DNA from: Mucilaginibacter endophyticus
GTDB taxonomy: Bacteria; Bacteroidota; Bacteroidia; Sphingobacteriales; Sphingobacteriaceae
Length of the DNA stretch: 64,000 nucleotides
Direction of reading: 5' to 3'
Assembly: GCF_003351025.1 (NCBI RefSeq)
Contig: NZ_QPCG01000006.1
Span: 62,001-126,000, forward strand
Made by a program: the position numbers and the translations under genes. This document shows positions 1 to 64,000 of this stretch, in pieces. Every line of letters starts with the position of its first letter. The first letter of the stretch is position 1. The notes below the pieces were generated by a model, which saw only the letters and a list, made by a program, of their open reading frames with translations, had not been told where the DNA came from and did no database searches.

Positions 1-810
1 CCACACAAAAACGAGCCAAGCCTCGAAAACTGGAAAGATTTTCTGGGTCGGCTTAAAAACCCAACTGCCGATGTGCGCATCGCCCTGGTTGGTAAATACG
101 TAGAGCTTCCTGATGCTTATAAATCAATTACCGAAGCATTTATCCATGCAGGTGCTAAACAGGAATGTAAAGTGCGGATTGAATATATCCCATCTGAACA
201 GTTAACTCCTGAAAACGCTGTTGAAAAACTGAAAGGCATGCATGGCGTATTGGTTGCCCCTGGCTTTGGCGAACGTGGCTTTGAAGGCAAAATTCAGGCT
301 ATCCGTCACGTACGTGAAAACAATATTCCTTTCTTTGGGATCTGTTTAGGCATGCAATGTGCCGTAGTTGAATTTGGCCGTCACGTATTGGAACTTGAAG
401 GAGCCAACAGCACCGAAATGAACCCCGACACCCCACATCCGGTTATCGGCATGATGGAAGATCAGAAAAACATTACACTGAAAGGTGGCACTATGCGTTT
501 GGGCGCTTATCCTTGCGATATCAAAAAAGGGACTAAAGCAGCTGCTATTTATGGTAAAAACCATATTTCGGAAAGGCACCGTCACCGTTACGAGTTTAAT
601 AATGACTATCTTAAGCAATATGAGGCTGCGGGCCTTACCCCATCTGGCATAAATCCTGACAATGGCCTGGTGGAGATTGTTGAGTTAAAAAACCACCCAT
701 TTTTTGTTGGTTCGCAATTTCACCCCGAATTAAAATCAACAGTTGCTAATCCGCACCCACTTTTTATTAACTTTGTCGCCGCTTCGCTGGCTTATGCCCG
801 CAAAAAATAA
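1..810 (+). CDS. pyrG: CTP synthase, C-terminal part (partial)
   Basis: This is the C-terminal glutamine amidotransferase half of CTP synthase, which makes CTP from UTP with ATP and glutamine in the cytoplasm. The reading frame is open from base 1, so the gene starts left of the window and 269 residues are visible. The class I GATase nucleophile lies in GICLGMQ (Cys codon 343-345), and the His/Glu pair lies in QFHPEL (His codon 721-723, Glu 727-729). The synthetase domain is outside the window. yidC follows 22 bp later in the same direction and may be co-transcribed. Confidence 0.97.
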   Translation, partial: PHKNEPSLENWKDFLGRLKNPTADVRIALVGKYVELPDAYKSITEAFIHAGAKQECKVRIEYIPSEQLTPENAVEKLKGMHGVLVAPGFGERGFEGKIQAIRHVRENNIPFFGICLGMQCAVVEFGRHVLELEGANSTEMNPDTPHPVIGMMEDQKNITLKGGTMRLGAYPCDIKKGTKAAAIYGKNHISERHRHRYEFNNDYLKQYEAAGLTPSGINPDNGLVEIVELKNHPFFVGSQFHPELKSTVANPHPLFINFVAASLAYARKK

Positions 811-832
811 GTAATTGTACGATAATTAGATA

Positions 833-2677
833 ATGGATAAAAATACGTTTACAGGATTATTCCTGATCATGGCGATCATTGCCGGCTCGATATACTTTTT
901 AAAGCCATCGGAAGCCGACCTTAAAAAAGAACGCGAGGTACAGCACCAGGATTCGCTGAAAAAAGCAGGCGCAGCCGCGACGGCAGCAGTTAAAAACACA
1001 GCTAAGTTTGATACTTCAAAAACAGCAAAAGTTGATTCGGCTCTATTAAAAATGCCTTTTGGCGCCGCTTCCGTTGGTACAGAAGACTTTGTTACCATCG
1101 AAAACAAAGAGTTGCTTATTAAATTAAGCACTAAAGGTGGTAAAGTGTCTTCGGTTGAGTTAAAGAACTATAAAACCTTTAGCAAACAACCTTTGGTACT
1201 TTTCAGTGGCGACAATAACCAGTTTGGGTTAAAGTTTGCCGCCGGCGTTGCCAATATCAATACCAACAATTACTATTTTACGCCAAGCGCCAAGACACTT
1301 ACCGTTGCCGAAAAAGATTCGGGTTCGGTTACCATGCGTTTAAGCTACAGCCCAACTCAGTATATTGATTATATATACAGCTTAAAAGGTGATGGTTTTA
1401 AACTTGGTTTAACCATTAAACCTACTGGTCTTGATGCTGTAATTGCCAATAGCAGTACCTATAACCTGAACTGGGCAGCCAGCCTGCACAAACAGGAAAA
1501 GGATATGAAACAGGAACGTCAGTACTCAACTGTATACTATTACAATACCGATGGTGATGTTGATTACCTGAGCGAGACTAAAGACGATCAGAAAAGCATC
1601 AGCGATAAAAAAATGGCCTGGGTTGGTTTCAAACAGCACTTCTTTTCAAATGTGCTGATTGCAAAGAATAATATAGCCAAAACAGATGTCGCAGTTGCTA
1701 CAGATGTTAATGATACTACCGATGTAAAACAAATGAAGGCCGACCTGTCGCTTACACGCGCATCAGATGGTTCTGTACCGTTAGAGTTTTACTTTGGCCC
1801 TAACCGTTTCAATACACTTAAAGATCAGGGCCACGACCTTGACAAAATGGTTAACCTGGGCTGGGGACCTTTAAAATACATCAACCGTTTCGCGGTATTG
1901 CCTGTATTTAATTTCCTTAACAAGTTTAACTGGAACTACGGTTTAATCATCCTGGTATTAACGGTATTGTTGAAACTGGTTTTATCGCCGCTTACTTATA
2001 AATCATACCTGTCAATGGCTAAAATGCGTGTGCTGAAGCCTGAAATGGATGAGATCAAAACCAAGGTTGGTGAAGATAACCCTACATTGTTACAACAGGA
2101 ATACCTAAAGCTATACAAAAAAGCAGGCGTTAACCCATTGGGTGGCTGTTTACCATTGCTGATCCAGATGCCGATAGTTATCGCGTTCTTCCGCTTTTTC
2201 CCAAGTTTATTTGAGCTAAGGGGCGAAAGCTTCCTGTGGATGCATGACCTTTCAACTTATGATTCGGTTATCAAATTTGCTCCTGTAGCTTTCCTTGGCG
2301 GTGTTAACCACATTAGCTTAATGTGTTTGCTGATGACCATCTCAACGCTGATCTATACTTATTTCAACAACCAGATTTCGGGCGCTACAGGGCAGATGAA
2401 ATACATTGGCTATATAACCCCGCTGGTGTTCCTGTTCACACTTAACAGCTACCCTGCAGGTTTGAACTACTACTACTTTTTGGCCAACATGTTCACCTTC
2501 TTACAACAATACCTGATCAAATTCATGGTTGATGATAAGAAGATTCATGCCCAGATCCAGGAAAACAAAAAGAAACCTGAAGACACTAAAAAGAAAAAAT
2601 CAGGCTTTAGCGCAAAAATGGAAGAGATGATGCGTCAGCAACAACAAGTTCAGGCTAATAAGAATAAGAAGTCTTAA
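833..2677 (+). CDS. yidC: Membrane protein insertase YidC
   Basis: YidC inserts and folds inner-membrane proteins, alone or with SecYEG. The 614-residue protein has an N-terminal membrane anchor (about residues 5-23), a large periplasmic domain (about 60-340), and the conserved insertase core from about residue 365, which begins YGLIILVLTVLLKLVLSPLTY and carries the remaining hydrophobic segments. The tail is rich in Lys and Gln, as expected for ribosome contact. The length fits Gram-negative YidC. A strong hairpin terminator follows at 2713-2740. secDF, another translocation gene, is elsewhere in the window (41737). Confidence 0.97.
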   Translation: MDKNTFTGLFLIMAIIAGSIYFLKPSEADLKKEREVQHQDSLKKAGAAATAAVKNTAKFDTSKTAKVDSALLKMPFGAASVGTEDFVTIENKELLIKLSTKGGKVSSVELKNYKTFSKQPLVLFSGDNNQFGLKFAAGVANINTNNYYFTPSAKTLTVAEKDSGSVTMRLSYSPTQYIDYIYSLKGDGFKLGLTIKPTGLDAVIANSSTYNLNWAASLHKQEKDMKQERQYSTVYYYNTDGDVDYLSETKDDQKSISDKKMAWVGFKQHFFSNVLIAKNNIAKTDVAVATDVNDTTDVKQMKADLSLTRASDGSVPLEFYFGPNRFNTLKDQGHDLDKMVNLGWGPLKYINRFAVLPVFNFLNKFNWNYGLIILVLTVLLKLVLSPLTYKSYLSMAKMRVLKPEMDEIKTKVGEDNPTLLQQEYLKLYKKAGVNPLGGCLPLLIQMPIVIAFFRFFPSLFELRGESFLWMHDLSTYDSVIKFAPVAFLGGVNHISLMCLLMTISTLIYTYFNNQISGATGQMKYIGYITPLVFLFTLNSYPAGLNYYYFLANMFTFLQQYLIKFMVDDKKIHAQIQENKKKPEDTKKKKSGFSAKMEEMMRQQQQVQANKNKKS

Positions 2678-2712
2678 GTTTTTAGTCGGAAGTCTGCAAA
2701 TCGGAATATTTT

Positions 2713-2745
2713 AAACCCACAGTTTTACAACTGTGGGTTTTTTAT
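2713..2745 (+). terminator. Rho-independent terminator after yidC
   Basis: Perfect 12-bp arms (2713-2724 and 2729-2740) enclose a 4-nt loop and are followed by a T run. It closes the pyrG-yidC unit. Confidence 0.9.
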
Positions 2746-2779
2746 TGATCTTTATTTAGATACACAGTTATTATCAACT

Positions 2780-3337
2780 ATGACCATAATCTACAACGAC
2801 TACATCATTGACATAATAAATGATGATAAATACATTCTCGGTTCAGCTGATAACTTATTTAATTATGAAAAAGTCTACTCGACGAGTTCCGATAATTTGT
2901 GGTACACACATAAACACGGATTAAGAATCAAAAAAAGCGGTTCAGAGAAGGGCAGCGCTATAATTTGTAGCGGAGGAGGGGCAACAACAATTCATCAGAA
3001 TTCAGCTGTCATTAGAAATGATACAATTTTTATTTGTTGTGGTAATACTATATATTCACTTAACCTTCCGGAATTAGATCTCAACTGGTATAAAGAGACT
3101 GATGCCGGAACCTGCTTTGGCATCCATCAATTTAATGATGACTTACTTATTCATGGAGAAATAGATATACTTCGAATATCAGATGATGGAGTTGTAAAAT
3201 GGAGCTTTAGTGCGCGGGATATATTTGTCACTATTGATGGAACAAAATCATTTGAGATTTCAGGAACAGAAATTCATCTTCGGGATTTTGAAGGTTACAA
3301 TTATATTTTAAACGAAAAAGGTGAAACAATCGAATAA
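2780..3337 (+). CDS. Hypothetical protein, AT-rich orphan
   Basis: I do not recognise this 185-residue protein. It has no signal peptide, no membrane segment and no cysteine cluster of note. The middle and C-terminal parts have short beta-strand units with aromatic and Gly/Asp turns (for example IYSLNLPELDLNWYKE and ILRISDDGVVKWSF), which suggest a small beta-sheet or propeller-like fold. Its codons are clearly more AT-rich than those of yidC or the exonuclease gene beside it. It stands alone between the yidC terminator and the next gene, which would fit recent acquisition; that is inference. Confidence 0.75.
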   Translation: MTIIYNDYIIDIINDDKYILGSADNLFNYEKVYSTSSDNLWYTHKHGLRIKKSGSEKGSAIICSGGGATTIHQNSAVIRNDTIFICCGNTIYSLNLPELDLNWYKETDAGTCFGIHQFNDDLLIHGEIDILRISDDGVVKWSFSARDIFVTIDGTKSFEISGTEIHLRDFEGYNYILNEKGETIE

Positions 3338-3377
3338 TTTTCCAGCACAAACACTAAAATAATTAGCAAAATTATTT

Positions 3378-3390
3378 TACATTTGAAATA
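3378..3390 (+). promoter_or_regulatory. Bacteroidota -7 element, possibly leaderless start
   Basis: TACATTTG at 3378-3385 matches the Bacteroidota -7 consensus TAnnTTTG. It ends only 5 bp before the ATG at 3391, so transcription would begin at or next to the start codon. I see no TTG at the expected -33 distance. Confidence 0.4.
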
Positions 3391-4755
3391 ATGTATGCAA
3401 TTGTCGATATCGAAACCACCGGAGGGCATGCCAGCGCTAATGGCATTACCGAGATAGCCATATGTATACATGACGGTAAAAAAGTGGTAAAGCGCTTTGA
3501 AACCCTTGTCAACCCAAAGCGCGACATCCCTATTTATATCAGCGCATTAACCGGCATTACTAATGAAATGGTAAAAGACGCCCCTCCTTTTGAGGATGTG
3601 GCCGCCGATATTTATCACCTTATTCACGGTAAAATCTTCGTTGCCCACAATGTCAATTTCGATTTTTCTTTTGTAAGGTATCATCTCGCTGCCGCGGGAT
3701 ACGATCTGCAAACCAATAAGCTATGCACCGTAAGGCTTGGTCGCAAGATAATACCGGGATTGCCTTCTTATAGCCTGGGTAAGTTATGCAAACACCTTGG
3801 TATAGATAACCAAAGCAGGCACCGCGCTATGGGTGATGCCGAAGCCACCGCAGAGCTTTTTACATTGTTGTTGAACAACGATACAGATGGGCATATCAAA
3901 CAGTCGCTTAAGCTGGGCTCAAAAGACCAGGTATTGCCGCCTAACCTATCTAAAAAAGATATAGACCAATTGCCGTATACGCCGGGAGTATATTACTTTC
4001 ACGATCAAAAAGGCAAAGTAATCTATGTAGGCAAGGCCAAAAATGTCAAGAAAAGGGTAAGCAGCCATTTTACCGGTAACAATCCCGGCTTTCAGCGGCA
4101 GGAGTTTTTGCGCAATATCCACCAGATCAGCTACCAGGTTTGTGGTACCGAACTGATTGCCTTTGTACTGGAAGCCATCGAGATCAAACGCCTGTGGCCA
4201 AAATATAACCGTTCGTTAAAGCGTTTTGAAAATGCATTTTGTCTTTACGCTTTTGAAGATCAGCGTGGCTACATTCGCCTGGCGGTTGACAAATATCGTA
4301 AATACAGCGACCCGATATATACCTGTAACTCATTGCTTGATGGATATAACCTGCTTAACAAGCTGATAGAGGCCTTCGACCTATGCCCGAAGCTTTGTTT
4401 TATCCAGAAAAACAATGAGCTGTGCACCAGCCCTTCAGGAAGTTCCTGCGCATGTGAGGGTGTTGAAGCTGCTGATAGTTATAACAAAAAGGTTAACAAC
4501 GCCATAGATCAGCTTAAGCAAGCCTTACCAACCTACGCCATCAGGGATGAAGGCCGAACTGGTGATGAACATAGCTGTATCCTGGTAGAGAAAGGGCAAT
4601 TTTATGGCATGGGCTATATCTCTCATTATTTTGACGCTGATAATATACAGCAACTCAAAAGCCATCTCACACCCTACCCAGGGAATGATTACATCAAAAA
4701 TATTGTAGCCACTTACGCCTCCAAGTATCCGGAGAGAATGGTTGTGTTTGGGTAG
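3391..4755 (+). CDS. DnaQ-type exonuclease fused to GIY-YIG (UvrC-like) nuclease
   Basis: Two nuclease domains lie in one 454-residue chain. The N-terminal part is a DEDDh 3'-5' exonuclease like the DNA polymerase III epsilon subunit: Asp6/Glu8 in VDIETTG, Asp91 in HNVNFDF, His144/Asp149 in HRAMGDAEAT. From about residue 195 there is a UvrC/Cho-type GIY-YIG domain (TPGVYYF, then VIYVGKAKNVKKRV). The C-terminal part has a cysteine-bearing stretch (CPKLC, then CACEG) like the segment after GIY-YIG in UvrC. A role in DNA repair is inferred from the domains. The DEDD motif at the N-terminus supports this start. Confidence 0.9.
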   Translation: MYAIVDIETTGGHASANGITEIAICIHDGKKVVKRFETLVNPKRDIPIYISALTGITNEMVKDAPPFEDVAADIYHLIHGKIFVAHNVNFDFSFVRYHLAAAGYDLQTNKLCTVRLGRKIIPGLPSYSLGKLCKHLGIDNQSRHRAMGDAEATAELFTLLLNNDTDGHIKQSLKLGSKDQVLPPNLSKKDIDQLPYTPGVYYFHDQKGKVIYVGKAKNVKKRVSSHFTGNNPGFQRQEFLRNIHQISYQVCGTELIAFVLEAIEIKRLWPKYNRSLKRFENAFCLYAFEDQRGYIRLAVDKYRKYSDPIYTCNSLLDGYNLLNKLIEAFDLCPKLCFIQKNNELCTSPSGSSCACEGVEAADSYNKKVNNAIDQLKQALPTYAIRDEGRTGDEHSCILVEKGQFYGMGYISHYFDADNIQQLKSHLTPYPGNDYIKNIVATYASKYPERMVVFG

Positions 4756-5074
4756 TTGTTCGTTATTAACTTACGACGTTTTAAAAACCTGCCTCCGCGC
4801 GTCATTGCGAGGTACGAAGCAATCCCTAACAGTATAGGAGGACTTGCTTAGCCGCTCTGCCAATTGGGGATTATTAATATTATAATTTGTTTTTATAGGT
4901 ATTAATGAGCTTCCTCCGGTCGGTTGTCTTCGTACCTCGTAATGACGTAACGGAAATGCGTTTGCTCCATGCAATACTTATAACTAAATAATTATCCATA
5001 AAGTTAAATATCAAAACACAAAGGGCGTTTCCATTGGTTAATCTTATATCATTTACCAATCAAAAACTTGAATA
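4756..5074. repeat. Gene-free spacer holding an interrupted inverted-repeat element (family R1)
   Basis: The arms GTCATTGCGAGGTACGAAGC (from 4801) and CTTCGTACCTCGTAATGAC (4928-4946) are inverted copies. The same arms occur at 38908-39002 and 40979-41060. This copy is longer because roughly 50 bp of unrelated AT-rich sequence sits before the right arm. I see no gene here. Confidence 0.8.
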
Positions 5075-5611
5075 ATGGATAGTATTAATCAACAACAGCC
5101 CGAGGATAATATGCAGGACCTTAACGGCCCAGAAGCTTTGGCCAAGATCAAAGAGATGGCAGAGAGCGCGAAAAGCTGCTTTTTTGTAAGTAATATTAAA
5201 ACAGGTGTACCTGCTTCCGTACGTCCGATGTCGGCACAAAAAATTGATGAGGAGGGAAACTTCTGGTTTCTGAGCGCTAATGACAGCCATAAAAACGATG
5301 AATTAGCTAAAGATCCGTTTGTTCACCTGCTTTTCCAGGGATCGGCTTATTCTGATTTTTTGAACCTTTACGGATTCGCTACCATCACCGAAGACAAAGA
5401 AAAGATTAAGGAATTATGGGAACCGACATTAAAAGTTTGGTTTACCGAAGGTATTGACGATCCTCGCATCAGCGTTATCAAAGTTGAACCATCTGAGGGT
5501 TATTACTGGGACAATAAACATGGCAATGCCGTAGCCTTTGTTAAACGACTTGCAGGGGCTGCAATTGGCAAAACTATTGATGACTCCGTTGAGGGAAAGC
5601 TGACAGTCTGA
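5075..5611 (+). CDS. Pyridoxamine 5'-phosphate oxidase-like (general stress protein 26 type)
   Basis: This 178-residue soluble protein looks like the split-barrel flavin-binding family that includes pyridoxamine phosphate oxidase and general stress protein 26. Features are the strand pair around PASVRPMSAQKIDEEGNFWF, then SANDSHKNDEL and FVHLLFQGSAYSDFL, with a C-terminal VEPSEGYYWDNKHGN. The substrate cannot be read from sequence; FMN or a related cofactor is expected. It is a single gene followed by a bidirectional terminator (5661-5698). A second, more distant protein of the fold is at 49910-50527. Confidence 0.85.
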   Translation: MDSINQQQPEDNMQDLNGPEALAKIKEMAESAKSCFFVSNIKTGVPASVRPMSAQKIDEEGNFWFLSANDSHKNDELAKDPFVHLLFQGSAYSDFLNLYGFATITEDKEKIKELWEPTLKVWFTEGIDDPRISVIKVEPSEGYYWDNKHGNAVAFVKRLAGAAIGKTIDDSVEGKLTV

Positions 5612-5619
5612 GATCAGAT

Positions 5620-5656
5620 TGTCTGAACCTGAATTTGTCGAATTAAGGAATTAAAA
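5620..5656. repeat. Half copy of repeat family R9
   Basis: The sequence starting ATTGTCTGAACCTGAATTT resembles the left arm of the palindromic element at 47289-47382, including the following GAAT..AAGGAATT stretch. Only one arm is present here. Confidence 0.6.
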
Positions 5657-5660
5657 GAAT

Positions 5661-5698
5661 TTGAAAAGGCCTGAAATCATTAACTCAGGCCTTTTCAA
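5661..5698. terminator. Bidirectional terminator between convergent genes
   Basis: Perfect 14-bp arms (5661-5674 and 5685-5698) with A and T runs on the two sides can stop transcription from both the PNPOx-like gene and the S9 peptidase gene. Confidence 0.85.
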
Positions 5699-5715
5699 GT
5701 TTATAAGTTAGCTTA

Positions 5716-7716
5716 TCAAAAAGCTCCCCCTTTAGGGGGCTGGGGGGCCAAATATTTATCAAACCATTCTATATATCGTTGCAGCCTGTCCACCTGGTAA
5801 CTGGGCACCGTGATGCCATGATATTGACCGGGGTAAAGTACCAATTGTGTTGGTATGCCTTGCGATCTGAGCGCCTCATACATCTGTTCGCCTCCGCCGG
5901 TTGGCACGTTAAAATCCTTTAAACCCGACATGAATTGCGTTGGTGTTTTTATTTTATCGGCATGAAAAAACGGGTATGATAGTTTAATGTATTTATCGGC
6001 GTTTTTCCATGGCGCGCCCAATTCGTTATCATACTGCATTATCCACTGATCTGAGCCGTAGATGGATAACTGTAAAGCACTCCCCGCCCCGCTCGACGCC
6101 GCTTTAAAGCGCGGATCGGTGGCTATGGTATAATCGGTAAGGATACCTCCGTAACTCCAGCCGCCAATTCCCAAACGGTCTTTATCGGCTATGCCAAGCT
6201 TAACCAATTCATCCACAGCTCCAAGTAAGTCTTTTACTTCCTTGTTTCCCCAGTCGGCATAAATGGCTTTGGTATACTCGATCCCCCTGCCGGTGCTTCC
6301 GCGATAGTTTACCGCTGCTACAGCATAACCGGCACAGGCTAAAGTTTGCCTGATCTCGTCAAACTCAAACTCATCCTGATCGGTAGGACCACCATGGATA
6401 TAAAGGATGAATGGCATTTTTTTAGTTACCAGGCTATCCGGCGTATACAAAATGCCGGATACCAACGTACCATCACTACTAAACGACTGGAAACCTTTCA
6501 CATAGGCCAACTTAACTTCGTTCAGCCATTTTTCCTGGTGAAATGTTAAACGGCGAATCTTACCGTTTTCAATCGCCACCAGTTCATTAGGCATATAAGG
6601 CGTGGTCATCCGCCCTACCCATACACCTAAGGAGTGCCCTGCTATATCAGAAAAGCTGCATTCATTTCCTTTATACACCAATACCGATTTGCGGAGCAAT
6701 AAATTATACCTGTTGATATAGCGGATCCTGTCGCTACTTACCACGTATTCCAAATCTTTACTGTCCTTGCTCCAGGCTATGTTGCCTACGGGCCTATCCA
6801 GTTGGTCGGTTAGCGGGCGGTTGTTTTTACCATCGGCATCCATCAGGTACAAAACATCGTGCTGATAAATAAAATAATCGGCATCGCTTGTGGACCGGAG
6901 ATATGCAATATGCTTACCATCCGGGCTCCACAAAGGATTAATATCGTGGCCGGTAAAAGTAGTTAGCTGCTTAGGTTCTGCGCCGGGTTTAGGCTCAATG
7001 ATAAAAATATCGGTATTTTCATTCCGGTCGGGATCAAGCGTATGATTACTCACGTAAGCGATAGTTTTTCCGTCGGGATTCCATTGCGGCGAGCTATCGT
7101 CCATATCGCCATTGGTTAGTGTATCTATCTTTTTTGTATTGATATCATACAGGTACAAATGCGAATGCCGGTTTTGCAGATAGCCGTCAATATCCTGTTT
7201 AAAATGATAACGATCTATCCGGATAGGCGGCGCGGTTTTAGGCGTTTCCTTGCCTTTATTCTCCGGATCTTTAACAATCAGTGCCAGCCTTTTACAATCC
7301 GGCGACCATGCGTATTCTTCAATCTCACCTTTAAGGTCGGTGAGTTTATGCCCTTCGCCGCCGCGCCTGTCCATTAGCCAAACCTGTCCACCATTTTTTG
7401 AATCTTTTTCGGATAGATAAGACACAGACTTACCATCCGGTGTCCATTTTGGGGTAGACGCAGGTTCATCACCATAGGTAAGCTGGATAGATTGCTTGCC
7501 ATCAAAACTCTGCATCCACAGGTGCGATACACGTTTATCCTTAGCCGTATCAACTTCAGATAATTCATAAACCAACCATTTGCCATCGGGCGATAATTGC
7601 GGCGCCATAAGCGTTGACTGTTTATACAGGTCGGTGGGTTTGAGGGGCTTTTTAACAGTTTGGGCAAATACCGGTTTGAATACCAACCCTCCTAAAATCA
7701 ACAGAACATATTTCAT
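5716..7716 (-). CDS. Secreted S9 family peptidase (prolyl oligopeptidase/DPP type), copy 1
   Basis: This is a serine peptidase of the prolyl oligopeptidase family with an N-terminal signal peptide (MKYVLLILGGLVFKPVFAQ). A WD40-like propeller made of repeated SPDGK/NPDGK units (about residues 40-330) precedes the alpha/beta hydrolase domain. The nucleophile is in GGWSYGG, the acid in GLKDFNVPT and the histidine in GQYHGI. I chose the ATG at 7716; two codons upstream is only a GTG. It is a tandem paralogue of the gene at 7747, 30 bp upstream. Its last residues (PQPPKGGAF) come from a C5/G5 palindrome at 5726-5739, a tail probably added by a repeat. Confidence 0.94.
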   Translation of the reverse strand: MKYVLLILGGLVFKPVFAQTVKKPLKPTDLYKQSTLMAPQLSPDGKWLVYELSEVDTAKDKRVSHLWMQSFDGKQSIQLTYGDEPASTPKWTPDGKSVSYLSEKDSKNGGQVWLMDRRGGEGHKLTDLKGEIEEYAWSPDCKRLALIVKDPENKGKETPKTAPPIRIDRYHFKQDIDGYLQNRHSHLYLYDINTKKIDTLTNGDMDDSSPQWNPDGKTIAYVSNHTLDPDRNENTDIFIIEPKPGAEPKQLTTFTGHDINPLWSPDGKHIAYLRSTSDADYFIYQHDVLYLMDADGKNNRPLTDQLDRPVGNIAWSKDSKDLEYVVSSDRIRYINRYNLLLRKSVLVYKGNECSFSDIAGHSLGVWVGRMTTPYMPNELVAIENGKIRRLTFHQEKWLNEVKLAYVKGFQSFSSDGTLVSGILYTPDSLVTKKMPFILYIHGGPTDQDEFEFDEIRQTLACAGYAVAAVNYRGSTGRGIEYTKAIYADWGNKEVKDLLGAVDELVKLGIADKDRLGIGGWSYGGILTDYTIATDPRFKAASSGAGSALQLSIYGSDQWIMQYDNELGAPWKNADKYIKLSYPFFHADKIKTPTQFMSGLKDFNVPTGGGEQMYEALRSQGIPTQLVLYPGQYHGITVPSYQVDRLQRYIEWFDKYLAPQPPKGGAF
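5720..5749. repeat. C/G-run palindrome encoding the C-terminus of the S9 peptidase
   Basis: CCCCC (5726-5730), TTTA and GGGGG (5735-5739) form a hairpin. It overlaps the last codons of the peptidase gene, giving a Pro/Gly-rich tail that the tandem copy lacks. Confidence 0.7.
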
Positions 7717-7746
7717 AAACACGATGCAAAATCCTTAGTGTAAACC

Positions 7747-9720
7747 TTATTTCTTCAGATACTTATTATACCAATCCACATAACGCTGCAGCCTGTCAAC
7801 CTGGTAACTTGGCTTGGTAAGGCCGTGAAACTGGTTAGGATACAGTATTAATTCGGTTGGAATGCCTTGAGTACGCAAAGCTTCATACATCTGCTCACTA
7901 CCGATTGTTGGCACATTAAAATCCCGCAGACCTGACATAAACATTACCGGTGTTTTTATTTTATCGGCATGAAAAAACGGATACGAGATCTGGATCCACT
8001 TATCGGCATTTTTCCATGGTACACCTATTTCATTTTCATATTGTAACACGTACTGGTCGCTCCCATAAACCGAAAGTTGCAGGGCGCTGCCCGCGCCGCT
8101 TGCCGCGGCTTTAAAGCGGGTGTCAGACGCGATGGTATAATCAGTCAGGATACCGCCGTAACTCCAGCCCCCAATGCCCAATTTATCGGGATTGGCAATG
8201 CTCAATTTCTCCAGTTCGTCAACAGCCCCAAGCAAATCTTTAACTTCCTTATTACCCCAATCGGCATAAATGGCTTTACAATAATCAAGGCCACGGCCGT
8301 TACTACCCCGATAATTTACAGCCGCTACGGCGTATCCTGCCGCGGCAAGTGTTTGCCGCGTAGCATCAAACCCGAACTCGTCCTGCCCTACCGGTCCACC
8401 ATGAATGAACAGGATCAAAGGGTATTTCTTGTTAGGAACGCTATCAGGCGTTAAAACAATGCCCGATACCTTTGTGCCGTCAGAGCTTGTTGATTCAAAG
8501 CCTTTGGCATAAGCCAGTTGTACGGTATTTAACCAGGCATCATGATGAAATGTTAGCCTGCGCAGCTTTTTATCCTCCAAGGCAAATAGCTCCGCGGGTG
8601 TGTACGGATCGGTCTTCTGTACTATCCAGTTACCCGAAAGATTGGTAGCGATATCGTTAAAAACATAATCTCCTTTATTTATGGTAGTGATTTTACCATT
8701 GTTGATATTGATGTTGGCCAGGTAGCGTGTACGATCATCGGTTACAATAAATACGATATTTTTACTGTCTTTAGTCCAGATTTGCGCCGCAGCCGGGCGA
8801 TCAAGCTGCAGGGTAAGCGGTTTGTTATTTTGGCCAACAACATCCATTATACATACCACGCTTTGATCGTACATCATATAATCAGCATCGCTGGTTGAGC
8901 GCAGATAGGAAATATATCTGCCATCGGGGCTCCATTGCGGGTTGCCGTCCCTTCCTTTCCAGGTGGTGAGTTGCAGCATGCTGGCGCCAGGTCGGGCATC
9001 AATGGTAAAAATATCAGTGTTTTGGTTTTTATCCGGATCGGCACTGCGGTTACTTACAAAAGCGATGGTCTTGCTATCAGGCGACCATACCGGCGAACTC
9101 TCGTCTTTATTACCGCTGGTAAGTGTATCCAGCTTTTTAGTAGCAACATCAATTAAATACAGGTGGCTATGCAAATTTTGAAGGTATCCAACTATATCCT
9201 GCTTAAAATGATAACGGTCTATCACTATAGGCTTAGGCGTTTTAGGCTCTTCCTTACCCTTATTTTCAGGGTCGCCAATTACCATTACCAAACGTTTACC
9301 ATCAGGGCTCCAGGCATAATCGCTCAGATCGCCTTTAATATTGGTTAGCTTGGCGCCCTCACCGCCACGGCGGTCGATCAGCCAAACCTGCGAACCTGTT
9401 TTTGAATCGCGCGAGGAGAGAAATGACAAATATTTACCATCCGGGCTCCAGCGCGGTGATGAAGCCGCTTCGTCGCCATGTGTTAGCTGGATGGATTCCT
9501 TGCCATCAAAACTCTGCATCCATAAATGAGATACCCTCCGATCTTTCGCCGTATCCACATCCGAAACGCTATAGGCAACCCATTTACCATCGGGCGACAA
9601 CTGAGGGTCGCTAACCGTGGGAATACGATAAACATCAGCAGGCTTTAAAGGATTTTTTTGTTGGGCGGACGCGTTGAAAGCAACTGAAAGCGTGATAATT
9701 GCAAGTAAGGCTCGCTTCAT
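7747..9720 (-). CDS. Secreted S9 family peptidase (prolyl oligopeptidase/DPP type), copy 2
   Basis: This 657-residue paralogue of the downstream peptidase has a signal peptide (MKRALLAIITLSVAFNASAQ), the same propeller with SPDGK/WSPD units, and an intact catalytic set: Ser in GGWSYGG, Asp in GLRDFNVPT and His in NQFHGL. Long blocks are nearly identical to copy 1, including AVAAVNYRGS and ADWGNKEVKDLLGAVDEL, so the pair arose by tandem duplication. Copy 2 ends naturally at KYLKK. Both would act in the periplasm on peptides, probably in protein or peptide nutrition; exact specificity is unknown. Confidence 0.95.
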   Translation of the reverse strand: MKRALLAIITLSVAFNASAQQKNPLKPADVYRIPTVSDPQLSPDGKWVAYSVSDVDTAKDRRVSHLWMQSFDGKESIQLTHGDEAASSPRWSPDGKYLSFLSSRDSKTGSQVWLIDRRGGEGAKLTNIKGDLSDYAWSPDGKRLVMVIGDPENKGKEEPKTPKPIVIDRYHFKQDIVGYLQNLHSHLYLIDVATKKLDTLTSGNKDESSPVWSPDSKTIAFVSNRSADPDKNQNTDIFTIDARPGASMLQLTTWKGRDGNPQWSPDGRYISYLRSTSDADYMMYDQSVVCIMDVVGQNNKPLTLQLDRPAAAQIWTKDSKNIVFIVTDDRTRYLANININNGKITTINKGDYVFNDIATNLSGNWIVQKTDPYTPAELFALEDKKLRRLTFHHDAWLNTVQLAYAKGFESTSSDGTKVSGIVLTPDSVPNKKYPLILFIHGGPVGQDEFGFDATRQTLAAAGYAVAAVNYRGSNGRGLDYCKAIYADWGNKEVKDLLGAVDELEKLSIANPDKLGIGGWSYGGILTDYTIASDTRFKAAASGAGSALQLSVYGSDQYVLQYENEIGVPWKNADKWIQISYPFFHADKIKTPVMFMSGLRDFNVPTIGSEQMYEALRTQGIPTELILYPNQFHGLTKPSYQVDRLQRYVDWYNKYLKK

Positions 9721-9856
9721 AAATGATGTATTTGATAGAGCTCGTAATTTACTAAAAGAACCTCGATTTTAGGGTTAAAAGGATTGCCATGGTTTTGTTA
9801 TAAAATTTTGGCACATTTTAGAAGTATTTGCAATTCTGAAAGGAATGGCGTTTCCG

Positions 9857-9887
9857 AAAGATCCTCCACTATCTCTCATGATGACAA
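9857..9887. repeat. Short dispersed repeat (family R5)
   Basis: AAAGATCCTCCACTATCTCT followed by CATGATGACA is closely similar to 30619-30650 (GAAGATCCTTTGCTATCGCT followed by CAGGATGACA). It lies in the divergent spacer between the S9 and radical SAM genes. Confidence 0.55.
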
Positions 9888-9940
9888 AGCTCTTTTAATA
9901 AATAATTAATCCCCTATCCAAACTGATCGATATTTCCACT

Positions 9941-9969
9941 TTGAATTTCTAATTTTATCATTAACTTTG
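9941..9969 (+). promoter_or_regulatory. Promoter of the radical SAM gene
   Basis: TTG at 9941-9943, an 18-bp spacer and TAACTTTG at 9962-9969 match the Bacteroidota primary-sigma promoter (TTG, 17-20 bp, TAnnTTTG). The start codon is 31 bp downstream. Confidence 0.6.
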
Positions 9970-10000
9970 AAATACAAAGTACTTTTAAATATCAAAAACA

Positions 10001-11443
10001 ATGAAAGTAAAATTGATCCTGCCAGCCTTAACCGAAGCCGAAAGTCCTTTTTGGCGCCCGATAAAATATTCACTTTTCCCGCCCTTGGGGTTGGCGACAC
10101 TTGCGGCCTATCTATCGCCCGATGATGAGATCGACTTACAGGATCAGCACGTAGAAAAACTCAACCTTACTGATCATCCTCATCTTGTAATTATACAGGT
10201 ATATATAACCAATGCCTACCGGGCTTATAAAATAGCCGATCATTACCGGGCAAAAGGATCGTACGTTATTTTGGGAGGTTTACATGTTACCTCATTACCG
10301 CTGGAAGCGGCGCCACATGCCGATAGCATATTTATCGGTCCGGGTGAGGATACTTTCCCTAAATTTTTAATAGATTTTAAGAATGGTTGTCCGCAAAAAA
10401 TATATCGGTCTACCATCCGAACCCTTGAACGAGTCCCACCAATTCGCCGCGACCTTATCAAGAGACATTTATACCTGGTACCTAATTCAATAGTAGTAAC
10501 ACGTGGCTGTCCGCACCATTGCAGCTTTTGTTATAAAGACGCCTTTTTTGAGGGCGGCCGCACTTTTTATACACAGGAAGTTGATGATGCCCTTGCCGAA
10601 ATTGACCGTTTGCCAGGTAAACATTTATATTTTTTGGATGATCACCTGCTTGGCAACACAAAATTCGCTTCGGCACTTTTTAGCGGTATGAAGGGCATGA
10701 ACCGCGTTTTTCAGGGAGCTGCTACCGTCGATTCGATATTACGTGGAAACTTAATTGAACAGGCCGCCGAAGCCGGATTACGTAGCTTATTTGTCGGTTT
10801 TGAAACGTTTTCTCCACAAAACCTTAAACAAAGTAATAAAAAGCAAAATCTTGAAAAAGACTATATTAAGGCAGTTAACCGCCTGCATAGCCTGGGCATA
10901 ATGATTAACGGAAGCTTTGTTTTTGGATTAGATGATGACGACAAAGATGTATTTAAACGTACGGTGGACTGGGGTGTAAAGCATTCCATCACAACGTCAA
11001 CCTATCATGTGCTTACACCATACCCCGGCACCGAGCTATTTAACAGCATGGAACGCCAGGGCCGGATGCTCACAAAAAACTGGGATTTATATGATACCCG
11101 GAAGGTTGTATATCAAACGATAGGTTTAACCGCGCAGGAACTGGAAGATGGCTATTGGTGGGCGTATAAGGAGTTTTATAAATGGAATAATATTCTTAAA
11201 GCCAGCATGCACCATGAATCGCACCTGCATAAGCTGAAACATTTCTTTTACGCTGGTGGATGGAAGAAATTTGAACCGGTATGGAACTTCCTGATCAAAA
11301 CCAAAAGCCTGAATAACACACTACCTGCGCTGGAAACGGTGTTGACTAAGATAAATTTTGGTAAACGAAGGGGTAATGCTATTCCTGATATGGCCGATTT
11401 GCCTATTCGACCTTTGCACGTTCAAGCGTCCACGCTTGAATGA
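10001..11443 (+). CDS. B12-binding domain radical SAM protein
   Basis: This 480-residue protein has the usual two-part layout. The N-terminal half (about 1-140) looks like a cobalamin-binding Rossmann domain (LGLATLAAYL, YVILGGLHVTSLP, IFIGPGEDTFP). The radical SAM core holds the 4Fe-4S motif CPHHCSFC (Cys-x3-Cys-x2-Cys) after VVTRG, followed by LYFLDDHLLGN, FVGFETFSPQN and GSFVFGLDDDD. Such enzymes carry out methylations or rearrangements, but the substrate is not readable here. The last six residues (QASTLE) lie inside a palindromic repeat, so the original C-terminus may have differed. Confidence 0.92.
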   Translation: MKVKLILPALTEAESPFWRPIKYSLFPPLGLATLAAYLSPDDEIDLQDQHVEKLNLTDHPHLVIIQVYITNAYRAYKIADHYRAKGSYVILGGLHVTSLPLEAAPHADSIFIGPGEDTFPKFLIDFKNGCPQKIYRSTIRTLERVPPIRRDLIKRHLYLVPNSIVVTRGCPHHCSFCYKDAFFEGGRTFYTQEVDDALAEIDRLPGKHLYFLDDHLLGNTKFASALFSGMKGMNRVFQGAATVDSILRGNLIEQAAEAGLRSLFVGFETFSPQNLKQSNKKQNLEKDYIKAVNRLHSLGIMINGSFVFGLDDDDKDVFKRTVDWGVKHSITTSTYHVLTPYPGTELFNSMERQGRMLTKNWDLYDTRKVVYQTIGLTAQELEDGYWWAYKEFYKWNNILKASMHHESHLHKLKHFFYAGGWKKFEPVWNFLIKTKSLNNTLPALETVLTKINFGKRRGNAIPDMADLPIRPLHVQASTLE

Positions 11444-11540
11444 TTTTTAAGATAAGCGTCCACGCTTACTATTTTAAATAGTTGTTTTTCGTAAGCGTGG
11501 ACGCTTACTTTTTATATGGTTCAAGCGTGGACGCTTGAAC
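11420..11540. repeat. Cluster of four nested palindromes (R6)
   Basis: The core AAGCGTCCACGCTT occurs twice (11421-11440 and 11453-11468) and its reverse complement AAGCGTGGACGCTT twice (11492-11507 and 11520-11539). The outer pair is extended to TTCAAGCG..CGCTTGAA and the inner pair to TAAGCG..CGCTTA. Each unit is a hairpin by itself, and the set also folds as two nested long stems. It covers the stop codon of the radical SAM gene and ends 15 bp from the pyrF stop, so it could act as a bidirectional terminator. Confidence 0.9.
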
Positions 11541-11554
11541 CTGCCTCCTTATGG

Positions 11555-12388
11555 TTATATCACCCCTGCCTTTTCTAACTCAACCTGCATTTGTTGTTGC
11601 AGGCTAAGCGCTTCGGCACGGGCGGCATCGGCAAAATCTTCGCCGTTACTTGCGTACAGGATGGAGCGGGATGAGTTTACCAAAAGACCGCATTCTTTGG
11701 TAATACCGTATTTACAAACCTCTTCCAGGCTGCCCCCCTGTGCTCCTACTCCTGGCACCAGTAAAAAGTTATCGGGAGCATATGCACGAATGTTGGTAAA
11801 CTCGGTACTTTTTGTAGCCCCTACTACATACATGATCCTATCGGCACCGGCCCAGGTATTGGCTTTTTTAATAACATTTTCATATAAATATCCATCTCCG
11901 GTTTCCAGGTACTGAAAATCCTTGCTACCTACAGATGAGGTAAGCGCCAGAATAATTACCCATTTGCCCTCATATGCCAGGTATGGCGTAACACTATCAT
12001 TACCCATATATGGTGTAATGGTGATAGCATCAAAGCTCATCCCGCCCGATTGTTCATCGAAAAACGCTTTGGCATATTTATCGGACGTATTGCCGATATC
12101 ACCGCGTTTAGCGTCGATGATGCTTAAACAATCTTTCGGCAGGTATTTATAAGTATCAATTAATGCCTGTAAGCCTTTAATACCATAAGCCTCATAAAAG
12201 GCGGCGTTAGGCTTATAGGCCACGCACAAATCCTGTGTGGCATCAATAATACGTTTGTTAAATTCAAGTATAGGATCAGGGTATGATCTTAAAAATTCAG
12301 GGATCTTATTAATATCGGGATCAAGCCCAACACATAAAAACGATTTCTTTTTTTTGATCTGTTCAATTAACTCCTGGCGAGACATCAT
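11555..12388 (-). CDS. pyrF: Orotidine 5'-phosphate decarboxylase
   Basis: PyrF converts OMP to UMP, the last step of de novo pyrimidine synthesis. The 277-residue length and the motif [11 protein letters not shown] (the catalytic Asp-Lys-Asp region) match the longer type 2 family. Other matching parts are [12 protein letters not shown] near the N-terminus, AITITPYMG, and VPGVGAQGG near the phosphate-binding C-terminal end. The gene starts MMS, so either ATG (12388 or 12385) may be used. It is transcribed away from rho, with a 363-bp divergent spacer. Confidence 0.96.
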
Positions 12389-12751
12389 CAGCTGCTGAAT
12401 AATATTTTAATTGTCAAAAAAACTAAAAATTTGGCTTATGTGTTCTTATATAGGTGATATTTATTTAATTAATTTGAAATTAAAGAATAATTGTTTACAC
12501 TTGCATCGTTTTCCATTGAATTTTTCTTGCACTAAAGAAACAATTTAAATCACCACGCTTTTTATTATCACTTTTATATAATACTTGCATGGGTTTGGAT
12601 GTTTTACTAAAACAAGGTTTCAAGATCAATTTCTTTCAATTATAGCCTCATATGTTTCAACATGTGGTCAAGCTTTAACACTTGCTTAGAAATTTTTGCC
12701 GTTTGAAAACAACTTACAATTAAAAAATCCCATTGAACTATAATTCATATC
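12389..12751. promoter_or_regulatory. Divergent spacer pyrF/rho, long rho leader
   Basis: This 363-bp AT-rich gap has no ORF I can support. It carries three similar ACTTGC-containing strings (near 12498, 12577 and 12681), of which TACACTTG is one mismatch from the -7 consensus. Rho genes elsewhere are autoregulated by attenuation in a long leader, and this spacer is long enough for that; the mechanism here is inferred. Confidence 0.45.
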
Positions 12752-14392
12752 ATGTCTGATAAAATTGAATTGAACGACAAACTCGTTTCTGAGTTGCGCG
12801 AAATTGCCAGAAATTTAGGTATTGCTGAGGCCGACGAACTACGTAAAGCTCAGCTTGTTGCCCGCATTATTGAACAACAACAGCTTATTGAAGCCGCCAG
12901 GGCCCAGCAAAATCTTGTTGAATCAAATTATACTCCAACTCCAGTTCCGGGTGAAGAACCTGCAGAAACAGCAGAAAAACCACGTAAAAGAGCACGTGTT
13001 ATAAAAACCAAAGAGTCGGCAAAACCACGCGTTGAAGTTCCGTTGTTAGATGATGCTACTCTTTTTGATACACAGGATGATGAGCCGGTAGCAGATGAAT
13101 CAGAAAACGAAGTTCCGGTAGTAGCTGCCATTGAAACAGAAGCTCCGCAACCGGGCGAAGCACCGGCCAAAACGGAAGAAGTTGTTCCCGAAGCCCGTCC
13201 GCAAAAGTTTGAACGCAGGATCAACAGCAATAATCAAAACCAACAAAAAGCGCAGGAACCGCCAATTAATCTCGACTTTGATAATGTAATTGTAAACGAA
13301 GGTGTTTTAGAAATTATGCCTGATGGTTATGGTTTCCTTCGTTCATCTGATTATAACTACCTCACTTCTCCCGACGATATTTACGTATCGCAATCACAGA
13401 TAAAATTATTTGGTCTTAAAACAGGAGATACCGTTCGCGGAAGCATCCGTCCGCCAAAAGAAGGCGAAAAATACTTCCCGTTGGTACGTGTTGAAGCCAT
13501 TAACGGCCGTATCCCGGCAGAAGTGCGTGACCGTGTTCCGTTTGACCACTTAACCCCATTGTTCCCATCTGAAAAGCTGAGCCTGTTCACCGATCCGAAC
13601 AATTATTCAACCCGCATTATGGACCTGTTCTCGCCTATTGGTAAAGGCCAGCGTGGTTTGATCGTGGCGCAGCCAAAAACAGGTAAAACCATGTTATTAA
13701 AGGATGTGGCCAATGCTATTGCAAAAAACCATCCGGAAGTATACCTTATTATATTACTGATAGACGAACGTCCGGAAGAGGTTACCGATATGGCCCGCAG
13801 CGTACGTGCCGAAGTTGTTTCATCAACCTTTGATGAGCCTGCTGAGCGTCACGTAAAAATTGCCAACATTGTACTTGAAAAAGCAAAACGTATGGTGGAG
13901 TGTGGTCACGACGTAGTAATTCTGCTTGATTCTATTACCCGTTTAGCCCGTGCTTATAATACTGTTGCCCCTGCATCAGGTAAAATATTATCAGGTGGTG
14001 TTGATGCCAACGCATTACACAAACCTAAACGTTTCTTTGGTGCTGCCCGTAATATTGAGGACGGTGGTTCATTAACTATCATCGCTACTGCACTTACCGA
14101 AACAGGCTCAAAAATGGACGAGGTTATTTTTGAGGAGTTTAAAGGTACCGGTAATATGGAGTTACAGCTTGATCGTAAATTATCAAACAAACGTATCTTC
14201 CCGGCTATCGATATTACTGCTTCAAGTACCCGCCGCGACGACTTACTGCTTGATCGTGAAACACTTCAACGTGTTTGGATCCTTCGCAACCACCTTGCCG
14301 ATATGAATTCGCAGGAATCAATGGAGTTTTTACAGGCTCAAATTAGGGGCACAAAAACTAACGAAGAATTTCTGATTTCGATGAATTCGTAA
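12752..14392 (+). CDS. rho: Transcription termination factor Rho
   Basis: Rho is the hexameric RNA-dependent ATPase that ends transcription. This 546-residue form has an N-terminal SAP-like Rho_N helix domain ([14 protein letters not shown]), then an acidic, low-complexity insertion of roughly 120 residues rich in Glu, Pro and Ala, then the cold-shock-like RNA-binding domain ([16 protein letters not shown]) and the ATPase core. The Walker A motif is AQPKTGKT (residues 306-313) and Walker B lies in [13 protein letters not shown]. The insertion makes it longer than E. coli Rho (419 residues), as in many Bacteroidota. Confidence 0.97.
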
Positions 14393-14402
14393 TATTTTAG
14401 CG

Positions 14403-14449
14403 ATAATGAAGTTATAAGTAAAGTAGAATATTATTTGTAACTTCATTAT
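14403..14449 (+). terminator. Hairpin between rho and pssA
   Basis: 15-bp arms (14403-14417 and 14435-14449, one G.U pair) form a stable AT-rich hairpin. No clear T run follows, so termination is only possible. Confidence 0.4.
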
Positions 14450-14482
14450 TACTTAATAATTTCCTGATAATTTCATGGCGAA

Positions 14483-15205
14483 ATGAAGAGACGCGTTAAA
14501 AAACACCTCCCGAATGCTATTACCTGTGCCAACCTGTTTAGCGGCTGCATAGGAATTGTTTTCGCCTTTCAGGGTAACCTTGTAGTGGCAGCTTACGCCA
14601 TTTTTCTTAGTTCGATATTTGATTTTTTTGACGGTCTTGCATCAAGGGTTTTAAATTCTTACTCGTTTATAGGTAAAGATCTCGATTCATTGGCCGATAT
14701 GGTAAGCTTTGGCGTATTGCCTTCGGTTATTATGTATGAGCTGTTTTTACAAGCGCCGCAAATAAACGGGGTGAGCCAGATATTAAATTTTGTCGCGTTT
14801 TTATTACCTGTATTTTCGGCATTGAGGTTGGCAAAATTCAATAACGATACCAGGCAATCAGATAGCTTTATAGGTTTACCAACACCGGCAAACGCCATAT
14901 TAATAGCTTCATTACCTTTAATAGTACAGCAATATGATGCGTTGGCGCATTATATACTAAACCCTTACTTCCTTACAGTTTTGGTACTGGTAATGTGCTC
15001 CCTGTTGGTATCCGAAATACCGTTAATGTCGCTTAAATTTAAGAACCGCGACTTTAACAAAAACATTTTCCGGTATTTACTACTCTTGTTTTCGGCGATA
15101 CTCATACTATTTTTTAAATTTGTGGCCGTTCCGGTGGTTATATTTATTTATATCACCTTATCCCTGATTCAAACAAAACTCACAAATGACAAAGTTCCAG
15201 GCTGA
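14483..15205 (+). CDS. pssA: CDP-diacylglycerol-serine O-phosphatidyltransferase
   Basis: PssA makes phosphatidylserine, the precursor of phosphatidylethanolamine, at the inner membrane. The 240-residue protein has several hydrophobic segments and the CDP-alcohol phosphatidyltransferase motif at residues 50-72: DG-LA-SR, then Gly64, Asp68 and Asp72 at the correct spacing. The usual Ala before Arg is Ser here, a mild change. The start of purS lies 20 bp inside the end of this gene, so the two are translationally coupled. Confidence 0.94.
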   Translation: MKRRVKKHLPNAITCANLFSGCIGIVFAFQGNLVVAAYAIFLSSIFDFFDGLASRVLNSYSFIGKDLDSLADMVSFGVLPSVIMYELFLQAPQINGVSQILNFVAFLLPVFSALRLAKFNNDTRQSDSFIGLPTPANAILIASLPLIVQQYDALAHYILNPYFLTVLVLVMCSLLVSEIPLMSLKFKNRDFNKNIFRYLLLLFSAILILFFKFVAVPVVIFIYITLSLIQTKLTNDKVPG

Positions 15206-15440
15206 AATCGAAGTAATGCCAAAAAAAGAAATACTTGACCCACAAGGAAAAGCAGTGACCGGCAGTATGAAAAATCTTGGCTTAACCGAAATTCATAACG
15301 TGCGCATTGGCAAACACATTACGCTTGAAATTGAAGCCGAGAATGCAGAAGTTGCAAGTGCTAAGGTTGACCAGGCCTGCAAAAGCCTGTTGGCTAACCT
15401 GATCATGGAAAGCTATACTTTTAAAATATCAGCCGTTTAA
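15186..15440 (+). CDS. purS: Phosphoribosylformylglycinamidine synthase subunit PurS
   Basis: This 84-residue protein matches the small PurS subunit, which links PurL and PurQ in the fourth step of purine synthesis. The pattern is typical: KFQAEIEVMPKKEILDPQGK, VRIGKHITLEIEAEN, and a final LLANLIMESYTFKI. It overlaps pssA by 20 bp and has no purL or purQ next to it. Bacteroidota may use a large PurL elsewhere in the genome, so whether PurS is required is open. Confidence 0.9.
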   Translation: MTKFQAEIEVMPKKEILDPQGKAVTGSMKNLGLTEIHNVRIGKHITLEIEAENAEVASAKVDQACKSLLANLIMESYTFKISAV

Positions 15441-15443
15441 GCT

Positions 15444-15604
15444 AAAGGCGAAGGGTAAAAGCTGAAAGGTTTTTTATTTTTCTAATCTCATTCAATAATT
15501 AAAACTTTTATAAAGTACAAAAGGCAAGTGGAAAAACCTCTTGCCTTTTGTATTTTATGATGATGGCGAAAACCTTTTACCTTTCGCCTTTATCCTTTCA
15601 CCTT
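15444..15604. repeat. Inverted low-complexity repeat around the purS terminator
   Basis: AAAGGCGAAGGGTAAAAG-type sequence (15444-15470) is mirrored by CCTTTTACCTTTCGCCTTT-type sequence (15567-15604). The same word appears at 22850-22878. Confidence 0.55.
15516..15552. terminator. Bidirectional terminator purS/Hpt gene
   Basis: Perfect 13-bp arms (15516-15528 and 15540-15552) with an 11-nt loop lie between convergent genes. Confidence 0.85.
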
Positions 15605-15980
15605 ATAAGTTCGCTTCCTTCTCGGCTTTAATTTCCTTTAAAGTGATCAGGTTGGCTGATACCATGCTGTTTACCTGGTTAAACTTTTCAAAAATTTCGG
15701 CGGGGTTTTGCCCACCGGCTTTGCAGGCCAGTTCAACTTCCTGAATAGTAGCCTGACTTATAGGCATACCGAAAAATCCAAGATTTGGTTTTAATTTATG
15801 TGCGGCCTGTGCGGCTAATGCCCAGTCCTGGTTATTCAACGCGTTGCTGATGGTGTTGAGTAGCTCGGGCGATTGCTCAAGGAACATCCCAATCGAGTCA
15901 ACAATAAAATCGTCGCTCCCGTCAGCAATCTCGTATAAAAAAGAAAGATCAAGATCCTGATCTGGTGAAATATCTGCCAT
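15603..15980 (-). CDS. Hpt domain phosphotransfer protein
   Basis: This is a single-domain histidine phosphotransfer protein of 125 residues starting at the ATG at 15980; an upstream in-frame TTG at 16004 is less likely. The phosphorylatable histidine is His61 in AAHKLKPNLGFFG, the typical Hpt helix motif. Such proteins relay phosphate between hybrid histidine kinases and response regulators. Its kinase partner is not in the window. It lies 16 bp downstream of folK on the same strand, probably in one transcript. Confidence 0.9.
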   Translation of the reverse strand: MADISPDQDLDLSFLYEIADGSDDFIVDSIGMFLEQSPELLNTISNALNNQDWALAAQAAHKLKPNLGFFGMPISQATIQEVELACKAGGQNPAEIFEKFNQVNSMVSANLITLKEIKAEKEANL

Positions 15981-15996
15981 TATAAAAGCTTTGTGT

Positions 15997-16485
15997 TTAT
16001 TCAAAAATATGTTTTTTTACGATTAAGTTATCCTTTAGTTCATCCTTTAGCTGCAAAATATTTTTTTTAAACACAGGATGAATAAAATCAGGCGCTATCT
16101 CGGCCAAGGGAATTAACGTAAAACTGCGTTTATACAATTCAGGATGTGGAACTACCAGGTTAAACTCGTGGATCACTTCATCGCCATAAAACAAAATATC
16201 AATATCAATAGTACGCGATCCCCACTTAACCTCCCGCTTGCGCCCCATCTCCAGTTCGATACCCAATATTTTTTCTAAAACATCCTGTGCCGAAAGCTCG
16301 GTTTGGAGCATCAGCACCTGGTTTAAATAGTCCGGCTCATCAGTTTTCCCCCACGATTGGGTTTCGTAAACCGATGATATCATTTTAACGGGCGCAATTT
16401 GGGACGAAATAGCTTCAATCGCTTGTTGCAGAAACAATTCGCGCTTACCGAGGTTACTCCCAAGTAGTAAAAAAACATCAATCAT
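15997..16485 (-). CDS. folK: 2-amino-4-hydroxy-6-hydroxymethyldihydropteridine pyrophosphokinase
   Basis: FolK (HPPK) transfers pyrophosphate from ATP to 6-hydroxymethyl-7,8-dihydropterin in folate synthesis. The 162-residue protein has the expected blocks: LLLGSNLGKRE at the N-terminus, SSVYETQSWG, the signature RTIDIDILFYGD, and VPHPELYKRSFTLIPLAEIAP. It is divergent from sppA, and folA/thyA of the same folate economy are at 40-41 kb. Confidence 0.96.
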   Translation of the reverse strand: MIDVFLLLGSNLGKRELFLQQAIEAISSQIAPVKMISSVYETQSWGKTDEPDYLNQVLMLQTELSAQDVLEKILGIELEMGRKREVKWGSRTIDIDILFYGDEVIHEFNLVVPHPELYKRSFTLIPLAEIAPDFIHPVFKKNILQLKDELKDNLIVKKHIFE

Positions 16486-16492
16486 GTTGTAA

Positions 16493-16546
16493 CAAATATA
16501 ATGGAAACCGCTCTTAGCATTATACGGTGCCTTATTACTAAGTTTG
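16493..16546. promoter_or_regulatory. Divergent -7 elements for folK and sppA
   Basis: TAAGTTTG at 16539-16546 faces sppA, and TATATTTG (complement of 16493-16500) faces folK. Both fit TAnnTTTG, but neither has a clear TTG at the -33 position. Confidence 0.4.
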
Positions 16547-16572
16547 CATAGTTAAAAAGATTTATAACATTA

Positions 16573-18363
16573 ATGAAACAATTCTTCAAATTCGTTCTGG
16601 CCACTATTGTAGGGGTAATTATTTCAGGCATAATAATAGGTGTAATAGGAGCTGGCATTATTGTCGGCCTCATCGCATCAGCCGGTAGCGATAAAACGGT
16701 AGATGTTAGTCCCAACTCTATTTTGTACATGTCGCTTAAAAATCAGATAGTTGAACGTACCCCCAACAATCCGCTTGCCGATCTGGACTTTTTAGGATTG
16801 AATGACAATAAATCGATAGGGCTAAATGATATCCTGGCCGATATTAAAAAAGCTAAAACCGATAATAACATAAAAGGCATATACCTGGATGAAAGTTATA
16901 TGACTGCCGGCCAGGCTACTACCGAAGAGATCCGCAACGCGCTTATCGACTTCAAAAAATCGGGCAAATTTATTATTGCCTATGCCGAGGTATATACCCA
17001 GGGCTTTTACTACCTCGCTTCTGTTGCAGATAAGGTTTATATTAACCCCAAAGGTATTTTTGAATTTCATGGATTCAGCTCACAAACTACTTTCCTGAAA
17101 GGAGCTTTGGATAAGCTAGGCATTGAAGCGCAGATCATTAAGGTTGGCACTTATAAAAGCGCTGTAGAGCCTTTGTTCCTGACCAAAATGAGTGATGCCA
17201 ATAAACTTCAGGTAACTTCATATCTGGGTTCATTGTATGATCATTTTTTAACCGGCATCAGCAAAAGCCGCGGTGTTAGCAAAGATTCATTATTTAGCTA
17301 CGCCGATAACATGCGCATCCAGTTCCCCGAAGATGCTTATAAACTGAAACTGGTTGACGGATTGAAATATAAAGACGAGATCCTGGACGACCTGAAAAAA
17401 CGTACCGGTACCGATTTAAAAGACGATTTAAAAAGCGTTGACCTTAAAGACTACGCAAAAAATAAAACCGATGATTCTGACGATAAGGAAGATGATTCAT
17501 CATCAAAAAATCGCATCGCTATAGTGTATGCATCGGGCGATATTACCGGCGGCGAGAGTGACGACAATAACATCGGTTCAGAAACATTATCCAAGGCACT
17601 ACGCAAGGCTCGTTTAGATAACAAAGTAAAAGCTGTGGTACTGCGTGTAAATTCACCGGGCGGCAGCTCATTAGCATCAGATGTGATTTGGCGCGAGGTA
17701 AAACTCATCCATGAAAAGAAACCGATCATTGTCTCGATGGGTGATTACGCGGCATCAGGTGGCTATTACATTTCATGTGCTGCCGATTCAATCATCGCAC
17801 AACCTAACACCATAACCGGCTCTATTGGTATTTTCGCGGTGTTGCCTAACATGCAAAAATTGTTTAATGATAAGCTGGGCGTAACATTTGACGGTGTAAA
17901 AACCGGCAAATATGCCGATCTGGGCGATATCAGTCGCCCGCTGAGCCCGGAAGAGCGTTTGATATTGCAAAACAGTGTAAACCACGGTTATGACGAATTT
18001 ACCAAGGCTGTTGCCGACGGTCGTGGTAAAACACAGGCCTACATCAACAGCATTGGCCAGGGCCGCGTGTGGACAGGCGAACAAGCCCTGAAAATTGGAC
18101 TGGTTGACCGCTTAGGAAATATAAATGACGCTATTGCCTCTGCCGCTAAAAAAGCGAAGATCAAAAACTATAACATTGTAAACTACCCAGAGCAAAAAAG
18201 TATTTTCAGCAAAGTGGGCAGCGGCTTAAGTGCCGAGGTACAAACCCGCATGGTAAAAAATGAGCTTGGCGAAAACTACAGGATTTATCAACAGATAAAA
18301 GGCATCACTCAAATGATGCGCACCCCGCAAGCCCGCCTTCCTTACGACCTTGTGATCAAATAA
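16573..18363 (+). CDS. sppA: Signal peptide peptidase SppA, 67K type
   Basis: This membrane-anchored S49 serine peptidase degrades released signal peptides. The 596-residue tandem-domain form has an N-terminal membrane segment (about 5-37). The catalytic lysine is Lys195 in VGTYKSAVEP, in the first domain, and the nucleophile is Ser395 in GDYAASGGYY, in the second; their 200-residue spacing matches E. coli SppA. A charged linker rich in Asp, Ser and Lys (about 290-312) joins the two S49 domains. A terminator follows at 18394-18419. Confidence 0.96.
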   Translation: MKQFFKFVLATIVGVIISGIIIGVIGAGIIVGLIASAGSDKTVDVSPNSILYMSLKNQIVERTPNNPLADLDFLGLNDNKSIGLNDILADIKKAKTDNNIKGIYLDESYMTAGQATTEEIRNALIDFKKSGKFIIAYAEVYTQGFYYLASVADKVYINPKGIFEFHGFSSQTTFLKGALDKLGIEAQIIKVGTYKSAVEPLFLTKMSDANKLQVTSYLGSLYDHFLTGISKSRGVSKDSLFSYADNMRIQFPEDAYKLKLVDGLKYKDEILDDLKKRTGTDLKDDLKSVDLKDYAKNKTDDSDDKEDDSSSKNRIAIVYASGDITGGESDDNNIGSETLSKALRKARLDNKVKAVVLRVNSPGGSSLASDVIWREVKLIHEKKPIIVSMGDYAASGGYYISCAADSIIAQPNTITGSIGIFAVLPNMQKLFNDKLGVTFDGVKTGKYADLGDISRPLSPEERLILQNSVNHGYDEFTKAVADGRGKTQAYINSIGQGRVWTGEQALKIGLVDRLGNINDAIASAAKKAKIKNYNIVNYPEQKSIFSKVGSGLSAEVQTRMVKNELGENYRIYQQIKGITQMMRTPQARLPYDLVIK

Positions 18364-18393
18364 AATTTCATTAATACATACATTTTGATTGTG

Positions 18394-18424
18394 AAAAGCC
18401 GCCCGTTTGGGTGGCTTTTTTTTA
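18394..18424 (+). terminator. Terminator after sppA
   Basis: 11-bp arms (18394-18404 and 18409-18419, one G.T pair) with a 4-nt loop are followed by a T run. Confidence 0.85.
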
Positions 18425-18471
18425 CTTTTTAGGTGATGGTTAAATATAATCATCACCAACCTATAACCTAT

Positions 18472-18780
18472 ATGGAACTTTATAAAACGGACAAACTAAA
18501 AAACATCATTATACATATTGATGCTTTAGAAGATGATATGGTTGTATTTACAGCAACCGAACTACCAGCGGTAGATTGTGATGCTTTTGTTTATAGATTT
18601 TCAGAAGATGAGCAAGTTTTCACAAAAATTGGAAGTATATATTATTTATTAGAAGTAGACCTGATTAAAGATGTGATTGAAGTCTGGAATGATTACACAC
18701 TAAACGAAAGAGCTTCGCCAGAGGACATCACCGAGGCTGTTATTTATTATGCGGTAAACGATGCGTACAAACAAGAATAA
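18472..18780 (+). CDS. Hypothetical acidic protein
   Basis: I do not recognise this 102-residue protein. The best start is the ATG at 18472 (MELYKTDKLKN); an in-frame ATG 13 codons upstream at 18433 precedes a less protein-like stretch. It is acidic, lacks membrane segments and cysteine pairs, and shows alternating strands in the first half with a helical C-terminus. It is more AT-rich than sppA and is convergent with the ankyrin gene. Confidence 0.65.
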   Translation: MELYKTDKLKNIIIHIDALEDDMVVFTATELPAVDCDAFVYRFSEDEQVFTKIGSIYYLLEVDLIKDVIEVWNDYTLNERASPEDITEAVIYYAVNDAYKQE

Positions 18781-18814
18781 GTTTATTTTGGCGCAAGGTG
18801 CAAGTAAAAGTTAC

Positions 18815-19564
18815 CTACCCCCTCTTCAAATAGGCATTCGGTATATTCTTTGGCGTATAGTCAATTCCGTAAGCATGTTTTATGAGCAGGCTTACCACCT
18901 CCATAATGGTTTGCTCCTTACGATGAAACTGCGGCAATGAACCCATCATGGCGTAACTTATTGGATTTACCGAAGGGATAAACGTTTCCCATTCATATCC
19001 CCTGCCCCAGATCAGACCTTTAACCGTATACAACAGATCGGCTCCGTTTTGCAGCAAAAAATGAAGCATATCAATCGAACTGTTGCCATTTTGATTAACC
19101 GTATGAAAAACAGGCGTATGTCCGCCGAAACCATATTCATCATATGCGGCTTTAGCATTTACATGAGCGCCATGCTGTAGTAGTATTTTGGCGCAGGCAA
19201 GGCTATTGTATTCGGCACAAAAATGCATTAAGGTGCCGCCGGTTAATGGCGTGTAGGTATTATTATATAAAGAGTATGTTTTGTCAACAACTGAAGCATC
19301 CGTACTTAAAGCCTGCGTTAACATCCCTTCATCATGAGCCAAAACCGCCAGCAAGGCCTTGTCTTCGTATTCAAGTCCGGCATCAATAAACGCTCTTACA
19401 CAATCCTTAAACCGGGGGCCGCGGGCATACATTTCAACCATCATGGTAAAAACCGGCATCCCGTCATGAATTTCATTCGGACTGCCGCCTTTATTAAAAT
19501 ACGCTTTGATCTCATCAACTGCATGAGTTTCGGCCGCGTAAAGGATGTCGTTGTAATTGGGCAT
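18815..19564 (-). CDS. Ankyrin-repeat protein
   Basis: This 249-residue soluble protein carries ankyrin-type repeats. The clearest are GGTLMHFCAEYNSLACAKIL-LQHGAHVNAKA (about residues 109-140) and GHTPVFHTVNQNG followed by MLHFLLQNGADLLY. The N-terminal segment (NDILYAAETHAVDEIKAYF-NKGGSPNEI) is a weaker repeat. No signal peptide is visible. Ankyrin proteins bind partner proteins; the partner is unknown. The small secreted protein gene lies 9 bp upstream on the same strand, so the two probably form one unit. Confidence 0.85.
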   Translation of the reverse strand: MPNYNDILYAAETHAVDEIKAYFNKGGSPNEIHDGMPVFTMMVEMYARGPRFKDCVRAFIDAGLEYEDKALLAVLAHDEGMLTQALSTDASVVDKTYSLYNNTYTPLTGGTLMHFCAEYNSLACAKILLQHGAHVNAKAAYDEYGFGGHTPVFHTVNQNGNSSIDMLHFLLQNGADLLYTVKGLIWGRGYEWETFIPSVNPISYAMMGSLPQFHRKEQTIMEVVSLLIKHAYGIDYTPKNIPNAYLKRG

Positions 19565-19573
19565 GGCTTTAAA

Positions 19574-19948
19574 TCATTTAGATTCCATTTTTATTTCGTT
19601 GTTATCGATAGCACCTTCTAAATCTATCACAATTTCTTTAGCCAGATATGCCGGAGCATCGCTTAAATAACCCACGGCATAATATTTACTATGCTGTTTT
19701 ATTATTTTGAGTATACCACCCTTTTGTTTAGAAACAATAGCGGGTAAAGGGTCATCCATTCTTTTATTGTTGCTTATAAATACAAAATTTTTATCCGGTT
19801 TGGCCCCATAAAGCAACTGAATCTTTTGCATCGGATAAATTTTAATGTTTTTATAAACAAGCGTATCATTTTTATAAACGGCATCCTGGGCTAAGGCTAT
19901 GCTGATACCGGAAAATATAAATCCCAGTAAAAAGGCTACTTTTTTCAT
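19574..19948 (-). CDS. Hypothetical secreted protein
   Basis: This 124-residue protein has a clear signal peptide (MKKVAFLLGFIFSGISIALA) and is otherwise unrecognised. The mature part has short beta segments (YKNDTLVYKNIKIYPMQKIQ, NFVFISNN, GGILKIIKQ, YYAVGYL). It is probably periplasmic or surface-exposed. It is the first gene of a two-gene unit with the ankyrin protein. Confidence 0.75.
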   Translation of the reverse strand: MKKVAFLLGFIFSGISIALAQDAVYKNDTLVYKNIKIYPMQKIQLLYGAKPDKNFVFISNNKRMDDPLPAIVSKQKGGILKIIKQHSKYYAVGYLSDAPAYLAKEIVIDLEGAIDNNEIKMESK

Positions 19949-20087
19949 GATTTGTGATTAGACGTTTAGTGTATCTAATATAAGCGAATACTTTCAAAAC
20001 TAATTATGTAACGCTCTCATAAAACAAACCCTCTCCTTAAGCTGTCATTACAATGGCTTTTTGTATTTTTACCGCCTCATTGTATTT

Positions 20088-21761
20088 ATGGAAAACAAAC
20101 CCATAGCCCGCACGCTTCGTTTACTATCGCAACTCATGGAACTCCATGAGGCTAATCCATTTAAGATCAAATCGGTAGCAAACGCGGCCTTTAAGGTTGA
20201 TAAACTTCCCTTTCCTATCGCCGGCAAAAAACTGGACGAACTGGAAAAGATTGATGGCATAGGCAAAAGCATAGCCGGCAAAGTAGCCGAACTACTTGAA
20301 ACCGGCACCATGACCGAACTACAGGACATGTTGGATAAAACGCCGGCCGGTGTGGTTGAAATGATGGGTATCAAAGGTATAGGCCCTAAAAAGGTAGCCA
20401 TTATCTGGAAAGAACTGGGCATTGAAAATACCGGCGAACTTTTTTATGCCTGCAATGAAAACCGCTTGATTGAAGCCAAAGGCTTCGGACTTAAAACGCA
20501 GGAAGAGATCCGTAAGGCTATTGAATTCAGGATGGCGAGCAATGGCAAATTCCTTTTTGCGCAGGTTGAAAAGGAAGCTAATGAGTTGATGGATGAAGTA
20601 AAGGCCATTTTCCCTGATGCGCTGAAACATTTCGCAGGTGAATTCAGGCGTTTAAATGAGATCATTACCGAAATTGTGATTGTAGTTGGCAGTCTTAACC
20701 AGGATTTGGCTTACAACGCGTTGGTAAATTCTACTATTCTTTGCAATGTAAGTCAAAATAAAAATCATATCCAGGGCGAACTGCAAAATGGCTTGCTGGT
20801 TGATATTGTTTGTGTTGATAAAGCGGACTATTATTATGAACTGTTTGTTAATACCGGCACAGATGACCATGTACAGGCTGTTTTTGACAGGATCAACACA
20901 CCGATAGAACAACCTGCGAGTGAGGAGTTGATCTACACCAAAGCCGGTTTAGCCTGGATGCAACCCGAACTACGCGAGGGCACCCTGTTTATTGAAAAAG
21001 CCGAAAAGAACGAACTGCCAACGCTGATTAACTGGCATGATCTGAAAGGCACGCTCCATAACCACAGTACCTGGAGCGATGGGGTAAACACTATTGAAGA
21101 AATGGCGCTTTACTGCCGGGATACCCTGAAACTGGAATACCTGGGCATGTGCGATCACAGCAAAAGCGCCTTTTACGCTAAAGGACTGAGCATTGAACGG
21201 GTATTACAGCAACATGACGAAATAGATGCCCTGAATAAAAATATCGACGGCTTTCATATTTTTAAAGGTATTGAGTCGGACATTTTGTATGATGGTTCGC
21301 TTGATTATCCTGATGAGATCCTGCAAAAATTTGATTTCATTGTAGCCTCTGTGCACTCAATCCTTAAAATGGACGAGGAAAAGGCAACTTCAAGGCTGAT
21401 CACCGCAATCGAGAATCCGTATACAACCATATTGGGGCACCCTACCGGCAGGCTTTTATTAAGTCGTGGCGGTTATCCTATCAATTATAAAAAAGTGATA
21501 GACGCATGTGCTGCCAACAACGTAGTTATTGAGATCAATGCCAACCCGTTGCGTCTTGACCTCGACTGGCGCTGGCATCAATATGCTTTAGATAAAGGTG
21601 TTATGCTTTCCATAAACCCTGATGCCCACCGCATTGAAGGTTTTACAGATATGCATTACGGCATCCTTGCAGCACGTAAAGGCGGCTTATATAAGGAGAT
21701 GTGCATGAATGCTATGTCGCTGGATGAAATTACAAAAGCGTTTGCGGCTAAAAGAGGTTAG
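20088..21761 (+). CDS. polX: PolX-family protein (Pol X fold plus PHP domain)
   Basis: The domain order is that of bacterial PolX: an N-terminal 8-kDa-like domain and helix-hairpin-helix motifs (IDGIGKSIAGKV, IKGIGPKKVA), a polymerase-like middle, and a C-terminal PHP phosphoesterase domain (LHNHSTWSDGVN, GMCDHSKSAF, SINPDAHRIEG), which gives 3'-5' exonuclease or AP-endonuclease activity in known PolX. The polymerase motif usually read as GS-x-RR..GDID is FAGEFRR..TEIV here, so two catalytic aspartates are Glu195 and Val197. DNA synthesis is therefore doubtful, while the PHP domain looks intact. Start chosen at MENKPIARTLR (20088), giving 557 residues. Confidence 0.88.
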   Translation: MENKPIARTLRLLSQLMELHEANPFKIKSVANAAFKVDKLPFPIAGKKLDELEKIDGIGKSIAGKVAELLETGTMTELQDMLDKTPAGVVEMMGIKGIGPKKVAIIWKELGIENTGELFYACNENRLIEAKGFGLKTQEEIRKAIEFRMASNGKFLFAQVEKEANELMDEVKAIFPDALKHFAGEFRRLNEIITEIVIVVGSLNQDLAYNALVNSTILCNVSQNKNHIQGELQNGLLVDIVCVDKADYYYELFVNTGTDDHVQAVFDRINTPIEQPASEELIYTKAGLAWMQPELREGTLFIEKAEKNELPTLINWHDLKGTLHNHSTWSDGVNTIEEMALYCRDTLKLEYLGMCDHSKSAFYAKGLSIERVLQQHDEIDALNKNIDGFHIFKGIESDILYDGSLDYPDEILQKFDFIVASVHSILKMDEEKATSRLITAIENPYTTILGHPTGRLLLSRGGYPINYKKVIDACAANNVVIEINANPLRLDLDWRWHQYALDKGVMLSINPDAHRIEGFTDMHYGILAARKGGLYKEMCMNAMSLDEITKAFAAKRG

Positions 21762-21807
21762 TGATTAGAGATAGGAGATTAGTTTTCGAGGTATATAGCC
21801 GATAAAA

Positions 21808-21840
21808 CAATGACCTAATGACGCAATGAAATAATGACTA
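21808..21840. repeat. AATGA-rich repeat upstream of hldA
   Basis: Tandem words such as AATGACCTAATGACGCAATGA precede the gene. A similar string is at 22881-22915, just before gmhA. Confidence 0.55.
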
Positions 21841-21848
21841 AAAATTAA

Positions 21849-22844
21849 ATGAACCACCTAAAAGACAAAGTACAATCCATACAGGCAGCTGCACACAAAC
21901 CGGCAATACTGGTTATTGGCGACCTTATGGTTGATCATTATATATGGGGCAATGCTACCCGCCTTTCGCCCGAGGCACCTGTACCTATTGTAAACGTAAA
22001 AAACGAAACTACTACATTGGGTGGTGCCGGCAACGTGGTTCAAAACCTGGTATCATTAGGGGCTAAGGTTATTGTTGCAGGGGTAATTGGCAATGATCAG
22101 GCAGCAGGCGAATTAATCAAGATACTGACAGATGAAGGTGTTGAAACGGACACCATTATAAAGGATAACGACAGGCCAACTACAGTTAAAACCCGTGTTG
22201 TTGTCGGCAGCCATCAACTGGTACGGGTTGACCGTGAAGTTACCGACGAAGTATCGGAACCGATTGCCAATGAGCTCATCAGCAAATTAAACAGCCATAT
22301 TGATGGTGCTGATATGGTTCTTTTATCTGATTATAACAAAGGCTTGTTTTCGCCGTTTTTAACGCAAGGCATTATAAAGGCCGCGAATGCTAAAGGCAAA
22401 AAAGTGATCATCGACCCTAAAGGGCTTAATTACGAAAAATATAAGGGTGCTTTTATCATCAAACCTAACCGCAAGGAACTGTCTGAAGCCGCTAAAACCG
22501 AGAAGATCAACTCGATAGAAAGCCTACAGCATGCAGGGCAGGTTATTTTTGAGCAAACGGGTACGCAATACATTGTAGTTACTTTGTCTGAAGAGGGCAT
22601 GGTAATACTAAGTGAGCAGGATCATAAAAGCTTACCGGTAAAAGCAACCGAAGTTTTTGATGTAACCGGTGCCGGCGATACTGTATTAGCAACAATGGCT
22701 TACTTTATGGCCGGTGGCTTAAGCATTGAAGACTCATGCGAACTGGCCAACCATGCCGCCGCCATAGTGATCCGCAGGGTAGGCAGTGCCACAACTACTG
22801 TAGATGAGATAGTTGAAGATATATTAAAGTCAGCAGCTAATTGA
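21849..22844 (+). CDS. hldA: D-glycero-beta-D-manno-heptose-7-phosphate kinase
   Basis: This 331-residue PfkB-family sugar kinase is the RfaE1/HldA half of the bifunctional HldE found in enterics. Features are DLMVDHYIWG near the N-terminus, RLSPEAPVPIV, the GG-rich substrate lid TTLGGAGNVVQNL, IDPKGLNYEKY, and the PfkB signature DVTGAGDTVLATM with the catalytic Asp. It phosphorylates heptose 7-phosphate at C1 for ADP-heptose synthesis. The adenylyltransferase half is a separate gene at 23564. gmhA follows in the same direction, 68 bp downstream. Confidence 0.93.
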   Translation: MNHLKDKVQSIQAAAHKPAILVIGDLMVDHYIWGNATRLSPEAPVPIVNVKNETTTLGGAGNVVQNLVSLGAKVIVAGVIGNDQAAGELIKILTDEGVETDTIIKDNDRPTTVKTRVVVGSHQLVRVDREVTDEVSEPIANELISKLNSHIDGADMVLLSDYNKGLFSPFLTQGIIKAANAKGKKVIIDPKGLNYEKYKGAFIIKPNRKELSEAAKTEKINSIESLQHAGQVIFEQTGTQYIVVTLSEEGMVILSEQDHKSLPVKATEVFDVTGAGDTVLATMAYFMAGGLSIEDSCELANHAAAIVIRRVGSATTTVDEIVEDILKSAAN

Positions 22845-22912
22845 GGTTAAAGGGAAAAGGTCAAAGGCGAAAGGTCAGAAAAAATGACCAAATGACCTAA
22901 TGAAATAAATTA

Positions 22913-23482
22913 ATGAACAAAATTCAAATATTAAACGAACTTAAAGATCATCAGGATACCCTGCAAAAGGTAATTGATACCCTTAGCGGCGATATTGAGG
23001 CAGCCTGTGAAATGATCACATCAACCATAAAAAGCGGCAACAAGGTACTACTGGCCGGCAATGGCGGCAGTGCTGCCGATGCCCAGCATATTGCAGCCGA
23101 ACTTAGCGGTCGTTTTGTAAAAGACCGTAAACCTTTGCCTGGCATTGCTTTAACAGTTGATACTTCGGCACTTACTTCTATTGCCAATGACTATGGTTAT
23201 GAGCACGTGTTTTCGCGTCAGGTAGAGGCATTTGGCAAACCGGGCGATTTATTCATCGGTATTTCAACCAGTGGTAACAGTCCGGGGATATTGGCGGCGT
23301 TTGAATCAGCTAAAAAACTGGAGCTTAAAACCTTAGGCCTTTCGGGCAGGGATGGCGGTAAAATGAATGGCCTTTGCCAATTGAATGTTATTGTGCCGTC
23401 AAACATCACCGCGCGCATCCAGGAAATGCATATTCTTATTGGGCATATCCTGTGTACTGCCGTGGATAATCTTTTTGAATAA
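22913..23482 (+). CDS. gmhA: Sedoheptulose 7-phosphate isomerase
   Basis: GmhA turns sedoheptulose 7-phosphate into D-glycero-D-manno-heptose 7-phosphate, the first step of ADP-heptose synthesis. The 189-residue SIS-domain protein has LLAGNGGSAADAQHIAAELSG (shown in two parts: LLAGNGGSAAD and AQHIAAELSGRF), GISTSGNSPGI, and the C-terminal ARIQEMHILIGHI helix carrying active-site residues. The position between hldA and hldC supports the role. Confidence 0.94.
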   Translation: MNKIQILNELKDHQDTLQKVIDTLSGDIEAACEMITSTIKSGNKVLLAGNGGSAADAQHIAAELSGRFVKDRKPLPGIALTVDTSALTSIANDYGYEHVFSRQVEAFGKPGDLFIGISTSGNSPGILAAFESAKKLELKTLGLSGRDGGKMNGLCQLNVIVPSNITARIQEMHILIGHILCTAVDNLFE

Positions 23483-23488
23483 CAGTAG

Positions 23489-23546
23489 GTAGAGGCGCGT
23501 CACATGCGTCTTTTTAAATGATAAAACGAAGACGCATCTGATGCGT
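23489..23546. repeat. Imperfect inverted repeat (R7) between gmhA and hldC
   Basis: A 24-bp imperfect arm (from 23489) pairs with AAGACGCATCTGATGCGTCT (23529-23548 region). The right arm is itself a palindrome, AGACGCATC-TGATGCGTCT. It could be a weak attenuator inside the operon. Confidence 0.6.
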
Positions 23547-23563
23547 CTCCACAGGAAAACTAA

Positions 23564-24067
23564 ATGAGAACAGGTTTCGAAAAAACACTTCTTGATAAAA
23601 TAACTGATCAACCATCGTTGCAGTCCCAAATCAAAAACTGGCAAGCCGAAGGTAAAAAAGTGGTGTTTACCAATGGCGTGTTTGACCTGTTGCACATTGG
23701 GCACCTCACCTACCTGGCCAAAGCAGCCGAACTTGGCGATAAGCTGGTGATTGGTCTCAATGCCGATAGCTCGGTAAGACGTATCAAAGGCCCAACCCGC
23801 CCGGTAAACGATCAAAATAGCCGTGCCGCATTATTGGCAGCCCTATTTTTTGTGGATGCCATTGTTGTTTTTGAAGAAGATACACCGCTTAACCTGATCA
23901 GTTCGCTCCTGCCCGATATCCTGGTAAAAGGCGCGGATTACGCGGTTGAGAACATTGTAGGCGCCAAAGAAGTGATAGCCAACGGAGGCGAGGTTAAAAC
24001 TATTAATTTTGTTGAGGGATATTCGTCAACCTCGATAATCGAAAAAATCAGGAACCAGATTTCCTGA
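23564..24067 (+). CDS. hldC: D-glycero-beta-D-manno-heptose 1-phosphate adenylyltransferase
   Basis: This is the RfaE2/HldC nucleotidyltransferase, which makes ADP-heptose from heptose 1-phosphate and ATP. The 167-residue protein has the cytidylyltransferase-fold motif GVFDLLHIGHL with the HxGH signature, GLNADSSVRRIKG, and the C-terminal GYSSTSIIEKI. Kinase and transferase are separate genes here. The heptosyltransferase gene begins 14 bp downstream. Confidence 0.94.
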   Translation: MRTGFEKTLLDKITDQPSLQSQIKNWQAEGKKVVFTNGVFDLLHIGHLTYLAKAAELGDKLVIGLNADSSVRRIKGPTRPVNDQNSRAALLAALFFVDAIVVFEEDTPLNLISSLLPDILVKGADYAVENIVGAKEVIANGGEVKTINFVEGYSSTSIIEKIRNQIS

Positions 24068-24081
24068 GCCCAAATAACAAC

Positions 24082-25047
24082 ATGAAGATACTGGTGATCC
24101 GCTTTAGCTCGATGGGTGATATAATATATACCACACCTGTTGTACGCTGTCTAAAAAAGCAGGTCCCCAATGCCGAGGTCCACTTTTTAACAAAACCAGC
24201 CTTCAAATACATTTACGATAATAATCCTTACGTTGATAAACTACTGTTACTAAAACCTTCCTTAACAGATACGATCAACGAGATAAAAGCCGAAAAGTAC
24301 GATCAGATCATCGATCTGCATAATAACCTTCGCACCAGTATCATTAAGCTGCGTACAGGGGTTAAGGCATCAACCTATAAAAAACAACCTATCCTCAAAT
24401 GGCTGAGTTTAAAGCTGAAGCGCAACCTGGTAAGCAAGGATCATTTGGTTGACAGGTATTTAAAAGCTGTTAAATTCTTAGGCGTAGTTAATGATGATAA
24501 TCCTATCGACTACTATATCAAAGCCGAGCATGATATAACCAGACTGCTCCCCCTAAGTCATCATAGCGGATACGTAGCATTTGTAATTGGCGCAACACAT
24601 TTCACCAAGCGCATGCCCAATTACAAGATCATCAGCATTTGTAAACAGCTTCAGTTGCCTGTTTTATTGCTGGGTGGCAATGATGTAAAAGCCAATGGCG
24701 ATGAAATTGCCGAGGCAGCAGGCACCTCCGTTTATAACGCGTGTGGCATTACCTCCCTTGATGAATCCGTTTACCTGGTATCGAAAGCTAAAAATGTAAT
24801 AGGTTTTGATACCGGTCTCACTCACATTGCCGAGGCTTTTAACGTGCCAATAGCATCTGTATGGGGCGGTACCACGCCCGATCTGCTGGGCGTTTGGCCT
24901 TATAAAGTAAAAGAAGTATTGGTTGCAGGCGTTGATCTATCCTGTCGCCCCTGTTCAAAATTCGGTCTTGAGAAATGCCCGCTTGGGCACTTTAAGTGTA
25001 TGAACGATATGCCTGAGGCAGATATCGTAAATTTCTCCAATCGATAA
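24082..25047 (+). CDS. Glycosyltransferase family 9 (LPS heptosyltransferase type)
   Basis: The 321-residue protein has the GT9 layout: KILVIRFSSMGDIIYTTPVV at the N-terminus, the DLHNNLRT segment, and the C-terminal donor-binding part GFDTGLTHIAEAFNVP followed by SVWGGTTPDLLG. Members move ADP-heptose onto lipid A core. The tight link to gmhA, hldA and hldC supports a heptosyltransferase. The phosphatase GmhB needed to complete ADP-heptose is not in the window. Confidence 0.9.
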   Translation: MKILVIRFSSMGDIIYTTPVVRCLKKQVPNAEVHFLTKPAFKYIYDNNPYVDKLLLLKPSLTDTINEIKAEKYDQIIDLHNNLRTSIIKLRTGVKASTYKKQPILKWLSLKLKRNLVSKDHLVDRYLKAVKFLGVVNDDNPIDYYIKAEHDITRLLPLSHHSGYVAFVIGATHFTKRMPNYKIISICKQLQLPVLLLGGNDVKANGDEIAEAAGTSVYNACGITSLDESVYLVSKAKNVIGFDTGLTHIAEAFNVPIASVWGGTTPDLLGVWPYKVKEVLVAGVDLSCRPCSKFGLEKCPLGHFKCMNDMPEADIVNFSNR

Positions 25048-25147
25048 CACAACATCGTAAAACATTGCGTAAGTAATACTTACAAGCACACTACTGTTAA
25101 TATCCCACAAAAAATACCAGATACACTTTATACTAAGTGTATTTGTG

Positions 25148-25155
25148 TAGCTTTG
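25148..25155 (+). promoter_or_regulatory. -7 element of the barrel protein gene
   Basis: TAGCTTTG fits TAnnTTTG and lies 26 bp before the ATG. The -33 TTG is not evident. Confidence 0.4.
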
Positions 25156-25180
25156 TGAATTAACTTAAAATCCTTACACC

Positions 25181-25801
25181 ATGAAAAAAACCTTACTAAG
25201 CCTGTGCCTTTTAATGGCATCTTTTGCCGCGTTTGCTCAATTACCAACCTTTGGTGTTAAAGGTGGCGTAAACTTCGCTACTTTACATGCAACAGTTGAT
25301 GGATTTAGTGGCTCCGGCAATTCCGGCAGCTTAACCTCATTCAATGTAGGCGCTTTTGTCGACTTTAAATTTGGCAACTTATCATTGCAACCGGCCCTGA
25401 ACTTTACCGGTAAAGGCGGTTCGTCAAGCTTCGCTGTCGACGATGAAGCAAGCTCAAACAGCAAAGTAAAACTTTACTACTTGCAGGTACCTGTAAACGT
25501 TGTTTATCATGTTCCTGCTGTTGTTGGCGACTTTTATTTTGGTGCCGGCCCGTACCTTGGCATGGGTATTTCAGGAAAAGCAAAAGATGATAGCGGCAAC
25601 TCTGAAGACATTAAATTTGGCAGCAGCCAGGATCAGATCAAAAGAACCGATGCCGGTTTAGACGCTATTGTTGGCTTTAAATTCAAAACCGGGTTCCTTA
25701 TCAATGCCAATTATGACTGGGGATTAACCAATATTACCAATGTTAATGGTATTAAACTTACAAACCGCGTTTTCGGCGTTTCAGTTGGTTACGCGTTCTA
25801 A
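25181..25801 (+). CDS. Outer-membrane beta-barrel protein (PorT-like)
   Basis: A 206-residue secreted protein with signal peptide MKKTLLSLCLLMASFAAFAQ. The mature chain opens with FGVKGGVNFATL, alternates hydrophobic and polar residues through about eight strands (FKFGNLSLQPALNFTGKGG, VKLYYLQVPVNVVYH, DFYFGAGPYLGMGI) and ends in the aromatic FGVSVGYAF typical of barrels. It fits the small PorT/OmpW-like family of Bacteroidota; the function is unknown. It has its own terminator. Confidence 0.88.
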   Translation: MKKTLLSLCLLMASFAAFAQLPTFGVKGGVNFATLHATVDGFSGSGNSGSLTSFNVGAFVDFKFGNLSLQPALNFTGKGGSSSFAVDDEASSNSKVKLYYLQVPVNVVYHVPAVVGDFYFGAGPYLGMGISGKAKDDSGNSEDIKFGSSQDQIKRTDAGLDAIVGFKFKTGFLINANYDWGLTNITNVNGIKLTNRVFGVSVGYAF

Positions 25802-25841
25802 TTAAAACAGGGAAAAAAGGGGCTTTTTGTCCATCTCTTTT

Positions 25842-25875
25842 AAAAAGGAGAAGCTTTCGCTTCTCCTTTTTTTAT
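25842..25875 (+). terminator. Terminator after barrel protein
   Basis: Perfect 13-bp arms (25842-25854 and 25859-25871), a 4-nt loop and a T run. Confidence 0.9.
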
Positions 25876-25963
25876 TTAGTATTATTGAAACCTATTGAAA
25901 AACTTTCACGTTATATTTACAACACCTTAATATTATAAACCCATCGCTAACCCGTTTAAAATC

Positions 25964-26440
25964 ATGAAAAAGTTATTATTAATACGCCACGCAAAAGCTA
26001 CCCATGAAAGCGGTTATATTGATTTTGACAGACCTTTGAAACAATCGGGTATGCAGGATGCGGTTTTAATGGCTACCCTTTTAAAAGGGCAGTTACAGAT
26101 CCCCGAATTTATAATTACCAGTCCGGCACTGCGTACCAAAACTACTGCCGAGATCTTTGCCAACCATTTTAAATTACCGGCACCCGGCGAGGATAAAAAG
26201 ATTTACGAAGCCAGCGAAAATACCTGGGTTAAAGTAATTAACAGCCTTCCGGATGAGTATGATTTTATAGGTGTAGTAGGCCACAATCCTGGTATTAGCC
26301 AGATTTTATATTACCTCACCAGCCAGTTAAAGGAAATGCCTACCTGTGCTGTGGCCATTATCGCTTTTGAAAACGATACCTGGCAATCTATCAGCGAAGA
26401 GGACGGAAAACTGATCCATTTTGATTCGCCGAAAGGGTAG
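25964..26440 (+). CDS. SixA-like histidine phosphatase
   Basis: This 158-residue protein belongs to the phosphoglycerate mutase-like histidine phosphatases. The catalytic RHG-type motif is LLIRHAKATHE near the N-terminus, and the second histidine lies in GVVGHNPGISQIL. ITSPALRTKTTAEIF carries the conserved Arg. SixA proteins remove phosphate from phosphohistidine in phosphorelay proteins; the substrate here could be an Hpt protein (one is at 15603), but this is inference. Confidence 0.88.
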   Translation: MKKLLLIRHAKATHESGYIDFDRPLKQSGMQDAVLMATLLKGQLQIPEFIITSPALRTKTTAEIFANHFKLPAPGEDKKIYEASENTWVKVINSLPDEYDFIGVVGHNPGISQILYYLTSQLKEMPTCAVAIIAFENDTWQSISEEDGKLIHFDSPKG

Positions 26441-26443
26441 TTT

Positions 26444-26540
26444 CTTAAGTCTGTAGTCTTGAGTTCTAAGTCTTAAGTCGATAGTTATATGTATTTAAAA
26501 ATCAAGGCTTTAAACTCAAGACTTCCGACTTAAGACTTAA
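26444..26540. repeat. Inverted AAGTCTTAAGTC-type repeat
   Basis: The left half (TTAAGTCT..CTTGAGTT..AAGTCTTAAGTC) is mirrored on the right (ACTCAAGACTTCCGACTTAA). It lies between the convergent phosphatase and dprA genes and may act as terminator. A related array is at 46277-46425. Confidence 0.65.
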
Positions 26541-27634
26541 TTAACCTTATAAGTCTTCCCCGGTAATGAACTGATATAGCCTTGCATTTCCATGGTAAGG
26601 AGTGTCATGGCAAGTTGACTCATTGGCATATTGGCTTTTAAGGTAAGATCATCTATGGCAATTGGTGCGCTGCTTTGTCGTAGTATATCCATGATCAGCC
26701 TTTCATCGTCAGACAGATCAAACGGCAGCATAAATTGTTCAACCGGTTTACTTACATCACCCTTTTCCCAGCCCAGGCTAAAAGCCAGGTCGGCAGTGCA
26801 GGTTAGCAGGCTTGCTTTATTATTGCGGATCAGGAAGTTACAGCCTTCAGAAAATTCGTCGCCCAACCTGCCCGGAAAAGCAAATACATCCCGGTTATAG
26901 GAATTGGCTATTTCGGCAGTGATAAGTGCCCCTCCTTTTATACTGGCTTCAATTACCACCGTCGCGTCAGCAATACCGGCAACTATGCGGTTTCGCTGCG
27001 GGAAGTTTTCCCTGTCGGGATTAGTTCCTGACGGATATTCTGAAAGCAAGCCGCCGTTTTGGAGCATTTTATCGGCGGTGGCCCGGTTTTGAGCGGGATA
27101 AAGCCTGTCGAGCCCGTGACCAAGCACGCCAACGGTTGGCAGATTTATCTTTACGCACTCTTTATGAGCTGCAACGTCGATACCGTGCGCCAATCCGCTT
27201 ACTATTAATACATTATATTGCTGTAATTCTTCTATTAACTGATGGCATAGCTGCTTGCCGTACTCCGTAGCGTTACGGGTGCCAACTATACTGATGATAT
27301 GAGGCGGATTAAGGTCCATTTTCCCTTTCGCGTAAAGCAGCACAGGCGAATCGTGACAATTTTTAAGGCGTTTCGGGTATCGGGCATCCGTATAAAAGAT
27401 AACATCAATACCGTTTTCATCAACAAATTTCAGTTCCTTTTCGGCCTGTTTTAAGGCATCATCAAAATCCCATTTCACGGCACGCTTCTCTCCTATTCCG
27501 GGTATTCTGGTCATTTTTTCGGGCGACGTCCTGAATACCTCTTCTTCATTACCAAGGTATGCTATCAGGGACTTAGCCGCTACCGGGCCGAGATTTTTAA
27601 CAAAAGATAAGGCAACTTTATGGAGTAATGACAT
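26537..27634 (-). CDS. dprA: DNA processing protein DprA
   Basis: DprA protects incoming single-stranded DNA and loads RecA during natural transformation. The 365-residue protein (start MSLLHKVALSF at 27634; an upstream start adds 13 unlikely residues) has an N-terminal helix-hairpin-helix region (IPGIGEKRA) and the Rossmann-like core: VGTRNATEYGKQL, SGLAHGIDVAAHK, GHGLDRLYPAQNR, GGLLSEYPSG and NFPQRNRIVAG. The C-terminal winged-helix-like domain is present. Other competence genes are not in the window. Confidence 0.95.
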   Translation of the reverse strand: MSLLHKVALSFVKNLGPVAAKSLIAYLGNEEEVFRTSPEKMTRIPGIGEKRAVKWDFDDALKQAEKELKFVDENGIDVIFYTDARYPKRLKNCHDSPVLLYAKGKMDLNPPHIISIVGTRNATEYGKQLCHQLIEELQQYNVLIVSGLAHGIDVAAHKECVKINLPTVGVLGHGLDRLYPAQNRATADKMLQNGGLLSEYPSGTNPDRENFPQRNRIVAGIADATVVIEASIKGGALITAEIANSYNRDVFAFPGRLGDEFSEGCNFLIRNNKASLLTCTADLAFSLGWEKGDVSKPVEQFMLPFDLSDDERLIMDILRQSSAPIAIDDLTLKANMPMSQLAMTLLTMEMQGYISSLPGKTYKVN

Positions 27635-27723
27635 TGGGTTTAGATGCGCTGATGATAGATTACAGCCGCGCAAATTATAAATATTCGGCCGATTATCAAG
27701 TGGAAAAATCCATTGCCAAATAA

Positions 27724-27787
27724 AACTACGAAAATAGTTTGCAAACTATAAAAATAGTTCTACCTTTATCTAACTATAAAAATAGTT
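27724..27787. promoter_or_regulatory. Three BlaI-type operators over the blaI promoter
   Basis: The 16-bp palindrome AACTATAAAAATAGTT occurs at 27744-27759 and 27772-27787, with a variant AACTACGAAAATAGTT at 27724-27739. TTG (27739-27741) and TACCTTTA (27761-27768), 19 bp apart, could be the promoter, so the sites would block it. The third site ends 4 bp before the ATG at 27792. Autoregulation by the encoded BlaI-like protein is inferred. Confidence 0.75.
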
Positions 27788-27791
27788 TGCT

Positions 27792-28169
27792 ATGTACATT
27801 AAAGAATTAACCAAAGCCGAAGAACAGGTGATGCAAATACTTTGGCAGCTGAAGGAAGCCATTGTTAAAGACATTATTGAGGAAATGCCGGAGCCTAAGC
27901 CAGCTTATAACACCGTATCAACCGTGGTAAGAGTACTGGAGGGCAAGGGCTTTATTGACCACAAGGCCTACGGAAACTCGCATGTTTATTTCCCCCTTAT
28001 CAGCGATGCGGATTATAAAAAGTTCACTTTTGATAAGATGATGACGAACTATTTCAGCAATTCGTATCAAAGCCTGGTATCATTTATTGTTGACGAAAAG
28101 AAGATCAGCGTAAAGGAACTGGACGAGTTAACTTCATTAATTGATAAACTTAAAAACGAAAAACAATGA
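27792..28169 (+). CDS. BlaI/MecI/CopY family repressor
   Basis: This 125-residue winged-helix repressor follows the BlaI pattern: LTKAEEQVMQILWQLKEA, then PKPAYNTVSTVVRVLEGKGF as the recognition and wing region, and a C-terminal dimerisation and cleavage domain (FDKMMTNYFSNSYQSLVSF). It overlaps the M56 peptidase gene by 4 bp (ATGA), the standard blaI-blaR arrangement. There is no beta-lactamase in the window, so the stress sensed is unknown. Confidence 0.93.
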   Translation: MYIKELTKAEEQVMQILWQLKEAIVKDIIEEMPEPKPAYNTVSTVVRVLEGKGFIDHKAYGNSHVYFPLISDADYKKFTFDKMMTNYFSNSYQSLVSFIVDEKKISVKELDELTSLIDKLKNEKQ

Positions 28170-29878
28170 ACTGGCTGCATTACCTCCTGGAGGCAAATTT
28201 GTACCTCTGCATATTTTATGCGGTATATTGCCTGTTTCTGAACAAGGAAACACATTACACGCTAAACCGTGTATACCTGTTATTGAGTTGCATAATTTCG
28301 TTTGTATTACCGGTAGTACAAATTGGTTGGTTAAAAGCACTCGAATCGCCAACTACTACTTTTATTATACCACGCAACGGCAAGCAAACTATTGATCATA
28401 AATTGGCCGCACAACCTGTTTTAACCTTTCAGGAACTGCTGATTTATGCTTATATATTGGGTGCGATAGTACTGACGGCTGTACTTTTAGTAAGATTATA
28501 CCAGCTGGTCAAACTTACAAAAGCAACCAAAACTTTGGTTCATGATAAGTATAAACTTATAAGCATTGAAGGCTCCAACACTGCTTTTTCCTTCTTTAAC
28601 TATCTTTTTATCGGCACAAAAACACAAGCGAACAATATCATCATCAGGCACGAACTGGTGCATATCCGTCAAAAACACTCGGCAGATATTGTTTTCCTGG
28701 AGCTGATCAAGATCCTAAACTGGTTTAATCCGCTGATTTATTTACTGCAGATAAGCCTGAAAACTATACATGAATATATAGCTGATGAGCAAACAGCTGC
28801 ACAGGAAAGCGATGCATTAAGCTATTCATCATTTTTGGTAAGCAACGCTTATGGATTAAACGCATCATCCCTCGCGCATTCATTTTTCAATTATAACTTA
28901 TTAAAAAAGAGGATAATCATGTTAAACCAAAAACGTTCGGGGAAATTAGCCAGGCTAAAATACCTCGTGGCCGTACCCATAAGCGCCGGCCTACTTTGCG
29001 CGTCGACCTTAGTATTCAGTAAAAGCTACGGATTTATTGATCTGATGCCCAAGCAGCAGATTGTTACCCCATCGGCAATTGCACAAACAAGTTCTGCAGA
29101 TACGATAAAAGCAGATCCAATCCGCATAAAAAAAGAAGATCGTACCTCAAAAGGTTATCAATACGAGGAAACCGGTTATCTGGTTAACAATAAAACCGAT
29201 TACAGGGTGATCATTACCGAAAAGAACGGAGAACAGAAAGAATACTATAAAAGCAAAGTAACACCAGAGGAATTGGCTACGCTGAAAAGTAAATATGGCT
29301 ATACCTTCCCTAAAATGATGATCTACCCAAAACTTCCGCCACCGCCACCTGCACCACCTGCTCCAGGCAAAAAAACTAAAGGCATTGATGCTAAGGTCCC
29401 TCCGCCGCCGCCACCGCCAAATCCCGAAAAAGTAAAAAAGGCGCCCAAGGTGGTAAAAGTTCAGGAAGCTATTCCTGTAGGCGAGCCTATAGCCCCTGCA
29501 CAACCTTCAGCTTCAGCAAAATTGCCGCCACCACCGCCACCTGCAGATCCGATGGACCCGCTTTACAAATACATAGCTAAGCACGTAAGGTACCCGGCTG
29601 CAGCACGCAACAACCGTATTACAGGCCAGGTAACGGTGGGTTTTAAGCTAAGCAACGGAAAAATAAACGGGGTTAAAGTACTTAAATCTGCTGACCCTCA
29701 AATAGACAAAGAGGTAGCAAGAGTAGTGAGTGATTTTGATGGCAAACTCGCAAGCTTAAACCAGGGTGATTATACAGTTACCGTAGCTCTTGAACTGGCA
29801 ACTTCAAATGATAAATTTATATCTAACACTATCGACAAAGAAAAAAGTCAGGTTGTTGTGGTTGGGTATGTAGACTAA
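28166..29878 (+). CDS. BlaR1-like M56 membrane metallopeptidase with TonB C-terminal domain
   Basis: The N-terminal part has membrane segments (about 5-20, 35-52, 85-108) and a zinc peptidase motif HELVH (His162, Glu163, His166) followed by ILNWFNPLIYLL. Near residue 270 there is another hydrophobic segment, then a proline-rich periplasmic stretch (PPPPPAPPAP and three similar runs) and a TonB-type C-terminal domain (LYKYIAKHVRYPAAARNN, then GQVTVGFKLSNGKI). In the BlaR family the peptidase cleaves the repressor on sensing a signal. The TonB-like domain replaces the usual penicillin sensor, so the signal is probably not a beta-lactam. Confidence 0.9.
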   Translation: MNWLHYLLEANLYLCIFYAVYCLFLNKETHYTLNRVYLLLSCIISFVLPVVQIGWLKALESPTTTFIIPRNGKQTIDHKLAAQPVLTFQELLIYAYILGAIVLTAVLLVRLYQLVKLTKATKTLVHDKYKLISIEGSNTAFSFFNYLFIGTKTQANNIIIRHELVHIRQKHSADIVFLELIKILNWFNPLIYLLQISLKTIHEYIADEQTAAQESDALSYSSFLVSNAYGLNASSLAHSFFNYNLLKKRIIMLNQKRSGKLARLKYLVAVPISAGLLCASTLVFSKSYGFIDLMPKQQIVTPSAIAQTSSADTIKADPIRIKKEDRTSKGYQYEETGYLVNNKTDYRVIITEKNGEQKEYYKSKVTPEELATLKSKYGYTFPKMMIYPKLPPPPPAPPAPGKKTKGIDAKVPPPPPPPNPEKVKKAPKVVKVQEAIPVGEPIAPAQPSASAKLPPPPPPADPMDPLYKYIAKHVRYPAAARNNRITGQVTVGFKLSNGKINGVKVLKSADPQIDKEVARVVSDFDGKLASLNQGDYTVTVALELATSNDKFISNTIDKEKSQVVVVGYVD

Positions 29879-29904
29879 ACTATTCTATTTTTCCAACTAA
29901 ATTC

Positions 29905-29942
29905 ATTGCCGATCGGCCTAAAACCGTCCCGGCAATTTTCTG
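29905..29942 (+). terminator. Weak terminator-like hairpin
   Basis: ATTGCCG (29905-29911) pairs with CGGCAAT (29930-29936) across an 18-nt loop and is followed by TTTTC. Confidence 0.35.
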
Positions 29943-29981
29943 CGTAAAGCCCATTCCTCCTTTTTAAAGTATCCTTTTTTT

Positions 29982-30017
29982 AAACTTTTAAATATTTCAT
30001 TAACTATTTAAAAGTTT
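29982..30017. repeat. AT-rich inverted repeat
   Basis: Perfect 13-bp arms AAACTTTTAAATA (29982-29994) and its complement (30005-30017) in the spacer before the small membrane protein gene. It may be an operator or hairpin; its role is unknown. Confidence 0.5.
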
Positions 30018-30153
30018 GTAACTTAGTTATATATCTTACAGATTTTAACCAAACAAGGCAAACCTATCCAAATACGCTTTGTTTAGTTTATACCAATTAT
30101 ACTTCCTGAGCCTTACCGGTAACCTGATTTGTTCAATTTTTAAACTTGATAAT

Positions 30154-30396
30154 ATGAAAAGGTTTGGTATCATTTTAGCAATTGTGGGCATTGTGATGCT
30201 CATTGCTGGCAACTTCTTTTATCACCATACTATCAACGCTGTAGATAGTTCTGGCAGTTCAATTATTACCTTAGGAGTAAATGGCGGATGGACTTTTAAA
30301 CTACCTGTTTTTGCAGGTGGTGCTTTGTTTTTCCTGGGATTTGTTTTCTGGGCTGCGTCACGCACTGATAACCAACACCACGATCATTTGATATAA
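30154..30396 (+). CDS. Small membrane protein, hypothetical
   Basis: This 80-residue protein begins MKRFGIILAIVGIVMLIAG (ATG at 30154; the ORF extends 25 codons upstream but without protein-like character). Two hydrophobic segments (about 4-20 and 50-67) make it a likely two-pass inner-membrane protein with a His-rich C-terminus. It resembles small DUF3185-like membrane proteins, though I cannot assign a family with certainty. Confidence 0.7.
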   Translation: MKRFGIILAIVGIVMLIAGNFFYHHTINAVDSSGSSIITLGVNGGWTFKLPVFAGGALFFLGFVFWAASRTDNQHHDHLI

Positions 30397-30750
30397 AAAA
30401 GGAGTGGATTAGTTGCGTTTAATGCGGCTAAAATCCATCAACTTTTGAAAATAAAATTAGACCGTGTGCAGAGGGACTGTCCTCCTGAGTTTGTCGAAGG
30501 ACGCGCGCAGAGGCCACCCCACTATGCTTCGACAGGCTCAGCATGACACCCCATTTTAATTGAATCAGGAACAAAAACGGAGGAGTTTTTTCGCCTGTAT
30601 AGCGGCTGTGGATATCAATGAAGATCCTTTGCTATCGCTCAGGATGACAGCAATCTTCAAGCCCTATAATTAACAAAGGCTAAGGATTTTCTGTGAAAAT
30701 CCTTAGCCTTTGTATACTTTACAGCCACTCGGCATAACAAAAAATAGCGG
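30397..30750. repeat. Gene-free spacer with repeats R4 and R5
   Basis: It holds an inverted repeat (CTGAGTTTGTCGAAG 30485-30499 against CTTCGACAGGCTCAG 30527-30541), an R5 copy at 30619-30650 and a terminator at 30673-30713. I see no gene. Confidence 0.75.
30673..30713. terminator. Strong bidirectional terminator
   Basis: Perfect 18-bp arms (30673-30690 and 30696-30713) with a 5-nt loop lie between the convergent small membrane protein and rsmG genes. Confidence 0.92.
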
Positions 30751-31377
30751 TTACCCCTTCACGTATATCACCTGTTTGGTTTCAAAAAACTCTTCTTTAA
30801 AGTAATCTTTCAGATGATATTGAACAACTTTTAAACCCGATTCTTTGATCTCCTGATCAAGGTCTCCGCCTTTTAAATACAGGATTCCGTTGGGTAATTT
30901 GTTGTTGGATTCTTTATTGAACTTACCTTTTACCCAGGGATAAAAATCTTTTAACTGGGTAACGGCGCGTGATACTACGAAGTCAAATTTATCAGCAATC
31001 TGCTCTGCTCTTGCATGCGATCCCTTTACATTTTTAAGGCCTAAAGCCGCTGCAACTTCGGTAACAACCTTGATTTTTTTCCCGATAGAATCAACCAAAT
31101 GAAAGCGCGTTTCCGGAAATAAAATAGCCAATGGGATACCCGGAAAGCCCCCGCCGGTGCCAACATCAAGTACATTTTCGCCGGGTAAAAACGCCATAAC
31201 TTTGGCAATTCCAAGCGAGTGAAGCACGTGGCGCTCGTACAAAAGATCAATATCCTTGCGCGAAATTACGTTGATCTGGCTGTTCCAATGTTCATATAAT
31301 GCGGGCAGTTTTTCAAATTGCGCGCGTTGTTCTGCACTTAAATCAGGAAAATATTGTAGAATTATTTCAGATGTCAT
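30751..31377 (-). CDS. rsmG: 16S rRNA (guanine527-N7)-methyltransferase RsmG
   Basis: RsmG methylates G527 of 16S rRNA using S-adenosylmethionine. The protein has 208 residues from the ATG at 31377 (MTSEIILQYFPDLS); the longer start at 31407 would add 10 residues and lies deep inside the sigma factor gene. The SAM site is VLDVGTGGGFPGIPLAILFP, followed by FHLVDSIGKKI and VSRAVTQLKDF. It overlaps the sigma factor gene by 11 bp. Confidence 0.95.
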   Translation of the reverse strand: MTSEIILQYFPDLSAEQRAQFEKLPALYEHWNSQINVISRKDIDLLYERHVLHSLGIAKVMAFLPGENVLDVGTGGGFPGIPLAILFPETRFHLVDSIGKKIKVVTEVAAALGLKNVKGSHARAEQIADKFDFVVSRAVTQLKDFYPWVKGKFNKESNNKLPNGILYLKGGDLDQEIKESGLKVVQYHLKDYFKEEFFETKQVIYVKG

Positions 31378-31972
31378 CCCTGTTAAAACGGTTAATAATA
31401 TTGCCAAGCAAGTATCTCGCCCTAAACAATTGGGCCTTTACAGTTCCTAACGGAAGGTCGAGCTGCTGGGCTATTTCCTCATACGAAAGCTCATCAAAGT
31501 AGCGTAAAGTAATGAGGTTTCTGTAACGTGTAGGCAAGCTTTCTATCAACAATTTCAGCTCCTGGGTTTGCTGTTTTTTGATAGAAGTTTCTTCCGGATT
31601 GAGAATATCTGCCTTAATTTGTAATGGCTTTTCATCTCCGTCATCATCCATCATACCATGGATAGACATAGTGGTCAGCTTTTTTTTGCGGATAAAATCA
31701 ATGCAATTGTTGGTTGCCACCCTAAAAAGCCAGGTGCTAAAAGCATAATCAGGCTGATACTTCTCAAGTTTTTCAAATGCTTTGGCAAAGGTTTCAACCG
31801 TTAAATCCATCGCATCTTCTTTGTTGTTTACCATCTTCAGCACCATAAAGTAAATCGAATCTTTATAACGGTGCATCAGATCGGCATAGGCTTTCTGATC
31901 TCCTTGCCTGGCTTTCACTACCAGGTGAAAATCATTCTTCGCATTCTCGGTAAAGTTGGCGTTTATTTCCAT
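31367..31972 (-). CDS. ECF-type RNA polymerase sigma factor
   Basis: This 201-residue sigma-70 family protein has region 2 (YMVLKMVNNKEDAMDLTVET, then FSTWLFRVATNNCIDFIRKKK) and region 4 (LPTRYRNLITLRYFDELSYE, then GTVKAQLFRARYLL). No anti-sigma gene lies next to it. It sits between a glycosyltransferase and rsmG in a run where each gene overlaps the next, so it may be a constitutive housekeeping-type ECF factor (SigW-like) rather than one with a partner. Regulon unknown. Confidence 0.92.
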   Translation of the reverse strand: MEINANFTENAKNDFHLVVKARQGDQKAYADLMHRYKDSIYFMVLKMVNNKEDAMDLTVETFAKAFEKLEKYQPDYAFSTWLFRVATNNCIDFIRKKKLTTMSIHGMMDDDGDEKPLQIKADILNPEETSIKKQQTQELKLLIESLPTRYRNLITLRYFDELSYEEIAQQLDLPLGTVKAQLFRARYLLGNIINRFNRDDI

Positions 31973-33105
31973 TGAGTAGTTTTTAAAAAGGTACCGATCA
32001 ATCCAAAAACATTTAAATACATATAATATAATATGTCAAAAAAGGGAAGATACCACAAGAGGTCTTTAGCATCCAGTTTTTTAAATATACGATTATAAAT
32101 GGCCGCTTGTAATATCAATCGAAAAACGCACAAACCTAATGCCAGTAAAGGCTCATACCCTAAAATAAGGAATAATATTAATAAAATATAAAATATAAAT
32201 CCACTTATTGCGTCAAAGCTAAGCATACGCCTGTGCTGGTTTTTGTACAGTTTTCCTACCCCCATGTGCCGTTTTTTCTGTTTAAACCACGATTTAAAAG
32301 TAGTTTTAGCCTCGGTAAACATGAAGGATTCGGGGTTTAACTCTATAACTGTATTATCGGCAGTAGCATGCTGATTAACAAAAAGGTCATCATCGCCCGA
32401 TATTACATGCATGTGCGATGCAAAGCCTTTTGCACTAAAAAACAGAGATTTTGTATACGCCAGGTTACGCCCGATACCCATGTAAGGATCACCTGTTAAA
32501 GCGCTTGACAGATAACTTGTGGCTGTTTTTATTGTTTCAAAGCGGGTAAAAGTGTTAATAAAACCACCGGCCTTAATATAAGGTGAATAACCTAACACAA
32601 TTTGTACACCACTGGTAAAATTGGCTGCCATCCGGCTGATCCAATTTTCGGAAGCGGGCTTACAATCGGCATCGGTAAATATCAGGTATTCGTTTTTTGA
32701 GGCTTTGATTCCTAGTGTAAGGGCAAATTTTTTCCCGGTTTTAAAGCGGTCATGCTCTGTAATGGTGACCACTTTCAGGGGCGGGTATTGCTTTTGCAGG
32801 TCTTCAAGTACTTCGTCGGATGCATCATACGAGCAGTCATTAATAACAATAACCTCAAAATCGGGGTAGTTTTGCTCCAATATGGCCGGCAGGTTTTCCT
32901 GTAAATTACGGGCCTCATTACGGGCGCTTATAATAACCGAAACAGGGATCATAACCTGTGGCGGCGGTCCTTCGGCAGTTTTAAAGCCTGCAAGGCGGGT
33001 ATGCCTGCTTACCAGATAATACAGCTGAACTATAAAACAAAGCTGAAAAAGAATAAAAAGCGCGTCGTGTAAGTACGTTTCCAAACAAAAAAAATAATGA
33101 GGCAA
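31963..33105 (-). CDS. Membrane glycosyltransferase family 2
   Basis: This is a processive-type GT2 enzyme. The GT-A domain has VSVIISARNEARNL, VIVINDCSYDAS, the DADCKP motif, ISGDDDLFV and KQKKRHMG (a QxxRW-like end). Hydrophobic segments lie at both ends (about 10-30 and from 300), placing the active site at the cytoplasmic face. The sugar and acceptor are unknown. No ATG precedes the catalytic motifs; TTG at 33105 is the likely start, and it overlaps the sigma factor start by 10 bp. Confidence 0.88.
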   Translation of the reverse strand: MPHYFFCLETYLHDALFILFQLCFIVQLYYLVSRHTRLAGFKTAEGPPPQVMIPVSVIISARNEARNLQENLPAILEQNYPDFEVIVINDCSYDASDEVLEDLQKQYPPLKVVTITEHDRFKTGKKFALTLGIKASKNEYLIFTDADCKPASENWISRMAANFTSGVQIVLGYSPYIKAGGFINTFTRFETIKTATSYLSSALTGDPYMGIGRNLAYTKSLFFSAKGFASHMHVISGDDDLFVNQHATADNTVIELNPESFMFTEAKTTFKSWFKQKKRHMGVGKLYKNQHRRMLSFDAISGFIFYILLILFLILGYEPLLALGLCVFRLILQAAIYNRIFKKLDAKDLLWYLPFFDILYYMYLNVFGLIGTFLKTTQWK

Positions 33106-33288
33106 ATTTGTTAAAAATCAATGAAATTAACTGCCAATATCAGCGTTAATTTGAAGTTTAATATGCTCTTATTTTATTCCCGTAAAATAAAGGCCATTAA
33201 TTAACATGGTTTTAATATTCAGCACCTTTATAAATAGCTTTTATCGTAATGACACCCTTGAAAGAACGGTCGGGAGGCTTTTTTTTGC

Positions 33289-33296
33289 TAATTTTG
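33289..33296 (+). promoter_or_regulatory. -7 element of tgt
   Basis: TAATTTTG matches TAnnTTTG and ends 10 bp before the ATG at 33307, so the leader would be only a few bases. The nearest TTG (33258-33260) is 28 bp upstream, farther than usual. Confidence 0.45.
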
Positions 33297-33306
33297 CAAC
33301 CCTAAA

Positions 33307-34437
33307 ATGAAATTTAACTTAACAGCACAAGATCCGCTTTCAAAGGCCCGCGCCGGCGAGATCACTACCGACCACGGTACTATACAAACCCCGATATTTA
33401 TGCCTGTAGGTACTGCAGGTACTGTAAAAGCAGTGCATCAGCACGAGCTTAAACAGGATATTTCAGCGCAAATTATACTTGGTAACACTTACCATTTATA
33501 CTTGCGCCCCGGGTTAAATACCCTTGAAAGTGCCGGAGGGCTGCATAAATTTAATGGCTGGGACGGCCCTATCTTAACTGATAGTGGCGGCTATCAGGTA
33601 TATTCATTGACTGAAGTACGCAAAATTAAAGAGGAAGGTGTTACTTTTCGTTCGCATATCGACGGATCAAAACACCTGTTTACACCCGAAAATGTTATGG
33701 ATATTCAGCGCATAATTGGCGCCGATATCATCATGGCGTTTGACGAATGTACTCCATACCCATGCGATTACAACTATGCCAAACGATCAATAGAAATGAC
33801 CCACCGCTGGTTGAAACGCTGCTGCGACAGGTTTGATAGTACACAACCAAAGTACGGTTACAGCCAAACACTTTTCCCTATTGTTCAAGGCTCGGTATAT
33901 AAAGATCTGCGCGTACGCTCAGCCGAAGTTATTGCTTCTTACGAGCGTGAAGGTAATGCAATAGGTGGCCTTTCTGTAGGTGAACCCGCTGAAGAAATGT
34001 ATGCCATGACCGAAATTGTATGTAATATATTACCACAGCAAAAACCACGTTATTTAATGGGTGTAGGTACACCTGTAAATATCCTCGAAAATATAGCTCT
34101 TGGTATTGATATGTTTGACTGCGTTATGCCAACCCGTAACGCGCGAAACGGCATGCTTTTTACAAAAAATGGTATCATCAACATCAAAAACGAAAAGTGG
34201 AAAAACGACTTCTCAGCTATTGAAGGCGATAGCGATCTGTTTGCAGACAGGGACTATAGCAAGGCCTATTTGCGCCACTTGATTCACTCAGGCGAGATGC
34301 TTGGCGCACAGATTGCAACCTTGCATAATTTGCATTTTTATTTGTGGCTGGTTAAAGAAGCGAGAAAAAAAATCATTGCAGGTGAGTTTTACGACTGGAA
34401 AAACATGATGGTAAAACGCCTGGGACAACGCTTATAA
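33307..34437 (+). CDS. tgt: tRNA-guanine transglycosylase
   Basis: Tgt replaces G34 with preQ1 in tRNAs for Asp, Asn, His and Tyr. The 376-residue protein is the right length and has ILTDSGGYQVYSL (catalytic base region), GGLSVGEP and the nucleophile region FDCVMPTRNARNG. The C-terminal zinc site, usually Cys-x-Cys-x2-Cys before SRAYLRHL, is absent: the matching residues are Ser309, Leu311 and Asp314 (SDLFADRDYSKAYLRHL). lptF/G and the DMT gene follow on the same strand. Confidence 0.95.
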   Translation: MKFNLTAQDPLSKARAGEITTDHGTIQTPIFMPVGTAGTVKAVHQHELKQDISAQIILGNTYHLYLRPGLNTLESAGGLHKFNGWDGPILTDSGGYQVYSLTEVRKIKEEGVTFRSHIDGSKHLFTPENVMDIQRIIGADIIMAFDECTPYPCDYNYAKRSIEMTHRWLKRCCDRFDSTQPKYGYSQTLFPIVQGSVYKDLRVRSAEVIASYEREGNAIGGLSVGEPAEEMYAMTEIVCNILPQQKPRYLMGVGTPVNILENIALGIDMFDCVMPTRNARNGMLFTKNGIINIKNEKWKNDFSAIEGDSDLFADRDYSKAYLRHLIHSGEMLGAQIATLHNLHFYLWLVKEARKKIIAGEFYDWKNMMVKRLGQRL

Positions 34438-34502
34438 GCAATTAAAAATTTTAGAGATTTTAGCCCAAAATGAACATCAAAAAATCAAAAAATAACCGAT
34501 AG

Positions 34503-35606
34503 ATGAAAGCTTTCTTTCATAGACATTTAAAGATCATCGATAGGTTTATTATCGGAAAATACCTCGGTACTTTCATCTTTACCATGGGCATTTTCATGGT
34601 AATATCTGTGGTATTCGACGTATCCGAAAAGCTGGATAACTTCCTGAACAAGCACGCCAGCTTTCACGATATTGTATTCAGATATTATGCCGGGTTTGTT
34701 CCGTTTTATTTGAATATGCTGTCGCCGCTGATCAACTTTTTGGCTGTAATTTTCTTTACAGCCAAGATGGCAAACCAGACGGAAATTGTCCCGATCCTGA
34801 GCGGAAGAGCAAGTTTCAATCGCTTTTTACGACCGTATGCAATTGCTTCTACCATCATATTTGTGGTATCGTTTTTTGCGAATGTTTACCTCATTCCGTA
34901 TACAAACCGGCTTAAAATCGACTTCGAAAACGCCAACGGCATGATGGATAATGACCCCACCAAGCTGGAAGTACACATGCAAATTGACAAGCATACCTTT
35001 GTTTATCTTGCCAATTACGATGAAACAACACACCTTGGATACAACTTCATCATGGAAAAATTCAACGGTGATACCTTGCGGGAAAAGCTAATTGCCGATA
35101 GAATTCAGTATGATTCTTTAAAAAGAAAGTGGTCGCTTATGCAATACAGTGTTAAATATGTGAACGGGATGAAGGAGCAATTTATCAAAAGTGACGCGCC
35201 AAAAGATACCGTTTTAGACATGCACCCGAGCGATTTTATTGTATATGATAACGTATACCAGGCGATGTCATTAAGCGATTTGAACAAGAATATCGACAAG
35301 GAAAAACTACGCCGCCCCGAATATTTAAAGGCCATTTATTTTGAAAAATACCACCGGTTTGTGTACCCTTTATCGGCGTTTGTGCTCACGCTTATCGGCG
35401 TTTCCATATCATCAAGAAAGGTACGCGGAGGCGTCGGTTTACCACTGGGTATAGGTATATTATTATGCTTCGCATATATTATATTAGAGAAGTTTGCCCT
35501 GGTATTTTCGATAAAAGGGGGCATGTCTCCATTGATCGCCGTTTTCATTCCTAATATCATTTTCGGCATTTTAGGCTATTACCTACTTTTAAAAGCACCT
35601 AAATAG
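34503..35606 (+). CDS. LptF/LptG family LPS export permease
   Basis: This 367-residue YjgP/YjgQ-family permease has N-terminal membrane segments (about 15-40, 60-85, 100-125), a periplasmic jellyroll-like domain, and three more membrane segments after about residue 280 (YPLSAFVLTLIGVSIS, LGIGILLCFAYIILE, IAVFIPNIIFGILGYYLLL). Such proteins pair with LptB and pull LPS from the inner membrane. Whether this one is LptF or LptG is not decided by sequence alone. Its stop codon overlaps the next start. Confidence 0.93.
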   Translation: MKAFFHRHLKIIDRFIIGKYLGTFIFTMGIFMVISVVFDVSEKLDNFLNKHASFHDIVFRYYAGFVPFYLNMLSPLINFLAVIFFTAKMANQTEIVPILSGRASFNRFLRPYAIASTIIFVVSFFANVYLIPYTNRLKIDFENANGMMDNDPTKLEVHMQIDKHTFVYLANYDETTHLGYNFIMEKFNGDTLREKLIADRIQYDSLKRKWSLMQYSVKYVNGMKEQFIKSDAPKDTVLDMHPSDFIVYDNVYQAMSLSDLNKNIDKEKLRRPEYLKAIYFEKYHRFVYPLSAFVLTLIGVSISSRKVRGGVGLPLGIGILLCFAYIILEKFALVFSIKGGMSPLIAVFIPNIIFGILGYYLLLKAPK

Positions 35607-36508
35607 TGGCACAAAACACCCCTTCTACCCTAAATAAGAACCTTATTATCCTCCATTTTACGGTTTTTGTTTGGGGATTTACCGGAATTTTAGGCGCTTT
35701 GATCAGTATTTCGGCCGTACAATTAGTATGGTTTAGGGTACTTATAGCCTTTGTTTCGTTGTTTTTGTATTTCAAATTCAACAAAACCGATTTTAAGGTT
35801 GATAAAAAGTCGCTGATAAAACTGGTGCTTACCGGGGCAATTGTGGGCGGTCATTGGATCCTTTTTTTCGCCGCGATCAAACTTTCAACCGTCGCGGTAA
35901 CACTGGTTTGCCTATCATCCATCACACTTTTCACAGCAATTTTTGAACCGCTGATCAATAAAAAAAGCATTTCAAAATTGGAGATCCTGGCCGGACTTTT
36001 AATAATCACCGGCATTGTTTTGATTTTTAAATTTGAAAGCAGATACACTAAGGGTATAATAACCGGGCTCGCAAGCGCTGTTTGCGCAAGCCTTTTCTCT
36101 ATCATAAACTCGCGCCAGGTACAAAAAATACAAGCTCCTGTCATTGCATTTTACGAGCTTTCCGGCGCCTTCGTATGGATCTCCATATACCTGTTTATAA
36201 CCTCGGGCTATACCCGGGCCATGCTGTTGAAGCCCGCAGATATCGGTTACCTGGTACTGCTCGGAACGGTATGCACATCGCTTGCTTACGTTGCCGGCGT
36301 ATCCGTAATGCGCGAGCTGTCGGCCTTTCGCGTGGCACTAATCACCAACCTTGAACCGGTGTACGGCATCATCATGTCATTCATTTTTTTTGGCGACATC
36401 AATAAAATGACACTGGGATTTTGGGGTGGCGCAGTCCTTATTTTGTCTACAATTTTTTTATACCCCGTAGCCCAGAAGCAAATTACCAGGCGTAAAAACC
36501 GCGTCTGA
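35606..36508 (+). CDS. EamA/DMT family transporter
   Basis: This 300-residue protein has ten hydrophobic segments in two EamA halves (N-terminal HFTVFVWGFTGILGALI, then GLASAVCASLFSIINSRQVQ in the second half). It is an inner-membrane drug/metabolite exporter type; the substrate is unknown. It starts with GTG at 35606, sharing one base with the stop of the permease gene (TAGTG), so translation is likely coupled. Confidence 0.9.
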   Translation: MAQNTPSTLNKNLIILHFTVFVWGFTGILGALISISAVQLVWFRVLIAFVSLFLYFKFNKTDFKVDKKSLIKLVLTGAIVGGHWILFFAAIKLSTVAVTLVCLSSITLFTAIFEPLINKKSISKLEILAGLLIITGIVLIFKFESRYTKGIITGLASAVCASLFSIINSRQVQKIQAPVIAFYELSGAFVWISIYLFITSGYTRAMLLKPADIGYLVLLGTVCTSLAYVAGVSVMRELSAFRVALITNLEPVYGIIMSFIFFGDINKMTLGFWGGAVLILSTIFLYPVAQKQITRRKNRV

Positions 36509-37516
36509 TTTTTTCTCTTTCCGCATCCTCACTTCATAAAATCGGTTGCAACAAACGTACTTCCGCCGGCTATCGGACAGCAGTTCTAACAATCAAATCT
36601 CTCCTGCATTTCTAATTTCCAGCCCCAAATAGGGGCAAATTCCCTATGCCAGTTTTGGCCGTTTTTAGCCCCTCAGAGCGATTCTAATTTTTTAGGGTAT
36701 TCCGGGCTCAATCAACACTTCAGCGCAAAATAGCGGCAAAATCCATTTTTTACTTAGTGTATCAAATTCAAAACACAAAATCAGACAGCCAATTTCATAA
36801 AATTGGATTTACTTCAATTATTTTAAACTTTAAAAGTTAAAATATTCATTTAAGTGATAAAAATAAAAAATTAATAATCAGATATTTATATTGTTTATAT
36901 AAACAATAAATCAACAATAAGCGAGCTAAGTAAAATTGCATAAAACTAAAAATATTAGTATTTTGAATTATCGCATTTTAAAACAATTATATAATTTTAA
37001 TAATCAAATAATTAAATCATATTATATAAGGTAAATGTTTCAATTAAGGTGAATACATAAATGGTTTTACAAAGTGTAGTGAAGTAATTATTCAAGAATC
37101 AAAAAAAATCAGCGCATCTCTCCTGCTTGTATACAGAATTCGTTTTCGTGCTGATTTTTTTTCACTCTCGTACGATTGTCGCGGAGAAATTTCAGGCACA
37201 AAAATTTGCCGAAACCACAAACTCCAGGAAAGCTGGGAGTACAAATCTCAACGCCGAAAAAACGAGAAGCAAAGTTCCATGTGGTTCGTCCTAGTTCGAT
37301 TTTTGAGACATGATCATCGACCAGGCGAAATCTTGAAATCTCAAGAACAACGGGAATGCCTGGCACCGTTGCCGGCAGTAGATAAGTAGAGAAAAAAAGA
37401 CAAGGGCGATTCACGCTCCGGATTCATCGAATTTCGGGATGTCAATTAACCGGAGATCAATTTTTATTAAACATTTAAAAAGCGGATATTGTATTACTCT
37501 AAAACCAACATCCATC
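36509..37516. other. 1-kb gene-free region with palindromes and a possible structured RNA
   Basis: This is the longest gene-free stretch in the window. From about 36760 to 37080 it is very AT-rich and contains a perfect 20-bp palindrome, TATTGTTTATATAAACAATA (36889-36908), with a GCCCC/GGGGC hairpin at 36622-36636. The block 37090-37440 is less AT-rich and shows several hairpins (CCAGGC 37321 with GCCTGG 37358 enclosing TCTTGA/TCAAGA; ACTCCAG with CTGGGAGT at 37220-37240). On the minus strand it ends in an ATCAGC/GCTGAT stem followed by T8. It could be a small RNA read on the minus strand, or remnant DNA. Confidence 0.5.
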
Positions 37517-37795
37517 ATGAGCATTAAAACCATAGTCATTGTAGCCATCGCCGTTTTGCTTACCATCGTCCTGATGCAAAACACAGATGAGGTTTACTTC
37601 AAATTTTTGTTCGCCACTTTCAGGGTATCCAAACTAATGATGATGCTTGTAGTGGCCATAACGGGTTTTGTGCTCGGCCTGATTGTTGCCTGGCCAAAAA
37701 AACAGAAGTATGATATTGAAGGGTACCATGACGCCCTACACAAAAAAGACAACACCGATACACTAAGCGACGAAGACAGAGAATACATCAGCTAA
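37517..37795 (+). CDS. LapA-like small membrane protein
   Basis: From the ATG at 37517 this is a 92-residue protein, MSIKTIVIVAIAVLLTIVLM, with two membrane segments (about 3-20 and 42-60) joined by a short QNTDEVYFKFLFATFRVSK link, and a charged C-terminal tail. This is the pattern of DUF1049/LapA-domain proteins, linked elsewhere to LPS assembly or envelope. The next gene begins 4 bp after the stop codon, so the two are probably co-translated. Confidence 0.8.
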   Translation: MSIKTIVIVAIAVLLTIVLMQNTDEVYFKFLFATFRVSKLMMMLVVAITGFVLGLIVAWPKKQKYDIEGYHDALHKKDNTDTLSDEDREYIS

Positions 37796-37798
37796 CAT

Positions 37799-38686
37799 AT
37801 GAAAACAAGAATTGGATTTATAGGCCTTGGCCACATGGGTATCAACATGGCCAAAAACCTGATCAACTCGGGGTACCACCTACAGGTTTACAACCGTACA
37901 CTTTCAAAGATTGACGAGCTTGGCACCGACAACGTAACCAGGTGCCTGAGCCCTGCCGAAGCGGCCGCCGACGTGCCATTTTTAATCACAATGGTGTCGG
38001 ATGATGAAGTGTTGCGAGAATCGGCTGTAGGCGACGGCGGAATTTTAAAAACGCTACAGCCAAATGCTGTGCACATCTCCATGAGTACAATTTCGCCCCA
38101 AACTTCCGAGGAACTGGCTAAATTACACGAGCAGGCTGGCAGCTGTTATCTTGCCGCTCCGGTGTTCGGCAGGCCCGAAGCAGCTGGGGCACGCAAGCTT
38201 TGGATCTGCGTTTCGGGCGACGAAAAAACTAAAACTGACGCCCGCCCTATCCTTGACTTATTAGGTCAGTCGGTAATAGATTTTGGCACCTCGGCAGGTG
38301 GGGCAAACGTGGTTAAAATAGCCGGCAATTTCATGATCATGGCATCCATGGAAATGATGGCCGAAGCATTTACCCTCGCCGAAAAAAATGGACTGAGCAG
38401 AACGCAGGTTTCCGAGTTTTTTGGTTCCACACTTTTCAACGCTCCTATCTTTCAAAACTACGGTAAGCTTATAGCCGGTAAACAGTATGAGCCGGTAGGC
38501 TTCAAGTCAAAATTGGGCTATAAAGACGCGCGTCTTGCATTCAAATTATCGCAGACAAGTGAGATGCCTATGCCAATCGCAAACGCCGTACACGGCCGCT
38601 TATTAACCGCCGTAGCCAAAGGCTGGGGCGAGAGCGACTGGGTAGAAGGAATAGCACGCGGGGTGAGTGAAGACGCGGGTCTTTGA
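37799..38686 (+). CDS. 3-hydroxyisobutyrate dehydrogenase-family oxidoreductase
   Basis: This 295-residue NAD(P)-dependent beta-hydroxyacid dehydrogenase has an N-terminal Rossmann motif, IGFIGLGHMGINMAKNLINSG split by the Gly-x-Gly-x2-Gly core, PVFGRPEAAGARKLW in place of the usual substrate-binding DAPVSGG, and the catalytic lysine region GGANVVKIAGNFM. It fits the garR/glxR/HIBADH group. The unusual PVFGRPEAA is typical of the plant GLYR-like and NDP branch. Substrate not assigned. Confidence 0.9.
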   Translation: MKTRIGFIGLGHMGINMAKNLINSGYHLQVYNRTLSKIDELGTDNVTRCLSPAEAAADVPFLITMVSDDEVLRESAVGDGGILKTLQPNAVHISMSTISPQTSEELAKLHEQAGSCYLAAPVFGRPEAAGARKLWICVSGDEKTKTDARPILDLLGQSVIDFGTSAGGANVVKIAGNFMIMASMEMMAEAFTLAEKNGLSRTQVSEFFGSTLFNAPIFQNYGKLIAGKQYEPVGFKSKLGYKDARLAFKLSQTSEMPMPIANAVHGRLLTAVAKGWGESDWVEGIARGVSEDAGL

Positions 38687-38769
38687 TTTATTTTCGATTT
38701 CGGATTTCGGATGTTCAATTTCGGATTTTTTGATTGACGGATTTTTGATATCAGATTTCTCATTTAAAC

Positions 38770-38825
38770 AAAATGCCGGATGATGGATTGATCGTTTTAT
38801 ACATCGATATATCATCCGGCATTTT
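38770..38825 (+). terminator. Terminator after the dehydrogenase gene
   Basis: 15-bp perfect arms (38770-38784 and 38811-38825) flank a 26-nt loop that can fold further, and a T run follows. Confidence 0.8.
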
Positions 38826-38907
38826 TGTGCGTAATAGGATAAGCAAACCTGTTGCGGAATTATTGTATTTAAGACTTACGAAGTTTTAAAACTTCGTATA
38901 ATATCCC

Positions 38908-39002
38908 GTCATTGCGAGGCACGAAGCAATCTCAAACTATACAGGGCAAACCTGCATAGTCGTTCTGCTAATTGGGGATTGCTTCGTACCTCGCAATGAC
39001 GT
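38908..39002. repeat. R1 inverted-repeat element, complete copy
   Basis: 25-bp arms: CGTCATTGCGAGGCACGAAG-CAATC on the left and GATTGCTTCGTACCTCGCAA-TGACG on the right, 95 bp overall. The inner sequence resembles the copy at 4801. Confidence 0.85.
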
Positions 39003-39082
39003 CTTTTTCTCGCCTTTGGCAGGCCTTCTAAATCAACCTAAATCCGAAATCGAACATCCGAAATCCGACATCAACAATGATA

Positions 39083-39883
39083 TCATAAATAGAACACTTC
39101 GTTCTCCGTTTCTAAAAATTTCAGGTTGGGTGTATCGGCAAAAATCCCGAATACAGACGCGCCGCTTCCGCTCATGCTGGAGTAGATGGCACCGGCTTCA
39201 TAAAGGGCGGCTTTGATACCGCGGATCTCCACGTGATTTTTAAACACAGTTTGCTCAAAATCATTTTTGATAAACTTCTTCCAGTCGGCTATTGGCTCGT
39301 TGATAAGATCAAATAACGACTCCTTTGCAGGAGCAGGTTGTATGCCCCTGAAAGCCTCGCCGGTTGATACGTGAACAGGTGGCATTACCAGCACTATTTT
39401 ATAAGCCGACAGATCGAGTTTAATGCTCTCAAATTCGTCGCCACGCTCAAAAGCAAACACCGGTTTATTCTCAATAAAGAAGGCACAGTCAGCACCGAGA
39501 CGGCTGGCGTAATCTGTCATCTCATCAACAGATAAATCAAGCTTAAATTCGTCGTTCATCAGCCTGATAAAAAAAGCAGCGTCGGATGAGCCTCCGCCCA
39601 ACCCAGCGCCTATCGGGATATGTTTATACAAGTGGATGCTAACCGGCGGCAAATCGAAATCTTGCTTCAGCATGTGGTAGCCTTTAACGCACAGGTTATC
39701 CTCCATTAGGCCGGGAATATCAAGACCAGTTGAGGTAAAGCTGAGCTTGTCGCTTTTTACTACTTCAAGAGCATCTTTAATGTCGATAGGGTAAAAAATG
39801 GTTTCGAGATTATGATAACCATCCGGCCGGCGTTCGGTAATATTGAGGCCGATGTTTATTTTTGCATTCGGAAATAAAATCAT
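39083..39883 (-). CDS. ispE: 4-diphosphocytidyl-2-C-methyl-D-erythritol kinase
   Basis: IspE phosphorylates CDP-methylerythritol in the MEP isoprenoid pathway. The 266-residue GHMP kinase has the N-terminal FPNAKINIGLNITERRPDGYH pattern (active-site Lys and the NIGL strand), the ATP loop IPIGAGLGGGSSDAAF, and a C-terminal SGSGASVFGIF. It begins ATG at 39883. Confidence 0.96.
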   Translation of the reverse strand: MILFPNAKINIGLNITERRPDGYHNLETIFYPIDIKDALEVVKSDKLSFTSTGLDIPGLMEDNLCVKGYHMLKQDFDLPPVSIHLYKHIPIGAGLGGGSSDAAFFIRLMNDEFKLDLSVDEMTDYASRLGADCAFFIENKPVFAFERGDEFESIKLDLSAYKIVLVMPPVHVSTGEAFRGIQPAPAKESLFDLINEPIADWKKFIKNDFEQTVFKNHVEIRGIKAALYEAGAIYSSMSGSGASVFGIFADTPNLKFLETENEVFYL

Positions 39884-39964
39884 ACAAAGTAATTAACACG
39901 TGATGTATTTGCTAACATCCGTAGGAAACCAAAGGTAGATTATTTTTCTTTGCCCTTTGAAAAT

Positions 39965-39998
39965 GTTCATTAGTTCATTGGTTCATCAGTTCATTGGA
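39965..39998. repeat. TTCATTGGTTCAT-type repeat upstream of thyA
   Basis: GTTCATTAGTTCATTGGTTC is followed by similar words. Related copies are at 40884-40917 and, inverted, at 41108-41142. Confidence 0.55.
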
Positions 39999-40061
39999 GT
40001 CCTATCCGATAAACATGTATAACCACTCACCTAATCAACAACTCACCTAATCAACTAAAAA

Positions 40062-40883
40062 ATGAAACAGTATCTCGACCTGATGAGGCATGTGATGGAA
40101 ACCGGCGCGCAAAAGCATGACAGAACCGGCACCGGTACGGTAAGTGTGTTTGGCTACCAGATGCGTTTCAACCTTAAGGATGGTTTCCCGATGGTGACCA
40201 CCAAAAAGCTCCACCTCAAATCTATTATCCACGAGCTCATCTGGTTTTTGAGCGGCGACAGCAATATCCGTTACCTGAAAGAAAACGGCGTACGCATCTG
40301 GGACGAATGGGCCGACGAGAACGGCGATCTTGGCCCGGTGTATGGCAAACAGTGGCGCTCATGGCCAACGCCCGATGGCGGCCATATAGACCAGATTAAA
40401 CAAGTGGTAAATCAGCTTAAAAACAACCCCGACTCGCGCCGCATCATTGTATCCGCATGGAACGTTGCCGAGGTTAACCAAATGGCCCTGCCACCGTGCC
40501 ATAGCTTGTTCCAGTTTTACGTAGCTCCACCCGATACTGCAAATGGCGAAACTAAAGGAAAACTCTCCTGCCAGCTATACCAAAGGAGTGCTGATATATT
40601 CCTGGGCGTTCCGTTCAACATTGCGTCTTATGCCCTACTCACCATGATGATGGCACAGGTATGCGATCTTGACCTTGGCGACTTTGTACACACCTTTGGC
40701 GATGCCCATTTGTACAACAACCATATGGAGCAGGCACGTCTGCAACTAAGCCGCGATCCGCGTCCGTTGCCAACCATGAAAATCAACCCGGAGGTTAAAG
40801 ATATCTTCTCCTTCAAGTTCGAAGATTTCACGCTCGAGAACTATGATCCATGGCCGCATATTAAGGCGGAAGTGGCGGTGTAA
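40062..40883 (+). CDS. thyA: Thymidylate synthase
   Basis: ThyA makes dTMP from dUMP with methylene-THF. The 273-residue protein has [34 protein letters not shown], the catalytic Cys146 in [11 protein letters not shown], and [20 protein letters not shown] in the dUMP-binding part. folA follows and regenerates THF from the DHF this enzyme produces. Confidence 0.97.
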
Positions 40884-41142
40884 TCATTTGTTCACTGGTT
40901 CATTGGTTCATTGGTGCTTACCTATGGCCAGACTTAAGAATTAATAGAATTTCACTATCCTTACAAAAATAAACTAAACGTCATTGCGAGGCACGAAGCA
41001 ATCCCTGATTAGCAGAGCAGCTCTGTATAGTTTGGGATTGCTTCGTGCCTCGCAATGACGCTTTGAAAAACATAGCCACTTTAAAAAAACACACGGGTTC
41101 ATCTGCTTAGCACCAATGAACTAATGAACTAACGAACTAATG
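40884..41142. repeat. thyA-folA spacer made of repeats
   Basis: TTCACTGGTTCATTGGTTCATTGG (split TTCACTGGTTC and ATTGGTTCATTGG) at 40884-40917 is mirrored by CCAATGAACTAATGAACTAA at 41113 and on, which runs to the folA ATG. An R1 element (40979-41060) lies between. Confidence 0.7.
40979..41060. repeat. R1 inverted-repeat element, shorter complete copy
   Basis: CGTCATTGCGAGGCACGAAG-CAATCCC and its exact complement form arms of about 27 bp in an 82-bp unit. The core is the reverse of the other copies. Confidence 0.85.
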
Positions 41143-41622
41143 ATACTAAGCATCATCGTAGCCATAGCCAAAAACCATGCTATTGGCAAAGACAATAAAC
41201 TACTCTGGTACCTGCCTAACGATCTGAAACATTTCAAGGATGTTACTACCGGGCATACCGTGATCATGGGCCGCAAAACTTTTGATTCTGTTGGTAAGCC
41301 TTTGCCTAAGCGCCGCAATATTGTTGTTACCCGCCAAGCCATCAGTATTGAAGGTTGCGAGGTGGTACCCTCTATTGAGGCCGCTATTGAGCTTTGTAAA
41401 GCCGAGGAGGAAGTTTTTATTGTTGGCGGGGCTGAGATCTACCGGCAGGCTATTCCGCTTACAAACCGCATATATCTCACCATAATAGACCAGGATTTTG
41501 AGGGGGACACATTTTTCCCGGAGTTAAATCCTGATGAGTGGCAGGAAAAAGATCATGAAGATTTTGAGCCCGACGAAAAAAACAAGTATAAATATTCGTT
41601 TATCACACTTGAACGTCGGTAA
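41140..41622 (+). CDS. folA: Dihydrofolate reductase
   Basis: FolA reduces DHF to THF. The 160-residue protein has the usual ILSIIVAIAKNHAIGKDNKL start, LPNDLKHFKDVT with the catalytic acid, GHTVIMGRKTFDSVGKPLP, and GGAEIYRQAI in the NADPH region. The position right after thyA is a common pairing. Its leader contains repeat sequence up to the ATG. Confidence 0.97.
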   Translation: MILSIIVAIAKNHAIGKDNKLLWYLPNDLKHFKDVTTGHTVIMGRKTFDSVGKPLPKRRNIVVTRQAISIEGCEVVPSIEAAIELCKAEEEVFIVGGAEIYRQAIPLTNRIYLTIIDQDFEGDTFFPELNPDEWQEKDHEDFEPDEKNKYKYSFITLERR

Positions 41623-41657
41623 CATTTTTTGTCATCATTTTGTTTTAATTTAAAATT

Positions 41658-41685
41658 TTGTCCTTACGAAATTTTATTAGATTTG
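41658..41685 (+). promoter_or_regulatory. Promoter of secDF
   Basis: TTG (41658-41660), a 17-bp spacer and TAGATTTG (41678-41685) match the Bacteroidota promoter well. The ATG is 51 bp downstream. Confidence 0.65.
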
Positions 41686-41736
41686 CTGCCTTATTAAAAA
41701 AGCTTATAAACTAATTTATTACATATTACAAATTCA

Positions 41737-44727
41737 ATGCAAGGCAAAGGGGTTATTAAATTTTTCGCCATACTACTGGCAGTGGTGTGCTTATACCAGC
41801 TATCATTTACGTGGGTGGCCCATAAAGTTGAGAGTGATGCCAGGGAGTATTCCAAAGGAGATTCTACAAAAGAGAAAACTTACTTAGATTCGATCTCTAA
41901 CCAGCCGGTATATCCGCTGTTAAAACATGACTATGCTTATGTAAAGCAAAGGGAAATTGCATTAGGTTTGGACCTTAAGGGTGGTATGAACGTTACCATG
42001 CAGATTCAGCTTGATGAACTGGTTAGGAAAATCGCCAACAACAATCCTGATGCTACTTTTAACCAGGCTTTGGCTAATGCCGATAAATTACAGGCTAACG
42101 CTCAAACCAACCAGAAAGATTACATCGCATTATTTGTAAGCGAATACGAAAAGCTAAACCCTAACGGTAAGCTTGCCGCTATCTTTTCAACAAAAGATAA
42201 CCAGGACCACCTAAAGTTTAATGCTTCAAACAGTGAGGTTAAAACTTACCTTGAGGATCTGGCTTCAACAGCGGTTAAACAATCATTTACTGTTTTGAAC
42301 ACCCGTATCAACCAGTTTGGTGTAACCCAGCCTAACATTCAGTTGCAACAAGGTTCAAACAGGATTTTGGTTGAGTTGCCAGGTGTTAAAGAACCGGAGC
42401 GTGTTCGTAAATTGCTTTCAGGTTCGGCAAAATTGGAGTTTTACGAAACTTTTGACAACGCTGAGGCTTACCAATACCTGATCAACGTTGATAACCTGCT
42501 TGCAGCTAAAAGTAAAACAGCTAAAGCCGATACAGGTAAATCAGCAAAAGCTGATACTACTGCTAAACTTGCTGCCGGAAAAGCAGATACTGCTAAAGGT
42601 AGCTCGTTATTAAGCAAGGTTCAGAAAAACGCAGCTAAAAACGATACTTCAGCGGCTTCGTTAAGCAAAACAAAATTGGCTTCACAGCACCCACTGTTTG
42701 CAGTAATGTCATTAAATGTTGGCCAGGGCGCAAATGGTCAGCAGCAATTAGGCCCGGGCCCGGTTGTTGGTTATGCTCCATTACAAGATACTGCTAAAGT
42801 TAACTCATACCTGCACAGTGCGGATGTTTTAGCGGTTATCCCACGTAACATCAAATTTTTGTGGGAAGTAAAACCAGTTAAAAACACTAAAACTTTTGCA
42901 TTATACGCTATCAAACTTACCGGTGCTGATAACGGTCCGGTATTATCAGGCGACGTAATTAACGATGCCCGCGCCGATAACGACCAGAAAGGCAGCCCTG
43001 AGGTTGTGATGATCATGAACTCAGAAGGTGCTCAAAAATGGCGTGCCGTTACTGCCGAAGCATCATCTGGTACTAACAAAAAAGCTATCGCCATCGTATT
43101 GGACGATAACGTATACTCTGCCCCTACTGTACAAAACGAAATTTCAGGTGGTGTATCATCAATCTCTGGTAACTTCACTATCGATGACACCCGCGACTTA
43201 GCCAACGTGTTAAAAGCTGGTCGTTTACCTGCTCCTGCTCACATCGTATCTGAGTCAATTGTAGGTCCGTCATTAGGTCAGGAAGCTATCTCGGCAGGTA
43301 TCACTTCAAGTATCTTAGGTCTGGTAGTTGTATTGATCTTCATGATTGCCTACTACAACCGTGCAGGTACTGTAGCGGTAGTTGCGGTAATCATCAACAT
43401 CTTCTTCCTGATGGGTGTATTAACCAGCTTAGGCGCAGTATTAACTGTACCTGGTGTTGCAGGTATCGTATTAACCTTAGGTATAGCGGTAGATGCTAAC
43501 GTACTGGTTTACGAACGTGTACGTGAAGAGCTTGGCTTAGGTAAATCATTAAGGGTTGCTGTTTCTGACGGTTTCAAACACGCTTTACCTTCAATCCTTG
43601 ACTCACAGATCAGTACATTCCTTACCGGTTTAATCCTGTTCGTGTTTGGTTCAGGTCCTATCCAGGGTTTTGCAACTACCCTGATGATCGGTATCGCTAC
43701 TTCATTATTCTGTTCATTACTAATTTCAAGGGTTATATTTGAGTGGATGCTTGATAAAGGCATGGATATCAAATTCTCTAACCCATGGAGCTCACATACC
43801 TTTAAAAATGCAAACTTCGCGTTCGTAAAAAACCGTACCAAGTTTTACATTTTCTCAGGCTTGTTCATTGCTGCCGGTTTGGTTTCTATCTTCACACGTG
43901 GCTTTACTTATGGTGTTGACTTTGAAGGTGGCCGTAACTACATCGTTACCTTCCCTAACAAAACGGTTACTACCGAGCAGATCCACGAGGCAATTGATGC
44001 TACATTAGGTCGCAGTACCGAGGTTAAAACCATGGGTACCGATAAATTCAGTATCACAACCAACTACCTGTTTAATGATAACTCTACTGCGGCCGACGCA
44101 AAAGTACGCGCTACATTGGTGAGCAAATTAGCCACTAAATCCGAAACCAAAATCAGCGACAGCAACATTTTAGGTGGTTCAAAAGTAAGTGCTACTATTG
44201 CCGATGAGTTAAAAACATCAGCTATTTATACTGTATTGTTCGCCATCTTCGTGATCTCGGCTTATATCCTGATCCGTTTCCGTAAATGGCAGTTCAGCCT
44301 GGGCGCGATGATCGCGACCGCTCACGATGCGCTGTTGGTATTATCGTTCTTCTCATTATTCAATGGTTTCCTTCCGTTCTCATTAGATATTGACCAGGCG
44401 TTTATCGCGGCTATCCTTACAGTTATCGGATACTCGATTAACGATACGGTGGTAGTATTTGACAGGATCCGTGAATTCCTTGAGCATTCTAACAAAAACG
44501 AAAAACCAGAAGAGGTTATCAACAAAGCCATCAACAGTACATTAAGCCGTACCATTATCACTGCTTTAACCGTGGTATTCGTATTGTTAGTATTGTTCAT
44601 CTTCGGTGGTGACGTGATCAAAGGCTTCTCATTTGCGTTATTAATTGGTGTTCTTTTCGGTACATACTCGTCGATCTGTGTGGCAACACCGGTAATCGTT
44701 GACTTTGGAAAGAAAGACCTTAAATAA
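41737..44727 (+). CDS. secDF: Protein translocase subunit SecDF (fused)
   Basis: This 996-residue protein joins SecD and SecF in one chain, as in Bacteroidota and some Firmicutes. Together they use the proton gradient to pull proteins through SecYEG. The SecD half has LGLDLKGGMNVTMQIQL, then GVKEPERVRKLL, the AGRLPAPAHIVSE segment, and the six membrane segments from about residue 500. The SecF half starts near YGVDFEGGRNYIVTFP and ends in its own six segments. An Ala/Lys/Asp-rich insertion (about 260-315) in the SecD periplasmic part is unlike E. coli. Confidence 0.97.
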   Translation: MQGKGVIKFFAILLAVVCLYQLSFTWVAHKVESDAREYSKGDSTKEKTYLDSISNQPVYPLLKHDYAYVKQREIALGLDLKGGMNVTMQIQLDELVRKIANNNPDATFNQALANADKLQANAQTNQKDYIALFVSEYEKLNPNGKLAAIFSTKDNQDHLKFNASNSEVKTYLEDLASTAVKQSFTVLNTRINQFGVTQPNIQLQQGSNRILVELPGVKEPERVRKLLSGSAKLEFYETFDNAEAYQYLINVDNLLAAKSKTAKADTGKSAKADTTAKLAAGKADTAKGSSLLSKVQKNAAKNDTSAASLSKTKLASQHPLFAVMSLNVGQGANGQQQLGPGPVVGYAPLQDTAKVNSYLHSADVLAVIPRNIKFLWEVKPVKNTKTFALYAIKLTGADNGPVLSGDVINDARADNDQKGSPEVVMIMNSEGAQKWRAVTAEASSGTNKKAIAIVLDDNVYSAPTVQNEISGGVSSISGNFTIDDTRDLANVLKAGRLPAPAHIVSESIVGPSLGQEAISAGITSSILGLVVVLIFMIAYYNRAGTVAVVAVIINIFFLMGVLTSLGAVLTVPGVAGIVLTLGIAVDANVLVYERVREELGLGKSLRVAVSDGFKHALPSILDSQISTFLTGLILFVFGSGPIQGFATTLMIGIATSLFCSLLISRVIFEWMLDKGMDIKFSNPWSSHTFKNANFAFVKNRTKFYIFSGLFIAAGLVSIFTRGFTYGVDFEGGRNYIVTFPNKTVTTEQIHEAIDATLGRSTEVKTMGTDKFSITTNYLFNDNSTAADAKVRATLVSKLATKSETKISDSNILGGSKVSATIADELKTSAIYTVLFAIFVISAYILIRFRKWQFSLGAMIATAHDALLVLSFFSLFNGFLPFSLDIDQAFIAAILTVIGYSINDTVVVFDRIREFLEHSNKNEKPEEVINKAINSTLSRTIITALTVVFVLLVLFIFGGDVIKGFSFALLIGVLFGTYSSICVATPVIVDFGKKDLK

Positions 44728-44745
44728 AATAAAGTTTAAATAACT

Positions 44746-44778
44746 AAAAGGCTCCAAAGTAATTTGGGGCCTTTTTTG
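44746..44778 (+). terminator. Terminator after secDF
   Basis: 13-bp arms (44746-44758 and 44763-44775, one T.G pair) plus a T run. Confidence 0.85.
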
Positions 44779-44962
44779 TTATAGACCAATCGCCATAAAA
44801 AACATAAAAACAACCGACAGTTGGTGTTGCATATCATAAACAATGAGGTATAATTGCACTGTACTTCAATACGCATCAGCATTGGCGGCACGGTGATTGT
44901 GCAACACCTGCATATGAATCGCAAGTGTCTGTAAAAGAATAATTTTTAATAATAACCTGCTC

Positions 44963-46276
44963 ATGAATACATCCAATAATTCAAAATTCCCTTTAGTAGT
45001 GATAGTGGGCGGCGGCTTCGGCGGTCTGCAGGTAGCAAAGCAGCTAAAGGACAAACCGGTTGACGTTTTGATGCTTGATAAGCACAACTACCATACATTT
45101 CAGCCACTTTTGTACCAGGTGGCCATGGGCAGCCTTGAATCGGAGTCGATAGCTTTCTCATTAAGGAAGAATTTTGCCAGTCAGAAAAACTTCCGGTTCA
45201 GGATTGCTGAGGTAACCAGGGTTGATACGGATAACAACATGCTCGAAACCACCATAGGCAATATAGCTTATGATTACCTGGTAATAGCAACCGGCTCAAC
45301 CACCAACTTTTTCGGCAATAAAGACATTGAGCATTATGCCATGCCGATGAAATCGATCCCTGAGGCGCTTAACCTCCGGTATTCTATTTTGCAGAACATT
45401 GAGGAGGCCCTGCTTAAAGTTGGCAAGGCTGAGCGTGACCCCTACCTTACCTTTGTGTTGGTAGGAGCCGGACCAACCGGTGTTGAGCTTGCAGGCTCGC
45501 TGGCCGAACTCCGTAACCACGTATTAACCAAAGATTATCCTGAGCTTAAAAAAGAGGATATGAAGGTGTACCTGGTTGATTTTTTACCGAAAGTACTTGG
45601 CCCCTTCTCTGAGCAGGCATCAAACGCGGCACGCACTTTCCTCACCAATATGGGCGTTGAGGTGCTAACCGGCGTAAAGGTGGAAAGCTATAATGGAGAA
45701 GAGATCAAATTTGAAGGCGGTAAAACCATCCGTACCAAAAATGTGATCTGGAGTGCCGGGGTTATGGGTGTTGTTCCTGAAGGTTTTGATAAAGACGTTC
45801 TTGAACGTGGGAATAGAATAAAGGTAGATAGCATTGGCCGCGTAGCCGGTTTCAGCAACGTTTTTGCCATTGGCGACGTTGCAGCCATGATCACCGACGA
45901 AACGCCTAAAGGGCATCCCGGTGTTGCCCAGGTAGCTATACAAATGGGCGAACATGTAGCTAAAAACATCATTCACATTATTAATGGCGAACAAACGTCG
46001 CCGTTTAAATACAATGATAAAGGCTCGTTGGCAACTATTGGCCGCAATAAAGCGGTGGCCGATTTGGGTAAAGTAAAGTTCCAGGGATTTTTTGCATGGC
46101 TGGTTTGGATGTTTGTGCACCTGATATCGCTTTTAGGAGGCCGTAACAAGGTGATCGTATTCATTAACTGGGTATCGAGCTATGTGACCTATAATGGCGG
46201 TACAAGGCTTATAATCCGCAAATTTGAGCGCGAAGGCTTAACGGAGGATCAGCATTTACCTAATACGGTTGATTGA
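44963..46276 (+). CDS. ndh: Type II NADH dehydrogenase (NDH-2)
   Basis: NDH-2 passes electrons from NADH to quinone without pumping protons. This 437-residue protein has an N-terminal FAD site (VVIVGGGFGGLQVAKQL), HNYHTFQPLLYQVA, the NADH site VLVGAGPTGVELAGSLAEL, and FAIGDVA near the FAD end. A hydrophobic C-terminal segment (GFFAWLVWMFVHLISLLGG) anchors it to the membrane. A hairpin terminator lies in the repeats after it. Confidence 0.94.
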   Translation: MNTSNNSKFPLVVIVGGGFGGLQVAKQLKDKPVDVLMLDKHNYHTFQPLLYQVAMGSLESESIAFSLRKNFASQKNFRFRIAEVTRVDTDNNMLETTIGNIAYDYLVIATGSTTNFFGNKDIEHYAMPMKSIPEALNLRYSILQNIEEALLKVGKAERDPYLTFVLVGAGPTGVELAGSLAELRNHVLTKDYPELKKEDMKVYLVDFLPKVLGPFSEQASNAARTFLTNMGVEVLTGVKVESYNGEEIKFEGGKTIRTKNVIWSAGVMGVVPEGFDKDVLERGNRIKVDSIGRVAGFSNVFAIGDVAAMITDETPKGHPGVAQVAIQMGEHVAKNIIHIINGEQTSPFKYNDKGSLATIGRNKAVADLGKVKFQGFFAWLVWMFVHLISLLGGRNKVIVFINWVSSYVTYNGGTRLIIRKFEREGLTEDQHLPNTVD

Positions 46277-46425
46277 ATTATAAGTCGGAAGTCCGGGGTC
46301 GGAAGTCCAAAGTTCTAAGTCTGTGGTTACAAGTTTTAAGTCATCAATTTAGTGTTTTGTAAACTAAATTGATGACTTTTGACTTAAGGCTTTGAACTTA
46401 AGACCTTCGACTTACAACCTAAGAT
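46277..46425. repeat. AAGTCGGAAGTC-type repeat array with hairpin
   Basis: Several words such as AAGTCGGAAGTCC and ACTTAAGACC repeat here, related to 26444-26540. In the middle is a perfect 16-bp hairpin (46338-46353 and 46363-46378, 9-nt loop) followed by TTTT, a probable ndh terminator. Confidence 0.7.
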
Positions 46426-46434
46426 TTCAAAAAA

Positions 46435-47286
46435 ATGGCAATCAAAATAACCGAATGCCCCCGCGACGCTATGCAGGGTATTCATGATTTTATTCCTACC
46501 GATGTAAAGGCCGAATATATCAACCTGCTTTTACAGGTGGGTTTTGATACGATTGACTTCGGCAGCTTTGTATCTCCCAAAGCTATCCCTCAGTTACAGG
46601 ATACAGCAGAGGTATTAAAGAAACTCGATTTGAGTAGCACAAACTCAAAGCTATTGGCTATCATTGCCAACTACCGGGGCGCCGAAGACGCGGTTAAACA
46701 TAAAGAGATCACCTATCTCGGCTATCCTTTTTCCATATCCGAAACTTTTCAGCTAAGAAATACCAACTCTACCATTGACCAGGCTTTTGAAACTGTGCAG
46801 CGGATAAATGAACTGAGTAATGAAAACGGCAAGCAATTACTGGTTTATCTGTCTATGGGCTTCGGGAATCCTTATGGTGATGAATGGAATACCGGCATCA
46901 TTGAACGCTGGGCAGAAAAGCTTGTTGCTGAAGGCATAAAAAATATAGCCCTTGCCGATACCATAGGCATTGCAGATGCAGAACAGATCAGCAGTATTTA
47001 CCCAAGCCTTTGCCGTTTATTCCCGGATACTGAGTTTGGTATCCACCTTCATTCTACACCTGATACCTGGCAGCCTAAAATAGCCGCAGCCTATCAAAGC
47101 GGATGTAAACGCTTTGACACTGCACTTAAGGGTTACGGAGGCTGTCCAATGGCCAAAGATGACCTTACAGGCAATATCGCTACTGAAAACCTGATAGCTT
47201 ATCTTAAAATGCAAGACGAGCCCACAGGGCTTAATATGGATAAATTTAGGGAAGCGATGGATTATTCGGGTAGGGTGTTTGTCTGA
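46435..47286 (+). CDS. Hydroxymethylglutaryl-CoA lyase-family enzyme
   Basis: This 283-residue TIM-barrel enzyme of the HMGL-like family has CPRDAMQGI near the N-terminus (metal and substrate motif), FGSFVSPKAIPQL, LADTIGIAD, the HLHST metal motif, and GYGGCPMAKDDLTGNIATE near the C-terminus with the catalytic cysteine. It splits HMG-CoA to acetyl-CoA and acetoacetate in leucine breakdown. The usual PRDGLQ is PRDAMQ, within family variation. It is convergent with the ROK gene. Confidence 0.9.
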   Translation: MAIKITECPRDAMQGIHDFIPTDVKAEYINLLLQVGFDTIDFGSFVSPKAIPQLQDTAEVLKKLDLSSTNSKLLAIIANYRGAEDAVKHKEITYLGYPFSISETFQLRNTNSTIDQAFETVQRINELSNENGKQLLVYLSMGFGNPYGDEWNTGIIERWAEKLVAEGIKNIALADTIGIADAEQISSIYPSLCRLFPDTEFGIHLHSTPDTWQPKIAAAYQSGCKRFDTALKGYGGCPMAKDDLTGNIATENLIAYLKMQDEPTGLNMDKFREAMDYSGRVFV

Positions 47287-47288
47287 TA

Positions 47289-47382
47289 TTGTCTGAACTC
47301 GAATTTATTGAATCAAGGAATTGCCAGAATACCAGGCTAATTCAATAAATTCTAACAATTCGTTTAATTCGAGTTCAGACAA
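47289..47382. repeat. R9 palindromic element, complete copy; likely terminator
   Basis: Outer 17-bp arms (47289-47305 and 47366-47382) and inner 13-bp arms (47301-47313 and 47340-47352) are perfect inverted copies. It lies between convergent genes and ends 4 bp from the ROK stop. Confidence 0.8.
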
Positions 47383-47385
47383 CTT

Positions 47386-48618
47386 TTACGCTGCAGCGCT
47401 CTTAGCAGCTTTAACTGCTTTAGTTTTTATCACACGGTCAAAGTTTTCCATCACCAGTACGGCTGCGCCGATCAGCTCGGCATCAAAACCAAGTTCGGAT
47501 ACCAACAATTCGGTGCCTGCGGCGAGACGTGGGATACAATATTTATGCAAAGCCTGTTGCATAGGCGCGGTTAAGATCTTGGCCACTTTAGCGCCGCGAC
47601 CACTCAAAACAATGATAGCCGGGTTCATAATGTGGATCAGGATTGCAAGGGCCTTCCCTATTTTATAGCCTGCGTCAGACAATAGTTCAATAGCAAACTG
47701 ATCGCCATTGTTCGCAGCATCTAAAAGGGCATCACCTATCAGTTTGGAATGATCTTCCTCATTATACTTCAAACTGGTTACACGGCCTTTTTTTATACCT
47801 TCGATGGCTTTACGGGCCACAACAAGTAGTGAGGCCTCAGCTTCAAGACAACCGCGTTTACCGCACTCGCAAAGGGAGCCATCTTCCGACAGTGGGATAT
47901 GGCTCAGCTCGCCTGCAAAGCCGTTATGCCCGCGGAAGAGTTTGCCGTTTACAATCATCCCCAAACCAATACCCCAGCCCAGGTTTATCACCATAACCTC
48001 CTGCTGAGCCTTGGCTATGCCAAACTTTTGCTCGGCAAGCGCTATCAGGCTCGAGTCGTTATCGATATAAGTGGCTATACCTGTTTTTGAAGTGAGATAT
48101 GCAGTTAAGCTTTGTCCGCCTGCATCAAGATAGGTATAGTTGATACCTTCGGTGATATTTATAAATCCGGGCATACCAATGCCGATACCTGCAATTTTAT
48201 CTTTAGGGATACCGCTGTGCGCTATATAACTATTGATCTCTTCAACCAGTTTAGGTAAAGCATCGGGGTTATTGAGCAGTTTAAGCTCAAAAGTGAGCAT
48301 ATCAGCAACCGGATTGTTCAATAAATCAAACATCTGGATGCGGGCCGTAAGCTGATCAAGCGCGATGGCCAAAATATGCATGGCACTTGATTTTACCGAG
48401 TACATTAACGGCCGGCGCCCACCGCTTGACGGGGCATAACCCTGCTCAACCACGAAGCCCTCGTGCATTAATTCGTTTATAGCTTTAGCTATAGAAGGGA
48501 TACTTTTATCAAATAACTCACTTAATCCAGCACACGACATGGCCTTATTAAAATAAAGCCTTTTAATGATCATATTTTTTAACTGGCTGCCTTTTACCCC
48601 TTTAGTCGTAACTTCCAT
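47386..48618 (-). CDS. ROK family transcriptional regulator/sugar kinase-like protein
   Basis: The N-terminal winged helix (MSCAGLSELFDKSIPSIAKAI-type, about 25-75) precedes the ROK domain with INLGWGIGLGMIV and the zinc motif CECGKRGCLEAEAS. This is the NagC/Mlc/XylR arrangement, where a sugar controls DNA binding. Kinase residues such as the DNDSS segment are kept, so phosphorylation cannot be excluded. I chose the ATG at 48618; the longer start at 48624 is TTG. The target operon is not evident. Confidence 0.9.
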   Translation of the reverse strand: MEVTTKGVKGSQLKNMIIKRLYFNKAMSCAGLSELFDKSIPSIAKAINELMHEGFVVEQGYAPSSGGRRPLMYSVKSSAMHILAIALDQLTARIQMFDLLNNPVADMLTFELKLLNNPDALPKLVEEINSYIAHSGIPKDKIAGIGIGMPGFINITEGINYTYLDAGGQSLTAYLTSKTGIATYIDNDSSLIALAEQKFGIAKAQQEVMVINLGWGIGLGMIVNGKLFRGHNGFAGELSHIPLSEDGSLCECGKRGCLEAEASLLVVARKAIEGIKKGRVTSLKYNEEDHSKLIGDALLDAANNGDQFAIELLSDAGYKIGKALAILIHIMNPAIIVLSGRGAKVAKILTAPMQQALHKYCIPRLAAGTELLVSELGFDAELIGAAVLVMENFDRVIKTKAVKAAKSAAA

Positions 48619-48877
48619 TAACAAAATTTATAGTTTGGTTTATAACAGGCCAAGCCCCTTAGTGTATTGCATTTATAAAATTATAAATAAAGTAATAAAG
48701 TACAACTGTATTTATTACAGTATTAACCTGCTGTTAGTACATGGACACAATTAATGTACTTTTTGCCTACAAGGCACAAAAATATCTATAATATCCGTGT
48801 ACGATAACAATCTGTAAAGGTTTTGGTTAAAAATTAGCTATTCAAAGCCAATTACATCAATTTAAAGTTAAAACCTG

Positions 48878-49411
48878 CTACGGCAACAGCCAAAACCGCC
48901 ATCCGTTCCAATATTCGTCATATTGGGGCCTGAAACCCCGTAACTGGAGCGATAAAGGTAGGCCGTATGAAAAAGCAAAAGCATCATACATTTGCCCTTC
49001 GCTGAAGTTTACAACGCCTTTAGTTTTTAAATTGTATACTTTATATCCCGAATCAATCGCCATAGAAAGGTTATCCCCTTTCAAGGCAAATGCTTTTACA
49101 TGGATCTGTTCACTTTTGCCTTTAGGTTCAAAATAAGCGGACTGATCACTTTCCAGTATCGCTTCGCCGTGTCCTAAAGGAATACGGGAGTCATCACCAA
49201 GACCGTGATTGCCATAATAAGTAAATGAAAAAACGATCAGTAAAAGACTGACAACAGTATAAACCTTCAATACTTTTGACCATTTGAAGCCGGTATATTT
49301 TTTCATGGCCTTCAGGATCAGCACCCATAAAAGCCAAACTATAGGCGTATAAATCAGGGCAAGTACGTATGATTTAATGATAACAAATAGGAAATGGAAC
49401 AGAACGGTCAT
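48878..49411 (-). CDS. Hypothetical membrane protein
   Basis: This 177-residue protein has two N-terminal membrane segments (about 3-37 and 48-64) followed by a soluble part (GNHGLGDDSRIPLGHGEAIL and GLPLSLQLRGFRPQ). I do not recognise the family. It lies 8 bp after the VOC gene on the same strand, so it is likely part of the same transcript. Confidence 0.75.
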   Translation of the reverse strand: MTVLFHFLFVIIKSYVLALIYTPIVWLLWVLILKAMKKYTGFKWSKVLKVYTVVSLLLIVFSFTYYGNHGLGDDSRIPLGHGEAILESDQSAYFEPKGKSEQIHVKAFALKGDNLSMAIDSGYKVYNLKTKGVVNFSEGQMYDAFAFSYGLPLSLQLRGFRPQYDEYWNGWRFWLLP

Positions 49412-49419
49412 AAGGTGGT

Positions 49420-49845
49420 TTAATTTTTTTCAATTTGCATAAACATCCAGCGTTGCCCTTCAAGATCGGCAGCGCGATAACGTGTACCCGGAAAGCCATA
49501 TTCAAGCTCGCTTAGTATAACCGCGCCTTTACTTTTCGCTATATTATAATGAGCCACAACGTCATCTACATAAACTAAAACGCCGTTTATAATATAAGGT
49601 ACGGTGCTCCATTTAGCAGCGATTTCACAATTTTGAGCATGGTGCACAGGCCCCTGATAATCACGTGAAGGCTCAGCCAACATCACCAGGCTATCGCCCA
49701 TTTTTAGCTCACCGTGAGCAAGGCGACCGGCGTCATCCGTCATCCGCATGTTTTCGGTAAACCCAAATACATCACATAACCAGTCCATAGCCGCAAGGCC
49801 ATCTTCATAGGCAAGCATCGGAATTATTTGCTGGTTATTACTCAT
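49420..49845 (-). CDS. VOC family (glyoxalase/bleomycin resistance fold) protein
   Basis: This 141-residue protein begins MSNNQQIIPMLAYEDG (ATG at 49845) and shows the paired beta-alpha-beta3 vicinal oxygen chelate pattern: AAMDWLCDVFGFTENM, GELKMGDSLVMLAEP, then YVDDVVAHYNIAKSKGA and a final LEGQRWMFMQ. Members bind metal, or simply bind toxic or small substrates. PNPOx-like and AhpD-like genes follow upstream, suggesting a stress or detox role (inferred). Confidence 0.88.
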   Translation of the reverse strand: MSNNQQIIPMLAYEDGLAAMDWLCDVFGFTENMRMTDDAGRLAHGELKMGDSLVMLAEPSRDYQGPVHHAQNCEIAAKWSTVPYIINGVLVYVDDVVAHYNIAKSKGAVILSELEYGFPGTRYRAADLEGQRWMFMQIEKN

Positions 49846-49909
49846 CTGTTTACCACTGGTTGTTATCTGCAACTAAGGTAAACTATTGAAACATAATTAT
49901 CAAAGCAGC

Positions 49910-50527
49910 TTATTTTTCTTCCAGCTGTTTTTTGAGCCTGGCTATTTCGTACTCCAATTTAAGCACATATTCGTTTTGCGGGGCGAAAGCTTCTTTGATC
50001 TCTTCAACAGTGTAACGTGGTGTAATATGCTGCGGACAATTCCAATCGAACGCTTTTACATCAAAAATAAGCATCCGTTCGGCGGTATGTTTGTATTCTG
50101 AAGGATCAATCAAATCAAACAATTCGGGATTATCGGCAAGTTCTACAATCCGGGCATCGGCGAAGATCTTAAGCCTTGTTTTATGCGGATAATCCATCAA
50201 AAACAAAGATACCTGCGGGTGCGCCATCACATTGGCAACAGAAATATATTGCTTGTTCCCCCTAAAATCAACTACACCAAGCGTATGGCTATCTATCACC
50301 TTGATAAAACCGGCGGGACCTCCCCTGTGCTGAATATACGGGTAACCGTTTTCGCCTATGCTGGACATGTAAAAACTATCCCGGCTTTCAATAAACATTT
50401 GTTCGGCCTCGGTGATCCCCTCCTTATCGGCCAGCATATTTTCCATACGGGCGTAAGCCGGGCGGCTGCCATATTTTTCTTGGAGTTTTTTTACCCCATC
50501 GGTAAATGCAAAACGTGCAAAGTTCAT
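49910..50527 (-). CDS. Pyridoxamine 5'-phosphate oxidase-related protein
   Basis: This 205-residue protein has the split-barrel pattern of the PNPOx-like group: MFIESRDSFYMSSIGENGYP, RGGPAGFIKVID, DYPHKTRLKIFADARIV and a coiled C-terminal helix. The C-terminal stretch FAPQNEYVLKLEYEIARLKK is typical of a subgroup annotated as flavin-nucleotide binding. The substrate is not known. Its promoter side faces a terminator for the upstream AhpD-like gene. Confidence 0.85.
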   Translation of the reverse strand: MNFARFAFTDGVKKLQEKYGSRPAYARMENMLADKEGITEAEQMFIESRDSFYMSSIGENGYPYIQHRGGPAGFIKVIDSHTLGVVDFRGNKQYISVANVMAHPQVSLFLMDYPHKTRLKIFADARIVELADNPELFDLIDPSEYKHTAERMLIFDVKAFDWNCPQHITPRYTVEEIKEAFAPQNEYVLKLEYEIARLKKQLEEK

Positions 50528-50555
50528 GATATAGGTTTTTTATAAAAATAAACAG

Positions 50556-50589
50556 TTATGCCCGCCTTACAGAAGCAAGGCGGGCATAA
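50556..50589 (-). terminator. Terminator after the AhpD-like gene
   Basis: 13-bp perfect arms (50556-50568 and 50577-50589) with an 8-nt loop, followed on the minus strand by a T-rich stretch. Confidence 0.7.
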
Positions 50590-50617
50590 AAGCGTAAACT
50601 AAATTATAAATCGACAA

Positions 50618-51154
50618 TTATTTGACTTCCGGGATAGCTGGCCAGTCAACTGGTACCTGAGTCAAGGCGTATACATAGTTGGTGATGGTTTTATCGCCAA
50701 CGGCTACAACTACGTCAATCAGGTTGGCTTGTGTATAACCAGCAGCATAAAAGTTTTCAACCACTTGATGATCGGCATGACCCTTATTTTCAGTAATTGA
50801 TTTAGCTACTTTAACCAAAGCGTCAATTTTAGGGTCAAATGAAGCTGAACCACCACGAATTTCAAGGATTTGGTCATCAGTAAAACCATTCATTTTAGCA
50901 ATGGCTGTATGGGCGGCAGAACAGTAAGCACAATCATTTATCTGGCTTACTATTAGGTTTACAGCTTCTTTTTCTTTAGCACGTAACGATGTTTTACCGT
51001 TTGAAAGTGTTATATAGTTAGCAAGCGCGTGATCTGAAGTTGCAAAAACTGCAAACAGGTTTGGCACACGGCCTACTACTTTGGTTAATGTATCAAATAT
51101 GGCCTGATTTTCTGGAGTTACTTGTTCTCTGGTTGGAATTGCGAAAGTTTTCAT
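50618..51154 (-). CDS. Carboxymuconolactone decarboxylase/AhpD-like protein
   Basis: This 178-residue alpha-helical protein carries the AhpD-type redox motif CAYCSAAH (Cys-x2-Cys plus His), as in peroxidase-linked alkylhydroperoxidases. LRAKEKEAVNLIVSQIND precedes it, as in the family. It probably reduces peroxides or supports a peroxiredoxin. The divergent partner upstream is an AraC regulator that may control it. Confidence 0.9.
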   Translation of the reverse strand: MKTFAIPTREQVTPENQAIFDTLTKVVGRVPNLFAVFATSDHALANYITLSNGKTSLRAKEKEAVNLIVSQINDCAYCSAAHTAIAKMNGFTDDQILEIRGGSASFDPKIDALVKVAKSITENKGHADHQVVENFYAAGYTQANLIDVVVAVGDKTITNYVYALTQVPVDWPAIPEVK

Positions 51155-51251
51155 TTTATATAGTGTTAATTTTTGTTGTTTTGAATTAACAATACAAAGA
51201 TGGCGACTTTAGCAGCCCTGCGGAATGGGCAAATTTCCCGGCTTCTTGTAA

Positions 51252-52115
51252 TTATTTCCCTTCGGCAACTAAAAGCTTGTTATTTCTGAAATCGGTGGGT
51301 GAAAACGAGGTATGTTTTTTAAAGAAATTACTGAAATAAGCCGCGTCATCAAAGCCAAGTTCATAGGTAATTTCCTTTGCCGACTTGTCGGTATAGTATA
51401 ACAATCGTTTAGCTTCAATGATAAGCCGCTCCTGTATTACCTGCAAAGGTGTTTTATGGTTATACAAAGCGAAAAGGTTTGACAGCGTTTTAGGCGATTT
51501 ATTTAACTGTTGTGCATAATAGGCCACTGAATGCTGCTGGCGATAATTATTCTCAACCATTAAATTAAACTTGCGGATAGTGCCAAATTTTTCATCGGCT
51601 ATTGCTTCACTTTGCCCCCGGTGGGCCTTGGCCAGCCGAGTTACAATAATAATGAGGCGTTTCAGCAACATCCGGAGCATATCTATCTGGATATTGTCTG
51701 CCGTTTCAAACTCTTCAATAAAAATATCGAGCAGGCGCTGCAATTTAAACTGCATGGTTTCATCAAGGCTTACAAATACCTGCTCGGCGCTGCCATAAAA
51801 CAGGAAGCCCACGCAACTTACCTCTTCATCATGGTCAACAATGCAATAAAAATCGCGGTTAAACTGCCAGGCCACAATATCCTCGGGCCGTTCAAAACGG
51901 AAGGACTGGTTAACCATTAAAGGCAAAATGGTATTGGGCAAAAAATCATAATCCACCTCATCAATGGTAACGGTTTGCATTTCGCCCCTGTTCCAGGCTA
52001 TGGTAAGGTATTTATGCTGACGGTCTCGCGTGTAAAACATCCTGTCGAAATGTTTTTCATTGATAAGCAACAACAGATCGCCGCCCGTGGATTGTTCTGT
52101 AACCGATAGTTTCAT
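51252..52115 (-). CDS. AraC family transcriptional regulator
   Basis: The 287-residue protein has a beta-rich N-terminal sensor-type domain (about 1-120) and a C-terminal AraC DNA-binding domain with two helix-turn-helix units: HSVAYYAQQLNKSPKTLSNL and SAKEITYELGFDDAAYFSNF, then FKKHTSFSPTDFR. The family pattern PxxFR (PTDFR) is present. It lies just upstream of the AhpD-like gene on the same strand, a likely target. Confidence 0.92.
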   Translation of the reverse strand: MKLSVTEQSTGGDLLLLINEKHFDRMFYTRDRQHKYLTIAWNRGEMQTVTIDEVDYDFLPNTILPLMVNQSFRFERPEDIVAWQFNRDFYCIVDHDEEVSCVGFLFYGSAEQVFVSLDETMQFKLQRLLDIFIEEFETADNIQIDMLRMLLKRLIIIVTRLAKAHRGQSEAIADEKFGTIRKFNLMVENNYRQQHSVAYYAQQLNKSPKTLSNLFALYNHKTPLQVIQERLIIEAKRLLYYTDKSAKEITYELGFDDAAYFSNFFKKHTSFSPTDFRNNKLLVAEGK

Positions 52116-52344
52116 TTTGTGTAAACGCGAAGATATTTAAAAGTGGTAATTAAACATTAACAACTAATGGTTTATCACATCCCTATGACCAAACGCGCTG
52201 GACATTGGCCATGAGCAAAGCGCCATCAAATCACACAGTTTTAACAACTGCTTAACACACTTCATCAAACATTCATTCAAAAAAAAGAAATTGCACTCCA
52301 ATTGCTTTTTAATACTTAAAAGCGACTACCCTACTAATTTAAGA

Positions 52345-53178
52345 ATGACGGTTACCCAATTCCTCGACCAGCATCAGGATGCTGTGCAAGTTGCTTTGTA
52401 TGCTTTAATCATTTGCTCATTGTGGCTGATGGAAGTTTGTTTTTCATCAGGTATCATTTCGGTAAAAAGGCGCTGGCAACATAACAAAACCAATCTGCTG
52501 TTTATTTTTACCGCCCTTCCCATCCAGCTTTTGCTTACCACCGTTGTTTTAATAATACTGGAATGGACCAACGTACACCATTGGGGACTGATTAACTACA
52601 TACCCGGCCATCACAACAAATGGATTTATTACATCAGCCTTTTCATGCTGCTTGACCTGTGCGAATACATTTATCATGTAGTAATGCACAAGATAGACCC
52701 GCTCTGGAAATTTCACCTCGTGCACCACAGTGATCTTCATGTTGATGTGTCGACCACCGTACGTGAGCATCCAGGCGAAACCTGTGTGCGCACCTGCTGC
52801 TTAATGCTTTGGGTGTTTATTTGCGGTCCGGCAATTGGTGTTTTAGTGTTACGACAAACATTCCAGTCATTATTTAACATACTGGCCCATACTGAGTTCA
52901 GGTTACCACAACGCGTTAACAAAATTGTTGGTTTAATTTTTATAACACCTAACCTGCACCACGTACACCACCATTATCAACTACCCCACACCGACCGCAA
53001 TTACGGCGACGTACTAAGCATCTGGGACAGGCTTTTTGGCACTTTTGGCGAACTGGAACAGGAAAACACCCGCTTTGGTATTGATACCCACATGGATAAA
53101 AACGTTACCGGCAGGTTTGCAAATATTCTTAAAATACCTTTTCAGAAATTGGAAAGACCTAAAGGACATCAGAACTAA
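52345..53178 (+). CDS. Sterol desaturase/fatty acid hydroxylase family protein
   Basis: This is a membrane di-iron enzyme. The 277-residue protein (ATG at 52345) has hydrophobic segments at about 12-33, 50-72 and 90-108, and the histidine-rich iron ligands HKIDPLWKFHLVHH, then HHVHHHYQLPHTD. Bacterial members hydroxylate or desaturate lipids or hydrocarbons, but the substrate is not known. It is a single gene with palindromes after its stop (53189-53282). Confidence 0.9.
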   Translation: MTVTQFLDQHQDAVQVALYALIICSLWLMEVCFSSGIISVKRRWQHNKTNLLFIFTALPIQLLLTTVVLIILEWTNVHHWGLINYIPGHHNKWIYYISLFMLLDLCEYIYHVVMHKIDPLWKFHLVHHSDLHVDVSTTVREHPGETCVRTCCLMLWVFICGPAIGVLVLRQTFQSLFNILAHTEFRLPQRVNKIVGLIFITPNLHHVHHHYQLPHTDRNYGDVLSIWDRLFGTFGELEQENTRFGIDTHMDKNVTGRFANILKIPFQKLERPKGHQN

Positions 53179-53188
53179 AAATCAAACG

Positions 53189-53282
53189 TGCCAGAGGTAC
53201 ATAACACCAAAGTTGTGTACCTCTGGCACACTAAAAATACTTTGATTTTGCTCCTACAAACCTTTTGCACCTCTGGTGCAGT
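53189..53282. repeat. Palindromic repeats after the desaturase-family gene (R8)
   Basis: GTGCCAGAGGTACA (53189-53202) and its complement (53216-53229) form a hairpin. A related TGCACCTCTGGTGCA palindrome is at 53268-53282. Confidence 0.75.
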
Positions 53283-53311
53283 CCTTCAATCTTTACCTCA
53301 ACATATCAGAA

Positions 53312-53752
53312 CTACCCTACATCTTCTCCAAAATCTTCCATTACACCAAAATATTCTTCCCAGTCCGGGTCATCGATAACGGTAATGTTGATGGGGAGTT
53401 CATCAAATTCGGATAAGGCATCGTTTAACCTGTCACCTGCAACCTCAATATCTGTGGTATACCAGGCCCACCAACGTTCGTTTTCGCCAGTGAACACAAA
53501 GGCAAGAATACTTTGATGGTCATCCTCAAGCAGGTCTACCAGGGCATCTTCTACCTGCTCCATTAAAAGCATTTCATCTGCCGGGGGTAATAGTGAGGGG
53601 TCAAACGTATCATACCGCCAGGTTATGTCCATACGCTGAAAGTAAGTACCGCTTTCAAAAAAATTTGTGAGATTGGGTCTATAGCGCACCAGCAGGGGAA
53701 TATCTTCTTCGGATACAGCCTCTACCGATACCCAGGTATCATCTAAGATCAT
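53312..53752 (-). CDS. DUF695-like protein
   Basis: This 146-residue acidic protein matches the general pattern of DUF695 proteins: WVSVEAVSEEDIPLLVRYRP near the start, AFVFTGENERWWAWYTTD in the middle and DPDWEEYFG near the end. The function is unknown. It is a lone gene followed by palindromes on one side. Confidence 0.75.
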   Translation of the reverse strand: MILDDTWVSVEAVSEEDIPLLVRYRPNLTNFFESGTYFQRMDITWRYDTFDPSLLPPADEMLLMEQVEDALVDLLEDDHQSILAFVFTGENERWWAWYTTDIEVAGDRLNDALSEFDELPINITVIDDPDWEEYFGVMEDFGEDVG

Positions 53753-53800
53753 AGGTTTAATTTTACGCTGAAGTTACGGATAATAGCGCTATCGGCATAA

Positions 53801-53839
53801 AAAAAGAGCAATTTGAATTATAATCAAATTGCTCTTTTT
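53801..53839. terminator. Terminator, upstream of the DUF695 gene and after GH3
   Basis: Perfect 16-bp arms (53801-53816 and 53824-53839). It serves the GH3 gene on the minus strand. Confidence 0.85.
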
Positions 53840-53870
53840 CGTTAACGCTAATGATTTATTTTGCTTGTAT

Positions 53871-56288
53871 TTATTCTACCTCAAACTCTTTTTTCAGTTT
53901 AATATCAACTGACGAGCTTCCTATCATAACTTCAAACTTGCCGGGTTCAACTGTCCAGTTCATGTTTTTGTCCAGCAGTGCCAGGTCATCAGGATGAAGG
54001 GTGAACTGTACCGTTTTCTTTTCGCCAGGGTTAAGGGTTACACGGTCAAAGCCACGCAGGTCGTACTCATAAGTGGTAACACTGCTCACTTCGTCTTTCA
54101 GATAAAGCTGCACCACATCATCGCCTTTGCGTTGACCGGTATTAGTTATATCAACACTTACCTGTACAAGTCCCTGGGAGTTTCCTTTTTCGGGCGATAC
54201 CTGTAAATTACTGTACTCAAATGTAGTGTAGCTTAAACCGTAACCATAAGGATATAAAGCGCCTTTTACACTGGTTTTACCCCAGCTGTTTTGCCCGCCC
54301 TGTTCGGCCTGTGATGACGGTTTGAAAGGGAAATTATACTCCAGCTGACCAATTGTTTTAGGGAACGTGATTGGTAACCTTCCTCCAGGATTGTTATCGC
54401 CAAATAGGGTTTCGGCAATTACCTGTCCGCTTTGTACGCTCGGGAACCAGGCTTCTAAAATGGCTGGCACATATTTGTTTTCCCAATTGATGGTTAGCGG
54501 TTGCCCGTTAATCATAACCATTACTACAGGTTTACCTGTAGCTTGTAAAGCCTGGATCAGCTTCAGCTGCCTGCCCGGCAGGTTTAAGCCTGTACGTGAT
54601 AAACTCTCACCCACACGGTCAACATCCTCACCTACCACAGCTATTACGATATCCGATTGCTTAGCCTGTGCCACTGCCGAATCAATACCGGCCTGCTCCT
54701 GAGCGGTTAATGGTGTTTCGATGATCTCACTTTCGGGCCAGGTGGCATCAATCATGTCGCAGCCTTTAACATAGCTTACTTTAGCATCATTGCCTGCATA
54801 GTTTTTAATACCATCAAACACGGTGGTAACGGGGTTGTGCGATGGGCCGTACCTGCTGACAGCATAGTTGGTTTCTTTAGCCAGCGGACCGGTAATTAGA
54901 ATATTAGGATATTTCTTTTTATCCAACGGTAACAAGTTGTTGGCGTTTTTAAGCAATACCATCGATTCGCGGTTCATTTTAAGGCTCATCGCCTTATCAG
55001 CGTCGGTGTGTACTATTTTATCAGCAGCTTTAGGGTCTTTAACGTAAGGGCTATCAAATAAACCTAACCTGAATTTCACTTTCAACACCTCGCCAACACG
55101 GGTATCAATGATCTTCATCGAAATGCGGTTCTCTTTGATCAGCTCGCGCAAAGGCATGATAAATGTTTGCGGCATAGTGAAGTTGGTACGCACGTTAAGG
55201 CCTGCTTCAACAGCCTGCCTTACAGCTTCCTTATAATCGGCCGCTACATGGTGTTTAGAGTAAAGAAACTCAACAGCCTCGCTGTCGCTCACTACATAAC
55301 CGTTAAAGCCAAATTGCTGACGTAAAAGCTGCGTAAGAAAATAGTAACTGCCGGTTATCGGCACACCATCCCAATCATTGTAACTGCTCATTACGCCCAT
55401 TGGATGCGCCTCCTGAATTACCCTGCGGAATGGATATAAATACAACTGATGCATCTCCCTTGGGGCCACGTGCGGATCGGTACGGGCGCTACCGTCACGG
55501 CCTCCTTTGGGTACGCTATATACCGCAAAGTGTTTCAGGGTTGAAGCCACGCCGCCTTCCTGGATACCCAGCACCATTTGCTTGCCCATTTCGGCAATAT
55601 GAAATGGATCTTCGCCATAGCATTCAACCACACGGCCCCAGCGCTGGTCGCGGGCGGGGTCAAGTATCGGCGCGTAAACGTTGGTATATCCCAAAGCTTT
55701 TGCTTCGCGACCAACCGTTTTACCTGCTTCATAAACCAGCTCTTTATCAAAGGTACTGCCTATTGAAATTGGCGCAGGCAGTGGCGTGGCCCGGTCATGG
55801 TTAAGGCCGTGAATCCCCTCGTTGGTAAAGTCAACAGGGATGCCTAAACGGGTTTCTTCAACAAACCATTTTTGAATGGTATTAATGGCCGAGGCGTGCT
55901 TACTAAATGGGTACGAATACTGCGTAGGCGCGTCATCGGTATGTGATGTAAGGTTGTTCAGTTCTTCATCAATATTGGCTATACCATCTTTCCAAACTTC
56001 GTTTTTCCAGTTGGGCACCGGCATTTCATCTTTCAATACGCGCTTGTACCCGTAAAGAGTAGCCATCTGGCAGGTTTTCTCTTCAACGGTCATCTGGCTT
56101 ACCAGGTCGGCCACGCGTTTGTCAATGGGTTGGGATGGATCTTCAAACACGTCCATCTTGCCGTTTTTGTTGAAATCTATCCAGCCTTTGTGGTAGATGT
56201 TTTTTTCCTGTGCCGATGCACTGAGGCTAAAGCTAAGAGATAAAGCGGATGCCACGAAAACCCGGGGCAGGCAGTATTTATTTCTCAT
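53871..56288 (-). CDS. GH3 beta-glucosidase (BglX type)
   Basis: This 805-residue periplasmic glycoside hydrolase has a signal peptide (MRNKYCLPRVFVASALSLSF, ends near SAQEK). The GH3 N-terminal domain carries VAKQMVLGIQEG-like and ASTLKHFAVYS, and the nucleophile region GFNGYVVSDSEAV. It continues with the second GH3 domain (KKYPNILITGPLAKETNYA, VVGEDVDRVGESLSR) and a C-terminal fibronectin III-like domain (YDLRGFDRVTLNPGEKKTV). It most likely cleaves beta-glucosides or xylosides from plant material. A possible -7 (TATATTTG, complement of 56314-56321) is upstream. Confidence 0.93.
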   Translation of the reverse strand: MRNKYCLPRVFVASALSLSFSLSASAQEKNIYHKGWIDFNKNGKMDVFEDPSQPIDKRVADLVSQMTVEEKTCQMATLYGYKRVLKDEMPVPNWKNEVWKDGIANIDEELNNLTSHTDDAPTQYSYPFSKHASAINTIQKWFVEETRLGIPVDFTNEGIHGLNHDRATPLPAPISIGSTFDKELVYEAGKTVGREAKALGYTNVYAPILDPARDQRWGRVVECYGEDPFHIAEMGKQMVLGIQEGGVASTLKHFAVYSVPKGGRDGSARTDPHVAPREMHQLYLYPFRRVIQEAHPMGVMSSYNDWDGVPITGSYYFLTQLLRQQFGFNGYVVSDSEAVEFLYSKHHVAADYKEAVRQAVEAGLNVRTNFTMPQTFIMPLRELIKENRISMKIIDTRVGEVLKVKFRLGLFDSPYVKDPKAADKIVHTDADKAMSLKMNRESMVLLKNANNLLPLDKKKYPNILITGPLAKETNYAVSRYGPSHNPVTTVFDGIKNYAGNDAKVSYVKGCDMIDATWPESEIIETPLTAQEQAGIDSAVAQAKQSDIVIAVVGEDVDRVGESLSRTGLNLPGRQLKLIQALQATGKPVVMVMINGQPLTINWENKYVPAILEAWFPSVQSGQVIAETLFGDNNPGGRLPITFPKTIGQLEYNFPFKPSSQAEQGGQNSWGKTSVKGALYPYGYGLSYTTFEYSNLQVSPEKGNSQGLVQVSVDITNTGQRKGDDVVQLYLKDEVSSVTTYEYDLRGFDRVTLNPGEKKTVQFTLHPDDLALLDKNMNWTVEPGKFEVMIGSSSVDIKLKKEFEVE

Positions 56289-56443
56289 GAGGTTGTTTTA
56301 GGGTTGGTTTTTCCAAATATATAGCTTTAGGCTTAACCTGTGCGGTTACAGCCATGTCCGTAACGGTATATTTTAACTATATCGTTTGAGTTAACAGTGT
56401 TTAATCAACCACTTGCATTATTCAGAAACTTTCTGTTACTTTT

Positions 56444-56842
56444 ATGCTTTCGATGAGCTTAAAACAACCAGTAACCCTAATTTCACAAGCGCTTATCCAG
56501 GCCGGTATTTGCGTCCCTTTCCTGATAATTGCATTTATTATTTATGGCATTACCCGCGAGGGAAGTGAGATAGTCGCAGCGGTAATGTATGCCTTGTTTG
56601 CTATCCCAGGCTATGTGATTGCTGTTTGCAGCTACCTGGTATATAACATTATCGATACTAAGGCAAAAGCCAATTGGAGCATACTTAAATATGCAGCACC
56701 CTTGTTTTTACTGGTTATTGGTTTATTGGCGATAAACAGCTATAAAGAAAGTGACCGGCAGATATTTTTCGTCATTATTGCCACTATTTTTTTCATCGAA
56801 CCGGTTAAGATTGTATATCAACGGGTATTAAAGACTTTATAA
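56444..56842 (+). CDS. Hypothetical membrane protein
   Basis: This 132-residue protein has four hydrophobic segments (about 10-33, 45-70, 84-103 and 105-122). I do not recognise the family. The start may be the first ATG (56444) or the ATG three codons later (56453). It is a lone gene convergent with the secreted-protein gene at 56851, 8 bp away. Confidence 0.75.
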   Translation: MLSMSLKQPVTLISQALIQAGICVPFLIIAFIIYGITREGSEIVAAVMYALFAIPGYVIAVCSYLVYNIIDTKAKANWSILKYAAPLFLLVIGLLAINSYKESDRQIFFVIIATIFFIEPVKIVYQRVLKTL

Positions 56843-56850
56843 ACAATCCA

Positions 56851-58245
56851 CTACCGGGCATCGGCCCAATCAGCATCGGTAAATGATGGGTTTATCTTAT
56901 AATCGTTATAGGTAATGCTACTTTTTTGTGCCCCTTCACTTTGTAATTCATTGGCAGGCAATACTATACCATCTACCGTTTTAAAACCTGTAAAGACCGA
57001 TGCCTGGATCACTGAACCTGTTTTAGTACCTTCGCCAACCAACTGGTTATTACTGTTTAGCGCCGCAAAACTGGTTACGCCATCATAGTTATAGCTTACG
57101 ATCACGATATTGTTTTTACCCTCCTGCACTTTAACATTTTGGATGTGATCGAGATTCTCTTTCCTGAATAACAATGGCCCGGAGCGGAAACCTTGTTTTA
57201 ACTGCGCGATGCGTGAGGCCGAAAGCGGCTGTTTATTGCCATTACGCCATTGCCAGCCGTTATCTCCCTCCATTTGCTCAACCTGTAGCAACTTCCCTCC
57301 TTTTCGGAGTTCAGAACGTACACGATGAGCAGCCAGATCAACCTTCAGGGTAATATCAATACCCATCATCGTAGCGGATACCTGCATGGTTTTAATGGCA
57401 TCAAGTTTTGCCCCGCCATGAGCTTCGGCAGCTTTGCTTAGTAAACTTGCGGCATCATTGATACTGCTTGTTTCAGAATCAGCAGTCGGCTTGGTATTAT
57501 TACGGGGAGCCCCAGATGTAATTTTTGCTGTAGATGAAGCACTTTTAGGTGCTTTATCTTTCATAAAATAAATATTGCCATCTATAGCGGCCATAATCGG
57601 TTTTTCGCCGGGGCGGCAAAAAAAGCTGTGGGTTTCGGTTTTACCGGTGTTATAAGCTAAGGTAAGTATGCCGTCTTTTATGGTATAAGTACCAGCACCG
57701 CTATCTTTATGACTCCCGCCGCCACCAATACCATCACCCGATACCATGGTAGCCGATGAACTGTTTTGACTAAAATTACCCTTCCCATCAAAATAAAGCC
57801 CTTTTTCGCCGGAGGTACCAACAAATACCTGCCCGGTGTTCATACCGCCCATACTGCTTGCATGCGTAAATTCATAGTAACCGGCAGGCACCCTGTCAGA
57901 TGTATTAAGTTTCAGTATATTAAAGCTGCCTGCATCTATATCACCATCGGCTTCCAACTTGTACTCTTGTTTGGAGCCTTTTAGATACTGCATTTTGAGC
58001 GTATTGCCCTGTACCTGATAATGACCGGCAACGTGGGTTTTCCAATCAGGCTTTTCAAGCAGATCGTTGAACGTTCCATCGGGCCTTAACATGTATACCA
58101 CATCGTTACGCCCCATCCCGGCCCCCATGGTAACGGGCAGTGTTAATTCAATACCGGCGTAAACACCACTTACATTTTTTGTTTGCGCCCCGGCATCAAC
58201 ACCGGCAAAAAATAGGATAAGGAAACAAAACACAATAGCTTTCAT
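56851..58245 (-). CDS. Secreted protein with LolA-like C-terminal part
   Basis: This 464-residue protein has a signal peptide (MKAIVFCFLILFFAGVDAGAQ). The first half is Gly- and Ser-rich (GDGIGGGGSHKDSGAGTYTI) with beta-strand patterns. After a short linker near residue 240-265, the second half (about 265-464) looks like a LolA/LppX-type sheet (AAEAHGGAKLDAIKTMQVSA, then SRIAQLKQGF). It would be periplasmic or surface attached and might carry lipid, but that is inference. Confidence 0.75.
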   Translation of the reverse strand: MKAIVFCFLILFFAGVDAGAQTKNVSGVYAGIELTLPVTMGAGMGRNDVVYMLRPDGTFNDLLEKPDWKTHVAGHYQVQGNTLKMQYLKGSKQEYKLEADGDIDAGSFNILKLNTSDRVPAGYYEFTHASSMGGMNTGQVFVGTSGEKGLYFDGKGNFSQNSSSATMVSGDGIGGGGSHKDSGAGTYTIKDGILTLAYNTGKTETHSFFCRPGEKPIMAAIDGNIYFMKDKAPKSASSTAKITSGAPRNNTKPTADSETSSINDAASLLSKAAEAHGGAKLDAIKTMQVSATMMGIDITLKVDLAAHRVRSELRKGGKLLQVEQMEGDNGWQWRNGNKQPLSASRIAQLKQGFRSGPLLFRKENLDHIQNVKVQEGKNNIVIVSYNYDGVTSFAALNSNNQLVGEGTKTGSVIQASVFTGFKTVDGIVLPANELQSEGAQKSSITYNDYKINPSFTDADWADAR

Positions 58246-58446
58246 AGTATCAGCAGAAATAATTTAATACCAAGAGTTAAATTATCAACTCCTGCACGGT
58301 AAAAATGTTTTTAGCTGAATAATAAGCTTTTGTTAAAAGCCAATTAATACTATATAATATTAGTGTAAATAATAAGCTACAATTAAACCAAAGGCTCTAT
58401 ACCTCAGTTTAATAATTTGTACATTCACTTATTAAACTAAACCGCC

Positions 58447-59457
58447 ATGAAATCAATAAAAACCTTGTGTCTTTTTGCAGCTATTGCAGGATTAAGCTAT
58501 AATCCCGTATCTGCCCAATCTACTTCTGTACCAACAGTAACTTTTCAAAATGTAAGTAATCTCCCCTATCCGCTTACCTGGACCAGCAGTGTTACCGATG
58601 GCAACAATATTTACACCGTTGCCGGTTATAAAGGAGGGCGCGGCGGCTATTCGTCGGATGTATTGAAATACAGTCCTGAAACAAACAGCTGGACTAAAAT
58701 TGCCGACATGGGCGGCAACAAAGTTCAATCGGCCACGGCTTATGTGCCAGCTACCGGTAAAATATATGTTTTTGGGGGTATTGGCGGCGTTAGCAATGAC
58801 ATACGCACCAGCCAGATATTTCAAGGCGTACAAAGTGTTGATATTAAAACCGGGGAAGTAAAAAATCTTGATGTATTAAACCCGATGGCCAGCACCTACG
58901 GCAGCGCTATTGAATGGCAAAACAAAATTTACTTATTCGGCGGCAGTCGCGAAGGCAAACGCAGCATCAATTCGGTGTATGAATTTGATCCGCTAACACT
59001 AAAATTCACTCAATTAGCTAATATGCCCGAATACCTGCAGGCTGCAGGGGCAGTTGTAAACGGCGTTATTTATACTTTTGGTGGTTACGATACTTTTCTT
59101 AAACACCAGGGTACTAATATTTACGCTTATGACATCAAGGCCAATACCTGGAAAACCGTTGGCAAACTGCCGGAGTTTATGTCGGCTAACAGCGTAGCTG
59201 CAAGCGGTAACGTGATATTTGTTGCAGGTAGCTATGATGATGAAGACCTGTTAGGTTATTTTGATACCGATAGTGGCAAATTCACCAAACTGAAATCAAA
59301 TATGGAGCCGCGTCGCGCTGCATCATCAGCTATAGTAAATAATATGTTGTTTGTTTTTGGCGGCAGTACACGCTTCAAAGCATTTAATGTTTCAACTTTG
59401 GCAACTGTACAGGCTACCAATATTACGCCATTCCTTAAAAACTCTACAAGCAGGTAA
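58447..59457 (+). CDS. Secreted kelch-repeat beta-propeller protein
   Basis: The 336-residue protein has a signal peptide (MKSIKTLCLFAAIAGLSYN.., ends near SAQS) and about six kelch units with GG and Tyr/Trp at regular spacing: VAGYKGGRGGYSSDVLKYSP, VFGGIGGVSNDI, LFGGSREGKRSINSVYEF, FGGYDTFLKHQGTNIYAYD, FVAGSYDDEDL and FVFGGSTRFKAF. Kelch propellers bind sugars or proteins; some Bacteroidota ones (NanM type) act on sialic acid. No exact role can be given. It ends in a terminator (59474-59512). Confidence 0.85.
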   Translation: MKSIKTLCLFAAIAGLSYNPVSAQSTSVPTVTFQNVSNLPYPLTWTSSVTDGNNIYTVAGYKGGRGGYSSDVLKYSPETNSWTKIADMGGNKVQSATAYVPATGKIYVFGGIGGVSNDIRTSQIFQGVQSVDIKTGEVKNLDVLNPMASTYGSAIEWQNKIYLFGGSREGKRSINSVYEFDPLTLKFTQLANMPEYLQAAGAVVNGVIYTFGGYDTFLKHQGTNIYAYDIKANTWKTVGKLPEFMSANSVAASGNVIFVAGSYDDEDLLGYFDTDSGKFTKLKSNMEPRRAASSAIVNNMLFVFGGSTRFKAFNVSTLATVQATNITPFLKNSTSR

Positions 59458-59473
59458 AAGCCTGATGTTATAC

Positions 59474-59512
59474 AAAGAAGCCGGTTAAAGTTTATTTTTA
59501 ACCGGCTTCTTT
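59474..59512. terminator. Bidirectional terminator after kelch gene
   Basis: Perfect 16-bp arms (59474-59489 and 59497-59512) between convergent genes. Confidence 0.9.
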
Positions 59513-59528
59513 ATTTAATGTGATAACC

Positions 59529-60551
59529 TTACTTCAATTCCTTTCTAAAAAAACCTACGGCCAGACTATCTACCTGTAAATGGATAGCATGCCTGTTAAC
59601 CGAAGGATCATCGGTAAAATATATTGGTGCCTCTTTCTTCACTGCGTCAATAGCTTCTCCAAGCATCACATAATGGCCTATCTTGCCCGGTAGTTCGGTA
59701 TAGATTGATTTACTGATTAACTGATGATAGTGCCTCGCATTGGTTTTTACCGGGGCGATGCTATCACTTTGAGAGCCTACAATATACAAAGGGCTTTTAA
59801 TATCGGCCACTTGCTCTTTGCGGATAAAGCCGAAGCCCAGCGCGGGCGATATGGAAAAGAAAGCTTTGATCCGTTTATCCTTTAGTGGTGGCACATGTTT
59901 AGACCCGGCGATAAGCGAACTATCATCCAGTAATTTTACCAGACCCGGAAATTCGGGAATCTCCAACTCTTTACGGCCTGTGGTTTTATAATAATTACGC
60001 GCCTGTTCAAAATCAAGCCTTGCACCGGCAAGGGCAATTACGGTATAACCACCGAAAGAAAAGCCTATAGCCCCGATCTTCTGCTGGTCGATAAGCGGAC
60101 CAATATCTGAGTTATTCAGCAAGGAGGTAAGCGCGAAGCTGAGATCCAGAGGCCGCTCCCAGGGCTTAACAAATTCGAGCGGGATTTTATGATCATAAGT
60201 ATTACCGTAATGATCTACGGCTGCAACTATGCAGCCGCTGTTTGCCAGGGCCTGGGCAAGCCACTCTAAAGTCAGCCTGCCACCACCGGTGCCATGTGAG
60301 AGCAGGATCAGCGGCAGCTTATTTACCGGGAGTTTGCCATCACGAACGGTTGGTTGTCGTAAAAAGGGTGAGAAATGTTTATCTGATGGTTTTAGCGTAT
60401 CTACCGTCGGATACCAGATTTCTGTAACCACAGGGCGGTTATTACGGCTGCGATCTTTAAAATTAAACGTACGTTCGCCTAAATTTTGAGCCATAGCTAC
60501 GCCACCTGATAGCAGTATTGTAAGAGCGATAAGTATTTGCTTGTACATCAT
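59529..60551 (-). CDS. Secreted alpha/beta hydrolase (PAF-acetylhydrolase/dienelactone hydrolase type)
   Basis: The 340-residue protein has a signal peptide (MMYKQILIALTILLSGGVAM..) and the alpha/beta hydrolase core: LILLSHGTGGGRLTLEWLAQ for the oxyanion hole and the nucleophile elbow IGFSFGGYTV. The Asp/His regions are less clear (SQSDSIAPVK, then PGKIGHYVMLGE). It fits the family that includes PAF-acetylhydrolase-like secreted esterases. The substrate is not known. The first two codons are both ATG (60551, 60548). Confidence 0.88.
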   Translation of the reverse strand: MMYKQILIALTILLSGGVAMAQNLGERTFNFKDRSRNNRPVVTEIWYPTVDTLKPSDKHFSPFLRQPTVRDGKLPVNKLPLILLSHGTGGGRLTLEWLAQALANSGCIVAAVDHYGNTYDHKIPLEFVKPWERPLDLSFALTSLLNNSDIGPLIDQQKIGAIGFSFGGYTVIALAGARLDFEQARNYYKTTGRKELEIPEFPGLVKLLDDSSLIAGSKHVPPLKDKRIKAFFSISPALGFGFIRKEQVADIKSPLYIVGSQSDSIAPVKTNARHYHQLISKSIYTELPGKIGHYVMLGEAIDAVKKEAPIYFTDDPSVNRHAIHLQVDSLAVGFFRKELK

Positions 60552-60617
60552 TGTTTAGTGTTTATACCACAAAACAAGGCATTTACGATTCTAAAAAGAT
60601 TGACAATAGTCAATAAA

Positions 60618-61187
60618 TCATTTTTTTGATTTGAGACGACTGAGGGTTTCCTGGGAAATGCCAAGATAGTCGGCAACTATTTTATTGGGCAACCTTTTGA
60701 TGATTTCGGGTTGGGTTTGCATCAGTATATTGTAGCGGGCTTTTGAATCCATGGTGATCAGGCTTTCTATCCGTTGTATGGATGCGATGTAATCCAGTTC
60801 AAGGCCCAAACGATACATAGTTTCAAAGCCAGGAATTTCGTTCAGCAAGAGGTCACGGTCGGCATAGCTCAATACCAATAGCTCGGATGGTTCGGGGCTT
60901 TGAATGGATGCGACAGATGGTTCTTTCAATATAAAACTCGGGAACGCTGTACCCATACGCCCCTCAAATATCAGGAAGCGGGTTGATTCATTACCATCAT
61001 CATCGGTCAAAAATACGCGGAGGCAGCCTTTCACTACAAAATACAAATGCCTTGCGATACTTCCTTTTTCAACCAGTATCTCGTTACGTTTGGTTAGTCG
61101 GGTTTTAAAACAATTATCTACCAGTAGCTCATGCTCCGGCGAGAGTGTTAGCTTATCTCCAATATGTTGTTTTAAAGCCGGGTGCAT
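60618..61187 (-). CDS. Crp/Fnr family transcriptional regulator
   Basis: This 189-residue protein has the cyclic-nucleotide-binding type beta barrel (LVEKGSIARHLYFVVKGCLRVF, split as LVEKGSIARHL and YFVVKGCLRVF) and a short C-terminal helix-turn-helix, IVADYLGISQETLSRLKSK. No Cys motif for iron-sulfur binding is seen. This small Crp-like group is common in Bacteroidota with unknown ligands. It is 42 bp downstream of the macro-domain gene on the same strand. Confidence 0.9.
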   Translation of the reverse strand: MHPALKQHIGDKLTLSPEHELLVDNCFKTRLTKRNEILVEKGSIARHLYFVVKGCLRVFLTDDDGNESTRFLIFEGRMGTAFPSFILKEPSVASIQSPEPSELLVLSYADRDLLLNEIPGFETMYRLGLELDYIASIQRIESLITMDSKARYNILMQTQPEIIKRLPNKIVADYLGISQETLSRLKSKK

Positions 61188-61229
61188 AGCTGCAATTTAT
61201 GCACTTAGCTTGGAGTTGACAAGTCCGCA

Positions 61230-61751
61230 TCAATTTTGAGCGAGTAGATTTTGATATAAATTATAGTTTTCATCATCAAAGCAAACAAATATCACTTTCT
61301 CAACTACATTATTATCAGCTAAAAAATCCTGAACTGTTTTAACAGCGATAGCCGCGGCTTTATCCTTTGGGAAATGGTAAATACCGGTGCTGATGTTGGG
61401 GAAAGCTATAGTATGTATATCATTTTCGGCAGCAAGCTTCAAACTATTTAAATAAGCGGCATGCAGCAGCTCGTCCTCTCCTTTTTTACCACTGTTGTAA
61501 ACGGGGCCAACCGTATGAATTACATATTTAGCGGGCAACTTGCCTCCTGTGGTAATTACAGCCTGCCCAGTTTTGCAGCCACCTTGCCGGGCTACTATTT
61601 TACGGCAATCTTCCAGTATTTCCGGTCCGCCTGCACGGTGTATGGCACCGTCAACACCGCCTCCGCCCATGAGCGAGCTGTTCGCGGCGTTTACGATGGC
61701 ATCAGCCTTAATTTTTGTGATATCGCCCTGTATCAACTCAATAGCGCCCAT
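61230..61751 (-). CDS. Macro domain protein (O-acetyl-ADP-ribose deacetylase type)
   Basis: This 173-residue single macro domain matches the MacroD/YmdB group. Seen are [20 protein letters not shown] in the ADP-ribose loop, [30 protein letters not shown] and [20 protein letters not shown] in the second loop. It would cut ADP-ribose esters or deacetylate O-acetyl-ADP-ribose. It is the first gene of a possible two-gene unit with the Crp-like regulator. Confidence 0.94.
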
Positions 61752-61800
61752 AACATTTAAGATTTATAGCTGATATAACAAACGGGGAAATGTTTTGCTT

Positions 61801-62529
61801 TTAGAAATATAGCTGCACCATTTTGCGCCAGTAACGCGCGCGATGCGCTTCCTCATGCCAGATATACAGGCTGTTTTGAATGCCTTTGCTCGCCAATACA
61901 GTGCTCAGGTATTTATTATCTTCCAAAAACGCGTCCTCCTCGCCTACGGCCAGGATAATTTGGAGGCGCTTGATCTGGTCAATAATTTCGGGACTGTGCA
62001 GGTTATTTAAAAACTGGTTAGGCATGTTGAAATACACATTTTCATCACGATAGCCATCCAGCAGATCGCGGAAGTTGCCCATGGCCTGGGTAATATCATA
62101 GCGGCCACTCATGCCTACAACTTTAACAAATACCGAGGGATGTTTAAACCCGATATTAACAGCATGGTAAGCGCCCATGCTGCAACCTGCCGAAATAATT
62201 GGCCCATCAGCATTAAGTGTTTTCATCAGAGGCACCACTTCCTGCAAAATGTATTGCTCATAATGCAGGTGACGTTCCATACGATGGTAAGGGTGGCTGT
62301 ACTCGTTGTAAAAACTTTCGCGGTCGATGCTGTCAACGCAGTAAATTTGCAGGTGGCCTGCTTCAATTTTGCTGCGTAAGGCTTCAATTACCCTCCAGTC
62401 TTCATAATCATAAAACCGGGCGGTACGTGTAGGGAAAAATAAAACAGAGGCACCGGCATGGCCAAAAACCAGCAATTCCATATTACGCTGAAGCGACGGA
62501 CTGAACCACTTGTGGTACTCTCTTTTCAT
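61801..62529 (-). CDS. Esterase-family protein (alpha/beta hydrolase)
   Basis: This 242-residue protein starts MKREYHKWFSPSLQRNMELL (ATG at 62529; an upstream start at 62553 is less likely). It carries the nucleophile elbow SAGCSMGAYHAV with the acid in LAVGEEDAFLEDN and the His in WHEEAHRARYW. The pattern is that of the esterase D/antigen 85-like group. No signal peptide is seen, so it is cytoplasmic; substrate unknown. The SGNH hydrolase gene lies upstream on the same strand. Confidence 0.88.
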   Translation of the reverse strand: MKREYHKWFSPSLQRNMELLVFGHAGASVLFFPTRTARFYDYEDWRVIEALRSKIEAGHLQIYCVDSIDRESFYNEYSHPYHRMERHLHYEQYILQEVVPLMKTLNADGPIISAGCSMGAYHAVNIGFKHPSVFVKVVGMSGRYDITQAMGNFRDLLDGYRDENVYFNMPNQFLNNLHSPEIIDQIKRLQIILAVGEEDAFLEDNKYLSTVLASKGIQNSLYIWHEEAHRARYWRKMVQLYF

Positions 62530-62571
62530 CTTTAAACCGCTGAAAGATGACAAATGCGTGTAAACCCTATA

Positions 62572-63177
62572 TTAAGCTAATTTGATGCTTTGTGGCATTC
62601 GCTGCAAAACTGCATTTTTCCACAAAGTGTAACCGGCGGTGCTTAAATGCAAACCATCTTTATCATAATATTCGCGTATTGGTTTACCGGAAGCATCTAT
62701 CATCTGATTAAATATGTTGATGAACTGCCAGTTTTTATGGCGGTGAATTATTTCGTTTTCAATTAAGCTGTTAGTGTACCTGTACTTTTCAACAATAGGC
62801 CAGCGCGCGAGGCTTGGCTTAAGTGATATGTAATAGCAGGGGATATTTCCAAAAAGCCGCTCAACCTCAACGGTTAGCTGCTTAAAAAATATAAAAACCT
62901 CTTCGGGATTGCGGCCATCGCCAAGATCATTATCACCCGCGTACACCACAATGGCTTCGGGATTGTAAGAATGCATTATCCGCTCAAAAAACCACACGCA
63001 TGCCGCCAGTGTTGAACCTCCAAAACCGAGGTTAACAGGCTGCATATCATCAAAATCATTATCAAGCGTATTCCATAAACGAATGGATGAGCTTCCGTAA
63101 AATATTACCCGCGGCACGTAATCAAGCTTTGTTCGCCTGATTTCCAGCTGCTTCACATCCTCTTCGTACCAGATCAT
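62572..63177 (-). CDS. SGNH/GDSL-type hydrolase
   Basis: This 201-residue protein follows the SGNH pattern: VIFYGSSSIRLWNTL (Ser block), NLGFGGSTLAACVWFFER (Gly block), VVYAGDNDLGDGRNPEEVF (Asn block) and DGLHLSTAGYTLWKNA (Asp-x2-His block). Members are esterases or lipases, including carbohydrate deacetylases. No signal peptide is seen. A good promoter lies upstream (63232-63259, minus strand). Confidence 0.9.
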   Translation of the reverse strand: MIWYEEDVKQLEIRRTKLDYVPRVIFYGSSSIRLWNTLDNDFDDMQPVNLGFGGSTLAACVWFFERIMHSYNPEAIVVYAGDNDLGDGRNPEEVFIFFKQLTVEVERLFGNIPCYYISLKPSLARWPIVEKYRYTNSLIENEIIHRHKNWQFINIFNQMIDASGKPIREYYDKDGLHLSTAGYTLWKNAVLQRMPQSIKLA

Positions 63178-63231
63178 ATTCTTCTATAGTAGGGCCGTAT
63201 TAAATTAAGCGCTAAAGATAATACAATAGCC

Positions 63232-63259
63232 CAAACTTAATGTAACGTTGATAAAACAA
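63232..63259 (-). promoter_or_regulatory. Promoter of the SGNH hydrolase gene
   Basis: On the minus strand, TTG (63259-63257), a 17-bp spacer and TAAGTTTG (63239-63232) match the Bacteroidota promoter. The ATG is 54 bp downstream. Confidence 0.6.
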
Positions 63260-63282
63260 TGGTGTTAAAATTGTAAAAATGA

Positions 63283-63600
63283 CTATTCTTCCGCCGCTTC
63301 TTCGCCTTTGGTTCCCAATTCCACAATATCGCCCTTTTTGAAAAGTATGGCCTGCAAAGTGGTACGCCATACCGGCTTTTTACGCAGCAAAAACTCAAGG
63401 TCCATACCAAAGTGCTTAAACTCTTCCTGCTGGGCGTTTTGCATAATGGCTTTTGCCTGTTTATCCTTTTCAACCGAAATACGCTGCTCATACCAGTTTA
63501 TAGCTTCGGCCTCTTCGGTTAAAGAAACAATCATGCGCGCAAATGTGCGGGTTTCGTCCGATAGCTCATTTGCAGGTTCGTGATATTGATCAAATGACAT
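63283..63600 (-). CDS. Encapsulated-ferritin (EncFtn) homologue
   Basis: This 105-residue helical protein aligns well with encapsulated ferritins such as Rhodospirillum rubrum EncFtn: ANELSDETR, then IVSLTEEAEAINWYEQR and QQEEFKHFGMDLEFLLR. The ferroxidase ligands are present: Glu30, Glu60 and His63, with Trp36 and Tyr37 beside them, each two places from the R. rubrum numbering. EncFtn proteins oxidise Fe(II) and normally act inside an encapsulin shell. Here the C-terminus (ELGTKGEEAAEE) has no encapsulin-targeting peptide, and no shell gene is in view. The RBS lies in a hairpin. Confidence 0.85.
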   Translation of the reverse strand: MSFDQYHEPANELSDETRTFARMIVSLTEEAEAINWYEQRISVEKDKQAKAIMQNAQQEEFKHFGMDLEFLLRKKPVWRTTLQAILFKKGDIVELGTKGEEAAEE

Positions 63601-63621
63601 ATTACTCCTTTTTTAAAGGAG
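63601..63621 (-). promoter_or_regulatory. Shine-Dalgarno in a hairpin before the EncFtn gene
   Basis: On the minus strand, CTCCTTT-AAA-AAAGGAG-TAAT-ATG places a strong AAGGAG site 4 bp before the start codon, exactly complementary to CTCCTTT just upstream. The site can be masked by a 7-bp stem. This is unusual, as most genes here have no clear Shine-Dalgarno. Confidence 0.6.
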
Positions 63622-63675
63622 ATAAGCATGATTTAAACATTTTTGTTTTAAGCTTTGCAGTATTTAGAATGGTTA

Positions 63676-64000
63676 TCAAGCCAGGTGTTTCCTTATTTTG
63701 ATGGTAACCAGTTTTGATGTAGGTGTATTACTTTGCACAGCCACGCTGTTGATAGGCACCAGTACATTGGCTTCGGGATAGTAGGTAGCTGTGTTGCCCT
63801 CAGGTATATTGTAGGGCACTACTACAAACAGCCTTGCGGCCCGTTCCACACCATCGTCGTAGTTAAACAGGTCAACTTTTTCTTCCGGACCAAAACCGGC
63901 TTTCCGCATGTCGTTTTCGTTCATCAAAATTACCCGGCGCTCATTGTGAATACCACGATAGCGATCATTAAGGCCATATATGGTGGTATTAAACTGATCA
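63676..64000 (-). CDS. FdhF/YdeP family molybdopterin oxidoreductase, C-terminal end (partial)
   Basis: The last 107 residues of a gene that starts right of the window are visible. The sequence includes DQFNTTIYGLNDRYRGI, LFVVVPYNIPEGNTATYYPE and VLVPINSVAVQSNTPTSKLV, which matches the C-terminal molybdopterin-dinucleotide domain of YdeP-like formate dehydrogenase-related enzymes. The active-site parts are outside the window. The EncFtn gene lies 75 bp downstream on the same strand and may be in the same transcript. Confidence 0.85.
   Translation of the reverse strand, partial: DQFNTTIYGLNDRYRGIHNERRVILMNENDMRKAGFGPEEKVDLFNYDDGVERAARLFVVVPYNIPEGNTATYYPEANVLVPINSVAVQSNTPTSKLVTIKIRKHLA

What the first reader, a model, noticed from the sequence alone, without database searches (positions are those of the whole stretch)
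63283..63621. EncFtn homologue without encapsulin, next to a YdeP-like oxidoreductase
The protein keeps the EncFtn ligands (Glu30, Glu60, His63, with Trp36 and Tyr37) but has no encapsulin-targeting peptide, and no shell gene lies in the visible neighbourhood. EncFtn depends on a shell for iron storage in known systems. This version may work free, sit in a shell encoded elsewhere, or serve redox or metal handling for the adjacent molybdoenzyme.
Basis: partly seen in the sequence, partly recalled or inferred. Interest (0 to 1): 0.6.

Follow-up and report, generated by a model that had tools for sequence, protein, structure and literature searches.

The report
Shell-less encapsulated-ferritin relative, probably metal-handling
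This is a small iron-oxidising protein of the kind that normally works inside a protein nano-shell, but its bacterium has no shell gene at all; shell-free versions are already known, and their neighbours in other bacteria suggest that this branch helps cope with toxic metals rather than serving the enzyme encoded beside it.

Summary
The 105-aa ORF at 63283-63600 (-) is an EncFtn-family protein (PF22277, 86 bits, cut-off 27) with all ferroxidase residues, an EncFtn-like model and no targeting peptide. Its near-complete 7.5-Mb genome (a Mucilaginibacter relative) has no encapsulin of either tested Pfam family. Shell-less EncFtns were already described ('Non-EncFtn' 2016; 's-FLP' 2024, NE0167), so this is a new member of a known kind, though NE0167 lies on a different branch. 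Among 98 related loci, 14 actinobacterial ones carry an SLGIGSL-type tail with an encapsulin gene directly downstream; none of the other 84 has an encapsulin match in the DNA held. Of 56 genomes with the short form, 51 lack encapsulin; the other five are alphaproteobacteria with it elsewhere. The YdeP link is not supported: true adjacency occurs only in the window and two close relatives, and within the genus the gene has its own conserved upstream element. The recurrent neighbours elsewhere are metal-efflux genes: P1B ATPases, CzcA-type RND pumps, and the iron exporter MbfA on conjugative plasmids. Best reading: a free cytosolic ferroxidase or metal-binding ring used under metal stress. Oligomer, chemistry and metal remain inferred.

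The parts
63283..63600 (-). Shell-less EncFtn-family protein (s-FLP), 105 aa; ferroxidase residues Glu30, Trp36, Tyr37, Glu60, His63; putative entry site Glu29 and Glu32
   Evidence: PF22277 86.4 bits; alignment; invariance in 90 homologues except Glu32, Asp in one; AlphaFold2 model pLDDT 90; Foldseek best hit 3k6c, rmsd 1.8
63621..63649 (-). Two-block upstream element AAAACAAAA-N15-TTATC (AAAACAAAA at 63641-63649, TTATC at 63621-63625): candidate own promoter or regulatory site, factor unknown
   Evidence: AAACAAAA in the upstream region of 15 of 19 Mucilaginibacter copies versus 3 of 287 other genes; fixed spacing
63605..63621 (-). Inverted repeat CTCCTTT-AAA-AAAGGAG that would cover the ribosome-binding site
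   Evidence: predicted hairpin of about -6.7 kcal/mol for the short stretch; present in the window and L023, imperfect in L024, absent from other homologues, so probably incidental
63676..64000 (-). 3' end of the FdhF/YdeP-family molybdoenzyme gene (771 aa; the rest lies beyond the window); neighbour, not shown to be a partner
   Evidence: TIGR01701 902 bits; upstream lie a DUF7009 gene and fdhD

Best explanation
A free cytosolic EncFtn-type protein. By analogy with NE0167 and Rru EncFtn it should form a ring in which two subunits pair through Glu30, Glu60 and His63 to make each diiron ferroxidase centre. With no shell in the cell, it would oxidise or hold ferrous iron (or a competing divalent metal) transiently and leave storage to other proteins, such as the four ferritin/Dps-family genes of this genome. 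Neighbours elsewhere suggest that the branch belongs to metal-stress defence, working beside efflux pumps. Shown: family, ligands, monomer fold, no targeting peptide, no encapsulin gene, recurrent metal-efflux neighbours in other lineages. Inferred: oligomer, ferroxidase activity, which metal, and that the Mucilaginibacter copy shares the metal role.
For: Family and ligands; model and fold match; no encapsulin in the own genome and in 51 of 56 short-form genomes, versus 9 of 9 tailed-form genomes with it; the SLGIGSL-type tail and an adjacent encapsulin gene go together in 14 of 14 loci and both are absent in the other 84. Metal genes: in Afipia and related loci the gene lies about 40-50 bp after a P1B ATPase that ends an RND (CzcA-type) efflux cluster, with a CDF transporter downstream in some; two Bacteroidota loci (L037, L046) have a P1B ATPase of another subfamily within 0.7 kb. 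12 of 84 short-form loci have a P1B ATPase within 2.5 kb, against about 0.7 expected from the number of such genes per genome. Conjugative plasmids carry it beside MbfA or in an ihp/czc/cadA cluster. Classical ferritins present.
Against: No metal-efflux gene was found within 10 kb of the Mucilaginibacter copies. Many of the 12 P1B cases descend from one alphaproteobacterial arrangement, so independent events are perhaps two or three, and with three the enrichment is modest (p about 0.03). Rru EncFtn without its shell is a slow ferroxidase that does not store iron and precipitates at higher iron (PMC5012862). The residues proposed as the Rru iron exit site (His57, Glu64) are Asn55 and Lys62 here.
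Confidence: 0.55

Rival explanations
1. It is an accessory of the adjacent FdhF/YdeP-type molybdoenzyme, for example supplying iron for its cluster or protecting it from oxidation.
For: Same strand, 75-nt gap, together with fdhD and DUF7009 upstream, conserved in G013 and G017; YdeP-family genes within 3-6 kb in four more Mucilaginibacter loci (L025, L029, L040, L044); 12 of 14 genus members with the protein also have a YdeP gene.
Against: No such neighbour in the other loci, apart from one weak (25%) match in L109; co-occurrence not significant (p = 0.08); G004 and G016 have the protein and no TIGR01701 match; own upstream element conserved whatever the upstream gene.
Confidence: 0.1
2. It is encapsulated after all, in a shell of an undetected type or through an unrecognised targeting sequence.
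For: The 2024 review leaves open that s-FLP tails hold an undefined binding sequence (PMC11202242); five alphaproteobacterial genomes with the short form have an encapsulin elsewhere.
Against: No PF04454 or PF19307 match in this genome and no PF04454 match in 51 of 56 short-form genomes. Shells outside these two profiles were not searched.
Confidence: 0.07
3. It is a diiron enzyme or metal-binding protein with a substrate other than iron storage or detoxification, for example a peroxide- or oxygen-reducing protein.
For: Loss of the shell and of the putative exit-site residues, together with full conservation of the diiron site, fits a changed chemistry.
Against: The tailed actinobacterial homologues beside encapsulin genes lack the same exit-site residues, so this change does not mark loss of the iron-storage partnership; Rru EncFtn showed no peroxidase activity (PMC5012862).
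Confidence: 0.2

Closest known systems
NE0167 of Nitrosomonas europaea (PDB 3k6c), the published 's-FLP' / 'Non-EncFtn' type
   Same: About 45% identity, same fold (rmsd 1.8), same diiron ligands, no targeting peptide (PMC11202242)
   Different: NE0167 is 64% identical to Rru EncFtn but only 46% to this protein and groups with Rru on the tree (only two outgroup rows), so it is probably a separate shell-less lineage; here Asn55 and Lys62 replace the His/Glu pair
EncFtn of Rhodospirillum rubrum (Rru_A0973) and Haliangium ochraceum
   Same: Ferroxidase and entry-site residues, two-helix fold
   Different: Those carry a C-terminal SLGIGSLK peptide and an encapsulin partner (PMC11202242); this one has neither
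Tailed EncFtn of Actinomycetota (Arthrobacter, Cryobacterium, Solirubrobacterales; L084, L094, L097, L100-L118)
   Same: Same sequence clade, 62-71% identity in the listed best segments
   Different: They carry an SLGIGSL-type tail and an encapsulin gene directly downstream

Membership tests
EncFtn-like (Pfam PF22277) | Profile score above the curated cut-off | tested here: met
   86.4 bits against 27
EncFtn-like (Pfam PF22277) | Diiron ferroxidase residues (Rru Glu32, Glu62, His65, Tyr39) | tested here: met
   Glu30, Glu60, His63, Tyr37; invariant in 90 homologues
EncFtn-like (Pfam PF22277) | Two long antiparallel helices plus a short helix | tested here: met
   Model helices 15-43, 47-74, 76-85; best PDB matches are EncFtn structures
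EncFtn-like (Pfam PF22277) | Decameric ring, ferroxidase activity | not testable with these tools
   Needs purified protein
Encapsulin-associated ferritin-like protein (TIGR04535) | Score above the curated cut-off | tested here: not met
   93.7 bits against 125
Encapsulin cargo (EncFtn with targeting peptide) | C-terminal targeting peptide | tested here: not met
   Tail GDIVELGTKGEEAAEE
Encapsulin cargo (EncFtn with targeting peptide) | Encapsulin gene in the genome | tested here: not met
   No match at E <= 10 to PF04454 or PF19307
s-FLP / Non-EncFtn | EncFtn core, short C-terminus, no targeting peptide | tested here: met
   105 aa

The most novel reading that the evidence does not exclude
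A mobile, cross-phylum branch of EncFtn works without any shell as the cytosolic iron or metal buffer of heavy-metal and iron efflux systems, and one actinobacterial clade inside it gained (or kept) the encapsulin partnership.
Probability: 0.3. Interest if true: 0.65.

Novelty: new member of a known kind. Interest (0 to 1): 0.42.

Why it matters
EncFtn is described as unable to store iron without its shell (PMC5012862). A wide branch that keeps every diiron residue in genomes without a shell makes it testable what the ferroxidase does alone. Close homologues with and without shell (64-70% identical) and two genomes nested in the shell clade that lack both tail and shell (L112, L119) are natural comparisons. 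The link to efflux clusters gives a concrete hypothesis for a group whose role the papers found here do not address.

Tried and rejected
YdeP partnership: rejected as a general rule after the neighbourhood survey. Encapsulin elsewhere in the genome: searched with PF04454 and PF19307, none. Viral or phage origin: no relative in viral contigs with the window protein's own patterns or in phage records. A hairpin over the ribosome-binding site was noticed but exists only in the window and its nearest relatives. Loss of exit-site residues as a mark of shell loss: rejected, since tailed homologues lack them too. Conserved Mucilaginibacter neighbours (macro-domain gene, SAM-hydrolase-like gene) were seen only within that genus and not followed. 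Literature searches for shell-less EncFtn with metal resistance found nothing specific.

Full report
WHAT IS THERE. The ORF at 63283-63600 on the minus strand codes for 105 aa. It scores 86.4 bits against PF22277 EncFtn-like (cut-off 27) and 93.7 bits against TIGR04535, below that model's cut-off of 125. The best solved relatives are 3k6c (NE0167) and the Rru_A0973 EncFtn structures. In 90 non-identical homologues all of Glu29, Glu30, Trp36, Tyr37, Glu59, Glu60 and His63 are invariant, and Glu32 is replaced once by Asp. The residues proposed as the Rru exit site, His57 and Glu64, are Asn55 and Lys62 here; they also differ in the tailed actinobacterial homologues, so this is a mark of the branch and not of shell loss. 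An AlphaFold2 model from a 30-row alignment has mean pLDDT 90.4 for the best of five models, which varied from 50 to 90, and its closest PDB folds are EncFtn chains.

NO SHELL. The window lies in a 7.5-Mb genome, 99.99% complete, 3.96% contamination. PF04454 and PF19307 give no match at E <= 10; PF19307 rang in one of the 14 control genomes, below its cut-off, so its sensitivity is less well shown. The genome has one copy of this protein and four ferritin/Dps-family matches. The organism is inferred to be close to Mucilaginibacter from named relatives at 83-92% identity and a shared genome (G021 and L042 have the same sequence context and contig length).

RELATIVES. The scan of genome contigs returned the 80 closest loci of 530 confirmed, so the sample is biased to close relatives. 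With the window's own locus and 17 loci from relatives this gives 98 loci, a few of them the same genome twice (L033 and L042; L039 and L092). Fourteen, all Actinomycetota apart from L084, whose title says Kocuria but which the tree tool labels Acidobacteriota, have a tail with SLGIGSLK, SLGIGSLR or a close variant, and an encapsulin gene directly downstream; none of the other 84 has an encapsulin match in the DNA held. That encapsulin gene was first recognised by eye and confirmed by the PF04454 whole-genome search: 9 of 9 tailed-form genomes positive, 5 of 56 short-form genomes positive. The five are alphaproteobacteria with the encapsulin far from the short gene; four of the five have only the one EncFtn-like gene, so the encapsulin probably holds another cargo there. 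L103 was not held and not searched. A few short-form loci are cut or broken (L074, L106, L055).

TREE. On a 92-row, 95-column tree (few columns, rough support) 14 tailed rows and two short rows form one clade with 99/94 support inside the short forms. The two short rows, L112 Arthrobacter koreensis and L119 Leifsonia flava, have neither tail nor encapsulin in their genomes, which reads as two later losses. The root is uncertain because the outgroup is two long-branch rows. NE0167 is 64% identical to Rru EncFtn and 46% to the window protein, so shell-less EncFtns probably arose more than once.

NEIGHBOURS. In the window the upstream genes are fdhD, DUF7009 and ydeP. Direct ydeP adjacency is found only in the window, G013 and G017; four further Mucilaginibacter loci have it within 3-6 kb, and one actinobacterial locus (L109) has a weak molybdoenzyme match. 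In the genus 12 of 14 genomes with the protein and 13 of 23 without have a YdeP-family gene (p = 0.08; G006 counted as positive from split pieces). In Mucilaginibacter the element AAACAAAA lies 41-48 nt upstream of the ATG in 15 of 19 copies against 3 of 287 other genes, with a TT-rich second block after 15 nt, whatever gene lies upstream. The 19 copies are related and not independent; the contrast with other genes of the same loci is the control.

Outside the genus the recurrent neighbours are metal-efflux genes. Twelve of 84 short-form loci have a P1B ATPase within 2.5 kb. The density of P1B ATPases in 32 of these genomes gives an expectation of about 0.7. Most are alphaproteobacterial and share one arrangement: adaptor, CzcA-type RND pump, P1B ATPase, then this gene after about 40-50 bp in several loci. 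L037 and L046 (Bacteroidota) carry a P1B ATPase of another subfamily, arranged differently. Counting two or three events, the excess is suggestive and not strong. L043 and L086 have a CzcA-like pump within about 3 kb. None of the 14 tailed loci has such a neighbour. Three conjugative Bradyrhizobium plasmids and one conjugative Rhodopseudomonas plasmid carry the gene: two beside the annotated iron exporter MbfA, two in an RND/cadA cluster. MbfA is an iron exporter of Bradyrhizobium (PMC4902296, abstract).

WHAT IT PROBABLY DOES. Rru EncFtn oxidises Fe(II) but does not store iron without its shell and precipitates at higher iron (PMC5012862). A shell-free relative is therefore more likely a transient oxidiser or metal buffer than a store. 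The metal-efflux company elsewhere supports metal stress as the setting. For the Mucilaginibacter copy this is by analogy only, since no such genes lie near it.

NOVELTY. He et al. 2016 already named a 'Non-EncFtn' group lacking the encapsulin sequence (PMC5012862), and the 2024 review lists the s-FLP class with NE0167 (PMC11202242). I found no paper on the function of the group; the library holds open-licence papers only. New here, as far as seen, are the genome-wide absence of a shell, the sharp split between tailed and short forms within one clade, and the efflux and plasmid context.

Noticed in passing
L112 and L119 (whole genomes G487, G488): Two actinobacterial genomes nested in the encapsulin-linked clade lack both the targeting peptide and any encapsulin, an apparent natural loss of the shell.
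   Followed up: partly
63621-63649: Conserved two-block element AAAACAAAA-N15-TT upstream of the gene across Mucilaginibacter; the factor that reads it is unknown.
   Followed up: partly
63605-63621: Inverted repeat CTCCTTT-AAA-AAAGGAG overlapping the ribosome-binding site, only in the window and nearest relatives.
   Followed up: partly
L002:10677-19993 (just beyond the window): ydeP, DUF7009 and fdhD are followed by genes that look like molybdenum-cofactor biosynthesis genes (moaE, moeB, mobA, moaC and moeA-like by eye; not profiled).
   Followed up: no
L143-L146: The gene on conjugative plasmids of Bradyrhizobium and Rhodopseudomonas, annotated only as hypothetical protein, beside MbfA or a cadA/CzcA cluster.
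   Followed up: partly
G470 (L071 genome): Three EncFtn-like copies in one alphaproteobacterial genome, two of them within 0.1 to 2.5 kb of a P1B ATPase by coordinates.
   Followed up: no
L064: Contig titled Williamsia (Actinomycetota) whose copy groups with a Bacteroidota one; probably a mislabelled bin or a recent transfer.
   Followed up: no
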